Shown here piece after piece: positions 1 through 64,000 of a stretch of 64,000 nt of DNA. Each line of letters begins with the position of its first letter. Position 1 is the first letter of the stretch. Origin of the DNA: Desemzia incerta (GTDB lineage Bacteria > Bacillota > Bacilli > Lactobacillales > Carnobacteriaceae). Under the pieces are notes generated by a model. That model searched no databases. It had not been told where the DNA came from and saw nothing but the letters and a program-made list of their open reading frames with translations. The position numbers and the translations under genes are program-made. The stretch is taken from positions 62,001-126,000 of the forward strand of contig NZ_FOXW01000005.1 of assembly GCF_900115825.1 (NCBI RefSeq). Direction: 5' to 3'.

Positions 1-96
1 ACCATGGGACCTTTAAGTATAGATGAAAATTTACCTGTCGGATCTTATCGATCATTAACAAGAGAAGAGTTGGAAAAACTGACACCGTATTTTTAA
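1..96 (+). CDS. RsuA-family 16S rRNA pseudouridine synthase, C-terminal end
   Basis: Only the last 31 codons are inside the window, ending in TAA at 94-96. The tail contains MGPLSIDENLPVGSYR followed by LTREELEKL. This resembles the C-terminus of RsuA-type small-subunit rRNA pseudouridine synthases, which end in a 'GPL-x-L-D-x-x-L-x-x-G-x-YR-x-L' segment. The catalytic domain lies outside the window, so the call rests on this motif alone. A strong hairpin follows the stop. Confidence 0.55.
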   Translation, partial: TMGPLSIDENLPVGSYRSLTREELEKLTPYF

Positions 97-114
97 CGAA
101 TAGAAATCGAAATC

Positions 115-150
115 AAAAGGCATACTGTTGGATTCAACAGTATGCCTTTT
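115..150. terminator. bidirectional hairpin terminator
   Basis: A 16-bp perfect stem (AAAAGGCATACTGTTG paired with its complement) closes a GATT loop. It lies between the convergent RsuA-like gene and the DUF616 gene, so it can serve both. Confidence 0.85.
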
Positions 151-179
151 GATGATGTCTTCAAGATTTATAAATGATT

Positions 180-854
180 TTAAGAAACAACGTTTTCTTG
201 ATCAGTATCTTCTATAGTAGAGACAAGTTGTTGCTCAGTAACTAAATAGCTTATGTTAAAGTTGTTTTTCCAGAGGACATAGTTAAAACTAAGGCTGTCT
301 AGAAAACTGAACGTAGTGATTTCCTCCCACCATCTCTCCATTAATTGAGAAACTTCTGGAGAATGGTTTTTTCGAAATAAAACAGATGTATCTGATATGC
401 CGCAACTTGAAGGATAATACTGATTTTGATAAGACTGCATTTGTAAGGTGATAGTTTCGATACGGTCTGTTTGGTGTTTTATAGCAGACACAGCCATATC
501 GTAAGCAGAATACGCTTCAGTATGCTTCAAGGCATAAAGATTGAATGTATCCTTAAACAGCTCTTTTTCAATCCATTGATGCAAACTGTTTAAGACTGAA
601 TCAGTTGGATTTTCGATCCATATAGTATAGTCATACTCTGGCAACAAAAGATGAGGTAACAGCTTTACGTGAGTTATTTTTCTGTCAGCATCTAATCCGG
701 TGTTAGGAAACGACCTCATTTGCCAAATGGAGGACTGGATTGCAGGATCTTCTGCAAAACATATGTAGTCGCATTGGGCAGCAAGAATAGAAGGCTGCTC
801 ATTAAAAATGGTCTGTTCAGTTGTAGCAGTGTAAATTGCAACCTTATTTTTCAT
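180..854 (-). CDS. DUF616-type (glycosyltransferase-like) protein
   Basis: Predicted 224-aa soluble protein without signal peptide or membrane segment. It starts KVAIYTATT and carries a segment KLLPHLLLPEYDYTIWIEN, which resembles the DUF616/TOD1-MUCI70 family, where a 'lPh.y.PeYdysiWiDgn' motif sits in a GT-A-like fold. Substrate and reaction are unknown. The start at 854 is preferred over upstream in-frame ATGs at 860 and 887, because the AGAAGGG ribosome binding site is about 6 nt upstream of it. The gene stands alone, convergent with the pseudouridine synthase gene and divergent from the SDR gene. The glycosyltransferase reading is inference from the motif; the coding call is firm. Confidence 0.7.
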   Translation of the reverse strand: MKNKVAIYTATTEQTIFNEQPSILAAQCDYICFAEDPAIQSSIWQMRSFPNTGLDADRKITHVKLLPHLLLPEYDYTIWIENPTDSVLNSLHQWIEKELFKDTFNLYALKHTEAYSAYDMAVSAIKHQTDRIETITLQMQSYQNQYYPSSCGISDTSVLFRKNHSPEVSQLMERWWEEITTFSFLDSLSFNYVLWKNNFNISYLVTEQQLVSTIEDTDQENVVS

Positions 855-1029
855 TGCCATCCCTTCTTTCTGTATTAAATATATCATCTTTAATATACGG
901 ATAATAACATAACGGTCTTACTTTAAATAAAGAAATTGCTTACAATTCGATCAAGCTTTTCTTTTGCTAACTTTCTTTTTTCCCGCTACTCTTAAAATAG
1001 TAAAAAGAAAGAGAAAGGGGATTTTATTA

Positions 1030-1770
1030 GTGGAAAAACTTTCAGGAAAGTCAGCATTTATAACAGGCGGAACTTCAGGGATAGGAGAATTTACCGCTAA
1101 GGCATTTGCAACTAATGGAGCAAAAGTAGCTGTAGCTGGTCGTGATGAAGAAGATGGCAAACGCATCGTAGAAGAAATTCGACAAGCTGGAGGAGAAGCC
1201 ATTTTTGTTCGACTAGATATTACAGATAGAGAATCGATCAGCAAGAGTGTACAACAAACAAAGGATTCTTTCGGAACCATTGACATCTTGTTTAATGGAG
1301 CTGGGATCCATGATTCTTACGATACAGTGTTGGATACAGACGAAGAAAGTTACGACTTGTTAATGGACATTAATGTTAAAGGTCCCTTTTTAATGACCAA
1401 AGAAGTTTTGCCGATGATGTTGGAAAAAGGAAAAGGAACCATCATCAATGTGGGCTCTCAAGCTACTTTTGTAGCAGGACCTGGCGGATCAGCTTATGTG
1501 ACTTCTAAACATGCGCTCGAAGGATTCACGAAACAGTTGGCTTATGATTTCGGGAAAAAAGGAATCAAAGCGAACTTGATTGCACCAGGATTCATCGAAA
1601 CCCCAATGACGGAAGGGATAGAAGATGAACGATTAAAAGACATTCCGGCACAACGAGCAGGAAAACCAGAAGAAGTAGCAGCCGTAGCTGTTTTTTTAGC
1701 TTCTGATGAATCGGATTACATCCAAGGGACTTCTATAAAAGTAGACGGAGGATGGACAGTCGGCCGATGA
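1030..1770 (+). CDS. short-chain dehydrogenase/reductase (SDR family oxidoreductase)
   Basis: A 246-aa classical SDR. The cofactor motif TGGTSGIG is at residues 12-19, an NGAG motif follows near residue 90, and the catalytic triad is S143, Y156 and K160 (YVTSK). The C-terminal part has the usual PGFIETPMT segment and ends SIKVDGGWTVGR. GTG at 1030 is chosen because AAAGGGG sits 9 nt upstream and the length then matches the family; an upstream in-frame ATG at 964 would add an uncharacteristic basic extension. The substrate is not predictable, though FabG- or glucose dehydrogenase-like alternatives are possible. Single-gene unit closed by a strong terminator. Confidence 0.88.
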   Translation: MEKLSGKSAFITGGTSGIGEFTAKAFATNGAKVAVAGRDEEDGKRIVEEIRQAGGEAIFVRLDITDRESISKSVQQTKDSFGTIDILFNGAGIHDSYDTVLDTDEESYDLLMDINVKGPFLMTKEVLPMMLEKGKGTIINVGSQATFVAGPGGSAYVTSKHALEGFTKQLAYDFGKKGIKANLIAPGFIETPMTEGIEDERLKDIPAQRAGKPEEVAAVAVFLASDESDYIQGTSIKVDGGWTVGR

Positions 1771-1810
1771 CACTGTTCAAAAATTGTGTATTGATATAAA
1801 GGATAAAATT

Positions 1811-1851
1811 AGACAAAAGGAAACAGGTTTTGTACCTGTTTCCTTTTGTCT
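1811..1851. terminator. bidirectional hairpin terminator
   Basis: A 17-bp perfect stem (1811-1827 with 1835-1851) around a TTTTGTA loop, located between the convergent SDR and methyltransferase genes. Confidence 0.88.
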
Positions 1852-1862
1852 AGTTTGACTAT

Positions 1863-2714
1863 TTATTTAACGGCTATAAAAGCGAATGTATCCATGGATT
1901 GGATAGAGCCCCTTTGATGATAGGTTTTTAAGGTGTTCAATTCTGAAGCAAGCAATGTTTTGAATTTTCCCGGTACAGAGTGAAGAGAATCAATGATTTC
2001 AGGTGCGTCAGAAATGGTCATATCTACTTCCCATCCGCCGTCTTGCAAGTGTTTGGAAGGAATAACAGCTTCTTCTGTTATTTTCCAACCAGCTTTCTCA
2101 GCGAGCATCAGACTGTCTTCAGGAGTGATCAATGTACGAATATTCGCTTCAGTTGTCTGACGAAAACTTTCATATTGGGCTTGCAGCAAAGCGGCTAAGA
2201 AGTGCGGGAGTTGATGACTTTCAGTCACACGTGTATCCCACTCCGCAAATACAAGGCGTTTTCCCCATTTATTCAGCTTGGTAAACATCTCTAGTAAAGT
2301 TTCCTGAGAGTTTACATACCAACTAGAATGTGACAATACGATCGTGTCAAACGAATTTTCTGGAAAATCTACTTCGGAAGCTAAAATATCCGTATCGAAA
2401 CTAACAGTGATTTGCTTGCCGATTGGTGATTGTTGCAGTTTAGCTATCGCTTCGCCTAATGTCTCAGGTGCGCCGTAATCAGGACTGGCGATATCAACAG
2501 CGTGTACACTGCCAGTATTTCCTGTCAAGTAAGCTAATATAGCCGTTGTATCTCCTTGACCGCAGCCGATTTCCAATATGTTTTCTCCAGCGTGAATTCC
2601 CCAAAATTCCGCTAAATGAAGCCTGTGCTGTGTCTGGACAGCCTGTATTTCTGACAACTTTCCTGTTGGAGAAATGTAAGTGGCTAATTCTTCAATGGAG
2701 ACTTTCTTCTTCAA
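1863..2714 (-). CDS. class I SAM-dependent methyltransferase
   Basis: 283 aa, cytoplasmic. Motif I is LEIGCGQGD at residues 47-55, followed by an acidic strand-2 end (VHAVDIASPDYG) and a motif-IV-like stretch FDTIVLSHSSWYV, as in small-molecule methyltransferases of the UbiE/Methyltransf_25 type. The start is TTG at 2714 with an AGAGGG ribosome binding site about 7 nt upstream. The substrate is unknown. It is monocistronic and convergent with the SDR gene, and nothing in the context suggests a pathway. Confidence 0.8.
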   Translation of the reverse strand: MKKKVSIEELATYISPTGKLSEIQAVQTQHRLHLAEFWGIHAGENILEIGCGQGDTTAILAYLTGNTGSVHAVDIASPDYGAPETLGEAIAKLQQSPIGKQITVSFDTDILASEVDFPENSFDTIVLSHSSWYVNSQETLLEMFTKLNKWGKRLVFAEWDTRVTESHQLPHFLAALLQAQYESFRQTTEANIRTLITPEDSLMLAEKAGWKITEEAVIPSKHLQDGGWEVDMTISDAPEIIDSLHSVPGKFKTLLASELNTLKTYHQRGSIQSMDTFAFIAVK

Positions 2715-2830
2715 TGCTTATCCCTCTTTCTTTTGCAGCTTAGAATTTAGTTCATTATATCATTTTTTAAGCAAGATAAATACATAAAAAAAGACATTAT
2801 ATGTTAATCTAGTAAACAGAAGAAAGGTAA

Positions 2831-4000
2831 GTGAAAAGATTGAAGAAAAGTTTGGCAAAAATGAAATTATTTTTACAGTTGACAGCAGCGGTAAGTTTTT
2901 TAGGGGCATGCAGTGTAGAGAGTCATTCTCCTGAAACCATTGAAAGTCCAGCTGCTTATGAAGCCTCCCTTAATCAAGCGGAGGATAAAAAAATGACCGA
3001 GTCTGAGGAATTAGCGGTTCATTATATAGATGTTGGGCAAGCAAATGCGACGTTGTTTGAATTTGCAAGTGATGACGAAGAATATGCAATTCTTTATGAT
3101 ACGGGGGATTGGACAAGTACAGATGTAGTCGATTACTTAACAGACAAAGAGATACAAGAATTAGACCTCGTGATCGCGAGTCACCCAGATGCTGATCATA
3201 TCGGGCAGTTGGATAAAGTATTGGAGCAGTTTGAGGTAGGGGAAGTATGGATGTCCGGAAATACGACTTCTTCAGATGTTTTTATTCGTTCACTTGAAGC
3301 TATTCAAAAATTTGAAGTAGGCTATTATGAACCAAGAGCGGGTGAGCAGTTCGATATTGGACCATTGAGTATGGAAATCCTTCATCCTAGTGTATTGACG
3401 AGTGATACAAATGCAGATTCTATATCGATGTTCGTTTCTTATGGGGAAGTGGACTTTTTATTTACGGGCGATGCAGGGAAAAAGCAAGAAATGGAAATGG
3501 TGAATTCGGGTATGAATTTAGATGCCGAAATTTTGGCTCTAGGCCATCATGGATCGGATACCTCCAGTGCACCGGCCTTTATTGATGCAGTCAGTCCTGA
3601 AGTAGCCATCTACAGTGCTGGAGCCGGTAATTCTTACGGACATCCTCAAACCAGTGTCGTGTCACTGATTCAAGAAAAAGGAATCGCATTATACGGAACA
3701 GATCAAAATGGTACGATCATCGTCAGAACAGATGGGGAAAGTTACCACATTGAGACGGTGAGGGATGAAAGTAAAATACAAAAAGACACTGAGAATTCAT
3801 TGGCAGGGAAGATTGATCTCAATACAGCTTCTTATGAAGAACTGCTTGAAATTGCCCATATTGGACCAGAACGTGCAGAAGACATTATCTCATTGCGACC
3901 ATTAGAAAAAATAGAGGATCTACAGAAAGTTAATGGGATTGGACCTTCTAGATTAGAAGACATCATCACTGAAGGCAAAGCTTATGTAGGAGGAAATTAA
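2831..4000 (+). CDS. lipoprotein: ComEC-like metallo-beta-lactamase domain fused to ComEA-like HhH domain
   Basis: 389 aa with three parts. A lipoprotein signal peptide has lipobox LGAC (acylated Cys27). A metallo-beta-lactamase domain carries SHPDADHIG (H118, D120, D122, H123) and HHGSDTSS (H239-H240), which is the signature of the soluble ComEC/Rec2 C-terminal domain. The end, from about residue 328, is a tandem helix-hairpin-helix of ComEA type (DLNTASYEELLEIAHIG). The fold predicts a surface-anchored metal-dependent hydrolase that can bind DNA without sequence specificity. A nuclease role is inference. GTG start at 2831 with AGAAAGG upstream. The next gene starts at the following base, so the two form an operon. 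Confidence 0.85.
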   Translation: MKRLKKSLAKMKLFLQLTAAVSFLGACSVESHSPETIESPAAYEASLNQAEDKKMTESEELAVHYIDVGQANATLFEFASDDEEYAILYDTGDWTSTDVVDYLTDKEIQELDLVIASHPDADHIGQLDKVLEQFEVGEVWMSGNTTSSDVFIRSLEAIQKFEVGYYEPRAGEQFDIGPLSMEILHPSVLTSDTNADSISMFVSYGEVDFLFTGDAGKKQEMEMVNSGMNLDAEILALGHHGSDTSSAPAFIDAVSPEVAIYSAGAGNSYGHPQTSVVSLIQEKGIALYGTDQNGTIIVRTDGESYHIETVRDESKIQKDTENSLAGKIDLNTASYEELLEIAHIGPERAEDIISLRPLEKIEDLQKVNGIGPSRLEDIITEGKAYVGGN

Positions 4001-4261
4001 ATGAAAGCTATTTTGGATCGTATAGAAGAGGGGAAAGCAGTTTTACTGATTCAAGATGTAGAGAAAGAATGGATCATCGACAAGAATCATTTGCCTCACG
4101 GGAGTAATGTAGGTGATTGGTTGACGATACAAATCACAGAAGGACGCATAAGTGATATGACGATTGATCAAGCATTGACACAAGAGAAGAAAAAGACAGC
4201 AGAAGATTTATTAACATCCATTCGCAAGCAGCCTAAAGGGAGCAAGTTTAAAAGAAAATAA
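4001..4261 (+). CDS. DUF3006 domain protein
   Basis: 86-aa small protein opening MKAILDRIEEGKAVLL, the start typical of DUF3006. ATG at 4001 directly follows the TAA of the preceding gene, and its ribosome binding site (GGAGGAAAT) lies within the last codons of that gene, implying translational coupling. The N-terminal half looks like a small beta-barrel and the C-terminus is lysine-rich (PKGSKFKRK). DUF3006 genes often sit next to ComEC-like metallo-beta-lactamase genes; the function is unknown. Confidence 0.8.
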   Translation: MKAILDRIEEGKAVLLIQDVEKEWIIDKNHLPHGSNVGDWLTIQITEGRISDMTIDQALTQEKKKTAEDLLTSIRKQPKGSKFKRK

Positions 4262-4443
4262 AAATTGCTGTACGATAGAAGAGTTTAGCAATCTAAAATC
4301 AAATTAGATTAAATATATTGACGATAGGAATTTGAATGCAGGAAAGAAAATTCTCATTGAAATGACGTCAAACACATAGGTTGAGTTTTACTTTTGTGGT
4401 ATCATTAAAAACAAAGAAAAAGTAATTTTTGGGGGCAAACAGA

Positions 4444-5913
4444 GTGAATAATATATATCCAGATGATAGTTTGGCATTGCATACAGACATGTATCAACTT
4501 AATATGATGAAATCATATTGGGAATTAGGTGATGCAGATAAGAATGCTGTGTTTGAAGTATACTTCCGTGAGCATCCTTTCGGAATTGGATACGCAGTTT
4601 TTGCTGGGTTGGAACGCGTTGTAAACTACGTTAAAAATCTATCTTTTACAGAATCTGATCTCGATTATTTAAGAGAGACTCAAGACTATCCGGAAGAGTT
4701 TTTAACGTACTTAAAAAACTTTAAGTTTACTGGGACGATTCGTTCAGCTATAGAAGGAGACTTAGTCTTCGCTAACGAACCTATTATGCAGATAGAAGGA
4801 TCGCTTGCTGAATGTCAATTATTGGAGACAACGATTTTGAATGTCGTCAATTATCAAACATTGATTGCAACAAAAGCCTCCGAAATGAAAACAGTAGTGG
4901 GGAATGACCCATTGTTGGAATTCGGGACTCGCAGAGCTCAAGAAATGGATGCAGCCATTTGGGGAACACGAGCAGCTTTCATTGGCGGAGCAGATGCTAC
5001 AAGTAATGTGCGTGCTTCTAAGATTTTTGGTATTCCAGCTAGTGGAACACATGCACATGCAATGGTTCAAGCCTATGATAGCGAGTATGAAGCTTTCATG
5101 GCTTATGCCAAAACACATAAAGATTGTGTCTTTTTAGTAGATACATTTGATACGTTAAAAACCGGCGTACCGAATGCGATTCGTGTTGCTGATGAAATGG
5201 GCGATAAAATCAACTTTTTAGGTGTTCGATTAGATAGTGGAGATATGGCCTATATTTCTAAACAAGTTCGAGCGCAATTGGATGAAGCAGGATACCCGGA
5301 TGCTAAAATCTATGCTTCAAACAACTTGGATTCAAAAACGATTTTAAACTTAAAAATGCAAGGGGCCAAAATTGATGTTTGGGGTGTCGGTACTCGACTA
5401 ATCACCGCCTTTGATCAGCCTGCTCTCGGAGCCGTTTATAAGCTAGTGTCTATAGAAGACAAAAACGGAAACATGAGAAACACTATCAAGTTAACGAGCA
5501 ATGCTGCTAAAATGTCCACTCCAGGGAAAAAACAGGTGTGGCGTATCACCAGCAATGAAAAAGGGAAATCTGAGGGCGACTATGTAGCGTTATGGGATGA
5601 ACGACCTGATTTGGAAGATGAATTGTTCATGTTCCATCCAATCCATACGTACATCAACAAAACGGTTGAAAACTTCACAGCAGTGCCTCTGTTAAAGGAT
5701 ATTTTTGCGGACGGAGAATTGGTGTATGAGTTGCCTCATTTGGAAAAAATCAAAGCACATGCCAAAGAGAGTTTGACAGCGTTATGGGATGAGTACAAGC
5801 GAATCTTAAACCCAGAAGCTTATCCTGTTGATTTGTCTCAAAAAGCTTACGACAACAAATTAGCGATTATTAAAGAGACCAGAAAGAAAATGAAAGCTTT
5901 AGAGAATAAGTAA
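4444..5913 (+). CDS. pncB: nicotinate phosphoribosyltransferase
   Basis: 489 aa. It forms nicotinate mononucleotide from nicotinate and PRPP with ATP hydrolysis, the first step of the Preiss-Handler NAD salvage route. Family landmarks are DMYQLNMMKSYW near the N-terminus, GTRRAQEMDAAIWGTRAAFIG and ASGTHAHAMV in the middle, the phosphoribosyl-binding segment FLGVRLDSGDMAYIS and GVGTRLITAFDQPALG. GTG at 4444 is chosen because GGGGG lies 8 nt upstream; the in-frame TTG at 4429 would overlap that site. nadE follows 57 nt downstream with no terminator, so the two NAD genes are probably cotranscribed. Confidence 0.96.
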   Translation: MNNIYPDDSLALHTDMYQLNMMKSYWELGDADKNAVFEVYFREHPFGIGYAVFAGLERVVNYVKNLSFTESDLDYLRETQDYPEEFLTYLKNFKFTGTIRSAIEGDLVFANEPIMQIEGSLAECQLLETTILNVVNYQTLIATKASEMKTVVGNDPLLEFGTRRAQEMDAAIWGTRAAFIGGADATSNVRASKIFGIPASGTHAHAMVQAYDSEYEAFMAYAKTHKDCVFLVDTFDTLKTGVPNAIRVADEMGDKINFLGVRLDSGDMAYISKQVRAQLDEAGYPDAKIYASNNLDSKTILNLKMQGAKIDVWGVGTRLITAFDQPALGAVYKLVSIEDKNGNMRNTIKLTSNAAKMSTPGKKQVWRITSNEKGKSEGDYVALWDERPDLEDELFMFHPIHTYINKTVENFTAVPLLKDIFADGELVYELPHLEKIKAHAKESLTALWDEYKRILNPEAYPVDLSQKAYDNKLAIIKETRKKMKALENK

Positions 5914-5970
5914 TTATTTATTTCAGACCTATCAGATTACCAACAAACACGTTTAGAAAGGGTGCAAGTC

Positions 5971-6798
5971 ATGTCAGAATTAAGAGACGAAATCATATCA
6001 GAAATGAAAGTTCAACCTTCTATTGATCCTAAAGAGGAAGTTCGCAAACGAGTGGAATTTTTAAAGTCTTATCTAACAAAATATCCTTTTATCAAGACGT
6101 TCGTACTAGGAATCAGCGGAGGCCAAGACTCTACATTGGCTGGGAAAATCAGTCAACTAGCTATCACTGAAATGAGAGAAGAGACAAACGATGCAAGCTA
6201 TCAATTTATTGCAGTACGCTTGCCATATGGAACACAAGCCGACGAACAAGATGCGCTGGATGCCATTGAATTTATGGAAGCCGACAAAACCGTTCGTTTT
6301 AATATCCAGCCTGCTACTGATGCAGTAGTAGAAGCACTAACAGATGAAGACATTCAAATCAGTGATTTTAACATCGGCAACGTCAAAGCTCGTCAACGAA
6401 TGATCGCTCAGTATGCCATAGCTGGAAATTACAGCGGTGTTGTCGTAGGAACGGATCAATCTGCTGAGTCGGTGACAGGTTTCTATACAAAATATGGTGA
6501 TGGCGGAACAGATATCAATCCATTATTCGGATTGAATAAGCGTCAAGGTAGAGCGATGCTGAAAGAATTAGGTTGTCCTGAGCATTTATACACGAAAGTC
6601 CCGACAGCTGATTTAGAAAATGACCGCCCGTCTCTTCCTGATGAAGCGGCATTAGGCGTTACTTATGAAGCTATAGATGATTACCTAGAAGGTAAAGAGG
6701 TTAAAGAAGAAGACGCAAAAACAATCGAAAGCTGGTTTGTGAAGACGCGTCATAAACGCCACATGCCGATAGATATATTTGATGATTTTTGGAAATAA
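5971..6798 (+). CDS. nadE: NH3-dependent NAD+ synthetase
   Basis: 275 aa, cytoplasmic. It amidates nicotinic acid adenine dinucleotide to NAD+ with ATP and ammonia. The PP-loop SGGQDS is at residues 49-54, and [20 protein letters not shown] and [15 protein letters not shown] are classic NadE segments. There is no glutaminase domain, so it is the ammonia-using form. ATG at 5971 is preferred to the in-frame GTG at 5962 because AAAGGG is 8 nt upstream of the ATG and overlaps the GTG. It follows pncB, completing nicotinate to NAD except for nadD, which is elsewhere. Confidence 0.97.
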
Positions 6799-6810
6799 TA
6801 GAAAATAATG

Positions 6811-6861
6811 AAAAATAAGTTTCATAAGGGATCATACGATTCTTTTATGAAACTTATTTTT
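6811..6861. terminator. hairpin terminator after nadE
   Basis: A 17-bp stem (6811-6827 with 6845-6861) ending in a T-run on the + strand. It separates the NAD genes from the nag operon. Confidence 0.85.
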
Positions 6862-6895
6862 TACGATTAGTTGGTAAAAAGAGAGTTTCTAGCAG

Positions 6896-6924
6896 TTGCA
6901 ATTTCGGTCTATACCATTTATAAT
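6896..6924 (+). promoter_or_regulatory. sigma-A promoter of the nag operon
   Basis: TTGCAA (6896-6901), a 17-nt spacer and a perfect TATAAT (6919-6924). The nagA start codon is 35 nt downstream. Confidence 0.85.
6904..6918. promoter_or_regulatory. NagR (YvoA/DasR-type) operator inside the nag promoter
   Basis: The spacer between -35 and -10 contains GGTCTATACC. Read on the other strand this is ATGGTATAGACC, close to the operator recognised by NagR/YvoA/DasR repressors. A repressor bound here would block RNA polymerase directly, and the matching regulator is encoded as the last gene of the operon. Confidence 0.75.
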
Positions 6925-6958
6925 AAAGAAGAAATTTTCAAATAAGGGAGACAAGAAA

Positions 6959-8098
6959 ATGACCAATCAAGTACTTGTCAACGCAACTGTTTATACTGGC
7001 GAAACCAGGATTGATAACGGTTACGTTCGTTTTGATCAACAGATTTTAGAAGTTGGAAAGATGGAAGAGTTCGTAAAAGACTCACAAGAAGAAGTAATCG
7101 ATATCGCTGGGAAAATAGTTGTTCCTGGTTTTATTGATGTACACAGTCATGGCGGTTATGGCATTGATAACATGGACGCAGATCCAGAGAGCATCAATGA
7201 AATGATCTCTAAGATGTATCAAGAAGGAATTACTTCTTATTTTCCTACAACAATGACTCAGTCATTTGAAAATATTGAAAAAGCTTTAAAAGGCATTGCT
7301 GAAGCTGCGGAAAAGAACCCGGTTATTCAAGGGATTCACGTAGAAGGGCCTTTTATATCGGCAGTATTCAAAGGGGCTCAACCAGAAGAATACATCAAAA
7401 TTCCAGATGCAGAGACTATGAAAAAATGGGACGAGATCAGTGGAGGACGTGTTCGTTTAGTGACATATGCTCCTGAGACCAGCGATGCCAGCGAATTCGA
7501 AAAAACGTGCCAAGAGCATGATATTGTATTATCGGCTGGACATACAAATGCGACACGTGAACAAATGAAACAATCAAAAGCAAAACACATCACACATCTA
7601 TATAATGCTCAAAGAGGTTTGCATCACCGTGAACCAGGTGTTACAGGTCATGCATTTTTAGATGAAGATACGTATGTAGAAGTCATTGCAGATGGATTTC
7701 ACATTCATCCTGAAATGATCAAAATGGCTTATAAAATGAAAGGGCCGGACCGTATCGAAATCATTACAGATGCTATGAGAGCAAAAGGAATGCCAGACGG
7801 TGAAAGTGAGCTGGGCGGACAAAAAGTTATCGTAAAAGATAAACAAGCTCGATTAGAATCCGGTAGTTTAGCTGGAAGTGTATTGGAATTCCAAGATGCA
7901 TTTAGAAATGTAATCGAGTTTACCGGATGCAGTATAGAAGATGCAGTAAAAATGAGTTCTGTTAATCAAGCTAGAGAATTTGGTTTGACACGAAAAGGCA
8001 GTATCAGCAGCGGAAAAGATGCTGACTTAGTGGTTTTAGATCCTGACTTTAACGTGGAAAAAACATTTAGTTATGGAAAAGAAGTATATAAAAAATAA
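6959..8098 (+). CDS. nagA: N-acetylglucosamine-6-phosphate deacetylase
   Basis: 379 aa, amidohydrolase fold. It deacetylates GlcNAc-6-P to glucosamine-6-P. Seen: the metal motif HSHGGYG, IHVEGPFI (metal-ligand Glu region), SAGHTNAT, THLYNAQRG, ADGFHIHP and the catalytic Asp in ITDAMRAKGMPDG. ATG at 6959 has AAGGGAG 8 nt upstream; the longer in-frame start at 6896 would lie in the -35 element. First gene of nagA-nagB-nagR, 16 nt before nagB. Confidence 0.96.
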   Translation: MTNQVLVNATVYTGETRIDNGYVRFDQQILEVGKMEEFVKDSQEEVIDIAGKIVVPGFIDVHSHGGYGIDNMDADPESINEMISKMYQEGITSYFPTTMTQSFENIEKALKGIAEAAEKNPVIQGIHVEGPFISAVFKGAQPEEYIKIPDAETMKKWDEISGGRVRLVTYAPETSDASEFEKTCQEHDIVLSAGHTNATREQMKQSKAKHITHLYNAQRGLHHREPGVTGHAFLDEDTYVEVIADGFHIHPEMIKMAYKMKGPDRIEIITDAMRAKGMPDGESELGGQKVIVKDKQARLESGSLAGSVLEFQDAFRNVIEFTGCSIEDAVKMSSVNQAREFGLTRKGSISSGKDADLVVLDPDFNVEKTFSYGKEVYKK

Positions 8099-8114
8099 AA
8101 ATGGGGTTAATGAT

Positions 8115-8819
8115 ATGAACGTTTTTGTAATGAAAAATAAAAGAGAAGCTAGCCAAAAAGCATTTGAATTGATGAAACAAGAAATGGAAAATGGGGCTGA
8201 CGTTTTTGGGTTGGCAACTGGAAGTACTCCAGAAGATTTGTATGAAATTATGACAGCAAGCGATACGGATTTTTCAGGTATCACATCTGTAAATTTGGAC
8301 GAATATGTTGGTCTATCACCTGAAGATCCTCAAAGCTACCATTATTTTATGGAAAAGCACTTATTCTCTAAAAAACCATTCAAAGAGACTTATGTGCCGA
8401 ATGGATTAGCAGAAGAGACAGAAGAAAGTGCACGTTACAACAAAATCATTGCAGATAATCCGATCGATTTACAAATTTTAGGAATCGGAACGAATGGACA
8501 TATCGGATTCAATGAACCAGGAGCATCATTCGATTCTGAAACACGTAAAGTTGCATTAGTAGAGTCGACTATTGAATCAAATAAAGTTTATTTCGAGCAT
8601 GAAGAAGATGTGCCAAGATACGCTTATTCTATGGGAATCAAATCTATTATGGCATCTAAAAAAATTATATTGATGGCATTTGGCGAACATAAAGCAGAAG
8701 CCATCAAAAATATGATCGAGGGACCAATTACTGAAGACGTACCAGCCAGTATTTTACAACGTCACCCGAATGTTACGGTTATTGTTGATGAAGAAGCTGG
8801 GTCGTTATTGAAACGTTAA
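8115..8819 (+). CDS. nagB: glucosamine-6-phosphate deaminase
   Basis: 234 aa, the short monofunctional form usual in Firmicutes. It converts glucosamine-6-P to fructose-6-P and ammonia, feeding amino sugars into glycolysis. Motifs: GLATGSTPEDLY, VNLDEYVGLSPEDPQSYHYFM and GIGTNGHIGFNEPG, which holds the catalytic His and Glu. ATG at 8115 is selected by the GGGG ribosome binding site 8 nt upstream; an in-frame ATG at 8073 lies inside nagA. Second gene of the nag operon. Confidence 0.97.
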   Translation: MNVFVMKNKREASQKAFELMKQEMENGADVFGLATGSTPEDLYEIMTASDTDFSGITSVNLDEYVGLSPEDPQSYHYFMEKHLFSKKPFKETYVPNGLAEETEESARYNKIIADNPIDLQILGIGTNGHIGFNEPGASFDSETRKVALVESTIESNKVYFEHEEDVPRYAYSMGIKSIMASKKIILMAFGEHKAEAIKNMIEGPITEDVPASILQRHPNVTVIVDEEAGSLLKR

Positions 8820-8830
8820 GGGGTGAAGTA

Positions 8831-9538
8831 ATGGCCAAAGAAAAACCGATTTATATTCAAATCCATAATAAGATTCGAAAAATGATCGAAGAAGGCAAAT
8901 GGCAAGTCGGGGAACGAATTCCTTCAGAACGCGACTTGGCTAAAACCTTTGAAGTCAGCAGAATGACTTTGAGACAAGCTGTGCAGACACTTGTGGATGA
9001 AGGGATATTAGAACGACGAGTTGGATCAGGAACATATGTATCCAGTCAAAAAGTTCAAGAAAAAATGACCGGGATCCAAAGTTTTACAGAAACCATTTTG
9101 TCTCAAGGGAAAACGCCCACTAGTAAAACTGTTTCTTATCATGTCAAGCCGGCCAGTGTGAGCGAAGCTGAACATTTGAATTTACAGAATGAAACAGTCG
9201 TTTTGCGTATGGAGCGTGTACGCTTTGCAGATGATGTGCCTATTTGTTTTGAAGTGGCGACCATTCCTTATCATTTAGTTGAATCATTAGGGAAGAAAGA
9301 AATCACTTCTTCTTTATATAGAACATTGGCGGAGAAAAAAGATATCCATGTAGGCAGAGCAGAACAAACAATCTCGGCTATGTTGGCATCGGAAAGAACA
9401 GCGGAACACCTGAATATCAAACGTGGAGAAGCTATTCTGCGGTTGAAGCAAATTACGTACAGCAAAGACAACAGACCTTTTGAATATGTTCGTACTCAGT
9501 ACGTAGCCGATCGATTCGAATTTTATCTAGAGAATTAG
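8831..9538 (+). CDS. nagR: GntR-family transcriptional repressor with UTRA domain, NagR type
   Basis: 235 aa. N-terminal GntR winged helix (ERIPSERDLAKTFEVSRMTL), then a wing with RRVGSGTYV, and a UTRA effector domain from about residue 80 to the end. HutC/YvoA-subfamily members of this size bind GlcN-6-P or GlcNAc-6-P and repress nag genes. Its position 11 nt after nagB and the matching palindrome in the operon promoter indicate an autoregulated local repressor. The assignment is inference from family and context. Confidence 0.88.
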   Translation: MAKEKPIYIQIHNKIRKMIEEGKWQVGERIPSERDLAKTFEVSRMTLRQAVQTLVDEGILERRVGSGTYVSSQKVQEKMTGIQSFTETILSQGKTPTSKTVSYHVKPASVSEAEHLNLQNETVVLRMERVRFADDVPICFEVATIPYHLVESLGKKEITSSLYRTLAEKKDIHVGRAEQTISAMLASERTAEHLNIKRGEAILRLKQITYSKDNRPFEYVRTQYVADRFEFYLEN

Positions 9539-9576
9539 GTTGATTTAAACAGAATCATTATATATTGTTGTAAACA

Positions 9577-9614
9577 AAGAACCTCTGATGAGCCTAGGCT
9601 CGTCAGAGGTTCTT
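9577..9614. terminator. hairpin terminator after nagR
   Basis: A long near-perfect stem built on AAGAACCTCTGA and its complement, with an inner GAGCC/GGCTC. It sits between nagR and the convergent coiled-coil gene and can stop both. Confidence 0.85.
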
Positions 9615-9638
9615 AAAGTTTTAAAACAAGCCTTAGTG

Positions 9639-10520
9639 TTAATAAAGTGTTTCTGATTCTTTAATTTGCTGATGGATAGATTGTTTTCTGGTTTCTAATT
9701 TAGTTTGAAGTTCTTCTACATTGAAACCAAGCTGTTCCAACATCTCAATGTTGCGTCCAATTTTAGATTTTGTATCCCAATCAGAAAATAAGTTGTCAAA
9801 GAAGATATCAAACGTTTTACTCATGCCGCTGAATTTTTCGTAACTCAATAAACGATCTAAGGATAAATCTTTTAGTTCCTTTGTATAACTTTCTAAGTGC
9901 TGTTCTAATTGATTCATTTTGGCTTCAGCTTTATCAATTTTGTCGTATTTCATCATATCTAAAATAAGGCTGTTGTTTGTAAACATGTCCCAAGTGGAAT
10001 AAGAATCTGCAGAATCCAAATCATCTAATGCAAAATCAATTCCTGCCAAGACTTTTTCGCCTGCTGCTAGAGCTTCATCAATTTCAACTAACTCTTGTTT
10101 GAGTTCAGCTCGCTTGAATTCTTCTGTCTGACTTTTCTCACGGAAATCAGTATTTTGCTGATACAATTGTTCTTTGATTTGTCGGATACGTGCAGTAGTT
10201 TCTTGAATAGCGGTCTGGATTGAATCCAATTGTTCTCTTGCTTCCAGAAATAGAGCTAAAGATAGATCCAACTCACGTTTTGCAGTCAGTTGTTCTTGCT
10301 GCTCTTTATCAAGTTGCTGATTGTAATTTCCGACCAGTCGTTTCAAGAAGGTCGATAAAGATTCTTGCTGCAGTTTTTCGACATCTGCTTTTTCTTTTTC
10401 AAACCATGCTTGTGCTGCTTCGTATCGTTTTTCGTTTTCATCTAATCGTTGTAAAGCTGTTTTTTCTTTATGTACTAAAGACTTCATTTTTGCTTGCAAT
10501 ACTTCATACTCTTCCAACAT
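9639..10520 (-). CDS. uncharacterised coiled-coil protein
   Basis: 293 aa, no signal peptide or membrane segment. Residues 1 to about 160 are strongly charged heptad-like helix rich in Glu, Lys and Gln; a less charged middle includes SADSYSTWDMFTNNSLILDMMKY in two parts; a second helical segment ends the protein. No enzymatic motif is visible. Start ATG at 10520 has AGGAGAG 7 nt upstream. I do not recognise a named family; it may be a structural or scaffold protein. Confidence 0.8.
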   Translation of the reverse strand: MLEEYEVLQAKMKSLVHKEKTALQRLDENEKRYEAAQAWFEKEKADVEKLQQESLSTFLKRLVGNYNQQLDKEQQEQLTAKRELDLSLALFLEAREQLDSIQTAIQETTARIRQIKEQLYQQNTDFREKSQTEEFKRAELKQELVEIDEALAAGEKVLAGIDFALDDLDSADSYSTWDMFTNNSLILDMMKYDKIDKAEAKMNQLEQHLESYTKELKDLSLDRLLSYEKFSGMSKTFDIFFDNLFSDWDTKSKIGRNIEMLEQLGFNVEELQTKLETRKQSIHQQIKESETLY

Positions 10521-10601
10521 GTAAATCTCTCCTAGTAACCTTATTTGATTGCATCCGCTTTATCATTATTATGACGGAAAAAAACAATTTTTCAACAACA
10601 A

Positions 10602-10629
10602 AAACAGCCTAGAAATGTCTAGGCTGTTT
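10602..10629 (-). terminator. hairpin terminator after degV
   Basis: A 12-bp stem AAACAGCCTAGA with its complement and a 4-nt loop. On the minus strand it is followed by a T-rich stretch (TTTTTGTTGTTG). Confidence 0.75.
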
Positions 10630-10664
10630 GAGAATATAAATAAGTGCTGAAAATAAATAGGGTA

Positions 10665-11522
10665 TTAAGATAATTTGGTGAAATCTTCCACCCATGTCAT
10701 GCCTAAAGCACCTTCACCTAAATGCGTCCCGATAACAGGACCAAAATAACTAAGATTAAAAGTAACTTCTGGGTATAAAGATTCTAAGCTTTTTTTCCAA
10801 ATAAGGGCTTTTTCTTCTGCGTTTGCGTGTATGATGGTTGAGACAATCGGATAACCTTTTTTGATGTCTTCGCCCAACAGATCTTCGATACGTTTCAAAG
10901 CTTTTTTATGGGTACGGATTTTTTCAAACACAACGATTTGTTTTTCATCAAAATGCAAGATAGGTTTGATTTTCAATAAAGTGCCGATTGAAGCAGCTCC
11001 ATTAGAAAGACGGCCGCCCCGCACTAAATTCTTTAAGTCGTCTACGACAAAATAAGCTTTAAGACTTTGCTGCATGCGATCAAAATGCTCAAATATCTCT
11101 TGTACAGTTGCTCCTTGCTGAACCAGACGAGCAGCTTCTAAGACAAAATAGCCTTGAGCAGTACAGCTTAGACCTGAATCATAAGGGTAGACTGCGATGT
11201 CTTCCATACGTTGTCCTAAACTTGCAACACTTTGGTAAGTTCCACTGATTTTACTGGACAAATGAATGCTGATAATTGCATCATAATCAGTTGATAATTC
11301 AGTAAACAACTCTTCAATATCTCCTAAAGTAGGTTGCGAACTAGTCGGCAACTTTTCACTTTGACGCATAAGATCAAAATAAGTTTCATTTGTCACATCT
11401 ATTTCTTCTTTTAAGGCTTCTCCATTTACAATAACAGAAAGCGGAAGACGATAGATCTGATTATCATTATACTGTTCTGTTGTTAAATAAGCAGTACTAT
11501 CGGTTACGACAGCTATTTTCAC
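10665..11522 (-). CDS. DegV family fatty acid-binding protein (FakB-like)
   Basis: 285 aa starting MKIAVVTDSTAYL, the DegV N-terminal signature. It contains SIHLSSKISGTYQS, which lines the fatty acid head-group site in FakB structures, and DLKNLVRGGRLSNG. FakB proteins present fatty acids to the kinase FakA for incorporation into phospholipid. No FakA gene is nearby, so which DegV paralogue this is remains open. GTG start at 11522 with AGGAGGT upstream. Confidence 0.9.
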   Translation of the reverse strand: MKIAVVTDSTAYLTTEQYNDNQIYRLPLSVIVNGEALKEEIDVTNETYFDLMRQSEKLPTSSQPTLGDIEELFTELSTDYDAIISIHLSSKISGTYQSVASLGQRMEDIAVYPYDSGLSCTAQGYFVLEAARLVQQGATVQEIFEHFDRMQQSLKAYFVVDDLKNLVRGGRLSNGAASIGTLLKIKPILHFDEKQIVVFEKIRTHKKALKRIEDLLGEDIKKGYPIVSTIIHANAEEKALIWKKSLESLYPEVTFNLSYFGPVIGTHLGEGALGMTWVEDFTKLS

Positions 11523-11584
11523 TAGGTTACCTCCTGGACTGATTTTCTCTTTTTATATAGGGAAATATCACTACACATTAGAAA

Positions 11585-11593
11585 ATTATACCA
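11585..11593 (-). promoter_or_regulatory. extended -10 promoter for the degV gene
   Basis: On the minus strand the sequence reads TGGTATAAT, a perfect -10 hexamer with TGn extension, about 65 nt upstream of the degV start. No good -35 is present. Confidence 0.55.
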
Positions 11594-11784
11594 TAGAAAA
11601 CTAATTTGAACGGATTATTTTAAGATGTTCACATTGTGTTAAACAAATCTAGTTTCTTAAACAGGATGTACTAATTCAAGCCACTAGATTGAAATCTGCT
11701 TGATTTGCCTTGTTTCCATAAAAAAAGACTTGTACACTGGAATGTAGAAAAGAAGTCAGAATGTCATGTAGAGAGGAAAAAACA

Positions 11785-12423
11785 ATGCTGAAAAAATATC
11801 GGACAATTGAAAAAGATGGCCAATATGAATTGGACATTAAAAAATCTCGTTTTATTTGTCATGTAAAGAGAGTAGATAATGAAGATGAAGCTTTAGAATT
11901 TATTGCAGCAGTCAAAAAAGAGCATGGTAAAGCGAACCATAATTGCTCTGCTTACATGATCGGAGACCATGACGAGATTCAACGAGCCCATGATGATGGG
12001 GAGCCTAGCGGGACTGCAGGCGTTCCTATGTTGGAGGTATTGAAGAAAAAAGAGTTGAAAAACGTGGCGGTCGTTGTGACGCGTTATTTTGGCGGTGTAA
12101 AGCTTGGCGCAGGAGGATTAATACGTGCTTATGGGAATGCGGTCAGTAAAACAGTAGAAGAAATCGGATTGGTAGAAGGGAATCTTCAAATTGAGATCCA
12201 AGCTACAATAGAATACCCTTTGTTAGGGAAAGTAGAAAATCAGTTGCGAGGGTCAACTTATACAATAAAGGAGATTTTGTATACAGATAAAGTAACGGTC
12301 ATTTGTTTAGTCAATGAAGAAGAAAAAGAGAACTTTTACGCGGATATGATTGAATGGGTCAGCGATCAAGTCGTCTTTCAAGAAGGACCTACGAGTTATT
12401 ATGAATCAAAAATAAGTCTGTAA
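11785..12423 (+). CDS. YigZ/YvyE family protein (IMPACT/UPF0029)
   Basis: 212 aa. The N-terminal UPF0029/IMPACT domain carries ANHNCSAYMIG and the signature HDDGEPSGTAGVPML, then VVVTRYFGGVKLGAGGLIRAY. A DUF1949 domain follows from about residue 135. Members are thought to bind ribosomes or nucleic acid, but their molecular role is not settled. ATG at 11785 is chosen over 11761 because GAGAGG lies 8 nt upstream. The 260-nt space before it holds only the divergent degV promoter. Confidence 0.9.
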   Translation: MLKKYRTIEKDGQYELDIKKSRFICHVKRVDNEDEALEFIAAVKKEHGKANHNCSAYMIGDHDEIQRAHDDGEPSGTAGVPMLEVLKKKELKNVAVVVTRYFGGVKLGAGGLIRAYGNAVSKTVEEIGLVEGNLQIEIQATIEYPLLGKVENQLRGSTYTIKEILYTDKVTVICLVNEEEKENFYADMIEWVSDQVVFQEGPTSYYESKISL

Positions 12424-12567
12424 TTGTTAAGAAACCGTTACAAAATTAAAACAATAGTATTAGAATGTTAGAAGTTGTGATAGAATGACCAAGACTTTAA
12501 TATAACATTAAAAATCATTTACCCCAATAAAAAAGGTTTAAGAATATATTTGAAAAGGTGATCCTAA

Positions 12568-13629
12568 GTGACGAAAAAACAGATACCCTCTACAACGCGC
12601 TCTGATTATAGGAGGAACGGAAAAAAGAAAAAAACAAAGAGTCAAAAAATCATTCTCACGATTTTGATTCCTCTTATGGCTATATTGTTGGTTATAGCTG
12701 TATTTGCAGCGAAATTATTTGCAGAAGCTCAAACTGCAGTTGAAGATTCATATCATTCTATTGAACGTGAAAGTGAAGTCAACGTGAATCCAATAGAGGA
12801 AACTGTATCTGTACTGATCATGGGTGTCGATGATACTGAAAGCCGTAACCTAGGAAGCGCAAGAACAGACGCGCTGATCTACTTAACGATTGATCCAAAC
12901 GAACATGAAATAAACATGGTCAGCATTCCTCGTGATACGTACACTGAGATCATGTATGATGGTCAAGTTCAAAAAAGGAATAAAATCAATTCGGCATATG
13001 AAGTAGGTCAGGAAAAAGCGGTTATTGAAACCGTTGAGAATTTACTGGATGTTCCAGTACACTACTATGCGACATTCAACTTTGATTCTTTTCTGGAGAT
13101 CATTGACGCTTTAGGCGGTATTGAAATGGATGTGCCGGTTACTATCACAGAACAAAACTCTGATGGTAAAATGGGTCAGATCTATTTAGAAGAGGGATAC
13201 CAAACATTGAACGGGGAACAAGCTCTTGCTTTAGCCCGTACAAGAAAAATCGACAACGATGTGAAGCGTGGAGAACGTCAACAATTGATCATTCAAGCCA
13301 TCGTTAAAAAAGCTTTGAGTATTGGATCGATACCGAAATTATCGGATGCTATCGAAGCTGTTGGAAGCAATATGCGGACAGACTTGAGATTCAATGAAAT
13401 GTTGAATATTGCTCAGTCTGGATTGGAAGGAAGTTACACCTTCAATTCTCATATCTTTGAATGGACTGATTTTAATCTTTACGGAGCCAGCATGGTGGAA
13501 TTGTATCCAGACAGTGTTGACTACATCAGCCACAAATTGCGCGTAGCGTTAGATTTGGAAGCAGAAGATGAACGAGATCAAGAAGGATATGAATTCACTT
13601 CAAATCGGATTCCAGAATATGCTTATTAA
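12568..13629 (+). CDS. LytR-CpsA-Psr (LCP) family wall-polymer ligase
   Basis: 353 aa. A basic cytoplasmic head (about residues 1-28), one transmembrane helix (about 29-50), and an extracellular LCP domain. LCP landmarks are SVLIMGVDD, SARTDALIYLTIDP, MVSIPRDTYTEI, KINSAYEVG, LARTRKID and VKRGERQQ, whose Arg and Asp residues bind the pyrophosphate of polyprenyl-linked polymers. The family attaches teichoic acids or polysaccharides to peptidoglycan. GTG start at 12568 with AAAAGGTGATC upstream. A second LCP gene (15176) and tagO flank it, forming a wall-polymer cluster. Confidence 0.93.
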   Translation: MTKKQIPSTTRSDYRRNGKKKKTKSQKIILTILIPLMAILLVIAVFAAKLFAEAQTAVEDSYHSIERESEVNVNPIEETVSVLIMGVDDTESRNLGSARTDALIYLTIDPNEHEINMVSIPRDTYTEIMYDGQVQKRNKINSAYEVGQEKAVIETVENLLDVPVHYYATFNFDSFLEIIDALGGIEMDVPVTITEQNSDGKMGQIYLEEGYQTLNGEQALALARTRKIDNDVKRGERQQLIIQAIVKKALSIGSIPKLSDAIEAVGSNMRTDLRFNEMLNIAQSGLEGSYTFNSHIFEWTDFNLYGASMVELYPDSVDYISHKLRVALDLEAEDERDQEGYEFTSNRIPEYAY

Positions 13630-13654
13630 CAAGTTTTGTGGATAACAGGATAAA

Positions 13655-13701
13655 AAAAGAGCACGAATCAAAAGGGAAAACCTTTTGATTCGTGCTCTTT
13701 T
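13655..13701. terminator. bidirectional hairpin terminator
   Basis: A 21-bp perfect stem (13655-13675 with 13681-13701) with a GAAAA loop, between the convergent first LCP gene and tagO. Confidence 0.9.
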
Positions 13702-13729
13702 AGTTAACAAAGATACATTTAGGTTTGGT

Positions 13730-14818
13730 TTAATCTTTACGATTCCATGAACGTGCAAACTTTCTGATTTGTTTTAACAAAGGCTGATTGGACTTCCCTG
13801 TCAAACCAATAAGTTCAACAAACAGTTCCAGACCGAATCCTAATCCTATAGTGAGGAAAACAGATCCCCATAAAGTTGATACTGGGTAAAGTAAAGCAAT
13901 CAAAGAAAAAATAGCTGCTAAACAATAAATAGCAAAAACGGTTTGTTTGTGGGTAAATCCTAAAGACATGAGACGATGATGAATGTGCAGCTTATCTGCT
14001 GTAGCAATAGACTGTTTATTCAGTACTCTTCGAATCATTGCATAAATCGTATCTGTAATTGGAATACCCAACACTACAATAGGTATAATTAAAGTAATCA
14101 GAGTAGCATTTTTTAGACCTTGTAAAGACATAACCGAAATGATGAAGCCTAAAAACAATGCTCCAGTATCTCCTAAAAATATATGTGCTGGATTAAAGTT
14201 ATAGGGTAAGAATCCGGCTATACTAGCCACAAATACAAATATCATAATCGGAACAGCCATGTTGCTCACCGTCAAAAAGAAATAACCGATGATCCCCATT
14301 GTTGTTAATGCGATCATAGAAACTCCACTGGCCAATCCGTCTAATCCATCAATTAAATTGACAGCATTGGTAATTGCTAATATCCAGAATAAGGTCACGA
14401 AGAAACTAAGTGATCCAAAATGCAGTTCGCCAAACAAAGGCAAAGTCATCATATTTAATTGGATATTGCCCATAAAATAAACAATGCTTGCGGCAACTGA
14501 AATTCCCAACATTTTCAATTTAGGACTCAATCCTTTTAAATCATCTATGATCCCAGTAATCAAAATGACGCAAGAACCCAGGAAAATCGGCCAAATTTCT
14601 TGATTCGGGATGGGGACAAGAAAGAATATGGTCAAGAAAAAAGAAATGAAAATAGCGATACCGCCCATAGTAGGTACAGCTCTCGTATTTACTCGACGTT
14701 CATTTGGATGATCAACCGCGCCAATAGCAAGAGACATTTTCTTTACTAGAGGTGTTGTCAGTACGGAGATCAATGCAGCTGCAATACAGGCTAAAATAAC
14801 GTGAAACATATTATACAT
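13730..14818 (-). CDS. tagO: undecaprenyl-phosphate N-acetylglucosaminyl-1-phosphate transferase
   Basis: 362 aa with about ten to eleven membrane helices. It belongs to the MraY/WecA/TagO family and links a sugar-1-phosphate to undecaprenyl phosphate, the first step of wall teichoic acid or polysaccharide synthesis. Seen: the loop DHPNERRVNTRAVPTMGG, NAVNLIDGLDGLASG (catalytic Asp pair), FLGDTGALFLGF and the HIHHRL motif. The absence of a UDP-MurNAc-pentapeptide region and its length argue for TagO/WecA rather than MraY. It lies between two LCP ligase genes that act at the end of the same pathway. Confidence 0.93.
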   Translation of the reverse strand: MYNMFHVILACIAAALISVLTTPLVKKMSLAIGAVDHPNERRVNTRAVPTMGGIAIFISFFLTIFFLVPIPNQEIWPIFLGSCVILITGIIDDLKGLSPKLKMLGISVAASIVYFMGNIQLNMMTLPLFGELHFGSLSFFVTLFWILAITNAVNLIDGLDGLASGVSMIALTTMGIIGYFFLTVSNMAVPIMIFVFVASIAGFLPYNFNPAHIFLGDTGALFLGFIISVMSLQGLKNATLITLIIPIVVLGIPITDTIYAMIRRVLNKQSIATADKLHIHHRLMSLGFTHKQTVFAIYCLAAIFSLIALLYPVSTLWGSVFLTIGLGFGLELFVELIGLTGKSNQPLLKQIRKFARSWNRKD

Positions 14819-15175
14819 GTGAACGGGATCCTTCCTTATTGTTATCTTTGTTTCATAATCGGAATTTTTTCATTAAATTTACTGGAAGAACATCTACCCA
14901 GCAAACTAAAAATAGACAAGGATATTTATCTATTTGGTTAGTAATCGTGAGTGGAAGAATAACTTCTCGCAAAGGTGAAGCTTTGCTGTACTCATTATAC
15001 AAATTTAATGCGGCAAAAACAAACACCAATATTGAACAGTCTTTTGAAAGAGTGGTTTAAAAAATCCTTTATTGTGTTTAGTCCATGAATCCGATAAACT
15101 TGATAAAAGTTGTTATTTAAGAAATGTAAAAATAAATTTCGCTACCCAATCCAGTATTATTAAGGGGAAATCCAT
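14819..15175. other. intergenic region between divergent tagO and second LCP gene
   Basis: 357 nt without a convincing gene. It should carry the two divergent promoters. A weak candidate for the rightward gene is TTGTGT (15072-15077), 17 nt, TAAACT (15095-15100). A 73-codon frame at 14839-15060 has no ribosome binding site and reads as chance. Confidence 0.5.
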
Positions 15176-16168
15176 ATGCGTTCTATAGAGAGAAAAAATA
15201 AACACAAGAAAAGAAAGCGAATTTTACTGTTGATGACGATTGTAGGAGTGCTTCTTATTGCAAGTTACTTCGTCTATGCTTTTTTATCGGCCAACTCTTT
15301 CTTCAATGCCATTCAAGGGGACCCGATTTCTTCGCAGGAGGAAGAGATGGTTATTATTGAGAATAAAGAACCTTTTTCTATCCTATTGTTAGGTGTAGAC
15401 GAACGACCTGGAGATATCGGCAGAGCAGATACAATCATCGTGGCGACTGTAAATCCGAATACTGAAGATGTAAAATTGTTGTCCATCCCTCGAGATACGT
15501 TAATTGAATTGCCCAAATCAGGAGAGGCAGACAAAATCAATGCCACCTATGCTTATGGTGGGATTTCCTACACGATTGAAACAGTGGAAAACTATTTAGA
15601 TATACCAATCCAGTATTATGCCCAAATCAATTTCCAAGGATTAGTGGATCTGATTGATGTGATAGGCGGTATCGAAGTCGACTCTCCATTAGATTTTACA
15701 GTCCAAGATAGTGATGAGACTCAAAATGCGATCCATATTAATAAAGGATTGCAGCGTTTGAACGGAGAAGAAGCTCTAGGATATGCTCGGATGCGTAAAC
15801 AAGATCCACGTGGAGATTGGGGACGACAAGAGCGGCAACGGCAAGTTATTCAAGCCATTGTTGATGAAACGATTTCGATTTCAAGTCTAACGAATTTTAA
15901 TCGCATCTTTAATGCTATTGCACCTAATTTAAAAACCAATCTATCTGGTCGAGAAATATGGATTTTGGGCACTAATTATGCTTCTGCAGCACAAAATATA
16001 GAATCCCTTACTTTAAATGGGGAAGAAGCTTACATTTATTTCCCCAGCTACGGACAAGAAGTCTATGTATGGGAACCTTATGAAGAAACTGTGGCCGAAT
16101 TGCAGCAAATTTTGAAAACACATTTAGAATTAGACTTGCAGTCTCTTGAATCAGAGATAGAAGAATAA
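15176..16168 (+). CDS. LytR-CpsA-Psr (LCP) family wall-polymer ligase, second copy
   Basis: 330 aa. Basic N-terminus, a membrane helix at about residues 15-37, and an extracellular LCP domain: ILLLGVDERPGDIGRADTI, LLSIPRDTLIELP, KINATYAYGG, GYARMRKQDPRGDWGRQERQ. It is related to but clearly different from the LCP protein encoded at 12568. ATG at 15176 has AAGGGG 8 nt upstream. Expected role: transfer of undecaprenyl-linked wall polymers to peptidoglycan at the outer face of the membrane. Confidence 0.93.
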   Translation: MRSIERKNKHKKRKRILLLMTIVGVLLIASYFVYAFLSANSFFNAIQGDPISSQEEEMVIIENKEPFSILLLGVDERPGDIGRADTIIVATVNPNTEDVKLLSIPRDTLIELPKSGEADKINATYAYGGISYTIETVENYLDIPIQYYAQINFQGLVDLIDVIGGIEVDSPLDFTVQDSDETQNAIHINKGLQRLNGEEALGYARMRKQDPRGDWGRQERQRQVIQAIVDETISISSLTNFNRIFNAIAPNLKTNLSGREIWILGTNYASAAQNIESLTLNGEEAYIYFPSYGQEVYVWEPYEETVAELQQILKTHLELDLQSLESEIEE

Positions 16169-16179
16169 AAATCATCCCA

Positions 16180-16215
16180 AAAAAACGAGACAGGACTTTT
16201 CTTGTCTCGTTTTTT
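16180..16215 (+). terminator. hairpin terminator after second LCP gene
   Basis: Stem AAAAAACGAGACA (16180-16192) with 16203-16215, ending in a six-T run. Confidence 0.85.
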
Positions 16216-16285
16216 GGTATAGATGAAAGTTTTAATTCAAAAGATTTCTGTTTCACATTGCGTATAGTACTTTTGAGGTGAAATG

Positions 16286-17632
16286 ATGAATCTGGAAATG
16301 ATGGGAAGAGAGTTGTTGTCGCAAGAACTGAATGGCATTACAGAGATGAACGAGTCTGTTGAAACAAGATCAGGATTCACACAAACTGAGAAGAAAATCA
16401 GCTGCACCCGTTGCGGCTCTTCCTTAGTGAAGGATAGGGTTTTTGCACCGTGTCTTTGTGGTGAAGGTTGTTTTTATTGTCTTAGTTGTTTACAAATGGG
16501 GAAAGTAAAGAAGTGCAGTACACTTTATTACCAGAAGGAAGAAAACTTATTTGCAGACATAAACGAGCCGGTATTGATGTGGAAAGGGACTTTGTCTCCT
16601 CAACAGCAAGAGGCTTCAGAAGAAATTCTTTCGACGATAAATCAAGGTGGAGAACGATTAGTTTGGGCAGTAGCTGGAGCGGGGAAAACCGAGATGTTGT
16701 TCCAAGGAATAGCACAAGCATTGAAAGACAAAAAGAGAGTTTGCTTAGCTTCGCCCAGAGTGGATGTTTGTTTGGAATTAGCCCCACGAATCCAGCACGC
16801 TTTCTCTCAAACCGAGTTGATTGTTTTACATGGCAGTATGGAAGAAACGTACCGCTATACTCAGCTTGTGATCGCGACAACACATCAACTCATGCGTTTT
16901 CGGGAAGCTTTTGATGTGCTGATCATTGATGAGATCGATGCTTTCCCTTTTCATTTAGACGACTCTTTGCAATTTGCAGCACAAAAAGCGCGCAAGAAAA
17001 ACGGTTCATTGATCTATTTATCTGCCACTCCAAGTGCAGCTATGCGAAAGCTGGTTCAAACGCAGCAACTGCAAGCATCTATTTTGCCTGCACGATATCA
17101 TGGTTATCCACTGCCTGTCCCGGCATTTATGTGGACAGGAGATTGGAAGAAAAAGATTCAAAACCAAAAAATGCAAGGTCGCTTTTTTAAAATAGTCCGA
17201 GAAATGTTGAAGGCCAATAGGAGATTTCTTATTTTTGTCCCCAATATTGATTTGATGCATGAATTGGCTACCTGCTTAAACCTACTCTATCCTTCAGCGG
17301 TATTCACCAGTGTGTATGCGGAAGATCCCGAAAGAAAAGAGAAAGTTTTGATGATGCGACAAGAGGAATTAGATTTTCTTTTGACTACGACTATTCTAGA
17401 AAGAGGCGTAACCTTTAGAGACATCGATGTTTTAGTATTAGGAGCTGAAGATAAAACCTTCACAGAAGCTGCATTGGTCCAAATTTCAGGCAGAGCAGGC
17501 AGACACAAAGATTACCCTACAGGAGAAGTAATCTTTTTCCACTATGGGCAGTCGCGAGAAATGAAACATGCAAGGAAACAAATTCTGCAAATGAATCGAC
17601 TAGCTTATGAGAGAGGATTGATTCATCAATGA
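16286..17632 (+). CDS. comFA: competence ATP-dependent DNA helicase ComFA
   Basis: 448 aa. N-terminal four-Cys zinc site (CTRCGSS, then CLCG, CFYC and SCLQ); Walker A AGAGKT at residues 130-135; DEAH-like IIDEID; motif III LSATPS; motif VI QISGRAGR. ComFA is the membrane-associated ATPase that helps pull single-stranded DNA through ComEC during transformation. The start is ATG 16286 (GAGGTG 5 nt upstream) or ATG 16283, which differ by one codon. Its last bases overlap comFC by ATGA, so the two are translationally coupled. Confidence 0.95.
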   Translation: MNLEMMGRELLSQELNGITEMNESVETRSGFTQTEKKISCTRCGSSLVKDRVFAPCLCGEGCFYCLSCLQMGKVKKCSTLYYQKEENLFADINEPVLMWKGTLSPQQQEASEEILSTINQGGERLVWAVAGAGKTEMLFQGIAQALKDKKRVCLASPRVDVCLELAPRIQHAFSQTELIVLHGSMEETYRYTQLVIATTHQLMRFREAFDVLIIDEIDAFPFHLDDSLQFAAQKARKKNGSLIYLSATPSAAMRKLVQTQQLQASILPARYHGYPLPVPAFMWTGDWKKKIQNQKMQGRFFKIVREMLKANRRFLIFVPNIDLMHELATCLNLLYPSAVFTSVYAEDPERKEKVLMMRQEELDFLLTTTILERGVTFRDIDVLVLGAEDKTFTEAALVQISGRAGRHKDYPTGEVIFFHYGQSREMKHARKQILQMNRLAYERGLIHQ

Positions 17633-18327
17633 ATACTTGTTTATGGTGCGGTGTTGAAGAAATGCCGGTCATTCGTTTAGCAGATTTAATAGGCTTGTCT
17701 AAAATATCCTCAAAGCCGCTTTGCAGGAAGTGTTCATTTCTTGTCAGCCTGTTAGACAATCAATCTACATGCATCGGTTGTGGAAGAGTGTGGGAAGGCA
17801 GTGAAATTTGTCCTGACTGTATTCGATGGAAAGAACATTATCCACAATACGATTTTCAAAACGAAGCAATTTATGAATACAATTCTTTTATGAAAGACTG
17901 GATAGAGGCGTATAAGTTCAAAGGGGATTATCGATTGGGAAAAGTGGTTGCTGAACCGTTAAAGAAAAAAATCACTCAAAAATTTGATCATTCATGGCTG
18001 ACAGTTCCAATTCCCGTCAGTAAGAAAAGTATAGAGAATAGAGGGTTTAACCAAGTCGCTGGTCTCTTGTCTTTTGCAGAAGTGAACTATGTAGAGGTTT
18101 TACAGCATATTGGAACGGGCGAAAAACAGTCCAGTAAAAATAGAAGAGAACGAATGATCACTCCACAGCCTTTTGAAGTACGTAGAGAAATGTTGGATAT
18201 GGTTGTGGATAAAAAAATTCTTTTGATAGATGATGTGTACACTACAGGAAGAACCTTATTTCATGCTGCAGAATGCTTATTATCAAAAGGAGCGGTCAGC
18301 GTCCGTACGTTGACGATTGCTCGGTGA
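17629..18327 (+). CDS. comFC: competence protein ComFC, phosphoribosyltransferase-like
   Basis: 232 aa. The N-terminal zinc ribbon has two Cys pairs (CLWC, CRKC) and a second pair set (CIGCG, CPDC), followed by a type I PRTase fold with PRPP-loop motif ILLIDDVYTTGRT near residues 193-205. ComFC works with ComFA in natural transformation; its catalytic activity, if any, is not established. It begins with an ATGA overlap on comFA and has no separate ribosome binding site. The hpf promoter begins about 60 nt after its stop. Confidence 0.94.
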   Translation: MNTCLWCGVEEMPVIRLADLIGLSKISSKPLCRKCSFLVSLLDNQSTCIGCGRVWEGSEICPDCIRWKEHYPQYDFQNEAIYEYNSFMKDWIEAYKFKGDYRLGKVVAEPLKKKITQKFDHSWLTVPIPVSKKSIENRGFNQVAGLLSFAEVNYVEVLQHIGTGEKQSSKNRRERMITPQPFEVRREMLDMVVDKKILLIDDVYTTGRTLFHAAECLLSKGAVSVRTLTIAR

Positions 18328-18386
18328 ACTGTCTTTTGGCAAAAGGTTGTGTCAACGAGAATGAAGAAAGAGTATGGTTGAAAAAT

Positions 18387-18415
18387 TTGATTATTAAAAC
18401 GCTATCTTTTATAAT
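18387..18415 (+). promoter_or_regulatory. sigma-A promoter for hpf
   Basis: TTGATT (18387-18392), 17 nt, perfect TATAAT (18410-18415). The predicted transcript has a leader of about 180 nt before the hpf start codon. Confidence 0.7.
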
Positions 18416-18601
18416 GACATTAAGCAATACATCATGTGAGTGGTCCATATGATGTTGCGGTATCTGATGATTAGAGGTGTTAATCAAACAGTAGTAACAG
18501 AACTACCTATTAAAGAACGAAAGAGTTCGCAAAAAAGGTTCTGCTATTTTAAAAACCTATTAACTACCAAAAGGTATCAGATTGAAAGGGGAGACTGTTT
18601 T

Positions 18602-19159
18602 ATGATTAGATATAATGTCCGTGGAGAAAACATTGAGGTGACTGCTGCGATTCGCAGTTATGTAGAGAAAAAAGTAAGCAAGATTGAAAAATACTTTAAT
18701 GATGTACCAGAGGCTACAGCTCACGTAAATTTAAAAACGTATTCTGATAAAACAGCAAAAGTGGAAGTGACTATCCCAGTACCGTACATTGTGTTACGCG
18801 CAGAAGAAACTTCTCCAGATCTATATGGAAGTATCGATCTAGTTGTGGATAAACTAGAAAGACAAATGCGTAAGTACAAAACGAAAACAAACCGCAAAGG
18901 ACGCGCGCAACAAAATCAACCGATCGATCCGCTTGCAGGAACAGATTTTGAACAAGCAGCTGATGAAGAAGCCGATGATGAAATGTCCATTGTACGTACA
19001 AAACGCTTATCTTTAAAACCAATGAATAGTGAAGAAGCTGTATTACAAATGAACATGTTAGGGCATGACTTCTTTATTTTCGAGGATGCTGATACTAATG
19101 GAACAAGCATCGTTTACCGTAGAAATGACGGTCAATACGGATTGATTGAAACAGAGTAA
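18602..19159 (+). CDS. hpf: long-form ribosome hibernation promoting factor
   Basis: 185 aa. The N-terminal HPF/YfiA domain (MIRYNVRGENIEVTAAIRSY) is followed by a linker around residues 100-125 and a C-terminal domain (SIVRTKRLSLKPMNSEEAV) that dimerises 70S ribosomes into 100S particles. This two-domain form is the one used by Firmicutes. ATG at 18602 is supported by AGGGGAG 8 nt upstream; a longer in-frame start at 18440 would add 54 residues that match nothing in the family. Position between comFC and secA is the common order in this group. Confidence 0.95.
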   Translation: MIRYNVRGENIEVTAAIRSYVEKKVSKIEKYFNDVPEATAHVNLKTYSDKTAKVEVTIPVPYIVLRAEETSPDLYGSIDLVVDKLERQMRKYKTKTNRKGRAQQNQPIDPLAGTDFEQAADEEADDEMSIVRTKRLSLKPMNSEEAVLQMNMLGHDFFIFEDADTNGTSIVYRRNDGQYGLIETE

Positions 19160-19180
19160 TCCAACTCTTTAAATATGCTA

Positions 19181-19237
19181 GAAACAATAGAGAACCTGAA
19201 CAAAGAGATATTCTTTGTTCAGGTTCTCTATTGTTTC
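19181..19237 (+). terminator. strong hairpin terminator after hpf
   Basis: A 26-bp perfect stem (19181-19206 with 19212-19237) around a 5-nt loop. Confidence 0.88.
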
Positions 19238-19438
19238 TTCAAAAAGGAATATTTTGTGGAGACTTTAAAGCACAGTCTTGCCTTTTAGCGAAAAAAGGTT
19301 TAATTTCTTTCTCTATATATGATAGAATTAGAAAGAATGTAAACTGAACAATAGGTGAAGTGTAACAAAAACACACATGTCATATGATATAGGCAAATAA
19401 ATAGTGGATAGAATGACCATATAGGGGAGAAATATTGA

Positions 19439-21976
19439 ATGGCAAATTTATTACGCAAGATCTTTGATACAGATAAAAAAGAATTAAAAGAATTAAATAA
19501 AATTGCACAAGAAATCGAACAATATGGAGATCGAATGTCAGCTTTAACAGACGAACAGTTACAAGCTAAAACTCCAGAGTTTCAAGAACGTTATAAAAAT
19601 GGCGAAACATTAGACGATTTACTGCCAGAAGCTTTTGCGGTCGTCCGTGAAGCAGCAAAACGTGTCTTAGGATTATATCCATTCCATGTTCAATTAATGG
19701 GAGGAATCACTTTACACCGCGGGAATATCGCTGAGATGAAAACCGGTGAAGGTAAAACATTGACAGCTACTATGCCTGTTTATTTGAATGCATTAAGCGG
19801 CGAAGGTGTTCACGTTGTTACTGTCAACGAATACTTGGCAAGTCGTGATGCTGTTGAGATGGGTGAATTGTATGAATGGTTAGGGTTAACCGTTGGATTG
19901 AATACCAATGACAAATCATCAGCAGAAAAACGTGAAGCTTACAATTCAGATATTATGTACAGTACAAATAATGAGCTTGGATTTGATTATTTACGTGACA
20001 ATATGGTCGTCTATAGAGAACAAATGGTACAACGTCCTTTGAACTTTGCAGTTGTCGATGAGGTCGACTCTATTTTGATTGATGAGGCAAGAACGCCGTT
20101 GATCATTTCAGGGCAAACACAAAAATCAAATACATTGTATACTCGTACCGACTTTTTTGTGAAAGGTTTGAAAGAAGACGAAGACTATACGATCGATGTT
20201 TCTTCAAAAACGATTGCCTTAACAGAAGAAGGAATGGAAAAAGCAGAAAAAACATTCCGAGTAGAAAACTTATACGATGTTGAAAACCAAGAATTGACGC
20301 ATCATTTAGATCAAGCATTGCGTGCGAATTACATCATGCACCATGATATCGATTATGTGGTTCAAGAAGGTAAAGTGAAGATCGTTGACCAATTTACTGG
20401 ACGTATTATGGAAGGCAGACGTTATTCTGATGGGCTTCACCAAGCTATCGAAGCTAAAGAAGGCGTAGAAATTCAAAAAGAATCTAAAACAATGGCCAAC
20501 ATTACGTTCCAAAACTACTTCCGTATGTACAAAAAGTTATCTGGTATGACAGGTACAGCTAAAACAGAAGAAGAGGAATTCCGTGAAATCTACAATATGA
20601 GTGTAGTAGCTATTCCAACCAACAAACCGTTAGGCCGTGATGACCGTCCAGATTTGCTTTACCCTTCATTAGAAAGCAAGTTCAAGAGTGTTGTAGAAGA
20701 AATCAAAGAACGTCACTCAAAAGGCCAACCCATATTGGTCGGTACAGTAGCAGTAGAAACATCTGAGTTGCTGTCAAAACTATTGAAACAAGAAAAAATA
20801 CCTCACCAAGTATTGAATGCGAAAAATCACTTTAAAGAAGCTGAAATCATTACAAACGCTGGACAACAAGGTGCAGTTACGATCGCAACCAACATGGCTG
20901 GTCGTGGAACGGATATCAAGCTAGGTCATGGTGTTCGTGAATTGGGCGGGTTATGCGTTATTGGTACGGAACGTCATGAATCTCGTCGTATCGATAACCA
21001 ATTGCGTGGACGTGCAGGTCGTCAAGGTGACCCTGGTGTCAGTCAATTTTACCTATCTCTAGAAGATGATTTGATGAGACGTTTTGGGTCCGAAAAAATC
21101 CAAGCCGTTTTACAACAATTGAAGCTGGATGAAGAATCAACCGTTATCCAAAGTAAAATGATTTCTCGCCAAGTAGAATCAGCTCAAAAACGTGTCGAAG
21201 GGAACAACTATGATACACGTAAAAACGTCTTGAAATATGATGATGTTATGCGTGAGCAACGTGAAGTCATCTATAAACAACGTTTGGAAGTCATGATGGA
21301 AACTGAATCTTTGAAAAAGGTTACTGTTCCAATGATCAAACGTACGATCAATCGTATCGTACAAGCCAATACACAAGGCGAACAAAAAGAGTGGGACTTG
21401 CAGAATATCATCGACTTTGCCGGATCAGCTTTAGTTCATCAAGACACTGTTACTGTAGCTGACTTAGAAGGCAAAACAGCTGATGAAATCGAAGATTACT
21501 TGTTGGAATTAGCTAAGAGTGTATATGCTGAAAAAGAAGCTCAATTGAATGGAACAGAACAAGTTCTTGAATTTGAAAAAGTAATTGTTTTACGTGTAGT
21601 AGATACTAAATGGACAGACCATATCGATACAATGGACCAGTTGCGTCAAGGTATCGGGTTGCGTGCATATGGTCAATCGAATCCTTTAGTAGAGTATCAA
21701 GCAGAAGCCTTCACTTTATTTGAAGAAATGATTGCGTCAATCGATTATGATGTCACTCGCTTCTTAATGAAATCTCAAATCCGTCAAAACTTGAAACGTG
21801 AACAAGTGTCAGCTGGAGCCGCTGCTCATGCTGATAATGCTAAAAAAGCAGCTGAGCAATCAAAACAAGAGATCAAACAAGCTGTTCGTGTAGATGGAAG
21901 TAAAGTAGGACGCAATGATCCATGTCCATGCGGAAGCGGAAAAAAATTCAAAAACTGTCACGGAAAAGAAGATTAA
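19439..21976 (+). CDS. secA: preprotein translocase ATPase SecA
   Basis: 845 aa, the usual length for Firmicutes SecA1. It drives Sec-dependent secretion through SecYEG. Walker A is TGEGKT (T102-T107), Walker B is the [16 protein letters not shown] region, the SecA signature GRGTDIKLG and [13 protein letters not shown] follow, and the C-terminal zinc-binding tail is [14 protein letters not shown], which contacts SecB-like partners or ribosomes. Start ATG 19439 with AGGGGAGA 8 nt upstream. prfB follows after 107 nt with a hairpin between. Confidence 0.98.
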
Positions 21977-22019
21977 GAAAATTAGTCGTTAAGTAACAAT
22001 AGACTATATTGAATAGTTA

Positions 22020-22069
22020 GACTTGAGGGGTTAGACAAAGAGATTTGGCTAAGCCCTCAGTCCATTTTT
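22020..22069 (+). terminator. hairpin with T-run directly before the prfB ribosome binding site
   Basis: GACTTGAGGG..TTAG (22020-22034) pairs with CTAAGCCCTCAGTC (22049-22062) with one bulge and one mismatch, followed by CATTTTTT. The prfB AGGAGG begins at the next base, so the structure acts either as the secA terminator or as a leader attenuator of prfB. Confidence 0.65.
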
Positions 22070-22083
22070 TAGGAGGAAAAATA

Positions 22084-23191
22084 ATGGAACAAAGTGAAGT
22101 AAGAAATTTTTTAGAAGCAGTCGAAAAGAAGCTAGTCAACTTTAGGGGGTCTCTTTGACTTAGAAGGTATGGAGAGAGACATTGCTGAATACAATGAAAT
22201 TATGTCTGAACCAGGTTTTTGGGAAAATACTGAAAAAGCGCAAGAAACGATCAATAAGGCGAACACGATCAAAGAAAAATACAATCAATTCAAAGCACTA
22301 GAGACAAAAAAAGAAGATTTGGAAATCATGTTGGAAATGCTGAGCGAGGAACACGATGAAGCGTTGGAAAAAGAACTGAGCGATACAGCTATCCAATATG
22401 AGAAAGAACTTGATGAGTTTGAACTTCAAATGTTGTTAAGTGACCCTTACGATAAAAACAATGCCCTTTTAGAAATCCATCCTGGAGCAGGAGGGACGGA
22501 ATCACAAGACTGGGGAAGCATGTTGTATCGTATGTACACAAGATGGTCTGAAAAAAGAGGGTTTAAAGTAGAAATCGTGGATTATCAAGATGGCGATGAA
22601 GCTGGAATCAAAAGTGTGACTCTTTTAATCAAAGGGCATAATGCTTACGGCTATTTGAAAGCTGAAAAAGGCGTGCATCGATTAGTCCGTATTTCTCCTT
22701 TCGATTCTGCAGGCAGAAGACATACTTCGTTTGCATCCGTCGATGTAGTGCCGGAAATCAATGAAGATATTGACATTGAAATCAATTCTGATGACTTGAA
22801 AGTAGATACTTATCGCGCAAGCGGTGCTGGTGGACAACACATCAACAAAACAGACTCTGCTGTTCGAATCACTCATATTCCTACAGGCGTTGTTACAGCA
22901 AGTCAGGCTCAACGTTCTCAGTTGAAAAACAGAGAGCAAGCCATGAGTATGTTGAAAGCAAAACTGTACCAAATGCAAGTAGAAGAAAAAGAAAAAGAAA
23001 TGGCTGCTATTCGAGGCGAACAAAAAGAAATTGGATGGGGCTCACAAATCCGTTCTTATGTTTTCCACCCTTATTCTATGGTTAAAGATCATCGTACAAA
23101 CTATGAAACGGGGAACGTAAATGGAGTAATGGATGGAGATCTTGATCCTTTCATTCATGCTTATTTAAGCAATAGTCTAAAAAGCGACTAA
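22084..23191 (+). CDS. prfB: peptide chain release factor 2, expressed by programmed +1 frameshift
   Basis: The gene is split into a 24-codon first part (22084-22155), ending at an in-frame TGA at 22156-22158, and the main frame from GAC at 22157 to 23191. Together they give 368 aa, the normal RF2 length. RF2 releases peptides at UGA and UAA. Seen: the stop-recognition SPF motif (ISPFDSAG) and the catalytic GGQ at residues 249-251 ([10 protein letters not shown]). Start ATG 22084 has AGGAGG at the correct distance. Low RF2 lets the ribosome shift past UGA, so the factor controls its own level. Confidence 0.96.
22144..22159 (+). promoter_or_regulatory. prfB programmed +1 frameshift site
   Basis: AGGGGG (internal Shine-Dalgarno), three nucleotides, then CTT TGA C: the canonical RF2 arrangement. 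Sliding of the peptidyl-tRNA from CTT to TTT puts GAC in the next codon. Confidence 0.95.
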
Positions 23192-23273
23192 TCAAAAGCC
23201 TTGATTTAGGCGGCTTAAATCTTCGTTTAAAAACTGAATAGTGTGTTTAAAAATTTGCTCTTATAAAAGTGTC

Positions 23274-23312
23274 GAACTTCTGTCATATTTAGTCAATGGC
23301 AGAAGTTCTTTT
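23274..23312 (+). terminator. hairpin terminator after prfB
   Basis: 13-bp stem GAACTTCTGTCAT with ATGGCAGAAGTTC (one G-U pair), followed by a T-run. Confidence 0.85.
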
Positions 23313-23531
23313 TTTGTCATCTTTGTAATATTCAAAGGGATAAGTAAATAGATAATGAAACAGAATTAGGCGCTAAAGTTGGAGCAAAAGGGTTTAATCG
23401 TTAGTATAACAACAAAAGAGAACGTTTATTTAAAAAGTATCAATAATAGTAAAGGTCTTTCTGCAGCGTAATATCATGAAATATATTGAAATGTTTTTGT
23501 AAAGAGATTAAAACAGACATTAATGTCGTGA

Positions 23532-23541
23532 GTGATATAAT
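23532..23541 (+). promoter_or_regulatory. extended -10 promoter for ftsE
   Basis: GTGATATAAT: a perfect TATAAT (23536-23541) with the TGn extension. No good -35 hexamer is visible. Confidence 0.5.
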
Positions 23542-23550
23542 GGGTTTTGT

Positions 23551-23575
23551 GCAAAGGGAAGTCTTTGCCTTTTTT
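23551..23575 (+). promoter_or_regulatory. short hairpin and T-run in the ftsE leader
   Basis: GCAAAG (23551-23556) pairs with CTTTGC (23563-23568), then C and six T. It lies within about 30 nt of the predicted transcription start, so it looks like a small attenuator rather than an end-of-gene terminator. Confidence 0.4.
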
Positions 23576-23626
23576 ATTCTGTTAACACCAGATAAAAAAA
23601 TCTAAATTTAGATAGGTGATAAAACA

Positions 23627-24313
23627 ATGATAGAGATGCTCAACGTTTCGAAAAAGTATCCTAATGGGATTACTGCCGTGAACGATTTAACTATTCGTAT
23701 TGAGCAAGGTGAATTTGTTTATGTAGTCGGGCCAAGTGGTGCTGGAAAATCAACCTTTATTAAGATGATGTATAGAGAAGAATTACCTACAAAAGGAACT
23801 ATCAAAGTAGGAGACTTCGATTTAGTGAAAATGAAGAATAAAGACATCCCTTATTTAAGAAGACATGTAGGAGTCGTTTTTCAAGATTTCAAATTGTTGC
23901 CAAAGCTTACTGTATATGAAAATATTGCTTACGCGATGGAAGTCGTTGAAAAAAATCCAAAAATAATCAAAAAACGTGTCTTAGAAGTTCTTGATTTAGT
24001 CAATTTAAAACACAAAGTCAAAATGTTCCCAAATGAATTATCCGGTGGTGAGCAGCAACGTATCGCTATTGCAAGAGCTATTGCCAATATGCCGCGTGTG
24101 TTGATCTGTGATGAGCCGACTGGTAACTTAGACCCTGAAACATCATGGGAAATCATGAATATTCTAGAAGAAATTTCTAATCGAGGAACAACTATTATTA
24201 TGGCAACACACAACAGCCAAATTGTTAACCAAGTAAGACATAGAGTTCTTGCTATCGACAATGGCCGTATTGTCCGGGATCAACAGGAAGGAGAATATGG
24301 TTATGAAGCTTAG
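23627..24313 (+). CDS. ftsE: cell division ATP-binding protein FtsE
   Basis: 228 aa ABC ATPase. Walker A GPSGAGKST at residues 35-43, Q-loop VVFQDFKLLPKLTVYENIAYAM, signature LSGGEQQRIAIARA, Walker B VLICDEPTGNLD. With FtsX it forms a membrane complex that controls peptidoglycan hydrolases at division; in this group the partner hydrolase is PcsB-like, and such a gene follows ftsX here. The 3' end overlaps ftsX by about a dozen bases. Confidence 0.97.
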   Translation: MIEMLNVSKKYPNGITAVNDLTIRIEQGEFVYVVGPSGAGKSTFIKMMYREELPTKGTIKVGDFDLVKMKNKDIPYLRRHVGVVFQDFKLLPKLTVYENIAYAMEVVEKNPKIIKKRVLEVLDLVNLKHKVKMFPNELSGGEQQRIAIARAIANMPRVLICDEPTGNLDPETSWEIMNILEEISNRGTTIIMATHNSQIVNQVRHRVLAIDNGRIVRDQQEGEYGYEA

Positions 24314-25190
24314 AACTATGGGAAGACACTTTAAAGAGGCTTTTAAAAGCTTAGTCCGAAACGGATGGATGTCAGTGGCAGCAGTCAGTGCTGTAGCTGT
24401 AACATTGCTTTTAGTAGGGAGCTTCGTTGCTTTATTGATGAACGTGAACAAATTAGCATCTGACGTAGAGAACGATGTAAGTGTTCGTGTTTACATCGAT
24501 TTAGCTGCAAATGAAGAACAACAAACACAATTAGGTGAAGAGCTGGAAAAACTAGAAGCCGTTGAAACGGTCGAATATTCTAGCCGTGAAGATGAATTAC
24601 AACAAGTTGTAGGAACGTATGGAGCAGAATTTGATTTATTCGAAGGCGACGATAACCCATTACATGATGTATATATCGTCAACACAACCACTCCTCAACA
24701 GACAAGTGCTGTTGCTAAACAAGCAGAAGAACTAGAATTTGTTTCTCAAGCCAACTATGGTGGAGCAGAAGCAGACAAGTTATTCAAAACGATGGAGAAT
24801 GTGCGTAACGTCGGTGGGATAGTGATTATAGCGTTATTGTTAACGGCTGTATTCTTGATTTCGAATACGATTCGAATCACCATTTTCTCTAGACGTACCG
24901 AAATTGAAATCATGAAATTAGTAGGAGCAACAAACTGGTTCATTCGTTGGCCATTTGTTATCGAAGGAGCTTTGATCGGTCTTGTGGGAGCAATCATCCC
25001 AACAGCTATCATCAGCGGAGTTTATATTTACGGTTATGAAGTGATTTCAAATTACTTTGTGGGAACATACTTCTCATTATTACCTGTAAATCCATTCCTG
25101 TTCCAATTAGGTGCTGTCTTATTAGCAGTCGGATTTGTTATCGGATCAATCGGTTCTATCTTATCCATCAGAAAATTCTTACGTGTATAA
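24303..25190 (+). CDS. ftsX: cell division ABC transporter permease FtsX
   Basis: 295 aa. Start MKLRTMGRHFKEAFKSLVRNG is the usual FtsX opening. There is one N-terminal membrane helix, a large extracellular loop (about residues 50-150, acidic) that contacts the hydrolase, and three C-terminal helices. ATG at 24303 has AAGGAG 9 nt upstream; the in-frame ATG at 24297 is too close to it. It overlaps the end of ftsE. Works with FtsE to transmit ATP hydrolysis across the membrane. Confidence 0.96.
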   Translation: MKLRTMGRHFKEAFKSLVRNGWMSVAAVSAVAVTLLLVGSFVALLMNVNKLASDVENDVSVRVYIDLAANEEQQTQLGEELEKLEAVETVEYSSREDELQQVVGTYGAEFDLFEGDDNPLHDVYIVNTTTPQQTSAVAKQAEELEFVSQANYGGAEADKLFKTMENVRNVGGIVIIALLLTAVFLISNTIRITIFSRRTEIEIMKLVGATNWFIRWPFVIEGALIGLVGAIIPTAIISGVYIYGYEVISNYFVGTYFSLLPVNPFLFQLGAVLLAVGFVIGSIGSILSIRKFLRV

Positions 25191-25268
25191 AAACAAACAA
25201 GCATCTCAGCAAGTCAAATGTATTGAACAGTAGTCAAAAACTTATCGTAGACATTAGGGGGAAACATC

Positions 25269-26465
25269 GTGAACAAGAAATTAGTCCATTTTGCATTATT
25301 AGCTATGTTAGGAGTTTCAACAGCAATCTCGCCAATTACAGCTTATGCATCAGTTGATTCAGATATTGAAAGCACAACGAACAAATTAACAGAATTGCAA
25401 AAAGAAGAGCAATCTGCTCAAGCTTCTTTAGTGGAAATCGCTGAAACTATTAAAGACAATGAAGTTAAAGCTGAATCTTTAGTAGCTGAAATGACAGCAA
25501 CGCAAAACCAATTGGAAGAACTGAAAACTAAAATTGCTGATTTAACTGAAGCAATTGAAGATCGCGAAGAAAAGCTGGCTATGCAAGCTCGTTCAGTTCA
25601 GACAAAAGGGAATACTGGAAACTTTGTAGAATTCTTACTAGAAGCTGACAACGTAGCAGATGCCTTAGCGCGTATGGATGTTGTAAGCAACTTGGTAAAA
25701 GCAAACAAAGATTTAGTTACTGCTCAAAATCAAGACAAAGAAGCAATAGCGAAAGCAGAAAAAACAACTGAAGAAAAACTTCAAGAACAAAATCTATTGG
25801 CTGCAGAGTTAGAGTCTGCTAAAGCTGATCTTGAAGCTAAAAAGCTTGAAAAAGAAGTAGTTGTAGCAACAATTGCAGCTGAAAAAACAGATGTACAAGA
25901 GCAAAAAGAATATTATTTGTCATTAAAAGAAGCTGCTGAAACAGAAGTAGCTACATTAACTTCTATTGATGCAGAAATTGCTTCTGCTGTAGAAAACGCT
26001 GGAGAAGAAACAGTTGTTGCATCAACTGAAAAAGCTTCTTCAGAAGCTTCTGCTAAACCAAAAGCTGAACAACCAACAAAAGTGACGACTGCTCCTGCAG
26101 GCGGAGTATGGGCAACTGTACAAAATGCTGCTTATGCAGTGTCAGGAACACCTTACTTGTATGGTGGTAATACAACTTCTGGTTTTGACTGTTCAGGTTT
26201 TACAACTTATGTATTCAAGAAAGCTGGTATCACTCTTCCTCGTACAGCGAGCGGACAATACGGAGCTTCTACAAAAGTTTCTCAATCTCAAGCACAACCT
26301 GGAGATTTAGTATTCTTTAGTCAATCTGGCGGAATTGATCACGTAGGTATTTATTTAGGAAACAATAAATTTATTGGTTCACAAAGTTCAACTGGAGTAG
26401 CAGTTGCTGAAATCAGTCAATCATACTGGGGCAAATACCTAGTAGGATTCGGACGCGTAAACTAA
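25269..26465 (+). CDS. PcsB-like secreted peptidoglycan hydrolase (NlpC/P60)
   Basis: 398 aa. Signal peptide ending near ISPITAYAS; a long coiled-coil domain (about residues 30-240) made of alternating Glu/Lys/Ala helices; an Ala/Ser/Glu-rich linker; and an NlpC/P60 domain with catalytic C308 (FDCSGF) and H358 (DHVGIYLG). This layout matches the FtsEX-activated hydrolases (PcsB/CwlO type), although PcsB itself carries a CHAP domain. GTG start 25269 with AGGGGG upstream. Its position right after ftsEX supports this partnership. Confidence 0.92.
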   Translation: MNKKLVHFALLAMLGVSTAISPITAYASVDSDIESTTNKLTELQKEEQSAQASLVEIAETIKDNEVKAESLVAEMTATQNQLEELKTKIADLTEAIEDREEKLAMQARSVQTKGNTGNFVEFLLEADNVADALARMDVVSNLVKANKDLVTAQNQDKEAIAKAEKTTEEKLQEQNLLAAELESAKADLEAKKLEKEVVVATIAAEKTDVQEQKEYYLSLKEAAETEVATLTSIDAEIASAVENAGEETVVASTEKASSEASAKPKAEQPTKVTTAPAGGVWATVQNAAYAVSGTPYLYGGNTTSGFDCSGFTTYVFKKAGITLPRTASGQYGASTKVSQSQAQPGDLVFFSQSGGIDHVGIYLGNNKFIGSQSSTGVAVAEISQSYWGKYLVGFGRVN

Positions 26466-26514
26466 TTATCGTTTCTAGAAAGAAACACCCCCTAATTAGT
26501 CAACGATGATAAGT

Positions 26515-26560
26515 AAAAGACTTCACTCTTTCTATTTAAGAAAGAGTGAAGTCTTTTTTT
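26515..26560 (+). terminator. hairpin terminator after the NlpC/P60 gene
   Basis: 18-bp perfect stem AAAAGACTTCACTCTTTC with its complement, loop of 7 nt, then a long T-run. Confidence 0.92.
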
Positions 26561-26646
26561 TTTATAAATAGTAAAATATATTTACACTGCCTTATGGTAT
26601 AGTAGAAGTAAGAGACGCATGAAAATACTTAGTCTGTAAAAGCAAC

Positions 26647-26681
26647 TGTAAATTTTTTGTAAATTGTATTGTCTTTGTAAA
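26647..26681. promoter_or_regulatory. tandem TGTAAA repeats (PhoP or WalR boxes)
   Basis: TGTAAA at 26647 and 26658 (five nt between), then TGTATT at 26665 and TGTAAA at 26676 (again five nt between). TGTWAH-N5-TGTWAH is the WalR box; the same bases on the opposite strand read TTTACA-N5-TTTACA, the PhoP direct repeat. The boxes precede the minJ-like/phoPR operon, so autoregulation by PhoP is plausible but not separable from WalR control by sequence. Confidence 0.6.
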
Positions 26682-26744
26682 AATTAAGATTATCGTATGT
26701 TTGTTTGATAGAATAGATATTAGAGCTGGGGGAGAAGCAGAAAT

Positions 26745-27920
26745 ATGATCACAAATTTACTTAGTGCACTGTTATTATTTTTTATTCAACCTACTTTTTT
26801 AGTGGGAATTATTGTAGCAATACTATTGTCTGTACGCAGAAAGAAGCAAGAGCGAAAACTTTTTCGTGTGGCCATCAATAAAGACAGCCATGAAATAAAG
26901 GATTATTTTTTGAAAGGGCTCTTAGCTGGTTTGATTTCATCTATTCTTGTGGTGGCAGCAGGGATCCCGATTACGATTGAAGCAGTGATCATCTATCAAC
27001 TACTCGTGTTACTAGCCTTCATTATTGGAGGGCACTTTATATATCCAATATTTACCATACCTTTGACTGCTTTTATTCTATGGGGAGCTAATAAAATCGG
27101 ATTATGGGAGCAGTTGCCAAATCCTGCCAAAAACTGGTATGAAGGTTTTGCCCAGAATGAGTGGATAAATAGTTCATTGATTCAAAATCTATTGATCATA
27201 ACGTTGATCCTACTATTTCTGACAGTTGTTCAATTGATGAAACAAAAAGAAAAAAACTATTCGCCAAAAATGATAGAAACTAAAAGAGGGAAAAAAATTG
27301 CAGCATACCAGTTGACGCCATTTTGGGTTATTCCGTTAGTGTTGATTATTCCGGGTGAGGCATTTACGAATTTGTTTGAATGGTGGCCTGTTTTTTCTAT
27401 CGGCGAGTCAAGCTATTCTTTCTTGATTTTACCAATACTAAGCGGGTTCAAATACACTGTGCGATCTCATGTGCCAAGAGAAGCTACTGTTAAGTTAGCT
27501 AAAGATTTATTGGCCGTTGCAATCTTTAGTGCACTCTGTCTTGCAGGAGCTTATTGGATACCGCTGTTAACGTATATTGGAACAGCGATTGTATTTTTAG
27601 GCGGTATAGCAGTATACATTCGTCATACCTTAAGAGAAAAAAATGGGCGTCAATTGTATGCACCCGCTAATGAAGGCTTAAAAGTAATCGGCATAAGACC
27701 TGATACCCCTGCTGAAAAAATGGAATTGCAAATCGGGGAAACTGTTGTGATGTGTAATGAAATGCCTATAGAAACGGAAGAGGACTTTCATGAGGCTCTT
27801 TCTAAAAACAGTGTTTACTGCCGGTTAAAAGTGAAAGATATTAAAGGCGAACCGCGTTTGACAGAAACAGCGTTATATGCGGACGATCCTCATGGTTTAG
27901 GGATTGTATTTTTACCTTGA
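26745..27920 (+). CDS. polytopic membrane protein with C-terminal PDZ domain, MinJ-like
   Basis: 391 aa. About seven to eight membrane helices occupy residues 1-300, followed by a PDZ domain (about 305-391) with GIRPDTPAEKMELQIGETVV. In Bacillus subtilis, MinJ has this layout and its gene lies near ftsEX, as here. MinJ bridges DivIVA and MinD for septum placement. Whether this protein has that role or another PDZ-scaffold function is inference. ATG 26745 has GGGGGAG upstream. phoP follows 34 nt later, so it is probably the first gene of the phoPR operon. Confidence 0.75.
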   Translation: MITNLLSALLLFFIQPTFLVGIIVAILLSVRRKKQERKLFRVAINKDSHEIKDYFLKGLLAGLISSILVVAAGIPITIEAVIIYQLLVLLAFIIGGHFIYPIFTIPLTAFILWGANKIGLWEQLPNPAKNWYEGFAQNEWINSSLIQNLLIITLILLFLTVVQLMKQKEKNYSPKMIETKRGKKIAAYQLTPFWVIPLVLIIPGEAFTNLFEWWPVFSIGESSYSFLILPILSGFKYTVRSHVPREATVKLAKDLLAVAIFSALCLAGAYWIPLLTYIGTAIVFLGGIAVYIRHTLREKNGRQLYAPANEGLKVIGIRPDTPAEKMELQIGETVVMCNEMPIETEEDFHEALSKNSVYCRLKVKDIKGEPRLTETALYADDPHGLGIVFLP

Positions 27921-27954
27921 CAAATAAAAAGAAAAAGATTAACGGAGGCATAAG

Positions 27955-28680
27955 ATGAAAAAAGTACTCATTGTAGATGATGAACCTTCAATTATCACTT
28001 TGCTAGCTTTTAATTTGGAAAAAGAAGGGTATTCAGTTAAAACCGCTTCGGATGGGTTAGAAGGATATGAATTAGCGGCTACGAACCAATATGATTTTAT
28101 TATTTTAGACTTAATGCTTCCTTCTATGGATGGAATGGATATTTGTAAAAAATTGCGTCAAGAAAAAGTAAATACACCTATCCTGATGTTGACAGCTAAA
28201 GACGATGAGTTGGAAAAAATTATTGGGCTTGAATTAGGTGCTGATGATTATATGACAAAGCCTTTCAGTCCTCGTGAAGTATTGGCAAGAATGAAAGCTA
28301 TTATGCGTCGAATCGGCGAACCAACGGATACTGCCGAAAGTGATCACGCAAATGAAGCAGCAGATGAAGAAGAAAAAGTACAAGTAGGAGAAATCGTCAT
28401 TTACCCTCATCAGTACGAAGTTTTAGTTCGTGGTGATTCGATTGAATTGACTCCTAAAGAGTTTGAGCTGTTGTTGTATATGACGAAAAGACTAAATCGT
28501 ATATTGAGCAGAGAGCAGTTGCTGAATGCGATATGGAACTTTGATTACGCGGGGGAAACGCGTATTGTTGACGTCCATATTAGTCACTTGAGAGAAAAAA
28601 TTGAAGTAGATACCAAGAATCCTGAATACATCAGAACCGTACGAGGTTTTGGATACAAATTTGAGGCGCCTAAAGTATGA
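27955..28680 (+). CDS. phoP: PhoB/PhoP-type response regulator
   Basis: 241 aa OmpR-family regulator. Receiver domain with D8-D9, phospho-acceptor D52 (IILDLMLPS) and conserved K in TKPFSPREVLARM; an acidic linker; and a winged-helix DNA-binding domain from about residue 143. The next gene is its kinase (ATGA overlap) and two pst operons follow, which supports phosphate control. The upstream repeats fit PhoP autoregulation. Confidence 0.93.
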   Translation: MKKVLIVDDEPSIITLLAFNLEKEGYSVKTASDGLEGYELAATNQYDFIILDLMLPSMDGMDICKKLRQEKVNTPILMLTAKDDELEKIIGLELGADDYMTKPFSPREVLARMKAIMRRIGEPTDTAESDHANEAADEEEKVQVGEIVIYPHQYEVLVRGDSIELTPKEFELLLYMTKRLNRILSREQLLNAIWNFDYAGETRIVDVHISHLREKIEVDTKNPEYIRTVRGFGYKFEAPKV

Positions 28681-30452
28681 AGCAACTCCATTTAAGAATT
28701 CTCAGTACCTTTGTGATTATCTTTGTTTTATTCAGCTTGGTATTTGGGTTCTTTTTGAACAATTTATTAAGTGAACACTCAAGAGACAGGCAAAGGGATG
28801 CATTGATTGAACAAGCGCGTTTAATGAGTTTCTTTTTGTCAGAAAACATGGAGGCTGATGCAAATACTTCAGAAATCATGGAGCAGGTAAATAACTTATC
28901 CATTCAATTAGACGAACGGATAACCATCATTGGAGTGGATGGAGAGGTTGCATTCGATTCTGAGACCAATGCTGAAGAACTTGAAAACCATGCTTACAGA
29001 GAAGAAGTAAAAGCCGTTCTAAACGGGGAAGCGTATGGTATAGGATCGAGAGTAAGCAGCAGTACGGGCGTAGAAGAGTATTATGTAGCTATACCATTAC
29101 TTGATCCGTCTGGAGAAATGAGCGGTGTTCTACGCTTATCTCAGCCCGTCGATACGATTACGCAATTGTATAAAGAAATCAATCAATCACTGATCATTTT
29201 TATTTTGATCGCTGTTTTGGTAGCTTCCTTTATTACCTATTTAACGACTAAACGTATTGTGCGACCGATAGAAGAAGTAATGGATGTCACGAAAGAATTG
29301 TCCGAAAAGCACTATAATGCTCGCTATTCCGGACAAGGATTCGGTGAGATTTCTAAATTAGGCTCAACAGTCAATGAGTTAGCGGAAAGCTTAGAAAATC
29401 AAATGCTGCAAATCAAACAAAATGATGAACGATTGTATGAGCTGATCAATCACTTGGTCATTGGAGTAATGTTGTTGGATAATCAACGCAATATCCAAAT
29501 GGTCAACCCTGCAATGAGTCGGATTTTAGGAGAAGATACCTCTCAGTTGTTAGGAAGTTCTTATGTGGAAGCTATTAAGAGTTATGGGCTAAGTCATATC
29601 ATTGAACGAGCCTATAGAAGAAAAAAAGCTCAAAACAATGAAATTTACTTCTACTATCCGGAAGACAAGATTGTAGATGCCAATATTGTACCGATCAACG
29701 GAAAAAACCCTGGTGAATTAAACGTTATCGTCTTACTTTACGATATTACTGAAATCAGGAGATTAGAGAAAGTCCGAACGGATTTCGTTGCAAATGCTTC
29801 TCATGAATTGAGAACGCCTGTAACTGCTTTAAAAGGTTTTGCAGAAACGTTATTGGATGGAGCCAAAGAAGATAAAGAAATACTGGAACAATTTTTAGAA
29901 ATCATGTTAAAAGAAAGCATTCGATTAGATTCTATTGTAAATGACATTTTGGAGTTGTCTCGAGTGGAACAAAAACAAGTTCCATTGAAATCAGAAGATG
30001 TGAGAGTGAAAGATGCAGTAGAATCAACATTCAAATTAGTAAGGCAAAAAGCTGAAAGCAAACATATGGAGCTCATCGTTATAGAAGAAGACGAGATGAC
30101 GATTCAAACGGATCTTAACCGATTGAAACAAGTTCTGGCTAATTTGATCAATAATGCGATCGTCTACACGCAAGAAAATGGTAAAGTCACAGTCAAGATT
30201 TATAGAGAACATGAATTTGCAGTTATTGAAGTAAAAGATAATGGGATTGGTATTCCTGAGGACGAGCAAGACCGGATCTTCGAGCGTTTCTACCGAGTGG
30301 ATAAAGCAAGAAGCCGCAACTCAGGTGGAACAGGGTTAGGATTGTCTATTGTAAAATATTTAGTCGAAAATTTACACGGGACGATTTCAGTATCCAGCAA
30401 ATTAGGGTTGGGAACAACTTTTACTGTGAAATTGCCTTCACAGTTAATTTAA
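28677..30452 (+). CDS. phoR: phosphate regulon sensor histidine kinase
   Basis: 591 aa. Membrane helix 1 (about 8-28), an extracytoplasmic sensor region (about 30-165), helix 2 (about 168-188), HAMP, a PAS domain (about 250-350), HisKA with phospho-accepting H376 (ASHELRTPVTALKGF), and a HATPase with N box NLINNAIVYT and G boxes DNGIGIPED and GGTGLGLSIVK. The start overlaps the phoP stop by ATGA. Expected to sense low phosphate through the Pst/PhoU system and phosphorylate PhoP. A WalK-like alternative is excluded mainly by the pst neighbours. Confidence 0.92.
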   Translation: MKQLHLRILSTFVIIFVLFSLVFGFFLNNLLSEHSRDRQRDALIEQARLMSFFLSENMEADANTSEIMEQVNNLSIQLDERITIIGVDGEVAFDSETNAEELENHAYREEVKAVLNGEAYGIGSRVSSSTGVEEYYVAIPLLDPSGEMSGVLRLSQPVDTITQLYKEINQSLIIFILIAVLVASFITYLTTKRIVRPIEEVMDVTKELSEKHYNARYSGQGFGEISKLGSTVNELAESLENQMLQIKQNDERLYELINHLVIGVMLLDNQRNIQMVNPAMSRILGEDTSQLLGSSYVEAIKSYGLSHIIERAYRRKKAQNNEIYFYYPEDKIVDANIVPINGKNPGELNVIVLLYDITEIRRLEKVRTDFVANASHELRTPVTALKGFAETLLDGAKEDKEILEQFLEIMLKESIRLDSIVNDILELSRVEQKQVPLKSEDVRVKDAVESTFKLVRQKAESKHMELIVIEEDEMTIQTDLNRLKQVLANLINNAIVYTQENGKVTVKIYREHEFAVIEVKDNGIGIPEDEQDRIFERFYRVDKARSRNSGGTGLGLSIVKYLVENLHGTISVSSKLGLGTTFTVKLPSQLI

Positions 30453-30472
30453 AGAATGAAAAATGTATCAAC

Positions 30473-30526
30473 AACATCTTTTTACCTATAGGTAGTTATT
30501 CCTATAGGTGAAAGGGTGTTTTTTTG
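30473..30526 (+). terminator. hairpin terminator after phoR
   Basis: 20-bp stem around ACCTATAGG/CCTATAGGT with three G-U pairs, then a seven-T run. Confidence 0.85.
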
Positions 30527-30668
30527 TTTATGAGCGAATAGTTGACTGTAAAGGACAAGTTGGAGGATAAAAGTATACAGACATCATCTGGAAGAAATGA
30601 CGATAGCAATGTCTTGTTTAATATTTTAGGACGTTCATATACTAAGCATTTACCTTAAATTAATAAAA

Positions 30669-30731
30669 TTTACATAGCTTAGACGAAAGATTACATAAAG
30701 TCGATTAAAAATTAATATTCAGAGTTTAACA
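30669..30731 (+). promoter_or_regulatory. PhoP-box-like repeats upstream of pstS1
   Basis: TTTACA (30669), ATTACA (30690, two helical turns later) and TTAACA (30726) match the TTHAYA PhoP hexamer on the coding strand. No strong -35 is present, as expected for an activated promoter. Confidence 0.6.
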
Positions 30732-30789
30732 TAGGGTTTGTGGACGAGCGGATGTGGTCCAAAAAAACCAAACAAAAGGATGGGGAAAA

Positions 30790-31704
30790 ATGGATTTCAA
30801 AAAAATATCTAAGTACATGTTAACAACTGGAGCAGCATTATTATTAGCGGCTTGTGGCGGCGGAGAATCAGGAGCTGAGAATCAAGACGGAGAAACAGCA
30901 AGTGGAGGCAGTTTTGATACATCGCAAACAATCAACGTCATCACTCGTGAAGACGGTTCAGGTACAAGAGGCGCATTTACAGAAATCACCGGTGTTTTAG
31001 TAGAAGATGGAGAGACTGAGTCAGACAACACTTATGCTGGAGCGACTATTCAAAACAGTACTAACGGGGTAATGACCACTGTATCAGGCGACCCTACATC
31101 TATTGGGTATATTTCATTGGGTTCTCTTAATGACACTGTAAAAGCATTGAATATTGGTGGAATCGAACCATCTACTGAAACTGTTCAAGATGGATCCTAT
31201 GAAATTGCGCGACCATTCAATATTGCATATAAAGATGAATTGAGTGAAGTAGCTCAAGACTTCTGGACATTTGTCATGAGTGCTGAGGGACAAGAATTGG
31301 TTGTTGGAGAAGGATATGTGGAAGCTGTAACAGATGCGCCTGCATACGAAGCAGCTGAAGGACTTTCTGGAAATGTCAGTGTGGTAGGATCTACTTCTGT
31401 AACACCGGTCATGGAAGTACTTGCTGAAGAATACTCGAACTTGAATCCAGATGTAACAATCGACATCACTTCAAATGGGTCATCTGCTGGTATGACAGCT
31501 GCAATGGATGGATCAGCTGATATTGGTATGGCTTCTCGTGAATTGAAGGAAGAAGAATTAGCTGAACTAACCTCTGAGCCGCTTGCAATCGATGGAATCG
31601 TAGTAATCGTTCATCCAGACAACACAGTTGAAGATTTGACTATGGAGCAAGTAAGACAGATTTATACAGGAGAAGTGACAACTTGGGCAGATGTCGCTGA
31701 ATAA
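30790..31704 (+). CDS. pstS: phosphate ABC transporter substrate-binding lipoprotein, circularly permuted PstS
   Basis: 304 aa. Lipobox LAAC (Cys22). The normal PstS domain order is swapped: the segment TREDGSGTR (52-60) through NGSYEIARPF and SAEGQ, which is the second half of ordinary PstS, comes first. The usual first half, with GSTSVTP (200-206), NGSSAGMTAAMDGSADIGM and IYTGEVTTWADV, comes last. Both halves are complete, so the fold should be intact. ATG 30790 is used because of the GGATGGGG site upstream. Binds phosphate outside the membrane for PstCAB. A stem-loop separates it from pstC. Confidence 0.9.
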   Translation: MDFKKISKYMLTTGAALLLAACGGGESGAENQDGETASGGSFDTSQTINVITREDGSGTRGAFTEITGVLVEDGETESDNTYAGATIQNSTNGVMTTVSGDPTSIGYISLGSLNDTVKALNIGGIEPSTETVQDGSYEIARPFNIAYKDELSEVAQDFWTFVMSAEGQELVVGEGYVEAVTDAPAYEAAEGLSGNVSVVGSTSVTPVMEVLAEEYSNLNPDVTIDITSNGSSAGMTAAMDGSADIGMASRELKEEELAELTSEPLAIDGIVVIVHPDNTVEDLTMEQVRQIYTGEVTTWADVAE

Positions 31705-31750
31705 TTGAAACATCGCATAACAAACAGCACATAATTTTACAGTCAATGCT

Positions 31751-31784
31751 ACAAGCCCGCCTTAGCAATGTGAAGCGGGCTTGT
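31751..31784 (+). promoter_or_regulatory. stem-loop between pstS1 and pstC1
   Basis: ACAAGCCCGC (31751-31760) pairs perfectly with GCGGGCTTGT (31775-31784), without a T-run. It is likely an mRNA-stabilising or partial termination structure that keeps pstS mRNA above pstCAB. Confidence 0.7.
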
Positions 31785-31898
31785 AATTAGTTATACGGGG
31801 TAAAATAAATCAGGTAAAATTTTACAATTATCCATAAGTATAGTTGGTGAAACTATGTTTATGAATGATTTACTCTATTACACAAAGGAGAAAATCTT

Positions 31899-32762
31899 AT
31901 GAAAGCAAAAAAAGTAGAAGGATTTATGCAAGGTGTGTTTTTAATTTCTGCCTTGCTGTCGGTCTTGTCTATTATTCTTATTATCATTTTTATGTTTGCG
32001 GGCGGCGTCCCTTTTATGTTGGAATACGGAATAGCAGACTTTTTGTTTGGAGATCGCTGGTCACCTTCTAATACACCGGCATCATTTGGTATTTTGCCGA
32101 TGATCTTAGGATCTATCTTTGTCACTCTTGGAGCCATTGTCATAGGAGTTCCGATTGGGATATTGACAGCAGTTTTTATGGCGGAGTTTTGCCCGCCAAA
32201 ATTGCACAGATGGTTAAAACCAGCAGTGAATTTGATGGCAGCTATCCCTTCAATTGTCTATGGCTTTTTCGCTTTACAATTGATCGTTCCCATTATGAGG
32301 AATTTTTCTGGAGGAACGGGAATGAATATGCTGACAGCTATGATTTTATTAGGCGTCATGATTTTACCAACGGTTATCGGTCTTTCGGAATCCAGCTTGC
32401 GTTCAGTACCTAGATCGTATTACACCGGAAGCATGGCACTAGGTGCGACGCATGAGCGTACTGTTATGAAAGTCATCATGCCGGCTGCAAAATCGGGGAT
32501 TATTTCTTCTATTATATTAGGAGTAGGACGAGCAATAGGAGAGACGATGGCGGTCGTTTTGATTGCTGGAAACCAACCGATCATTCCTCAAAGCATCACT
32601 AGTGGAGTACGTACCTTGACAACTAATATTGTCTTAGAAATGGCCTATGCTGCAGGTGAGCATAGAGAAGCTTTGATTGCTACAGGTGTCGTACTTTTCG
32701 TGTTTATTTTGATCATAAACGGTGTGTTTATGTTCATCAAACGAAAGGAGTCTAGAGCATGA
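31899..32762 (+). CDS. pstC: phosphate ABC transporter permease PstC (operon 1)
   Basis: 287 aa, six membrane helices. PstC landmarks are [30 protein letters not shown] and the EAA-loop ESSLRSVPRSYYTGSMALGAT, which contacts PstB. ATG 31899 with AAAGGAG upstream. It overlaps pstA1 by ATGA. Forms the membrane channel with PstA. Confidence 0.95.
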   Translation: MKAKKVEGFMQGVFLISALLSVLSIILIIIFMFAGGVPFMLEYGIADFLFGDRWSPSNTPASFGILPMILGSIFVTLGAIVIGVPIGILTAVFMAEFCPPKLHRWLKPAVNLMAAIPSIVYGFFALQLIVPIMRNFSGGTGMNMLTAMILLGVMILPTVIGLSESSLRSVPRSYYTGSMALGATHERTVMKVIMPAAKSGIISSIILGVGRAIGETMAVVLIAGNQPIIPQSITSGVRTLTTNIVLEMAYAAGEHREALIATGVVLFVFILIINGVFMFIKRKESRA

Positions 32763-33574
32763 GCAGTAAACTGATCAGAGGGCTTGTTTATTTGTCAGCA
32801 GCATTAACCTTTACTTCATTAGTGTTCATTTTGCTGTACATTTTCGCAAATGGGCTTCCTCACTTGAATTCGGATATTCTTTCGTGGAACTTTACAACGG
32901 ATAACCAATCATTGATTCCATCACTGATTACGACATTTATTGTATTAGGGTTGACGTTATTGATTGCAACTCCTATTGGCGTGTTTACAGGTTTTTATCT
33001 AGTAGAATATGCTAAAAAAGGAAATAAAGTCGTGGGAATCATAAGAATGGCGACAGATACGTTAGCTGCTATTCCTTCTATTGTTTATGGATTATTCGGA
33101 ATGCTGTTCTTTGTTACTTTTTTAGGGTTCCAATACAGTGTAGCAGCAGGGGTTCTGACTTCCGTGATCATGGTTTTACCATTGATTATTCGGTCGACAG
33201 AAGAAGCCTTGATGGCGGTTAACGATTCGCTGCGTGAAGCTAGTTTTGGTTTAGGAGCAGGAAAATTAAGAACGATATTTAAAGTCGTTTTGCCAGTTGC
33301 TATGCCTGGGATACTCTCAGGAGTGATTTTAGCAAGCGGCAGAATCATCGGAGAGACTGCTGCTTTGATGTACACATTAGGAACTTCTTCTAATTTGCCT
33401 AGTGGGCTGTTCTCATCAGGAAGAACATTAGCTTTACACATGTACGTTTTATCTAATGAAGGAATACATGTCAATCAATCTTTTGCTACAGGTGTAGTGT
33501 TGATCATATTTGTGCTGGTAGTCAACGGACTATCGACATTTCTTAGCAATAAGCTCGCAAAGGGGACGAAATAA
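32759..33574 (+). CDS. pstA: phosphate ABC transporter permease PstA (operon 1)
   Basis: 271 aa, six membrane helices, with [16 protein letters not shown] and the EAA-loop [21 protein letters not shown]. Begins in an ATGA overlap with pstC1 and ends one base into the pstB1 start codon (TAATG), so pstC-pstA-pstB are tightly coupled. Confidence 0.95.
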
Positions 33575-34326
33575 TGAGTAAAATCAGTATAAAAGATATG
33601 GATCTATGGTATGGAGATTTTCAAGCGTTGCACGGAGTAAGTCTGGAGATTCCAAAAAACCAAATTACAGCATTTATTGGACCGTCAGGATGCGGAAAAT
33701 CGACATTGATCAAGAGTTTGAATCGAATGAACGATTTAGTAGAAGGTTGTCGTATAGAAGGCGACATTATGCTGGATGGAAAAGATATTTACAAAAGTAC
33801 TATGAATGTAAACTCATTGCGTAAAAATGTTGGCATGGTGTTTCAACAACCCAATCCTTTTCCAATGAGCATTTACAATAATATTGCGTATGGTCCAAGG
33901 ACACATGGGATTACGGATAAAAAACAACTAGATGAAATTGTAGAAAAAAGCTTACGCGGAGCAGCGATATGGGAAGAAGTTAAAGACGACTTGAATAAAA
34001 ACGCATTGTCTATTTCTGGTGGTCAGCAACAACGAATTTGTATTGCAAGAGCGTTAGCTGTTCAACCAGAAGTCCTTTTAATGGATGAACCTACAAGTGC
34101 TTTGGACCCGATTTCGACAGCTAAAATTGAAGAATTGGTCACAGAGCTGAAAGAGAAGTATACTATAGTTATGGTTACCCATAATATGCAGCAAGCTTCT
34201 CGTGTTTCTGACCAGACGGCATTCTTTTTTAATGGTCGAATCATTGAGTCTGGAGACACTAGAGACATGTTTACCAATCCCACAAAAAAACAAACGGAAG
34301 ATTACATTTCTGGTCGCTTTGGGTAA
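33574..34326 (+). CDS. pstB: phosphate ABC transporter ATPase PstB (operon 1)
   Basis: 250 aa. Walker [11 protein letters not shown]-loop [20 protein letters not shown] (a PstB hallmark), signature [17 protein letters not shown], Walker [14 protein letters not shown], and a C-terminus ending EDYISGRFG as in PstB proteins. It follows pstA1 with overlapping stop and start. phoU1 lies 117 nt downstream. Confidence 0.97.
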
Positions 34327-34443
34327 GCGATAAAAATGAGCGAACGGTATACGGTAGAAAGTCTCATTTAAAAATGTGGGCAATAATGGTAAAATGGAGT
34401 TTAAGGAATTAAGAGAAAATATGAAACAGAAAGAGGTTCTTCA

Positions 34444-35115
34444 ATGAGACAAAATTTTGAAGAGGAATTAAATGATTTACATGTGCATTTTTCAGAAATG
34501 GGAATGATGGTTAGTGAGGCAGTTTATAAATCTGTAAAAGCTTTTATCAATCACGACAAAGAATTAGCTCATAATGTGATCGAAAACGATGTGGCGATCA
34601 ATAACCGGGAAGCAGAGTTGGAAAAAAAATGTTTTGAATTGATCGCTTTACAACAACCAGTAACCAGCGATCTAAGAAAAATCATTACAGTTATGAAGGC
34701 TTGTGCTGATTTAGAACGTATGGGAGATCATGCGGTAAGTATCTCTAAATCAACGATTCGAGTAAAAGGCAATAAACGCGATCCAAAAATAGAAGCGGAA
34801 ATCGCAGACCTTTCTGAAATCGTTAAGAAGAGAGTAGAAGAAGTGTTGGAAGCTTACCTGCAGTATGATGTAACTAAAGCTAGAGAGATCGCACTAAAGG
34901 ATAATCAAATTGATGAGGCTGCACATTCAATCACAGAAAAAGCAATTGAAGATATGAAACGCAGTTCTGACTTGGTCATTGGGGCTGCCGACTATATTTT
35001 AGTGGCATCTTACCTGGAAAGAATCGGAGATTATGTAACAAATATATGCGAATGGATCGTTTACCATGAAACAGGTAAAGTAGTGGAGTTGAATACTAAA
35101 AATAAGGATATCTAA
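34444..35115 (+). CDS. phoU: phosphate-specific transport regulator PhoU (operon 1)
   Basis: 223 aa, all-helical, with two PhoU repeats each carrying the metal-binding ExxxD-type motif (TVMKACADLERMGDHAVSI and YLERIGDYVTNICEWI). PhoU links Pst transport state to PhoR and limits phosphate uptake. Start ATG 34444 with AGAGG upstream. Last gene of the first pst operon, closed by a strong terminator. Confidence 0.95.
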   Translation: MRQNFEEELNDLHVHFSEMGMMVSEAVYKSVKAFINHDKELAHNVIENDVAINNREAELEKKCFELIALQQPVTSDLRKIITVMKACADLERMGDHAVSISKSTIRVKGNKRDPKIEAEIADLSEIVKKRVEEVLEAYLQYDVTKAREIALKDNQIDEAAHSITEKAIEDMKRSSDLVIGAADYILVASYLERIGDYVTNICEWIVYHETGKVVELNTKNKDI

Positions 35116-35207
35116 GAATTCTATGAAAAAGAAGTGTTAGTTATCTAAATATTGGCAAAAAGTACCAAATTTTTCACTATTTAAATGAATCGTTATAAGG
35201 CAAAACG

Positions 35208-35244
35208 AAAAACGTTGAAACTAATAGAGTTTCAACGTTTTTTT
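35208..35244 (+). terminator. hairpin terminator after phoU1
   Basis: 15-bp stem AAAAACGTTGAAACT with its complement, 5-nt loop, T-run. It separates the two pst operons. Confidence 0.9.
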
Positions 35245-35269
35245 GTCGAACAGATACCAGATGAAAAGG

Positions 35270-35324
35270 TTTACAGTTAATCGTCTTTACATAAAATTTA
35301 CAATAATGCTGTATAAGATTTACA
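35270..35324 (+). promoter_or_regulatory. PhoP-box array upstream of pstS2
   Basis: Four exact TTTACA hexamers at 35270, 35286, 35297 and 35319. The last three are in 11-bp register (11 and 22 bp apart). This is the direct-repeat arrangement of PhoP binding sites, on the coding strand and ending about 36 nt before the -10. Confidence 0.75.
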
Positions 35325-35359
35325 AAGTATCGGTATTATGGTTTTGAGTTAAATTTATG

Positions 35360-35365
35360 TATAAT
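35360..35365 (+). promoter_or_regulatory. -10 element of the pst2 promoter
   Basis: Perfect TATAAT with no recognisable -35, consistent with PhoP-dependent activation. A 7-bp inverted repeat ATTTACA/TGTAAAT (35366-35388) covers the expected transcription start. Confidence 0.6.
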
Positions 35366-35414
35366 ATTTACATAGTCAGTTTGTAAATAACTGTCATCTC
35401 ATAGGAGGTACATG

Positions 35415-36287
35415 ATGAAATTTAAAAAGTTCCGAGCACTTTTAGTGGTCATGGCTAGTTTAGTATTAACAGCCTGTGGTGAAGTAGTGGATGAAGAGTC
35501 TATAACAGCAGTTGGTTCATCAGCTTTACAACCTTTAGTAGAAGCAGCCGGAGAACAATACAGTGCAGAAAATTTAGGGAAATTTATTAATGTTCAAGGT
35601 GGAGGAAGCGGTACTGGTTTAAGCCAAATTGCTGCTGGAGCAGTAGATATAGGAAACTCCGATATTTTTGCCGAGGAAAGTGATGGAATCGATGCGTCTA
35701 AATTAGTCGATCACCGCGTCGCGGTAGTTGGAATCACACCGATCGTTACACCCGGTACTGGAGTGACAAACGTTACTCTTGAAGAATTACAAGGTATTTT
35801 TACTGGTGAAATCACCAATTGGAAAGAATTGGGCGGTAAAGATCTGCCGATTACAGTGTTGAACCGTTCTTCAGGAAGTGGGACAAGAGCTACTTTTGAA
35901 AAATGGGTCCTTGAAGAAGGAATGAAAAGTGTCGTATCACAAGAACAAGAATCCAGTGGAACAGTTCGTCAAATCGTTGCAAATACGCCTGGAACAATCA
36001 GTTATGTAGCATTTTCATATGTCAATGATGATGTAGAAACATTGTCTATTAATGGTATCGAGCCTACTAATGAGAATGTAAACAGCAATGATTGGATCAT
36101 TTGGTCTTATGAACATATGTATACGAATGGAGAACCTACTGGATTGACAAAAGATTTTATGGATTACATGTTATCTGACGAAATCCAAGACAACTTAATA
36201 GGAGCTTTAGGATATATTCCAATCAAAAATATGGAAGTTGAAAGAGATGCAGAAGGCAATACGTCTCCTGTGGAAAATCCAGAATAG
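35415..36287 (+). CDS. pstS: phosphate ABC transporter substrate-binding lipoprotein PstS (operon 2)
   Basis: 290 aa with the normal PstS order. Lipobox LTAC, then ITAVGSSALQPLVEAAGEQY, GGGSGTGLSQIAAGAVDIG, the LQGIFTGEITNWKELGG segment, and the phosphate-binding LNRSSGSGTRATFEKW. ATG 35415 has AGGAGG 6 nt upstream; ATG 35412 is too close. Sequence similarity to the other PstS is low apart from ligand motifs, so the two operons are not a recent duplication. Confidence 0.95.
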   Translation: MKFKKFRALLVVMASLVLTACGEVVDEESITAVGSSALQPLVEAAGEQYSAENLGKFINVQGGGSGTGLSQIAAGAVDIGNSDIFAEESDGIDASKLVDHRVAVVGITPIVTPGTGVTNVTLEELQGIFTGEITNWKELGGKDLPITVLNRSSGSGTRATFEKWVLEEGMKSVVSQEQESSGTVRQIVANTPGTISYVAFSYVNDDVETLSINGIEPTNENVNSNDWIIWSYEHMYTNGEPTGLTKDFMDYMLSDEIQDNLIGALGYIPIKNMEVERDAEGNTSPVENPE

Positions 36288-36310
36288 AAGATTTATAAAG
36301 CTGTAAGTTT

Positions 36311-36349
36311 ATGAAAGAGACGACTGTCTATCTAGACAGCGTCTTTCAT
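36311..36349 (+). promoter_or_regulatory. stem-loop between pstS2 and pstC2
   Basis: ATGAAAGA...CTGTCTA pairs with TAGACAG...TCTTTCAT around a small internal loop, without a T-run. Same position and probable role as the stem-loop after pstS1. Confidence 0.65.
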
Positions 36350-36385
36350 TGTGCATAAGGTCAATGAGTACAAGGAGGTTTTCTT

Positions 36386-37306
36386 TTGGAAGAGACACAA
36401 AGCAAGTTTATGCAAAAATCAAGTAAGCGCAAAATTGAACAGTTTGGAAGAACCATTAGTTTTATTTGTATTGCGTTTATTGTATTAATCGTATTGTCTA
36501 TTTTGTATTTTGTTATCAGCAAGGGAGTTTCAACATTTACAACCGATGGGGTATCAGTTATTGATTTCTTATTCGGAGATATTTGGAGACCAGGTGAGGT
36601 AGGAGAAAACGGGGAGCCGTTGGTCGGAGCTTTGCCAATGATTTTAGGGTCTTTCTTTGTTACTTTATTATCTGCGTTATTAGCTACTCCATTTTCTATT
36701 GCAGCGGCAATTTATATGGTGGAAATCTCTCCTAAAGCAGGGAAGAAAATTCTACAACCGGTTATCGAATTGTTAGTTGGTATTCCGTCTGTTGTATACG
36801 GGTTTATTGGACTTACAGTTGTTGTACCGTTTATTCGAAGTATATTTGGCGGTACGGGATTCGGTATCTTATCTGCTACAATCGTTTTATTTGTTATGAT
36901 ATTGCCAACTGTTACGAGTATGGCTGTAGATGCTTTAAAATCCGTTCCGCGTCATTATCGTGAAGCGTCATTGGCAATGGGAGGAACACGCTGGCAAACG
37001 ATTTATAAAGTTGTTTTGCGTGCTGCTACCCCCGGTTTATTGACAGCCGTAGTATTTGGGATGGCACGTGCTTTTGGAGAAGCTTTAGCGGTTCAAATGG
37101 TTATCGGGAATGCTGCAATGGTTCCTACTGATTTGATCACTCCTGCTTCAACATTAACGAGTATTTTAACAATGAGTATGGGGAACACAGTTATGGGAAC
37201 CCTTGAAAATAATGTACTATGGTCACTAGCAACGATTCTTTTAGTGATGGCATTGTTCTTTAATATCCTAACACGTTGGATCGGTAAGAAAGGAGCAATG
37301 AAATAA
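36386..37306 (+). CDS. pstC: phosphate ABC transporter permease PstC (operon 2)
   Basis: 306 aa, six membrane helices. GALPMILGSFFVTLLSALLA and VGIPSVVYGFIGL are typical of PstC, and the EAA loop is DALKSVPRHYREASLAMGG. The start is TTG at 36386 with AAGGAGG 7 nt upstream. Its last base overlaps the pstA2 start. Confidence 0.95.
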   Translation: MEETQSKFMQKSSKRKIEQFGRTISFICIAFIVLIVLSILYFVISKGVSTFTTDGVSVIDFLFGDIWRPGEVGENGEPLVGALPMILGSFFVTLLSALLATPFSIAAAIYMVEISPKAGKKILQPVIELLVGIPSVVYGFIGLTVVVPFIRSIFGGTGFGILSATIVLFVMILPTVTSMAVDALKSVPRHYREASLAMGGTRWQTIYKVVLRAATPGLLTAVVFGMARAFGEALAVQMVIGNAAMVPTDLITPASTLTSILTMSMGNTVMGTLENNVLWSLATILLVMALFFNILTRWIGKKGAMK

Positions 37307-38190
37307 TGAATTCAAAAAAAGCAGACAAAATTGCAGTAGGCGTTATTTACGTTATGTCAGCAGTTATTGTATTAATTCTAGCTAGTTTATTGCTCTTTAT
37401 TTTATGGCGCGGACTGCCTCAGATTTCATGGGAATTCTTAACAGCTCCTGCTAAATCTTTCCAAGTTGGTGGGGGTGTTGGGATCCAACTCTTCAACTCA
37501 TTTTATTTGTTGATATTGACCATGCTGATTAGTACACCTTTAGCTTTAGGTGCGGCTATTTACTTATCAGAATACGCTAAACAAAACTGGCTGACAGATT
37601 TTGTACGTACAGCTATTGAAGTTTTAAGTTCTTTACCTTCCGTAGTAGTCGGATTATTCGGTTTCTTGATTTTCGTTATTCAATGGGACTTTGGATTCTC
37701 TATCCTTTCTGGTGCCTTGGCTTTAACGATTTTCAACTTGCCTTTATTAACCAGAACTATTGAAGATTCTTTACAGGCCATCCCAGCAACTCAAAGAGAA
37801 GCAGGACTGGCACTAGGATTATCTCGTTGGGAAACAGTTACAAGAGTTATTCTTCCAGCTGCATTACCAGGGATTATCACGGGTATGATTTTAGCAGCAG
37901 GGCGTATTTTTGGTGAAGCCGCAGCTCTTATCTATACAGCAGGGCAAAGTGCGCCGGCTCTAGATTTTACAAACTGGAACCCTCAATCGATTACAAGTCC
38001 ATTGAATATTTTCCGACCAGCAGAAACATTAGCGGTTCATATTTGGAAAATTAACAGCGAGGGTGTAATGCCGGACGGAGAACAAGTATCTGCCGGAGCA
38101 TCAGCTGTATTGATTCTTGCCGTAATGCTATTTAACCTAGGATCACGCTACCTAGGAAGAAAACTACAGAAAAAAGCCACATCAGAATAA
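37306..38190 (+). CDS. pstA: phosphate ABC transporter permease PstA (operon 2)
   Basis: 294 aa, six membrane helices with VLSSLPSVVVGLFGFLIFV and the EAA loop EDSLQAIPATQREAGLALG. It overlaps pstC2 by one base. Unlike operon 1, the ATPase gene does not follow directly: the TAA stop is also the first part of a 12-nt direct repeat bordering a GC-rich hairpin element, and pstB lies almost 400 nt away. Confidence 0.95.
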   Translation: MNSKKADKIAVGVIYVMSAVIVLILASLLLFILWRGLPQISWEFLTAPAKSFQVGGGVGIQLFNSFYLLILTMLISTPLALGAAIYLSEYAKQNWLTDFVRTAIEVLSSLPSVVVGLFGFLIFVIQWDFGFSILSGALALTIFNLPLLTRTIEDSLQAIPATQREAGLALGLSRWETVTRVILPAALPGIITGMILAAGRIFGEAAALIYTAGQSAPALDFTNWNPQSITSPLNIFRPAETLAVHIWKINSEGVMPDGEQVSAGASAVLILAVMLFNLGSRYLGRKLQKKATSE

Positions 38191-38328
38191 CAGCATGTGG
38201 AGCGACCCCGGGAGAAATTGAGCACTAACGAAGTCTAAACGCAAGCAACCCAGCGCAGCGGTTGTGCGGATTGGACAGCGTTAGGCGGAGATTTCTGGGG
38301 AGCGCAACTGACCTAAAACAGCATGTGG
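38189..38328 (+). repeat. long-hairpin intergenic element A bordered by 12-nt direct repeats
   Basis: The direct repeat AACAGCATGTGG occurs at 38189-38200 and 38317-38328. Between them is an imperfect palindrome (38202-38305). Its nested stems are GCG/CGC, CCCC/GGGG, AGAAAT/ATTTCT, CTAACG/CGTTAG, GTC/GAC, CGC/GCG and CAACC/GGTTG, closed by loop CAGCGCAGC. It is clearly more GC-rich than its surroundings. It shares termini GTGGAGC and GCGCAAC with the element after lpd. No protein is encoded. Confidence 0.75.
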
Positions 38329-38582
38329 GAGCCGCTATCCTGACTCGACAGGAAAATCTATTCTCTTTTTAGAGGATGTTCTTTGCTGAGAGACTTCCAG
38401 CTTCAGCTGGTTCAGTCGAACAGTATAAGACTGAGCAGAAGCGAAGAGTTAATCCTTGAAACATATGTAGTCATTGATACAGCTCGATCAAACTAAGTGG
38501 CTAATCAGCTTGCAGCTGGAATGGAGTTTCCTATGTAAGGAAATTCATTTTTACCCACTAGGAATAAAGGAGGACTTTTATA
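38329..38582. other. non-coding remainder of the pstA2-pstB2a spacer
   Basis: About 250 nt without an open frame of interest. It contains a perfect small hairpin CCAGC-TTCA-GCTGG (38398-38411) and a related CAGCTTGCAGCTGG (38507-38520), but no clear terminator or promoter before the AAAGGAGG of pstB2a. Confidence 0.5.
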
Positions 38583-39389
38583 ATGAAAAGTCAATCAACT
38601 CAAAATACGAACATCATTACTTTAAAAGATAAATCAACAGTAGCTTTAGAGACAAATGATTTACATGTGTACTATGGAGATAATGAGGCTATCAAAGGAG
38701 TTTCATTGGAATTCGAAAAAAATAAGATCACTTCTTTGATTGGACCAAGTGGATGTGGGAAATCAACGTATTTAAGATCTTTGAATCGTATGAATGATGA
38801 GATTGAAATAGCTAAAGTAACTGGTGAAATCTTGTATAAAGGCGTAGATGTGAATGCATCAAATATCGATGTATTCGAAATGAGAAAAAACATCGGTATG
38901 GTATTTCAACGCCCTAATCCTTTCAGTAAATCCATTTATGACAATATCGCGTTTGCTTTGAAAAGACATGGTTTAAAAGATAAAAATGAATTAGATGAAA
39001 TTGTTGAAACAAGTTTGAAACAAGCAGCTTTGTGGGACCAAGTAAAAGACAACTTGCATAAGAGTGCATTAGCTCTATCTGGTGGACAACAACAGCGTTT
39101 ATGTATTGCACGCGCAATAGCCTTGAAACCAGATATTTTATTGTTAGATGAACCTGCTAGTGCTTTAGACCCAATCTCCACAGCTCAAGTAGAAGAGACG
39201 TTGTTGGAGTTAAAAGAAAACTATTCAATTATTATCGTAACTCACAATATGCAGCAAGCATCACGTATCAGTGACTACACGGCCTTTTTCTATTTAGGAA
39301 ATGTGTTGGAATATGATGATACAAGAAAAGTATTTACACGTCCTAAAATTCAAAAAACTGAAGATTATGTTTCAGGTAACTTTGGTTAA
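38583..39389 (+). CDS. pstB: phosphate ABC transporter ATPase PstB (operon 2, first copy)
   Basis: 268 aa, with an N-terminal extension of about 18 residues compared with its neighbour. Walker [30 protein letters not shown], signature [15 protein letters not shown], Walker [22 protein letters not shown] upstream of ATG. In place of the usual PNPFP it has PNPFS. It is followed 14 nt later by a second PstB, a pairing also known in streptococci and lactobacilli. Confidence 0.96.
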
Positions 39390-39403
39390 GAAGGGAGTAG
39401 TAA

Positions 39404-40168
39404 TTGACAGTGAATGAAAAAATTATTGAAACAAATGATGTGCATTTGTACTATGGCAAAAATGAAGCATTAAAAGGCATTACACTTGATTTTAATCCGC
39501 ATGAAATTACAGCCCTTATCGGACCAAGTGGATGTGGAAAGTCAACGTATTTAAGAACACTGAATCGTATGAATGATTTGATTGAAAATGTAACCATCAC
39601 AGGTCAAGTGAAATTTCGAGGTAATGATATCTATAGTCCGAAAACGGATAAAGTGGAATTAAGAAAAAAAGTTGGAATGGTATTTCAACAACCTAATCCC
39701 TTCCCGTTTTCTGTGTTCGATAATGTAGCTTATGGACTTCGAATCGGCGGTATGAAAGACAAAGAAAAAATCCAACACATCGTTGAAGACAGTCTGAAAA
39801 AAGCAGCCGTATGGGACGATGTGAAAGACAAACTGCACAATAGTGCTTTAGCTTTATCTGGTGGACAACAACAACGTGTCTGTATTGCACGTGTATTAGC
39901 TGTAGAACCGGAAGTTATTTTGCTGGATGAACCTACAAGTGCTCTGGACCCGGTGTCAAGTGGTAAAATCGAGAACATGTTGCTGGAACTGAAAAACGAT
40001 TATACTATGATCATGGTAACGCACAATATGCAGCAAGCTTCACGTATTTCAGACAATACAGCTTTCTTTTTACAGGGTGACTTGATTGAACACGGAAAAA
40101 CAAGACAAATTTTTACTACTCCAAGACAACAAGAAACAGAAGATTATATTTCAGGTCGTTTTGGTTAA
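39404..40168 (+). CDS. pstB: phosphate ABC transporter ATPase PstB (operon 2, second copy)
   Basis: 254 aa. Walker [30 protein letters not shown], signature [16 protein letters not shown], Walker [15 protein letters not shown]-terminus [12 protein letters not shown] start at 39404 with GGGAG 8 nt upstream; a GTG two codons later is an alternative. Together with the preceding ATPase it could form hetero- or homodimers with PstCA. A terminator follows, so phoU2 is in a separate unit. Confidence 0.96.
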
Positions 40169-40176
40169 GATGTTTT

Positions 40177-40209
40177 AGAGAGATAGACTCGGTCTATCTC
40201 TCTTTTTTT
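40177..40209 (+). terminator. hairpin terminator after the second pstB
   Basis: 12-bp perfect stem AGAGAGATAGAC with its complement around TCG, followed by a seven-T run. Confidence 0.92.
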
Positions 40210-40425
40210 GCCATTGAACTGAATTGCCGTAAAAAAAGATTGGAAAATATCCATTAGTAGAGATGAAAACAGTCTTAACTATACCAATACAAAAGGTTAT
40301 TGATTGTTTTAGTCATAAAAAGGAACAATCATTGGATTTTTCTAACAATTCAGTGCATAATAATAAGTAACATATAAATGCTCTTATAACAGATAAAAAG
40401 ACTATATAAATGAAGGTGATTTGAG

Positions 40426-41103
40426 ATGAGAAAAGTATTTGAAGAAGAATTAAACGATCTGCATGTCCATTTTTTTCAAATGGGAAAAGCTGTACATGAA
40501 TCAATTGAGAAATCAATAGAAGCCTTTATAAAACATGATAAAGCTCTTGCACAAGAAGTGATTGATAATGATATTCATATCAATCGACTTGAAGTTGCGT
40601 TAGAGCAAGACTGTATTGAATTAATTGCATTGCAGCAACCTGTAACTACAGATCTAAGAAAAATTATTACAGTTATGAAAGCTACATCTGATTTAGAACG
40701 AATGGCAGACCACGCGGTGAGTATTTCAAAATCAACGATTCGAGTCAAAGGAAATAAAAGAGAATACGACATTGAAAAAGGAATTTACGAAATGTCTGAA
40801 AAAGTTCTTTATATCGTTCGTAAAGTTTTGGATGCTTATGTGATTTTTGATGCTGATGAAGCCAGAAGATTGGCAGCTCTTGATAAAGAAGTCGACATGA
40901 TGGGCAAAGAACTATATGCAAAATGTATTAAGTTTATGAAAAATGACCCTGAAATCGTACTTGGAGCGACAGATTACCTTCGCGTAACAACTTATTTAGA
41001 ACGAATAGGAGACTATTCAACAAATATCAGCGAATGGATCGTGTACTTGGAAACAGGAAAAGTAGTAGAATTAAATACGCAAAATCATTTAAAAGATATT
41101 TAA
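40426..41103 (+). CDS. phoU: phosphate-specific transport regulator PhoU (second copy)
   Basis: 225 aa, close relative of the PhoU encoded at 34444: same length, shared FEEELNDLHVHFFQMGK start, TVMKATSDLERMADHAVSI and YLERIGDYSTNISEWI metal sites. ATG 40426 with AAGGTGAT upstream. The 257-nt space before it contains a terminator, so it needs its own promoter, which I could not identify with confidence. Confidence 0.95.
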   Translation: MRKVFEEELNDLHVHFFQMGKAVHESIEKSIEAFIKHDKALAQEVIDNDIHINRLEVALEQDCIELIALQQPVTTDLRKIITVMKATSDLERMADHAVSISKSTIRVKGNKREYDIEKGIYEMSEKVLYIVRKVLDAYVIFDADEARRLAALDKEVDMMGKELYAKCIKFMKNDPEIVLGATDYLRVTTYLERIGDYSTNISEWIVYLETGKVVELNTQNHLKDI

Positions 41104-41113
41104 TATTAGCAGA

Positions 41114-41159
41114 AAAATAGACCGGAATTGAGATTATGATCTCAGTTCCGGTCTATTTT
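41114..41159 (+). terminator. hairpin terminator after phoU2
   Basis: 21-bp stem built on AAAATAGACCGGAA and its complement with loop TATG and one G-U pair, then TTTTG. Confidence 0.9.
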
Positions 41160-41171
41160 GTTTACACCACC

Positions 41172-41203
41172 TTATTCATATGATAATATAATCATATGAA
41201 TAA
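41172..41203. promoter_or_regulatory. ArsR/SmtB-type operator overlapping a -10 box
   Basis: TTATTCATATGAT (41172-41184) and its exact complement (41191-41203) flank AATATA. The ATATGA/TCATAT half sites are those of zinc-sensing ArsR proteins. A TATAAT (41187-41192) lies inside, so a bound repressor would cover the promoter of the downstream pair. Confidence 0.8.
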
Positions 41204-41242
41204 ATGTACATATGATAAACGGATTCAACAAGGAGGATAATG

Positions 41243-41548
41243 ATGGAGCAAAGCAAAACTTCAACTTTAAACAGTGAAACGATAAAAAAAGTCAGCGAGA
41301 TATTTAAGGTATTGAGTGATCCTACTCGAATAACGATATTATCCTTACTAGATGGGAAAGAATTGAACGTAGGAACTATTGCAGAACAATTGCAAATGGA
41401 ACAATCTGCTGTGTCCCATCAATTAAGATTATTAAAAGTAGCTCGTTTAATAAAAGCCAGAAGAGAAGGCAAAAATATGTATTACAGTCAAATGGACGAG
41501 CATGTTTATAAAGTATTGCAACAAGTGATTGAGCACGCTCAAGAATGA
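41243..41548 (+). CDS. ArsR/SmtB family metal-sensing repressor (SmtB/CzrA type)
   Basis: 101 aa winged helix: VLSDPTRITILSLLDG, EQSAVSHQLRLLKVARLI recognition helix, RREGKNMYYS wing. The last helix holds D85, H87, H98 and E101, the exact spacing of the alpha-5 zinc site of SmtB (D104, H106, H117, E120). No N-terminal Cys site (CXC) is present, which argues against As or Cd sensing. ATG 41243 has AAGGAGG 6 nt upstream. It should repress itself and the efflux gene that follows until zinc or a similar ion binds. Confidence 0.9.
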   Translation: MEQSKTSTLNSETIKKVSEIFKVLSDPTRITILSLLDGKELNVGTIAEQLQMEQSAVSHQLRLLKVARLIKARREGKNMYYSQMDEHVYKVLQQVIEHAQE

Positions 41549-41581
41549 CAGAGAGGAACAACGGAGCAGGAGGGGATTGAA

Positions 41582-42712
41582 ATGGAGAAATACAAACTTC
41601 AGGGAATGCACTGTGCAAATTGTGCTAAAAAAATGGAAGCAAAACTGCAAGCATTACCTCAAGGAGAAAAAATCCATATAAGCTTTAGGGACAGTGTATT
41701 GTATGTACCTGAAACGGTGGATATAAAAGCTGTAAAAAAAGTAGTGGGATTTGACAAAGTTTTACTGGATTCTTTTTCAGAATCCGATCATCATAATGTG
41801 CACCACCAGGATGAAAAACATAGTCACGGACACCATCATCACCATCATGCGTTGAACGATGGAAAAGAAGCCTCAAAGAATATGCAATTGGTTTTTGGCT
41901 TGAATTTGCTGTTTTCTATTGCAGAATTCATTTTTGGAGCATTGTTTAATAGTGCGGCCATTTTATCAGATGCTGTTCATGACTTGGGAGATTCTTTATC
42001 TATTGGTTTAGCCTGGATATTTCAGAAAATCTCTACAAAAGAAGCCAATGCTAAATACAGTTTTGGGCATCGACGTTTTTCTTTGCTCGGGGCTTTAACG
42101 ACGTCGGTCGTACTGATTATAGGATCTATTCTAGTCATCCTTCACAGTGTTCCTTTATTGTTTGATCCGCAACCAGTCAATTCGAAAGGGATGTTCTGGC
42201 TCGCAATTGTTGCCATTGCAATCAATGGGTTTGCTACTTGGTTGATGAGCAAAGGCTCTTCAGCAAATGAAAAAGTATTGAGCTTGCATATGTTGGAAGA
42301 TGTTCTAGGATGGTTAGGAGTATTGATTGTTGGGGTCGTATTGAATTACCGAGATTGGTATATTTTAGATCCGTTACTTTCTATTGCTATCGCAACTTTC
42401 ATTTTAAGTCGCACACTGCCCAATTTCTTAGAATCTGCCAATGTATTTTTAGAGTCTGTGCCAAAAGATGTCGACATCAAGTGGCTGAATGAAGAAATCC
42501 GCAAATTGCCTTATGTCCATGCAGTATCTCATTTGCATATCTGGTCAATTGATGGCCAAGAGAATGCCTTTGCTGTAACAGTGTATGCTTCTACAACAAA
42601 TACAGAGGATTTTGACACTATTCGCGAACAGATCCGATTGCTGGTGAAAGAATACAATGTTACGCACTCTACCATCGAAGTAGTAGCAGACATGGAAGAA
42701 TTGGTTCAATAA
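41582..42712 (+). CDS. cation diffusion facilitator with N-terminal HMA domain (CzcD-like efflux)
   Basis: 376 aa. Residues 1-65 form a heavy-metal-associated domain with C11 and C14 (MHCANC). Residues 74-90 are His-rich with six consecutive His. A CDF transporter follows with six membrane helices, the transport-site motifs SDAVHDLGDS and HMLEDVLGW, and a C-terminal cytoplasmic domain that usually binds metal and dimerises. Predicted zinc (or cobalt/cadmium) efflux. An HMA module on a CDF protein is unusual; it is typical of P-type ATPases. It lies 33 nt after the ArsR gene and shares its operator. Confidence 0.9.
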   Translation: MEKYKLQGMHCANCAKKMEAKLQALPQGEKIHISFRDSVLYVPETVDIKAVKKVVGFDKVLLDSFSESDHHNVHHQDEKHSHGHHHHHHALNDGKEASKNMQLVFGLNLLFSIAEFIFGALFNSAAILSDAVHDLGDSLSIGLAWIFQKISTKEANAKYSFGHRRFSLLGALTTSVVLIIGSILVILHSVPLLFDPQPVNSKGMFWLAIVAIAINGFATWLMSKGSSANEKVLSLHMLEDVLGWLGVLIVGVVLNYRDWYILDPLLSIAIATFILSRTLPNFLESANVFLESVPKDVDIKWLNEEIRKLPYVHAVSHLHIWSIDGQENAFAVTVYASTTNTEDFDTIREQIRLLVKEYNVTHSTIEVVADMEELVQ

Positions 42713-42823
42713 AGGGGAAATAACCGAGTTGTTCTTATCTTAGATCTCTTGTATTCTTTGCAAAGGGCAAAGAAGTATGCTAGTATAGAAAAAATTTACT
42801 GTTTTCTTGAAAGGGTGGTATAG

Positions 42824-43474
42824 ATGGGGATGCATCAATACATTAAAAGTTTAAGTGACTTAGAAAATATTATTCGTTTATCAGGGAAGTTTAAATTTGA
42901 AGAGCATTCGGTTGCTGCTCACTCTTTTAAAGTGACACAAATTGCGCAATTTTTAGGAACTGTGGAAGAACAAGCTGGAAACAAAGTGGATTGGCGTTCG
43001 TTATACGAAAAAGCGTTGAATCATGATTATACAGAACTATTCATCGGAGACATTAAAACGCCAGTGAAATATGCAGATCCAGCTTTGAGAGATAAATTAG
43101 CCAAAGTAGAAGAGAAAATGGCGAAAAACTTTATTGAGACAGTCATTCCTGAAGAATTTCAAGCAGCCTATGTCAACCGAATGAAAGAAGGCAAAGACGA
43201 ATCTTTAGAAGGGCAGATTTTATCTGTCGCGGATAAAATCGATTTGTTGTATGAATCATTCGGAGAGATTCAAAAAGGGAACCCAGAACCTGTATTTGAT
43301 GAAATCTATGAAGAATCTCTCAGCACGATCGTACAATTTAAACACTTAACCTGTGTTCAATATTTGATCAAAGAGATACTTCCAGATTTATTAAGCGGTG
43401 ATTACATGAATCAAGCGCAAATACAAGTCATCTCTCAACGGATCATTAATGAAATGGAAGAAAAAATCGACTAA
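42824..43474 (+). CDS. HD-domain phosphohydrolase, YfbR-like
   Basis: 216 aa, helical. Metal ligands of the HD family are visible: EEHSVAAHSFKVT, then NHDYTELFIGDIKTP (HD pair), and LSVADKIDLLYE (distal Asp). This order fits YfbR-like 5'-deoxynucleotidases; the substrate is not determined. ATG 42824 has AAAGGGTGG upstream. A LexA-like box begins three bases after its stop. Confidence 0.82.
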   Translation: MGMHQYIKSLSDLENIIRLSGKFKFEEHSVAAHSFKVTQIAQFLGTVEEQAGNKVDWRSLYEKALNHDYTELFIGDIKTPVKYADPALRDKLAKVEEKMAKNFIETVIPEEFQAAYVNRMKEGKDESLEGQILSVADKIDLLYESFGEIQKGNPEPVFDEIYEESLSTIVQFKHLTCVQYLIKEILPDLLSGDYMNQAQIQVISQRIINEMEEKID

Positions 43475-43476
43475 AG

Positions 43477-43490
43477 TGAACAAACGTTCG
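43477..43490. promoter_or_regulatory. candidate LexA/DinR (SOS) box upstream of uvrA
   Basis: TGAACAAACGTTCG matches the Gram-positive SOS box CGAAC-N4-GTTCG at all but the first base. It lies 125 nt upstream of uvrA and beside a possible extended -10 (TGGTAAAAT, 43508-43516). Confidence 0.7.
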
Positions 43491-43520
43491 ATAATTGAAA
43501 AGACTTGTGGTAAAATAAGC

Positions 43521-43556
43521 AAGAATAGGATACATAAAATTGTCCTATTCTTTTAT
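43521..43556 (+). terminator. hairpin between the HD-domain gene and uvrA
   Basis: AAGAATAGGA (43521-43530) pairs with TCCTATTCTT (43543-43552), then T-rich sequence. It probably ends the HD-gene transcript, although it would also fall near the start of a transcript from the SOS-box promoter. Confidence 0.7.
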
Positions 43557-43614
43557 TTCGCGATAAAATGAAAACTATACAACAGTAAACATTAAATATA
43601 AAGGATGTAGTTAA

Positions 43615-46452
43615 ATGCCAAATGATAAAATTGTTGTCCGCGGTGCACGTTCTCATAACTTGAAAAATGTTGATCTTACTATTCCTCGTGATAAACTGAT
43701 TGTTCTGACTGGTCTTTCCGGTTCTGGAAAAAGTTCGTTAGCTTTTGATACCTTGTATGCAGAAGGTCAAAGACGTTACGTTGAAAGTTTATCTTCTTAC
43801 GCACGACAATTCTTAGGTCAGATGGACAAACCTGATGTTGACAGTATAGACGGGTTGAGTCCAGCTATTTCCATTGATCAAAAGACAACCAGCAACAACC
43901 CGCGTTCTACAGTGGGAACTGTTACTGAAATCAATGACTATTTGCGTTTGCTTTATGCTCGAGTAGGTCATCCGATTTGTCCGAATGACGGGACAGAAAT
44001 CACACGTCAATCGATTGAACAAATGGTCGATCGAATTATGGAATACCCAGAAAAAACAAAATTGCAGATTCTAGCGCCGGTCATTTATGGCAAAAGAGGG
44101 CAGCACAAAAAAGTTTTCGACAAGATCAAAAGTGAAGGTTATGTTCGCGTCAGAGTCGATAAAGAAATGTACGATATTTCGGATGATATTGAATTAGAAA
44201 AAAACAAAAAACACGATATTGATGTCATCATCGATAGAATCGTGATTAAAGATAGCAACCGTTCACGCTTATTTGAATCCTTAGAAGCCGCACTAACTCT
44301 GGCAGATGGATATGCTATTGCTGATATTATCGGACAAGAAGAGGTTCTGTTCAGCGAACATTATGCTTGTCCTTACTGCGGTTTTACCGTTGGAGACCTT
44401 GAACCGCGTCTATTTTCGTTTAATGCTCCTTTTGGGGCTTGTGGAGAATGCGACGGTTTAGGAGCTAAGTTAGAAGTAGATATTGACTTGGTTGTTCCGG
44501 ATCCTTCTTTAACCTTAAATGAAGGGGCTATGCTGCCTTGGAAAGCAATCAGTTTCAACTACTATCCAGAGTTGCTAAAACAAGCTTGCAAGCACTTTAA
44601 GATCGACATGGACACACCTTTTGAACAATTATCTGCTGAAGATCAAGATTTAGTATTAAACGGCTCTAAGGGTGAGCTGTTCCGTTTTAAATACAAGAGC
44701 GATTTTGGCGGTGTTAGAGATACTAAAATGCCTTTCGAAGGGGTATTGACCAATATCAAACGTCGTTACAACGAAACAAGCAGCGACTACACACGCGAGC
44801 AAATGCGCCAGTACATGACAGAATTGCCATGTCCGGTGTGTGATGGAAAACGATTGAACGCACAAGCTTTGTCTGTAAAAATCCAAGGGAAAAATATCGG
44901 TGAAGTATGTGAGTATCCTATTCATCATACAGTAGAGTTCTTCGATCAATTGGAGTTGGGAGAACAAGAAACAGCTATTGCAGAACCAATCTTGAAAGAA
45001 CTGCATGATCGATTGACATTCCTAAAAGATGTAGGGCTGAATTATTTGACTCTTGCTCGTACAGCAGGAACTCTTTCAGGTGGAGAAGCACAGCGGATTC
45101 GTCTAGCGACTCAAATCGGCTCTAACTTGTCAGGTGTTCTGTATATCTTGGATGAGCCTTCTATTGGTTTGCATCAAAGAGACAATGATCGATTAATTGG
45201 ATCACTGAAAAAAATGCGAGATCTAGGAAATACGCTGATTGTAGTAGAACACGATGAAGATACGATGCGTGCAGCTGACTATCTAGTAGATATCGGTCCA
45301 GGCGCCGGCAGCAGAGGTGGAGAAATCATTGCTACGGGGACACCCGAAGAGGTAGAAAAGAATCCGAATTCCTTAACAGGTGCTTATTTATCCGGTAAAA
45401 AGTTTATTCCGGTACCTGCTGAGAGACGTTTGGAAGACAATGGAGCGATTCGAATTACAGGCGCGGAAGAAAATAACTTGAAAAATGTCACTGTCGACTT
45501 TCCGCTTGGTCGTTTTGTAGCCGTTACAGGGGTTTCAGGATCTGGTAAAAGTTCTCTAGTGAACGGTATTTTGAAACGCGCACTGAAAAGAGAAGTGAAT
45601 CGAGCCAAAAAGAAACCTGGTAAGTACAAAAAAATGACAGGTCATGAATCGATTGAAAAAATCGTCAGCATTGACCAAAGTCCTATCGGCCGTACGCCAA
45701 GAAGTAATCCAGCAACTTATACAAGTGTATTTGATGATATCCGAGACTTATTTGCGATGACAAATGAAGCAAAAATAAGAGGATACAAAAAAGGCCGTTT
45801 TAGCTTTAATGTTAAAGGCGGACGCTGTGAAGCCTGTAAAGGTGATGGAATCTTGAAGATCGAGATGCACTTCTTGCCAGATGTATATGTTCCTTGCGAA
45901 GTTTGTCATGGGGCTCGTTACAACTCTGAAACCTTGGAAGTGAAATACAAAGGTAAAAACATTTCAGATGTATTGAATATGACAATCGATGAGGCAGTTG
46001 GCTTTTTTGATGCTATCCCTAAAATTTATCGCAAATTGCAAACTATTGTGGATGTTGGATTAGGATATGTCACATTAGGACAATCAGCTACTACTTTATC
46101 TGGTGGGGAAGCACAACGGATGAAACTGGCTAGTGAATTGCATAAACGTTCTAACGGCAATAACTTCTATATTTTAGATGAACCTACTACAGGATTGCAT
46201 ACAGATGATATCGCACGATTGTTAGAAGTTTTGAATCGTTTAGTAGAAACTGGGAATACCGTGTTAGTTATCGAGCATAACTTAGATGTCATCAAGACGG
46301 CCGACTATGTTATTGATTTAGGTCCAGAAGGTGGAGAAGGCGGCGGTACCATCGTAGCCACTGGAACACCGGAAGAAGTTGCAGATGTAAAAGGCAGCTA
46401 CACTGGAAAATATTTGAAAAAGATTTTACAAAAGGCAAGCAACACAAAATAA
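43615..46452 (+). CDS. uvrA: excinuclease ABC subunit A
   Basis: 945 aa, standard UvrA length. Two ABC modules: Walker [21 protein letters not shown] and [13 protein letters not shown], signatures [16 protein letters not shown] and [12 protein letters not shown], and Cys zinc modules (CPYCGF...[14 protein letters not shown]...CEVCHG). Damage recognition in nucleotide excision repair with UvrB. Here uvrB is not adjacent, unlike in most Firmicutes, where uvrB precedes uvrA. The upstream SOS-like box suggests LexA control. Confidence 0.98.
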
Positions 46453-46460
46453 TCTAAGAG

Positions 46461-46495
46461 ACAAACAGGAGGCTTTTTATTCCTGTTTGTTTTTT
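46461..46495 (+). terminator. hairpin terminator after uvrA
   Basis: 10-bp stem ACAAACAGGA with TCCTGTTTGT, then a T-run. Confidence 0.88.
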
Positions 46496-46569
46496 CTGTC
46501 GTCTCTTTATGGTAAAATGATGAGGAAAGATAAATTCTTTGATAAGACTATATAAAGTCTTTAAAATCG

Positions 46570-46580
46570 TTCTTAAGTCC
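46570..46580 (+). promoter_or_regulatory. LiaR-like activator box upstream of liaX
   Basis: TTCTTAAGTCC resembles the LiaR-binding core (TTAAGTC) as I recall it for enterococci. It ends two bases before the -35 of the promoter described next, the usual place for a class II activator. Confidence 0.5.
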
Positions 46581-46581
46581 T

Positions 46582-46610
46582 ATGACATTCTTTCCTTACT
46601 ATTGCATAAT
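46582..46610 (+). promoter_or_regulatory. sigma-A promoter of liaXYZ
   Basis: ATGACA (46582-46587), 17 nt, CATAAT (46605-46610): five of six matches in each hexamer. Confidence 0.65.
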
Positions 46611-46696
46611 AAGTGTATAGCAAAGAACTTGAATCATTTAACAAATAGAAACAACACATTCAGGTAGTCTGGTAAAGCATAAGGAGGAAAATGAAC

Positions 46697-48274
46697 ATGA
46701 AAGAAAGAGAAAGAATTCTTGAACTCGTTAAAAATGACATTATCTCAACTGAAGAAGCGCTGATGCTTTTGGAAAACATGGCTAAAAAAGAAGAAAAAGC
46801 GGCTATTAAAAAAGACGAGACTTCCGCAACTGAGACAGTAACTGAAACAGAGACTTTTACAGAGCCTGAGCCAGCTATTGAACCTGATTCTGTTGATACA
46901 GAAGAAGCGTACAAAACTGGTGAGGACAGATTAGAAGAAGAAAAAGAAAAAGATCGTGAACGACTTGAAACGATTTTGGAAGAATTAGCGAATAAAGCTT
47001 CTGCTTATTCTGTACAATTAGATCAACTAAACAGCAGTATCAATGAGGTCAAACGCCGTAAAGATGTGCTGGAAGAAAAACTGATGGTTCTTCAAACAAT
47101 GGAAGATCTAGAAGAGTTGGCTCCTGAAAAAGAAGCCGAAATGGATGCTCTTGAAGCCAACATTGATGAATTGGAAGCTGAACTGGATGAGTTGACAGAA
47201 GAACGTTCAGATTTAGAAGAGCGCATGAAAAATGTGAAGAAAAAACAATGGAAGACTCAAACAAAACAAGTTTCTGAAAAGTTTGAAATTCCGGATGAAT
47301 GGAAAGACACTGCTCAAAAAACATTTGTAGATGTAAATGAAAAAGTCACTGAGGTAGGAAGTCAATTTGGGAAGTTCCTCAAAGAAAGTTTATCGCAAGT
47401 TGTAGACAATATGGAGTGGAAAGATGTGAATGTCCGCGTTCCAGGATTAGTTTCTACAAAATTAAAACATGAATTCTACTACCCTGAAACGACAGCAACT
47501 ATCTTAAATGTAAAAATTGCTAATGGAGATGTTCACTTTAAAACTTGGGACAGCCAAGACATCAAAATTGAAGCAGACATCAAGTTATACGGAAAACAAG
47601 AAGCGGAAGTTGAGCCGTTAGAAGCATTCAACAAACGCAGCACGATCAATTTGACGGATGAGTCATTGACGTTCCATGTACCGAATAAGAGTGTTCGTAC
47701 GGATATCGTGGTTTATCTTCCAAATAGAGCCTACGATCACACAGCACTTAAATTATTAAACGGCAACGTGAAATTTGAAACATTTGAAGGTAAAGATGTG
47801 TATGTGAAGTCTACAAACGGGTCATTAACGTTTGAAAAACTAATAGCAACTATGTTAGAGGCTGAAGGAGTCAATGGATCTGTTAATGTTCTAGACAGCC
47901 AAATACGAGATTTGTTAGTCCGCAGTGTAAATGGAAACATCGTGGTACGCGGAAACTACAAGAGCAGCAATTTATCAACCGTTAACGGAACTGTGAAAGC
48001 TACTTTGACAGGAAGCGATATCGTCCGTATGGAAGCTACTTCAGTCAACGGCACAGTTAAATTATCTTTACCAAAAACAAGCAGCATTGAAGGCGAAGCA
48101 AAAACAAACTTTGGTTCCATCCAAAACCGTATGAGCGATGTGGAAATCTTGAGAGAAAAGAAAGATCACACCAATCGTATGATGAGTTTTAGAAGAGTGA
48201 CCGCCCAAGCGCCTGTTTACTTGAAAGTAGGAACGACTACTGGTAATGTAATGCTCAAAGATGGAGAACAATAA
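46697..48274 (+). CDS. liaX: LiaX, envelope-stress/daptomycin-response surface protein
   Basis: 525 aa. It opens MKERERILELVKNDIISTEEALMLLENM, the helical N-terminus of enterococcal LiaX (split here: MKERERILELV and ISTEEALMLLENM). A charged coiled-coil (about residues 70-200) and a C-terminal DUF4097 beta-solenoid (about 260-525) with repeated SVNGT/NGSL turns follow. In Enterococcus, LiaX is released on exposure to daptomycin and cationic peptides and controls LiaFSR and membrane lipid redistribution. ATG 46697 has AAGGAGG 9 nt upstream. No signal peptide is visible. First gene of liaXYZ. Confidence 0.9.
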   Translation: MKERERILELVKNDIISTEEALMLLENMAKKEEKAAIKKDETSATETVTETETFTEPEPAIEPDSVDTEEAYKTGEDRLEEEKEKDRERLETILEELANKASAYSVQLDQLNSSINEVKRRKDVLEEKLMVLQTMEDLEELAPEKEAEMDALEANIDELEAELDELTEERSDLEERMKNVKKKQWKTQTKQVSEKFEIPDEWKDTAQKTFVDVNEKVTEVGSQFGKFLKESLSQVVDNMEWKDVNVRVPGLVSTKLKHEFYYPETTATILNVKIANGDVHFKTWDSQDIKIEADIKLYGKQEAEVEPLEAFNKRSTINLTDESLTFHVPNKSVRTDIVVYLPNRAYDHTALKLLNGNVKFETFEGKDVYVKSTNGSLTFEKLIATMLEAEGVNGSVNVLDSQIRDLLVRSVNGNIVVRGNYKSSNLSTVNGTVKATLTGSDIVRMEATSVNGTVKLSLPKTSSIEGEAKTNFGSIQNRMSDVEILREKKDHTNRMMSFRRVTAQAPVYLKVGTTTGNVMLKDGEQ

Positions 48275-48318
48275 AGAGTTATCAGAATAAATAAGTCAGT
48301 TTTAAAGGAGTGAAAAAT

Positions 48319-48621
48319 GTGAAAAAGTTGTATAAATCAAAAGACGATCGCATGGTATCTGGAGTTATTGGTGGTATTGCTGAATATTTCGGTATTGACT
48401 CTACATTATTACGATTGATCTACGTAGTGGTTTTATTTATCGGAATAGGATCACCAGTATTGTTGTATATCCTCTTATCTGTATTGATTCCAGAACCAAA
48501 GAACAACGGTCCTGAAAGAACACATGCAGATTATAACGGATACTACAAACCGAAAGCACCAAAAAAGAAACCGCGTAAAGAAGCTGAGAAAGTCGAAGAT
48601 GATGACTGGAGTGACTTCTAG
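48319..48621 (+). CDS. liaY: LiaY, PspC-domain membrane protein
   Basis: 100 aa. PspC domain: KKLYKSKDDRMVSGVIGG followed by IAEYFGIDSTLLRLIYVV and a membrane helix (about 33-57), then a lysine-rich tail ending DDDWSDF. PspC proteins sense or signal membrane stress. GTG 48319 has AAAGGAG 8 nt upstream; the GTG at 48310 overlaps that site. The stop TAG overlaps the liaZ GTG by one base. Confidence 0.9.
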   Translation: MKKLYKSKDDRMVSGVIGGIAEYFGIDSTLLRLIYVVVLFIGIGSPVLLYILLSVLIPEPKNNGPERTHADYNGYYKPKAPKKKPRKEAEKVEDDDWSDF

Positions 48622-48980
48622 TGAAGTTTTGGCAAAGAATCATTGTTAATGCGTTAGCTTTTCTAGCTTTGTCAGGCTTTTTTCGCACCAGCTTTTATGT
48701 AGAAAGTGTATGGATCGCATTAGGAGCCAGCTTGGTATTAGCTTTATTGAATATGACTGTAAAGCCGATCTTGTTCCTGCTGTCCTTACCGATTACTATT
48801 TTAAGCTTGGGGTTCTTTAGTATTGTGATAAATGCTGCGATGTTGAGTTTGACTTCTGCTATTGTCGGCAGTGGATTTTACTTTTCATCGTTTTGGATGA
48901 CAATGCTAGTCGCATTGATTCTGTCTATGATAAATACTTTTTTCAATAACCGAACAACGGTCAAGATTTATAGAGATTAG
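48621..48980 (+). CDS. liaZ: LiaZ, phage-holin-family (YvlD-type) membrane protein
   Basis: 119 aa with four membrane helices that fill almost the whole protein (DUF360/phage holin 4 superfamily, Bacillus YvlD). It contains NMTVKPILFLLSLPITILSLG, split as NMTVKPILFLLSLP and ITILSLG, the family core. GTG start at 48621 coupled to liaY. Third gene of liaXYZ; the molecular role is not known. Confidence 0.9.
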   Translation: MKFWQRIIVNALAFLALSGFFRTSFYVESVWIALGASLVLALLNMTVKPILFLLSLPITILSLGFFSIVINAAMLSLTSAIVGSGFYFSSFWMTMLVALILSMINTFFNNRTTVKIYRD

Positions 48981-49011
48981 TTTGATGACAGTTTTCAAAC
49001 AACAGAACTTT

Positions 49012-49054
49012 ATCCCGGAACTAGACTGAAATGGTCTAATTCCGGGATTTTTTT
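49012..49054 (+). terminator. hairpin terminator after liaZ
   Basis: 15-bp stem ATCCCGGAACTAGAC with its near complement, 7-nt loop, T-run of seven. Confidence 0.9.
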
Positions 49055-49260
49055 AGCTGAAAAACAATTAAAGGGTTTTCTAAGAAGAAAAAGACCTATT
49101 CCTAGAAAATACGGACAAATCAATATTTCTTTTTAAGGATTGTAAGGGTTTTTTAGTGAATACCTTTCATGGTGCACTGGAAAATGTTAGAATAGCAGTA
49201 TCTTAATAAAAAAACAATCTTATAAAATGATAGAAAAATTGAAAGTTGGTGTTGTAGAAA

Positions 49261-50208
49261 ATGACTAGAACTGTGACAGTTAGTGAAATGATAAAAGCAG
49301 TACCTTTAGAAGTGCTTTCAGGGCATGACTACTTAGACAGAGAAATAAAAACGAGCGACTTATCACGTCCAGCTTTGGAATTAACAGGGTATTTTAGTTA
49401 TTACCCATATGATCGTATTCAATTATTTGGACGAACAGAAATTTCCTTCATGGAAAAAATGACCGATGACGAAAGAATGATCGTTATGCGACGCATCTGT
49501 CACGAAGAAACACCAGCTTTATTGATTTCCAGAGGCCTGCAACCGCCTAAAGAGTTTCTTCAGGCAGCTGCTGAAGCGCGTATACCGCTATTAAAATCTG
49601 AGAATCCAACAACCAGATTGACCAGTAATGTGACCAACTACTTAGAAGGACGCTTGGCGACTCGTTTGTCCGTTCACGGCGTATTGGTTGATATTTACGG
49701 GATGGGAGTTTTGATTACAGGAGACAGTGGAATTGGAAAGAGCGAGACAGCTTTAGAACTGATTCAAAGAGGACACCGTTTGGTAGCTGATGATCGTGTA
49801 GACTTGTATATGTTGGATGAACATCGTATCGTTGGGGAACCGCCTGAAGTTTTGGCTCACTTAATCGAAATTCGAGGAGTCGGAATCATAGATGTCATCA
49901 ATTTATTTGGTGTCGGTTCAATCCGTACAAGCAAAACAGTTAATCTAGTAGTAGACCTTAAGATGTGGGATAAAGAAGTTCAATTCGATCGTTTAGGAAG
50001 CGCTGCTGAAAGCAATCGCTACTTTAATGTCGATATCCCTAAAATTTCTATTCCTGTCCGTACAGGGCGAAATTTAGCCATTATCATTGAAGTAGCAGCT
50101 AAGAACTTTAGAGCAAAACAAATGGGTTATGACGCCATTGAAACGTTGAATAAGAACCTTGAGCAATTGATCAAAAAGAATTCTACTGCTGAGAATGAAG
50201 ACGAATAA
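49261..50208 (+). CDS. hprK: HPr kinase/phosphorylase
   Basis: 315 aa. N-terminal HPrK domain (residues 1-130), P-loop GDSGIGKS at 154-161, the bifunctional loop LVADDRVDLY, and the signature LIEIRGVGIIDVINLFG. It phosphorylates or dephosphorylates HPr on Ser46 and so drives CcpA catabolite repression. The ribosome binding site before ATG 49261 is weak. It heads the hprK-lgt-ppaX-gpsA-galU run, in the order found across Lactobacillales and Bacillus. Confidence 0.97.
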   Translation: MTRTVTVSEMIKAVPLEVLSGHDYLDREIKTSDLSRPALELTGYFSYYPYDRIQLFGRTEISFMEKMTDDERMIVMRRICHEETPALLISRGLQPPKEFLQAAAEARIPLLKSENPTTRLTSNVTNYLEGRLATRLSVHGVLVDIYGMGVLITGDSGIGKSETALELIQRGHRLVADDRVDLYMLDEHRIVGEPPEVLAHLIEIRGVGIIDVINLFGVGSIRTSKTVNLVVDLKMWDKEVQFDRLGSAAESNRYFNVDIPKISIPVRTGRNLAIIIEVAAKNFRAKQMGYDAIETLNKNLEQLIKKNSTAENEDE

Positions 50209-50231
50209 AATGCATAACAAATGAAGACGCA

Positions 50232-50278
50232 CAGGCATTATTCTCTGAGAGGCTATCAGAGAATAATGGCCTGATTTT
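50232..50278 (+). terminator. hairpin terminator between hprK and lgt
   Basis: CAGGCATTATTCTCTGA (50232-50248) pairs with TCAGAGAATAATGGCCTG (50256-50273) with one bulged base, then TTTTT-rich sequence. Confidence 0.75.
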
Positions 50279-50318
50279 TGCGAGTCTACATATTTAGAAT
50301 AGAAATGGAGAATTGATT

Positions 50319-51161
50319 ATGACCGATGTGTATAAGCCGTTGGATCCTATAGCTCTTAAATTAGGACCTTTAGAGATTCACTGGTATGGAGTAATTATTG
50401 CCTTGGGAATCTTTGTTGCTATCTTTCTCAGCATGAAAGAAGCTGAAAAAAGAGGAATCGATGAAGATACCATTATCGATATGGCGCTTTGGACAATTCC
50501 AATAGCTTTTGTAGGGGCCAGATTATACTATGTAATCTTTGAACTAGGGTATTATTTAGAGAATCCTTCTCAGATCATTGCTATTTGGAATGGTGGAATA
50601 GCTATTTATGGCGGGTTGATAGCTGGAGGTCTGACCGTTTATTGGTTTACCAAAAAAAGGAACATCTCTCTTTGGCTGATGCTGGATATCCTAGCTCCGC
50701 ATGTATTGCTGGCGCAAGCGATTGGACGCTGGGGGAACTTTATCAATCAAGAAGCTCACGGGAGCGAAGTGACTAGAGGATTCTTAGAAAACTTGATGTT
50801 GCCAGAATTTATTATCAATCAAATGGAAATCAACGGGCTATACTATCACCCAACATTTTTATATGAATCATTGTGGAGTCTGATAGGGTTTGTTGTCATC
50901 ATCCTATTACGCAATCGCGAACACTTGCTGCTGCAAGGCGAAGTAGCTTTAAGTTATGCTATGTGGTATTCATTTGGACGTTTCTTCATAGAAGGTTTGC
51001 GTACAGATAGCTTGTACATTCCTGGAACACCGATCCGAGTTTCTCAATTATTGAGTGCGATCATTTTCATTGGGGCACTGATCATTTGGATTTACCGTCG
51101 AAGAGATTACCCTAAGAAACCTTACTATACCGATGGAATCAAGGTACAAAAAAAGAAATAA
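50319..51161 (+). CDS. lgt: prolipoprotein diacylglyceryl transferase
   Basis: 280 aa, about seven membrane helices. It transfers diacylglycerol from phosphatidylglycerol to the lipobox Cys of lipoproteins, such as the two PstS proteins and the other lipoproteins here. Seen: IHWYGVIIALGI, the Lgt signature AQAIGRWGNFINQEAHG (catalytic Arg/Asn region) and HPTFLYESLWSL. ATG 50319 with GGAG 9 nt upstream; TTG 50313 overlaps the site. Confidence 0.97.
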   Translation: MTDVYKPLDPIALKLGPLEIHWYGVIIALGIFVAIFLSMKEAEKRGIDEDTIIDMALWTIPIAFVGARLYYVIFELGYYLENPSQIIAIWNGGIAIYGGLIAGGLTVYWFTKKRNISLWLMLDILAPHVLLAQAIGRWGNFINQEAHGSEVTRGFLENLMLPEFIINQMEINGLYYHPTFLYESLWSLIGFVVIILLRNREHLLLQGEVALSYAMWYSFGRFFIEGLRTDSLYIPGTPIRVSQLLSAIIFIGALIIWIYRRRDYPKKPYYTDGIKVQKKK

Positions 51162-51180
51162 CAGAATTGGACTGAATAAA

Positions 51181-51852
51181 ATGAGTATTGAAACAGTATT
51201 ATTTGATTTTGATGGAACATTAGCGGATTCTAACGCTTTGATCAACCAGTCGCATTTGAGTGTGTTGGAAGAATATTTCCCTGGAGAATATACTTTGGAA
51301 AGCGTGCGAAAGTTTAATGGACCTTCTCTTCAAACGACCTATCAATTGTTGGATCCTGAAAAAAGTGAAGAAATGATTGCGAAATATAGAGACTATAATG
51401 CGGTATATCATGACCAAATGATTCGTCTTTTTGAAGGTGTAGAAGAAAACCTGCGTTTATTAAAAGAAAAAGGCATCCGGTTAGCGGTTGTTTCTACCAA
51501 GCGCAACGACGTTCTGGAAAAAGGGATTCGTCATTTAAATTTAGAGGGACTCTTTGAAGTCGTGATAGGGGCAGAGGATTACACTCATTTTAAACCAAAT
51601 CCAGAACCGATCTACACAGCCATGGCGCGATTAAATTGCCAACACAGCACGACTATAATGGTAGGAGACAATGGACACGATATCCTTGCAGCTAAAAATG
51701 CCGGGATACTTTCCGTATTTGTTGGATGGTCTGAAAAGACTCCTGAAGAAATTGCTCCATTTGAACCAGGTGTTACGGTACCAACTATGGCTGCCTTAAC
51801 AGACTTTATTTTAGACAAAGAGACTTTAGTTGTTGAAGAAAGAAGAGGGTAA
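51181..51852 (+). CDS. ppaX: HAD-family phosphatase, pyrophosphatase PpaX
   Basis: 223 aa. HAD motif [10 protein letters not shown], motif [10 protein letters not shown], motif III K in [10 protein letters not shown] and motif [17 protein letters not shown], with a C1-type cap. PpaX hydrolyses the pyrophosphate produced by HPrK, and its gene follows hprK-lgt in Bacillus subtilis as here. The Shine-Dalgarno before ATG 51181 is poor. Generic HAD phosphatase specificity cannot be excluded from sequence. Confidence 0.88.
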
Positions 51853-51854
51853 GA

Positions 51855-52868
51855 ATGGATAATAAACAAATCATTACAGTCTTAGGAGCCGGCTCGTGGG
51901 GGACAGCATTGTCCATGGTATTGGCTGATAATGACCATGAAGTACGTATATGGAGCCATAAACAAGCGCAAGTAGATGAGATCAACGATCTGCATGTGAA
52001 CAGCCACTATTTGCCTGGAAAACAGCTGCCAAAAGAATTGACAGCTTTTAGCGACCTAAAAGCTGCTTTAGAAAATACGGATGCCATTTTATTTGTCATT
52101 CCCACCAAAGCTATCAGACAAGTATCCGCTGATATCGTTCCATTTATTCATGGGAAACCAGTGATCATCCATGCTAGTAAAGGGCTGGAACAAGGAACAC
52201 ATAAGCGCATCTCGGAGATTTTAATAGAAGAGATACCGGAAGAAAAAAGAAATGGCGTAGTGGCTTTATCTGGACCAAGCCATGCCGAAGAAGTAGCGGT
52301 GAAAGATTTAACAACGATTACTTCAGCTTGTCACCAAACTGAGAGTGCAGAATACGTCCAAAGTATTTTTATGAATGACTATTTTAGAGTCTATACTAAT
52401 CAAGACATTGTTGGAGTGGAGCTCGGAGGAGCATTAAAAAACATCATCGCAGTAGGTGCAGGTGCATTAGTAGGACTGGGTTATGGAGACAACGCGAAAG
52501 CGGCTTTGATGACTAGAGGTTTGGCAGAAATCACTCGTTTAGGAGTTTCATTTGGCGCGGATCCTTTAACGTTTTTAGGATTAAGCGGAGTGGGCGATTT
52601 GATTGTAACGTGTACGAGTATTCATTCGAGAAATTGGCGAGCAGGAAAAATGCTTGGTGAAGGAAAGAGCTTAGATGAGATTGTAGAAAATATGGGAATG
52701 ATCATTGAAGGACTTTCTACAACAAAAGCGGCTTATGAATTAGCTGTTCAAAAAAATGTAGAGCTTCCAATCACGACAGCTATCTATGAGGTATTGTATA
52801 ATAATGCTGACGTGAAAGAAGTCATTACAGAGTTGATGAATCGCGTTGGTAAAAATGAGATAGAATAA
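51855..52868 (+). CDS. gpsA: glycerol-3-phosphate dehydrogenase [NAD(P)+]
   Basis: 337 aa. Rossmann motif [12 protein letters not shown], central SGPSHAEEV, catalytic Lys region [19 protein letters not shown], and [16 protein letters not shown]. Makes sn-glycerol-3-phosphate from DHAP for phospholipids and teichoic acids. Starts two bases after the ppaX stop, with GAGGG upstream. Confidence 0.97.
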
Positions 52869-52889
52869 TGAAATAGAGGAGGAAGAAAG

Positions 52890-53846
52890 ATGACAAAAGT
52901 CAGAAAAGCAATTATCCCAGCAGCAGGATTAGGTACAAGATTCTTACCGGCAACGAAGGCAATGGCGAAAGAAATGTTGCCTATTGTAGACAAACCGACA
53001 ATTCAGTTTATCGTTGAAGAAGCGATCAATTCAGGAATTGAAGATATCCTAATCATTACGGGTAAAAGCAAACGGCCGATTGAAGATCATTTCGATTCCA
53101 ATATTGAATTAGAACAGAATTTACGCGAAAAAGAAAAATTTGAGTTATTGGAACTTGTCGAAGAGACTATTGGATTGAATTTGTTTTTTGTGCGCCAGTC
53201 TTATCCAAAAGGTTTGGGTGATGCTGTTCTTCATGCCAAAGCGTTTGTTGGGAATGAACCTTTTGTGGTCATGTTAGGGGACGATATCATGGACGATGAA
53301 GTTCCGTTGACTAAGCAATTGATGGATCGGTATGAAAAAACGCATGCTTCTAATATAGCTGTTATGCGAGTTCCTCATGAAGATACATCAAAATACGGGA
53401 TCATTGACCCAGAAGCCCAGATTGACGATGGTTTATTCAATGTTAAACAGTTTGTTGAAAAACCTGATCCTAAAGATGCCCCTAGTGATTTAGCGATTAT
53501 TGGCCGTTACTTATTGACTCCTGAAATTTTCGAGATATTGGAAAATCAAGAACCAGGTGCTGGTAACGAAGTCCAGTTGACAGATGCTATCGACAATTTG
53601 AATAAAATCCAACGAGTTTTTGCTCATGAGTTCAAAGGGCAACGCTATGATGTAGGAGACAAGTTTGGATTTATGAAGACCAGCATTCAATATGGTCTGA
53701 AACATACTCAAGTTAAAGATGAATTGCGCCAATACATCAAAGACCTAGCTAAAGACTTAGAAGCTGAGGACAATGAGAAAGCTATTGAAGAAATCGAAGA
53801 AGTGTTAAAAGAAAAAGTAGAAGAAGAAAAAAATAAAAAATCGTAA
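52890..53846 (+). CDS. galU: UTP-glucose-1-phosphate uridylyltransferase
   Basis: 318 aa nucleotidyltransferase: [20 protein letters not shown] (nucleotide-binding loop), [22 protein letters not shown], and [14 protein letters not shown]. Makes UDP-glucose for glycolipids, wall polymers and Leloir metabolism; it would use glucose-1-P formed by PgcA, encoded 3 kb downstream. GAGGAGG ribosome binding site. The C-terminus is a Glu/Lys-rich tail. Confidence 0.97.
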
Positions 53847-53861
53847 AAAAAATTGCTGAAT

Positions 53862-53897
53862 AAAAAGTGCTCCGATTTAATTTTCGGAGCACTTTTT
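53862..53897. terminator. bidirectional hairpin terminator after galU
   Basis: 14-bp stem AAAAAGTGCTCCGA with its complement and a T-run; shared with the convergent lipoprotein gene. Confidence 0.9.
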
Positions 53898-53911
53898 ATC
53901 TGTTCAGGTTG

Positions 53912-54523
53912 TTATTCAATAGTCAGTAATTGAATAAATTCAATAATGTCTTCTTCAACATTTGGTTCAATAGAGACTTGTTTCGTTTGGTCTAATAGAT
54001 CACGATAAAATTCTTCTCCAGCTGGATAAACACCATCCCATCGTAAAGGTACAGTGTATAAGTTGATGGTTCCGTCGCCATTGCTGCTGTAAGTGATTGA
54101 ACCATCGACTAGCCTTGTTCCAGTCAATTGGATGACTTCTTCAGGGTATACAGCGCTTGATTCATCATCTGGGTTCAATAGTGTCCCTGCTGGAATTTTT
54201 TTGGCATACAATTGATCCAATTCTTGGTTTGCTCCTAGCTGCAGCCAAATTCGTGCATACTCGATTTCCTCATTCGAATAGTCGTTAAGAGTTGTATATG
54301 TTTCAGATGGGAGACTGCTTTCAACTTCATCAGTACTATGGGAGGAAGAAGCAGAATCCACTTCAACTGCTTCGCTAGACTCCTTTTCTTCAGAAATAAT
54401 GGTTGTCTCCAAAGAGGATTCTGGTGAGGGGACAGTTGCTTTTTCTTCAGTAGAAGGGTTTGAACAGCCAAAAAGGACAAAAGGAATAATTAAAAAATAA
54501 GTAAGATGCAATTGTTTTTTCAT
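53912..54523 (-). CDS. uncharacterised lipoprotein
   Basis: 203 aa. Lipoprotein signal peptide with lipobox LFGC (Cys20), then a Ser/Glu/Thr-rich low-complexity linker (about 22-75) and a folded acidic domain (about 76-203) with SNEEIEYARIWLQLG and PAGTLLNPDDESSAVYP. Similar lipoproteins of unknown function are common in this group; I can assign no activity. Monocistronic. Confidence 0.8.
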   Translation of the reverse strand: MKKQLHLTYFLIIPFVLFGCSNPSTEEKATVPSPESSLETTIISEEKESSEAVEVDSASSSHSTDEVESSLPSETYTTLNDYSNEEIEYARIWLQLGANQELDQLYAKKIPAGTLLNPDDESSAVYPEEVIQLTGTRLVDGSITYSSNGDGTINLYTVPLRWDGVYPAGEEFYRDLLDQTKQVSIEPNVEEDIIEFIQLLTIE

Positions 54524-54856
54524 ATTATCTCAGTTCCTTTCATAAGGGAGTAGAAAAATATGTAACCGTTACAATTTTAGCAAAAAAATTCACGCGTTTA
54601 AAGTCTTGAAAACTAGTTAAACACAAATTCAAACGCATCTTGAAATACGTAAGTTTTGTCAATTTTTAGTGTGATCGGTTTCGTTCACAAAGGGGACCAA
54701 CTATCCATAGTAGGAAGGAATATAAGGAAGCAAGCCTATTAAAGCAAGGGGAAATGTGCTATAATATGAGTCAATATGAAGGATAGAAAACCTTGAATAA
54801 GGGCTTTTTTTATTCTTATGGAACTGATTTGCAAAGTGATGAAGGAGAGTGGAATG
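54524..54856. other. divergent intergenic region lipoprotein-TPR gene
   Basis: 333 nt without a gene. It holds a palindrome TGTAACCGTTACA (54561-54573) upstream of the lipoprotein gene, an extended -10 promoter TGCTATAAT (54757-54765), and a short hairpin with T-run (54791-54811) before the TPR gene. Confidence 0.55.
54757..54765 (+). promoter_or_regulatory. extended -10 promoter for the TPR gene
   Basis: TGCTATAAT: perfect -10 with TGn. The -35 region is weak (TATTAA). Confidence 0.6.
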
Positions 54857-55285
54857 ATGTCTAATAAACCAGTTCAATCAAATATCATTAGAATCAATCC
54901 CAATGCTGATTTTTATTTTAACAGGGCCTGGGAGGCGTTTGATAAAAATAAGCTGGAACAAGCGTTAAAATACTTTAAACGAGCTACTTCTCTTTCAGAT
55001 AATGATGGCGATAGGGAATTTGGGCAATGTCAAACTGCTTTGATTTACCAACATCTAGGAAACTTTCAAAAATCATGTGATTTAATCAATGAATTGATAG
55101 AAAAAGGCAGTGAAAATTATCCTGAAGTCCATTATTTCCAAGCCAATAATTATGCTTTTTTAGGGGATTATACAAAAGCATTGAAGTGCACTCAAATGTA
55201 TTTATATCTAGTTCCCAATGGTGAATACAGAGAAGAAGCAGAAGAGTTTCAAAAAGACTTAGAAGAAGAATTGAACATTTTTTGA
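54857..55285 (+). CDS. tetratricopeptide-repeat protein
   Basis: 142 aa, soluble. Three TPR-like helical pairs: FNRAWEAFDKNKLEQALKYF, TALIYQHLGNFQKSCDLINE and ANNYAFLGDYTKALKCTQMY. No catalytic motif; the role is likely protein-protein contact. ATG 54857 has AAGGAGAG 7 nt upstream; ATG 54854 is an alternative. Located just before trxB, with a hairpin between. Confidence 0.82.
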   Translation: MSNKPVQSNIIRINPNADFYFNRAWEAFDKNKLEQALKYFKRATSLSDNDGDREFGQCQTALIYQHLGNFQKSCDLINELIEKGSENYPEVHYFQANNYAFLGDYTKALKCTQMYLYLVPNGEYREEAEEFQKDLEEELNIF

Positions 55286-55291
55286 CAAACC

Positions 55292-55320
55292 GACAACTTA
55301 CTTTCTTAAAGTAAGTTGTC
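55292..55320 (+). terminator. hairpin terminator after the TPR gene
   Basis: 13-bp perfect stem GACAACTTACTTT with its complement and CTT loop, followed by TTTCT. Confidence 0.75.
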
Positions 55321-55346
55321 TTTCTGGAACATTTACTGTATTTTAG

Positions 55347-56357
<1,011 letters not shown>

Positions 56358-56380
56358 AAATGAATACTTTGTTTTTAGAG

Positions 56381-56421
56381 CACCGTTCGTTGTGGATCAT
56401 CCACATTGAACGGTGTTTTTT
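56381..56421 (+). terminator. hairpin terminator after trxB
   Basis: CACCGTTC...TGTGGAT pairs with ATCCACA...GAACGGTG, followed by a six-T run. Confidence 0.9.
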
Positions 56422-56534
56422 CGTTCTTGAAAGACTAAATTGTTTTTACTAGTGGATTAATTTATGTTTATTAAAAAAAATGGATATAAAATCATATCTG
56501 ACCGCGCTCATTTCTCGTTTTCTTATTTAATAAA

Positions 56535-56543
56535 TGGTATAAT
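56535..56543 (+). promoter_or_regulatory. extended -10 promoter for pgcA
   Basis: TGGTATAAT with no good -35, about 45 nt before the start codon. Confidence 0.55.
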
Positions 56544-56587
56544 TTTAAGAGAGTTTACATATCTACTAAATGAAAGAAGGTATAATT

Positions 56588-58315
56588 ATGAGCTGGAAAG
56601 AAACTTATAAAATATGGAATGATTTCTCAGATTTAGACCCAACGTTAAAAGAAGAATTAACGGCTTTAAAAGAAGATGAATCAACTTTAGAAGATGCATT
56701 TTATGCGCCTTTGGAATTTGGTACTGCAGGAATGCGCGGGGTTATCGGCGTAGGAATCAACCGAATGAATCAATATACCATTCGTCAAGCTACAAAAGGG
56801 TTAGCTTTATTTATGGAACAAAACGGTGAAGAAGCAATGAAACGTGGGGTAGCAATCGCATATGATTCTAGACACCAATCGCCCGAATTCGCTTTAGAAG
56901 CCGCTAAAACACTGGGTGTTCATGGTATCCCAAGTTATGTATTTGAAAGCTTGCGTCCAACACCGGAGTTGTCTTTTGCGGTCCGTCATCTGAACACTTT
57001 TACAGGTATTATGATCACAGCTAGCCACAATCCTCCAGAATACAATGGATACAAAGTTTATGGTGAAGATGGAGGTCAAATGCCGCCTAAAGATGCTGAT
57101 GCGTTGACTTCATTTGTGCGCAGTATTGAAAACAGCTTATCGATTGAAGTACTGTCTAAAGAAGAATTAGAAGAAAAAGGTCTATTGACGATTATTGGCG
57201 AAGATGTAGATAAAGTGTATTTAGACCACGTAAAAGAAGTAACGGTTGATTCAGAAATGATTGAAAGAATCGGAAGCGACATGAAACTGGTTTACACACC
57301 ACTACATGGTACTGGGAAAATGCTGGGAGAGCGTGCTTTAGCGAATGCCGGATTTACAGGCATCACTTTAGTTCCTGAACAAGCAATCGCTGATCCTGAA
57401 TTCCCAACTGTGAAATCTCCAAACCCAGAAGAACCAGGTGCCTTTGAATATGCAATCAAATTAGGGAAAGAAATTGATGCAGATGTACTAGTTGCGACAG
57501 ATCCTGACGCTGACCGATTGGGGATTGCTGTCAAAACAGCCGCTGGAGATTATGAAGTATTGACTGGGAACCAAATTGCCAGCTTGATGCTGCACTATTT
57601 ACTAACGGCTCAAAAAAATAACGGAACATTGCCTGAAAACGGAGCAGTCTTAAAATCTATTGTTTCAAGTGAGTTGCCAACCGTTATCGCAGAAAGTTTT
57701 GGCGTAAAAATGGTAGATGTCTTGACAGGATTCAAATTTATTGCAGAAAAAATCGAGCAGTATGAAACAGACAACAGCCAGACTTTCTTATTCGGTTTTG
57801 AAGAAAGCTACGGCTACTTGGTTAAATCATTTGTTAGAGATAAAGACGCGATTCAAGCCTTGGTATTGATCGCAGAAGTTGCAGCTTACTACAAAGAAAA
57901 AGAACTGACTCTATATGATGGTTTGCAAGAGTTGTATGCAACATACGGCTACTTCAATGAAAAAACAATTTCTGTGAAAATGGCCGGTATTGAAGGTTCT
58001 GAAAAGATTAAAGCGTTGATGAAACGTTTCAGAGATCAAGCACCAACTGAATTTAACGACATTAAAGTTACTGAAGTAGAAGACTTCAAAACAAGTACGA
58101 AAACTTTAGCAGATGGCACAATTGAAACTATTGAAATGCCTGCTGCAGATGTATTGAAATATACGATGGAAGACGGCAGCTGGATTGCTATCCGTCCATC
58201 AGGTACTGAACCAAAAATCAAATTCTACATTGGCGCTAAAGCTGAAACCAATGAAGAAGCAGCTGCAAAAGTAGCAGGTTTTGAAAAAGTGATCAATGCA
58301 TTGGTAGAAGGCTAA
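56588..58315 (+). CDS. pgcA: alpha-phosphoglucomutase/phosphomannomutase
   Basis: 575 aa, alpha-D-phosphohexomutase family. N-terminal FGTAGMRGVIG, catalytic phosphoserine S146 in TASHNPPEYNGYK, metal-binding DPDADRLG, sugar-binding GFEESYGYL and phosphate-binding RPSGTEPKIKFY. Interconverts glucose-6-P and glucose-1-P, supplying GalU. The length matches Bacillus PgcA. ATG 56588 has AGAAGG 8 nt upstream; ATG 56570 is within that leader. Confidence 0.96.
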   Translation: MSWKETYKIWNDFSDLDPTLKEELTALKEDESTLEDAFYAPLEFGTAGMRGVIGVGINRMNQYTIRQATKGLALFMEQNGEEAMKRGVAIAYDSRHQSPEFALEAAKTLGVHGIPSYVFESLRPTPELSFAVRHLNTFTGIMITASHNPPEYNGYKVYGEDGGQMPPKDADALTSFVRSIENSLSIEVLSKEELEEKGLLTIIGEDVDKVYLDHVKEVTVDSEMIERIGSDMKLVYTPLHGTGKMLGERALANAGFTGITLVPEQAIADPEFPTVKSPNPEEPGAFEYAIKLGKEIDADVLVATDPDADRLGIAVKTAAGDYEVLTGNQIASLMLHYLLTAQKNNGTLPENGAVLKSIVSSELPTVIAESFGVKMVDVLTGFKFIAEKIEQYETDNSQTFLFGFEESYGYLVKSFVRDKDAIQALVLIAEVAAYYKEKELTLYDGLQELYATYGYFNEKTISVKMAGIEGSEKIKALMKRFRDQAPTEFNDIKVTEVEDFKTSTKTLADGTIETIEMPAADVLKYTMEDGSWIAIRPSGTEPKIKFYIGAKAETNEEAAAKVAGFEKVINALVEG

Positions 58316-58323
58316 ATGATCTA

Positions 58324-58363
58324 TTCAAAAAGGAGTTAGGGTTTCCCCTAACTCCTTTTTGAA
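58324..58363. terminator. bidirectional hairpin terminator
   Basis: 18-bp perfect stem TTCAAAAAGGAGTTAGGG with its complement, loop TTTC, between the convergent pgcA and hxlR-type genes. Confidence 0.92.
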
Positions 58364-58372
58364 TGAAAATAA

Positions 58373-58708
58373 TTACAGTGATTGATTGTTTTGACGAGAA
58401 GTATGGTGCGTGCCCCATTCATGCATTGCATTCAAAATAGGAGATAAGCTTTCTCCATACTGAGTGATAGAATATTCTACTTTAGGAGGAACTACTGGAT
58501 AAACAGTTCTATGAACAATGTCTTCTTTTTCTAATTCGCGTAATTGCTTAGTCAACATCTTTTGAGTAATTCCAGGAATTTTCCTGGTTAATTCACTAAA
58601 CCGCAAAGGGCTTTCTTTTAACAAATGCAATAATATGATGGGTTTCCACTTTCCAACTAAAATGTCTAATGCCTCTTCGACATTACATAAATCTGGTTCT
58701 AATTCCAT
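58373..58708 (-). CDS. HxlR-family transcriptional regulator (YodB/CatR-like)
   Basis: 111 aa winged helix: [39 protein letters not shown] (recognition helix), then a wing rich in Val/Pro. It has the N-terminal Cys (C8) that in YodB and CatR senses quinones and other electrophiles. Divergent from the flavin-oxidoreductase pair, with palindromes in between, so it most likely represses that pair and perhaps itself. Confidence 0.9.
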
Positions 58709-58744
58709 ACGAAGATGTCTCCTTAGTATCTTTTTGTATACTAT

Positions 58745-58777
58745 GTTACTTTAAAGTACGTACTTACAAAAAGTAAC
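58745..58777. promoter_or_regulatory. HxlR-type operator between the divergent genes
   Basis: GTTACTTT (58745-58752) and AAAGTAAC (58770-58777) form an inverted repeat that encloses a second perfect palindrome, AAGTACGTACTT (58754-58765). It overlaps a possible -35 (TTACAA, 58764-58769) of the oxidoreductase promoter. Confidence 0.6.
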
Positions 58778-58843
58778 GATATCAGTAATAATAGTATTAT
58801 AAGCTTTAGTAGAAAGGCAGTCAAAGAAGAAAGGACGATATAA

Positions 58844-59902
58844 TTGAAAGAATACCGTATTGATCAAAGTAAAGGACTTGAGTTTGGGCTTTATACTCTA
58901 GGAGATCATCTACCAGATCCATTTACAAACAAACGAATTTCTGCTCAACAGAGAATTTCTGAAATCATAGAGTTGGCTAAACTAGCTGATCAGGCTGGGC
59001 TAGATTTTTTTAGTGTTGGAGAAAGTCATCAAGATTACTTTGCCACTCAAGCACATGCTGTAGTACTAGGGGCCATTGCTCAAGCTACAAAAAAAATAAA
59101 GATCGGAAGTTCGTCTACCATCCTAAGTACTTCAGACCCTGTTCGTGTATATGAAAACTTTTCCACTATAGATTTGATTTCAGATGGTAGAACAGAAATT
59201 ATTGCGGGTCGCGCTTCTAGAATTGGATTGTTTGATTTGCTTGGGTATGACGTTCAAGATTACGAAGCTCTATTTGAAGAAAAATTCGACTTATTACTGC
59301 AAATCAATAAAGAAGAAATTGTTAATTGGGAGGGGGAATTTAGAGCATCTTTAAAAAACGCTCGTATCTTGCCTCGTCCAAAAAATGGCTCCCTGCCTAT
59401 TTGGCGCGCAGTGGGAGGTACACCTGCTAGTGCAATAAAAGCTGGTTACGCGGGTGTACCAATGATGCTGGCCACTTTAGGAGGAGCGGTTACTCACTTT
59501 AAGTATACTATTGATGCGTACAGAGAAGCAGCTGTAAGAAGTCATTTCGATCCAGCCACTCTTCCAGTTGGAACGACAGGTTTTTTCCACGTGGCTGAAA
59601 CAACGCAACAGGCATTAAAAGAAGTATATCCATACATCAATGAAGGTATGAAGTTAACGAATGGACAAGGATTTCCAAAGCAAGCTTTTGCTCAAGCAGT
59701 AGATAAGCGTAGTATAATCAATGTTGGTTCCCCTCAAGAAGTGATTGAGAAAATTCTGTATCAACACGAAATATTTGGGCATCAACGTTATCTTGCTCAA
59801 ATGGATTTTGGTGGAATGCCATTTGATAAATTGGCTAAGAATATAGAATTTATTGGTAATGAAATTTTGCCGGCTATCAGGAAATATACTGCAGTGAAGT
59901 GA
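58844..59902 (+). CDS. LLM-class (luciferase-like) flavin-dependent oxidoreductase
   Basis: 352 aa TIM-barrel protein of the bacterial luciferase-like family: EFGLYTLGDH, IIELAKLADQAGLDFFSVGES, FSTIDLISDGRTEIIAGRAS and GTTGFFHVAETTQQA. Such enzymes use FMNH2 supplied by a reductase, and an FMN reductase gene follows 13 nt downstream. The substrate is unknown. TTG start at 58844 with AAGGA 9 nt upstream. The divergent HxlR gene suggests induction by an electrophile. Confidence 0.88.
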   Translation: MKEYRIDQSKGLEFGLYTLGDHLPDPFTNKRISAQQRISEIIELAKLADQAGLDFFSVGESHQDYFATQAHAVVLGAIAQATKKIKIGSSSTILSTSDPVRVYENFSTIDLISDGRTEIIAGRASRIGLFDLLGYDVQDYEALFEEKFDLLLQINKEEIVNWEGEFRASLKNARILPRPKNGSLPIWRAVGGTPASAIKAGYAGVPMMLATLGGAVTHFKYTIDAYREAAVRSHFDPATLPVGTTGFFHVAETTQQALKEVYPYINEGMKLTNGQGFPKQAFAQAVDKRSIINVGSPQEVIEKILYQHEIFGHQRYLAQMDFGGMPFDKLAKNIEFIGNEILPAIRKYTAVK

Positions 59903-59915
59903 AAGGAGGTAAAAA

Positions 59916-60482
59916 ATGAAAATAGTAGGTATTTCTGGTTCTAACGTGGGAACTAAGACTAGAACAGCTATGGATTATGTACAAAAAGAGCTAATAGAAA
60001 GTAGTCCAGAAGTCGACTTTAAACTTATTGATCTGGCAGATTATTCTCTTCAGTTCAGTGATGGACGAAATTATTTGGAATATGGTGGTGATACAGGTTA
60101 TGTAACCAAACAGTTGATGGAAGCTGATGCCATTATAATTGGTACACCCATTTTTCAAGCGTCTATACCAGCTACTTTAAAAAATATCTTTGATTTGTTG
60201 CCTCAAAATGCCTTTAGAGATAAAGTGGTGAGTATGATTGTAACTTCAGGTTCACCGAGACATTATTTGATCGCAGAACAACAATTAAAACCAATCTTGG
60301 CTTATATGAAAGCTCAAATTGTGCAAACGTATGTGTTTATTGAGGAAAAGGACTTTTACCGAAAAGAAATTGTGAATGAGGATATTATTTTTCGTATCCA
60401 ACGATTAGTAGAAGACACTGTTGTTTTAACAGATACCTATAAAAAATTGCGTGAAGCAAAAGAAGAAGAGTACGGGTTTTAA
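59916..60482 (+). CDS. NADPH-dependent FMN reductase
   Basis: 188 aa flavodoxin-like fold. Phosphate-binding GISGSNVGTKTRTAM, flavin-binding TPIFQASIPATLKN and VTSGSPRHYL. Expected to reduce FMN for the luciferase-like partner. Perfect AAGGAGGT ribosome binding site. Ends in a strong terminator. Confidence 0.9.
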   Translation: MKIVGISGSNVGTKTRTAMDYVQKELIESSPEVDFKLIDLADYSLQFSDGRNYLEYGGDTGYVTKQLMEADAIIIGTPIFQASIPATLKNIFDLLPQNAFRDKVVSMIVTSGSPRHYLIAEQQLKPILAYMKAQIVQTYVFIEEKDFYRKEIVNEDIIFRIQRLVEDTVVLTDTYKKLREAKEEEYGF

Positions 60483-60534
60483 AAAAGGTTCTCCAGTAAC
60501 GAGCAGTAGAGCTCATTACTGGAGAACCTTTTTG
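60482..60534 (+). terminator. hairpin terminator after the FMN reductase gene
   Basis: Long stem AAAAAGGTTCTCCAGTAA...GAGC with its complement and a T-run. Confidence 0.92.
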
Positions 60535-60829
60535 ATGCCAAAAAATAGTTAAATAAAAATACATTGTAAAAGGAATCTTGTTCAGAGTTTTACTTAGTTT
60601 AAATGCCGGCATAATGTATTTTATTCACTTTTTTTAATAAAAAACAGATATTTAAACAAGCGTGTCACTTCACGTGTGACAAAGATTGAACGGTTTGCTC
60701 CACGCTCTTTAGACGCGTTGCGCAAACCAGTCTTTCTATGATTTCATTTATCCTTTGTGTCGGGAAATGCACCCACCTCAAAGGATAAAGTGAACTCTAC
60801 GAAAGCCTAACCGGTTTGCTCCACGCTCT
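60535..60829. other. non-coding region downstream of lpd
   Basis: About 300 nt without a gene. Most of it (60661-60832) is the hairpin element and small stem TGTCAC/GTGACA (60663-60681) described separately; 60535-60655 shows nothing recognisable. Confidence 0.6.
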
Positions 60830-60832
60830 TTA
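60691..60832 (-). repeat. long-hairpin intergenic element B bordered by 21-nt direct repeats
   Basis: A 21-nt perfect direct repeat occurs at 60691-60711 and 60812-60832 (minus strand: TAAAGAGCGTGGAGC followed by AAACCG). The right copy begins with the lpd stop codon. Between them, read on the minus strand, are nested stems GCAAACC/GGTTTGC, CTTTC/GAAAG and TTTATCCTTTG/CAAAGGATAAA. The termini GTGGAGC and GCGCAAC are the same as in the element after pstA2. No protein is encoded. Confidence 0.75.
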
Positions 60833-62224
60833 CATGTGGATTGGCATGCCTAGGGCTAGTTCAGATGCGTCCATGATAGATTCTGCGACTGTTGGGTGAG
60901 CGTGAACGGTTAATGAAATGTCTTCTGCGTTCATACCGTTCTTGATTGCGAAGCCAACTTCACTGATGATATCTGGAGCACCGACACCAGCAATTTGTGC
61001 ACCTACAAGAGCGTTGTCATTATCTTGATCTGTAATCAAACGAACAAAACCTTCCGTTTGGTTCAACGATAATGCACGGCCATTTCCTGCAAGAGGGAAT
61101 TTGCTGATTTTTAAATTACGGTCAGATTTTTTCGCTGCTGCTGCAGATATACCTACAGTAGCTAATTCAGGTTCAGTATAGACAGCGATCGGAAGAATTT
61201 CTTCTTCTAATGCAGGATTTTGTCCAGCGATCACTTCGGCTACGATTTTGCCTTCATAGCTTGCTTTGTGAGCGAATGCAGGACCAGGAGCAACGTCTCC
61301 GATAGCGTATATTCCTTCAACAGATGTTTGCAGAGAGTCGCTGACTTTAATGCGGCCATTTTCAAGCATTTCTACGCCAATTTCTTCTAAGTTTAATCCT
61401 TTTGTGTAAGGTTTTCTTCCTGCAGAAACAAGAACAGCACTTGAAGTAATGGTTTCTTCTTTACCATCTTTTTCATAGGTAATCGCAACATCATCTGCAG
61501 TTTCTTTAGTACTCTTGATGTTTACGCTAGTGATCACTTCGATACCTTTTTTGGCATAATTTTTTTCTACCATTTTAGACATGTCTTCATCGAAGAAATG
61601 TAAAATGTGAGATTCTTTTTCTAAAATCGTTACTTTAACGCCTAAGTTGCTGAATGCACCAGCTAATTGAGAGCCAACATATCCTCCACCAACAATAACA
61701 AGTGATTCGGGAGCTTTTCTTAAGCCTAGACCTCCAGTAGTATCGATAACTTTTTCACCAAATGGAACTTCAGCTAATTCAATAGGAGCAGTTCCGGTTG
61801 AGATAACTGCTTGTTGGAATTCCAGTTCTTCTGTGCTTCCATCTTCTTTTGTAACCATCAAGTGTTTGTTGTCTTTGAAACTAGCTGTTCCGCGAATGAT
61901 TTCGACTTTATTTTTCTTTAATAAGCTTTCAACCCCGCCGGTTAAGCGTTTGACAACTTGGTTTTCTTTCCAATCTTGAGTTTTCTCAAGATCGATTTGA
62001 GCTGAGCCAGTTTGTACACCAAAAATTTCGGAATTTTTAGCATTGTGGAATGCGTGAGCAGCAGTAATAATAGCTTTAGAAGGGATACAACCAACATTCA
62101 AGCAAGTACCGCCGATGTATGTTTTTTCAATAATAGTAACCTTTTGTCCCAACTGAGCTGCACGTATTGCTGATACATAACCACCAGGACCTGATCCAAT
62201 AATGACTGTTTCTTTTTTGCTCAT
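60830..62224 (-). CDS. lpd: dihydrolipoamide dehydrogenase
   Basis: 464 aa. FAD motif IGSGPGGYVSAIRAAQLG, redox disulfide C41/C46 (GGTCLNVGCIPSK), NAD motif VIVGGGYVGSQLAGAF, and C-terminal catalytic HAHPTVAES. E3 component of 2-oxo acid dehydrogenase complexes. It carries no lipoyl domain. Genes for E1 or E2 are not next to it, so it is an isolated copy in this window. ATG 62224 with GGAAGAG upstream. Confidence 0.93.
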   Translation of the reverse strand: MSKKETVIIGSGPGGYVSAIRAAQLGQKVTIIEKTYIGGTCLNVGCIPSKAIITAAHAFHNAKNSEIFGVQTGSAQIDLEKTQDWKENQVVKRLTGGVESLLKKNKVEIIRGTASFKDNKHLMVTKEDGSTEELEFQQAVISTGTAPIELAEVPFGEKVIDTTGGLGLRKAPESLVIVGGGYVGSQLAGAFSNLGVKVTILEKESHILHFFDEDMSKMVEKNYAKKGIEVITSVNIKSTKETADDVAITYEKDGKEETITSSAVLVSAGRKPYTKGLNLEEIGVEMLENGRIKVSDSLQTSVEGIYAIGDVAPGPAFAHKASYEGKIVAEVIAGQNPALEEEILPIAVYTEPELATVGISAAAAKKSDRNLKISKFPLAGNGRALSLNQTEGFVRLITDQDNDNALVGAQIAGVGAPDIISEVGFAIKNGMNAEDISLTVHAHPTVAESIMDASELALGMPIHM

Positions 62225-62355
62225 AAAAAATCACTCTTCCCTTATTGTTTTATATTTCACACAACTATACTCCCAATAGTAATTTACTCTAAATATGAAC
62301 AAAAAACAAAGAAAACTTCTTGTTTCTTAAAATTATATGAGGGGAGCTATACATG

Positions 62356-62376
62356 ACACGCCCGGGGTGTTATACT
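62356..62376 (+). promoter_or_regulatory. GC-rich palindrome next to a -10 box upstream of rapZ
   Basis: ACACGCCCGGGGTGT (62356-62370) is an inverted repeat with one mismatch pair, directly before TATACT (62371-62376). In this AT-rich spacer it stands out as a possible operator. Confidence 0.45.
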
Positions 62377-62424
62377 TCTAGAGATAAGTGTGTGAAGGAT
62401 CGTATATAGAAAGAGGCGAAGAAT

Positions 62425-63312
62425 ATGGTTGAGAGTCTGAATATTGTCATTATTACTGGGATGAGCGGTGCGGGTAAGACAGTAGCCATGCAAAGTTTTG
62501 AAGATATGGGTTATTTTTGTGTAGACAATATGCCGCCAAGTTTATTACCAAAGTTTTTTGAACTAGTAAAAGAATCAGGGAAGTTGAACAAGATTGCACT
62601 TGTGATTGATTTACGTTCTAGTGCGTTTTTCGATGAACTTGTGCCTGCATTGGAAAGTTTAGATAATACCTCTCTTGTTACTACAAGAGTCTTATTCTTA
62701 GACGCTGATGATACGGAATTAGTCTCACGTTATAAAGAAACACGCAGAACTCATCCGCTGGCTCAAGGTGGACGAGTGATGGACGGAATCAAAAAAGAAA
62801 GAAAGCAGCTTGAAGCTATAAAAGGAAGAGCCCAGCTGATCATCAATACAGCTGATTTGACACCTCGTCAATTAAGAAAGAAAATAATCGATGAATTCCA
62901 CACAGAAGAAACCACTACCTTTAGAGTAGAATTAGTATCTTTTGGGTTTAAATACGGCGTACCAATTGATTCAGATGTAGTTATGGATGTCCGATTCTTG
63001 CCGAACCCTCATTACATTGATGAACTTCGACCATTAACAGGGCAAGATAAACCTGTATATGATTACGTGATGAAGCAACCTGAAACAGAAGTTTTTTACC
63101 GCAAATTTACAGATTTGCTTGAATATGTTTTACCAGGATATAAAAAAGAAGGAAAAACCTCTGTAACGATCGCTATTGGTTGTACAGGAGGGAAACACCG
63201 TTCTGTAGCATTAACAGAACGTATTGCTGCAAAAATACAATCCGATGGTTATCCAGTTCATATTACCCATCGCGATTACAGAAAGCTTAAGGAGTCAGTA
63301 AATCGCTCATGA
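62425..63312 (+). CDS. rapZ: RNase adapter/nucleotide-binding protein RapZ (YvcJ)
   Basis: 295 aa. P-loop GMSGAGKT at residues 12-19, [10 protein letters not shown], Walker-B-like segment LVIDLRSS, and a C-terminal domain with [17 protein letters not shown] that binds sugar phosphate in E. coli RapZ. In Firmicutes the gene heads the rapZ-glmR-whiA cluster. ATG 62425 with AGAGG upstream. Its stop overlaps the next start. Confidence 0.96.
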
Positions 63313-64000
63313 TGAATGAAAAATTAACGAGAAAGAAAAACAGAAAACCGAAAATCGTTGTTATCGGCGGCGGAACTGGGCTGCCGGTAATTTTGGCGGG
63401 ATTGAGAGCCAAAAATGCTGATGTGACAGCTATTGTAACAGTAGCAGATGATGGAGGAAGCAGCGGCGACTTGAGAAGACAAGTTAATGCTGTACCGCCT
63501 GGAGACATTCGTAATGTATTGGTCTCTTTATCAGACATTCCAGAAATGCAGAAAGAGATTTTTCAATATCGTTTTGCGGTCGAAGATCAATCTTTAGCAG
63601 GACATTCTATTGGGAATTTGATCATCTCAGCTATGGCAGAAATGAAAGGCAATATTTATGAAGCTATCCAAGTATTAGGGAAAATGATGATGATCGATGG
63701 TCATGTGTATCCAGCTGCTGAAGAACCATTGGAACTACATGCAGTGTTTAAAGATGGAACTCAAGTGAGCGGGGAATCCTCTATCGCAAAACATCGGAAA
63801 ATGATCGACCATGTATTCGTCACAAAACTTGACGGATCAAAAGATGTAAAAGCGGCTCGAAAAGTCGTATCTGCGATTTTGAATGCTGACATGGTGGTAC
63901 TAGGACCTGGAAGTTTATATACCAGTATTTTACCTAACCTGATGATTCCAGAAATTAGCGATGCGATTAAAAAAACACAAGCCAATGTGGTTTACATCTG
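63309..64000 (+). CDS. glmR: gluconeogenesis factor GlmR (YvcK), N-terminal part
   Basis: The first 230 codons are present and the gene runs off the window end. [19 protein letters not shown] (phosphate loop), [13 protein letters not shown] and [14 protein letters not shown] are YvcK/CofD-superfamily motifs, and [14 protein letters not shown] is near the end. GlmR binds UDP-GlcNAc and helps direct carbon to wall precursors. The ATG at 63309 overlaps the rapZ stop; ATG 63312 follows directly. Expected next gene: whiA. Confidence 0.95.

Follow-up and report, generated by a model that had tools for sequence, protein, structure and literature searches.

A circularly permuted PstS in the first pst operon of Desemzia incerta

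The first of two successive pst operons in Desemzia incerta very probably encodes, in place of ordinary PstS, a circularly permuted form of this phosphate-binding protein that serves a low-phosphate importer, keeps the fold and the phosphate pocket, arose a single time and has been inherited as a cassette with its own permease. The gene lies in the window, by which is meant the whole stretch of 64,000 nucleotides that was analysed, and all features described below are on its forward strand.

The permuted gene and its protein

The pstS gene (P0001) runs from an ATG at 30790 to a stop codon at 31702-31704, and its frame is intact and open throughout; the coordinates 30790-31704 proposed in the sequence-only reading are correct. 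The ATG is preceded by GGATGGGG, a stretch resembling a ribosome site, and an alternative GTG 36 bases upstream is also in frame. The product is a lipoprotein of 304 amino acids that opens with a lipoprotein signal peptide (30790-30855), recognised by eye, with an LAAC lipobox at residues 19-22 and the Cys codon at 30853-30855. Half B, which is C-terminal in ordinary PstS, follows at 30919-31350 (residues 44-187) and carries the TREDGSGTR phosphate loop (30943-30969, residues 52-60) and the SAEGQ motif (residues 164-168). The new junction, at which the old C-terminus is joined to the old N-terminus, spans 31321-31371 (about residues 178-194). Half A, N-terminal in ordinary PstS, closes the protein at 31351-31701 (residues about 188-304), with GSTS at 31387-31398 (residues 200-203) and IYTGEVTTW at residues 291-299, and the chain ends at the old loop between A and B. 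All four of these motifs had been named beforehand, and all were found.

The proposal that the second half of PstS comes first here and the first half last is borne out by BLASTP, by Pfam, by TIGR02136 and by structure. With the PstS of the second operon (P0002, 35412-36287) as the comparison protein, BLASTP aligns residues 196-302 of P0001 with residues 31-140 (31% identity, E 7e-15) and residues 48-177 with residues 147-269 (30% identity, E 6e-13), and both swapped segments lie far beyond chance. The second-operon protein has the ordinary order, again as had been proposed, and PF12849 (PBP_like_2) matches it in a single stretch, 11-267. The same profile passes its cut-off of 27 on P0001 with 130.9 bits in two stretches, profile positions 130-267 coming first and 5-125 second, and TIGR02136 (ptsS_2) likewise matches P0001 in two stretches and the second-operon PstS in one. 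P0001 departs from ordinary PstS in two respects: half A does not precede half B, and its score of 201.0 bits falls 5.6 bits below the TIGR02136 PstS family cut-off of 206.6, a narrow miss that is attributed to the splitting of the match. Because the profiles split the protein and the score is just under the NCBI cut-off, the gene is open to misreading as broken or partial. Misassembly, truncation or decay is almost certainly not the explanation. Interrupted copies do occur, the permuted pstS frame being broken in three of 12 loci from one streptococcal genus (L117, L123 and L124), but the frame in the window is whole, 47 frames in the window and the other loci share the B-A order, and the crystal structure 4h1x carries it as well.

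The AlphaFold2 model of residues 40-304, built on an alignment of 42 permuted sequences, has a pLDDT of 96.7 and a pTM of 0.89, and its top match in the PDB is 4h1x (Foldseek TM 0.95; by VIA-align, Z 37.4 and rmsd 1.0 A over 257 aligned residues with 52% identity). This structure, titled as SP_2084 of Streptococcus pneumoniae TIGR4, shares with P0001 the permuted order, over the full length, and the fold. Among 27 distinct PDB sequences (E up to 1) it alone was matched across both halves in a single stretch. Other solved phosphate-binding proteins cover about one half of the model (79-152 residues among the matches listed), and the half matches fall at the opposite end of the chain: residues 136-276 of 1twy and 112-245 of 4q8r align with model positions 1-140, residues 142-276 of 4gd5 with 1-141, and residues 2-118 of 9l8j with 151-265. 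Foldseek and VIA-align both appear to follow chain order. The model of the second-operon PstS (pLDDT 92.9) aligns over 239-241 residues with 4gd5, 4q8r and 1twy (Z 28.7-29.8; the 1twy chain matched differs from that in the P0001 comparison), and E. coli 1a54 covers 244 residues of it (Z 22.9) as against 152 residues of P0001 (Z 7.6). From the two half matches in swapped order and the one full match to 4h1x we infer a permutation: as modelled, P0001 is a true circular permutation, neither a truncation nor a changed fold, and the original suggestion of a permuted and not a truncated protein is supported by structure prediction and by comparison with solved structures.

The clostridial proteins 4Q8R (Clostridium perfringens) and 4GD5 (Clostridium) are matched by sequence in both halves, half B being 35-37% identical, but they have the ordinary order, and 133-134 of their residues align with P0001 in chain order. 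The second-operon PstS and the PDB entries 4EXL and 4ECF have the PstS family and a pst operon in common with P0001, but their order is ordinary. Circular permutation has also been applied to a two-lobed binding protein in the laboratory (PMC9815098); the constructs in the portion of that paper drawn on here are single lobes of a type I protein, whereas P0001 is natural and whole.

Permuted chains stop 0-2 residues past the end of the half A profile in 46 of 47 rows (the other runs on for 43), which places the cut in the loop leading from the T-G-x-x-T-x-W helix to the strand after it. At the B-A junction the profile ends are 0-3 residues apart in 43 of the 47 rows and 8, 10, 16 and 81 residues apart in the others, the 81 residues, with a high content of Glu, Ser and Thr, being those of Ruoffia halotolerans (L043:5887-7020). 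A small motif ending in Gly, defined by a loose pattern, precedes the first A strand in 45 of 47 permuted junctions versus 28 of 48 canonical proteins; it may have a structural role, or be what is left of the former tether. By the lobe limits that we assume for PstS, the second lobe contains the cut and the first lobe the new joint; since the permuted chain then both starts and ends in the second lobe, strand order suggests that the lipid tether leaves that lobe and not the first. No lengthening of the tether was found in the permuted form, the medians being 21 for 39 permuted and 19.5 for 36 canonical proteins (p 0.37) in a comparison that left aside seven permuted proteins (six without a lipobox, one without the motif) and 12 canonical ones (two without a lipobox and ten without the motif, these ten being of the second-operon type, the window's own included).

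Six permuted proteins, those of L043, L106, L107, L108, L024 and L102, have no lipobox by the pattern used, and in some of them the N-terminus looks, by eye, like a type I signal or a membrane helix. In L043, L106, L107 and L108 the permuted pstS is the last gene of its operon, behind pstCAB-phoU. That at L102:4660-5586 (G061) is a second, lone permuted pstS with an N-terminus resembling a membrane helix, and neither pstC nor pstA was found beside it in the 15 kb read.

The phosphate pocket

Pocket residues were compared in an alignment of 46 permuted and 48 canonical rows with E. coli PstS (b3728) as reference, the phosphate contacts of which we take to be residues 10, 11, 38, 56, 135, 139, 140 and 141, Phe11 presumably making its contact through the main chain. 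P0001 has T, S, S, S, R, S, G and T at these positions. Arg53, Ser57, Gly58 and Thr59 of the TREDGSGTR loop align with Arg135, Ser139, Gly140 and Thr141 of the E. coli protein, and Thr202 and Ser203 with Thr10 and Phe11. Conservation extends across the permuted set: the Thr10 position is T or S in all 46 rows, Ser38, Arg135, Ser139 and Gly140 are each kept in 46, Thr141 is kept in 45, and the Phe11 position is S in all 46. The motifs named for both phosphate-binding segments are present, and on the assumed list the binding residues are largely kept, six of the eight contacts in P0001 being as in E. coli and positions 11 and 56 differing. Eight alignment columns separate the permuted proteins from their canonical homologues (45 versus 28 rows), including Asn144 in the hinge strand and residue 248, which adjoins Ser249, and none of the eight is among the contacts assumed.

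The position of Asp56 is Ser in all 46 permuted rows (Ser249 in P0001) and in 38 of the 48 canonical homologues, and Asp in the second-operon PstS. Ser is also found there in 4Q8R and in the solved clostridial structure 4gd5, the title of which names bound phosphate. Because most unpermuted homologues share it, this Ser, to go by the aligned sequences, probably predates the permutation; the difference between Asp and Ser249 may affect the choice between phosphate and arsenate. The constancy of Ser in the permuted proteins might be taken to mean that they bind some other oxyanion instead of phosphate, and this is very unlikely: the same Ser occurs in the ordinary homologues and in the phosphate-titled 4gd5, the gene sits with pstCAB, phoU and pnpS, and the pneumococcal Pst1 operon is required for best phosphate uptake after limitation, according to the portion of PMC4913102 drawn on here. 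Most likely the permuted protein works like PstS; its cycle would be that of the ordinary protein, with phosphate binding, closure, docking on PstC1-PstA1 and release of the ligand.

Distribution and origin of the permuted form

Searches with P0001 found long permuted matches (E 1.1e-47 or better, the best remaining row from any other genome being at 1.6e-21) in 29 of the 118 Lactobacillales genomes covered, one of them with its match split across two contigs, and in eight of 15 genomes of the window's family. The class sample gave five of 299 and the phylum sample ten of 299, the order, class and phylum samples overlapping and including the window's genome. In the phylum sample 75 genomes matched at E 1e-25; the 65 beyond these ten were judged canonical from half-length matches, and the 20 of them that were checked as loci (L059-L078) all proved to be A-B. 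With the 4h1x chain as query, permuted PstS was found in 27 of 147 genomes of one streptococcal genus. Loci picked by name were permuted in eight of nine cases, the nearest relative being from Desemzia (89%) and the others from Carnobacterium, two Trichococcus, Ruoffia, Christensenella, a Clostridiales MAG and a coriobacterial MAG; the ninth, from an Oscillospiraceae MAG, is canonical. A single coriobacterium is the only sign, in the genomes covered, that the permuted form leaves Bacillota. The sequence-only reading had pointed to similar sequences among clostridial proteins, and scattered Clostridia do carry the permuted form, but the picture was incomplete: the form is common in Lactobacillales and has a solved structure in 4H1X, and the closest canonical relatives are bacillar as well as clostridial. 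The patchy spread across the family and the streptococcal genus fits transfer and loss. S. pneumoniae and S. pseudopneumoniae carry the block SP_2081-2088, which S. mitis, S. oralis and S. infantis lack, according to the part of PMC6722419 used here.

Classification of 98 PstS-like frames gave 47 of B-A order, 49 of A-B order and two single halves, both at contig ends. For the trees the two halves of each protein were rearranged to A-B, and 46 permuted rows were used, pneumococcal rows being absent. In a quick tree of 95 rows the 46 permuted rows fall on one side of a branch with support 99. In a careful tree of 94 rows, which retained the divergent L058 and the long-branch canonical rows, they do so with support of 92/55 and in 93% of bootstrap trees, and the first trees of the separate halves, with all rows in, required two changes each. 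These figures are what might be expected had the permutation arisen repeatedly at a favoured loop, independently in clostridial and lactobacillar lines, a history that nonetheless is very unlikely. When 11 unstable rows (L058, L045 and nine long-branch canonical rows) were left out, the permuted clade, 45 of 83 rows, reached 100/99 in the concatenation and 97 and 98 in the halves alone; the cut, judged from the chain end, is the same in 46 of 47 rows; and the PstC partners of 40 permuted proteins lie together in a tree of their own.

In that quick tree the partners of 40 permuted PstS proteins are on one side of a branch and those of 37 canonical proteins on the other, with support 90, and scores with PstC1 range from 249 to 593 bits beside permuted PstS as against 62 to 319 beside canonical PstS. 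The tree covers the 40 of 47 permuted rows that have a PstC within reach downstream, which leaves out L024, L043, L057, L102, L106, L107 and L108. L057 lies at a contig end; in L043, L106, L107 and L108 pstC is upstream in the operon and is PstC1-like, at 384-414 bits. The canonical sisters of the permuted clade in the careful tree are bacillar and clostridial proteins, with weak support (86/49), and canonical relatives are about 40-56% identical in each half, often through both halves of one protein (E 1e-25 or better). The best reading of these sequence relationships is that the permutation, which looks ancient, probably arose once, in a clostridial-type line, and that the cassette has been co-inherited with PstC. 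Had two half-genes of different origin been fused, instead of one PstS being permuted, each half of the protein would also be matched separately in family searches; such a fusion is highly improbable, as each half taken alone places the permuted set in one clade and both halves find their relatives, at the identities just given, among the same kind of canonical proteins and frequently in one and the same protein.

On the preferred reading, that of a single permutation, an ordinary clostridial-type PstS would have been opened at the loop behind its T-G-x-x-T-x-W helix, ahead of the strand that follows, and a short linker would have connected the former C-terminus to the former N-terminus. The signal peptide and lipid anchor would now stand ahead of half B, because export needs an N-terminal signal, and the lipid tether would exit from the second lobe. 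The fold and pocket would have been retained, as the model and its match to 4H1X indicate. The route may have been the usual one, a tandem duplication after which the outer halves were lost, and the permutation, having most likely occurred once, would thereafter have been passed on together with its own permease as one cassette.

No fused intermediate of the form A-B-A, B-A-B or A-B-A-B was found among the 98 PstS-like frames, the longest of which has 378 residues, and the open frames listed for the order, class and phylum samples do not exceed 363 residues. At L089:5323-6635 two pstS genes stand in tandem, 69 bases apart, the second copy being cut by the contig end; they belong to the canonical group weakly sister to the permuted clade (86/49), and offer a hint of duplication. 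Permutation in place of the gene in the first slot is not favoured. Two genomes, G053 (L084) and G060 (L086), have two-component genes, a first pst operon and a second pst operon in turn. Their first operon holds an ordinary PstS, and the neighbouring PstC reaches about 170 bits with PstC1, against 249-593 bits for 40 permuted partners. The whole cassette differs, and not only the order of the halves within one gene; a different canonical cassette in this slot is an apparent case of whole-transporter replacement at one site.

Operon context, the pneumococcal Pst1 and wider meaning

The permuted pstS is encoded together with pstC, pstA, pstB and phoU. It is preceded by genes for a PhoP/PnpR-like response regulator (27955-28680; best model YycF, below its cut-off) and the sensor kinase PnpS (28677-30452; NCBIfam equivalog, 503.7 bits against a cut-off of 400), and followed by pstC1 (31899-32762; TIGR02138, 280.6 bits), pstA1 (32759-33574; TIGR00974), pstB1 (33574-34326; TIGR00972) and phoU1 (34444-35115; TIGR02135). 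The second operon continues after its pstS with pstC2, pstA2, two pstB genes (at 38583 and 39404, the latter named from sequence) and phoU2 (36386-41103). Two adjacent pstB genes such as these (38583-40168) have been reported for Enterococcus faecalis in the part of PMC12096839 drawn on here. The adjacent operons had been put forward as a direct comparison of two architectures for one task, but the comparison is not a clean one, since the permutation is not all that sets them apart. Their permeases are distant (with PstC1 as query its own score is 593 bits and that of PstC2 175), and the pockets differ at the Asp56 position.

Between the permuted pstS and pstC, at 31751-31784, lies a 10-base inverted repeat, ACAAGCCCGC ... 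GCGGGCTTGT, with a 14-base loop and no T-run, which the terminator scan (loops of 3-8) did not list. Upstream of pstS a Pho-box-like pair, TTTACA-N16-TTACAT (30669-30696), ends 93 bases before the start codon. The pattern has four sites in the window at up to one mismatch, as against a mean of 1.0 in shuffled sequences, three of 100 of which reach four; it is weak evidence, because the pattern was drawn from the site after reading it. The spacing is twice that of the pneumococcal pst1 Pho box, TTTACACAATCTTTACA, quoted in the portion of PMC4913102 used here, and the pair may be taken as a lead only.

The PstS of the genome G714 is 100% identical to the 4h1x chain, and it lies in the same layout as in the window, with a two-component system followed by pstS, pstC, pstA, pstB and phoU. 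In the pneumococcus the second pst operon is elsewhere in the chromosome (PMC4913102, in the part consulted), whereas in the window it follows directly. SP_2084-8 are named Pst1 with PhoU in the part of PMC6722419 seen, and the PDB label of 4h1x, 'pstS 2', clashes with the Pst1 of the literature. As reported in the portion of PMC4913102 on which this account draws, PnpRS mediates an induction of pst1 by about 210-fold at 10 uM phosphate, whereas pst2 is constitutive; either importer serves at 1 mM phosphate, but Pst1 is required if uptake at 200 uM following limitation is to be at its best, these data concerning whole operons and not PstS alone. The pneumococcal cassette with the permuted PstS is Pst1, the low-phosphate importer controlled by PnpRS, and the permuted PstS of the window is expected to serve a phosphate-starvation importer.

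The permuted architecture has been public in the PDB, as 4H1X, since 2012. What is new is the recognition of the permutation, its probable single origin, its tie to one permease clade and its identity with the PstS of pneumococcal Pst1. No paper noting a naturally permuted PstS was found in the open-access library searched, and the main text of PMC4913102 has no word beginning with 'permut'. A wider proposal, which is tentative and for the present rather doubtful, is that one ancient permutation founded a separate, unnamed class of PstS that is tethered by the other lobe, docks unlike the E. coli protein, is locked to its permease and, in place of ordinary PstS, runs the low-phosphate importers of the pneumococcus and of many other Gram-positive bacteria. 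As the permuted form is the PstS of pneumococcal Pst1, a docking or mutagenesis model transferred from E. coli according to the sequence of residues along the chain would be incorrect for that system. With a probable single origin and living canonical relatives about 40-56% identical in each half, it is a good case in which to learn how permutation is tolerated by a protein that has to flex, bind its ligand and dock.
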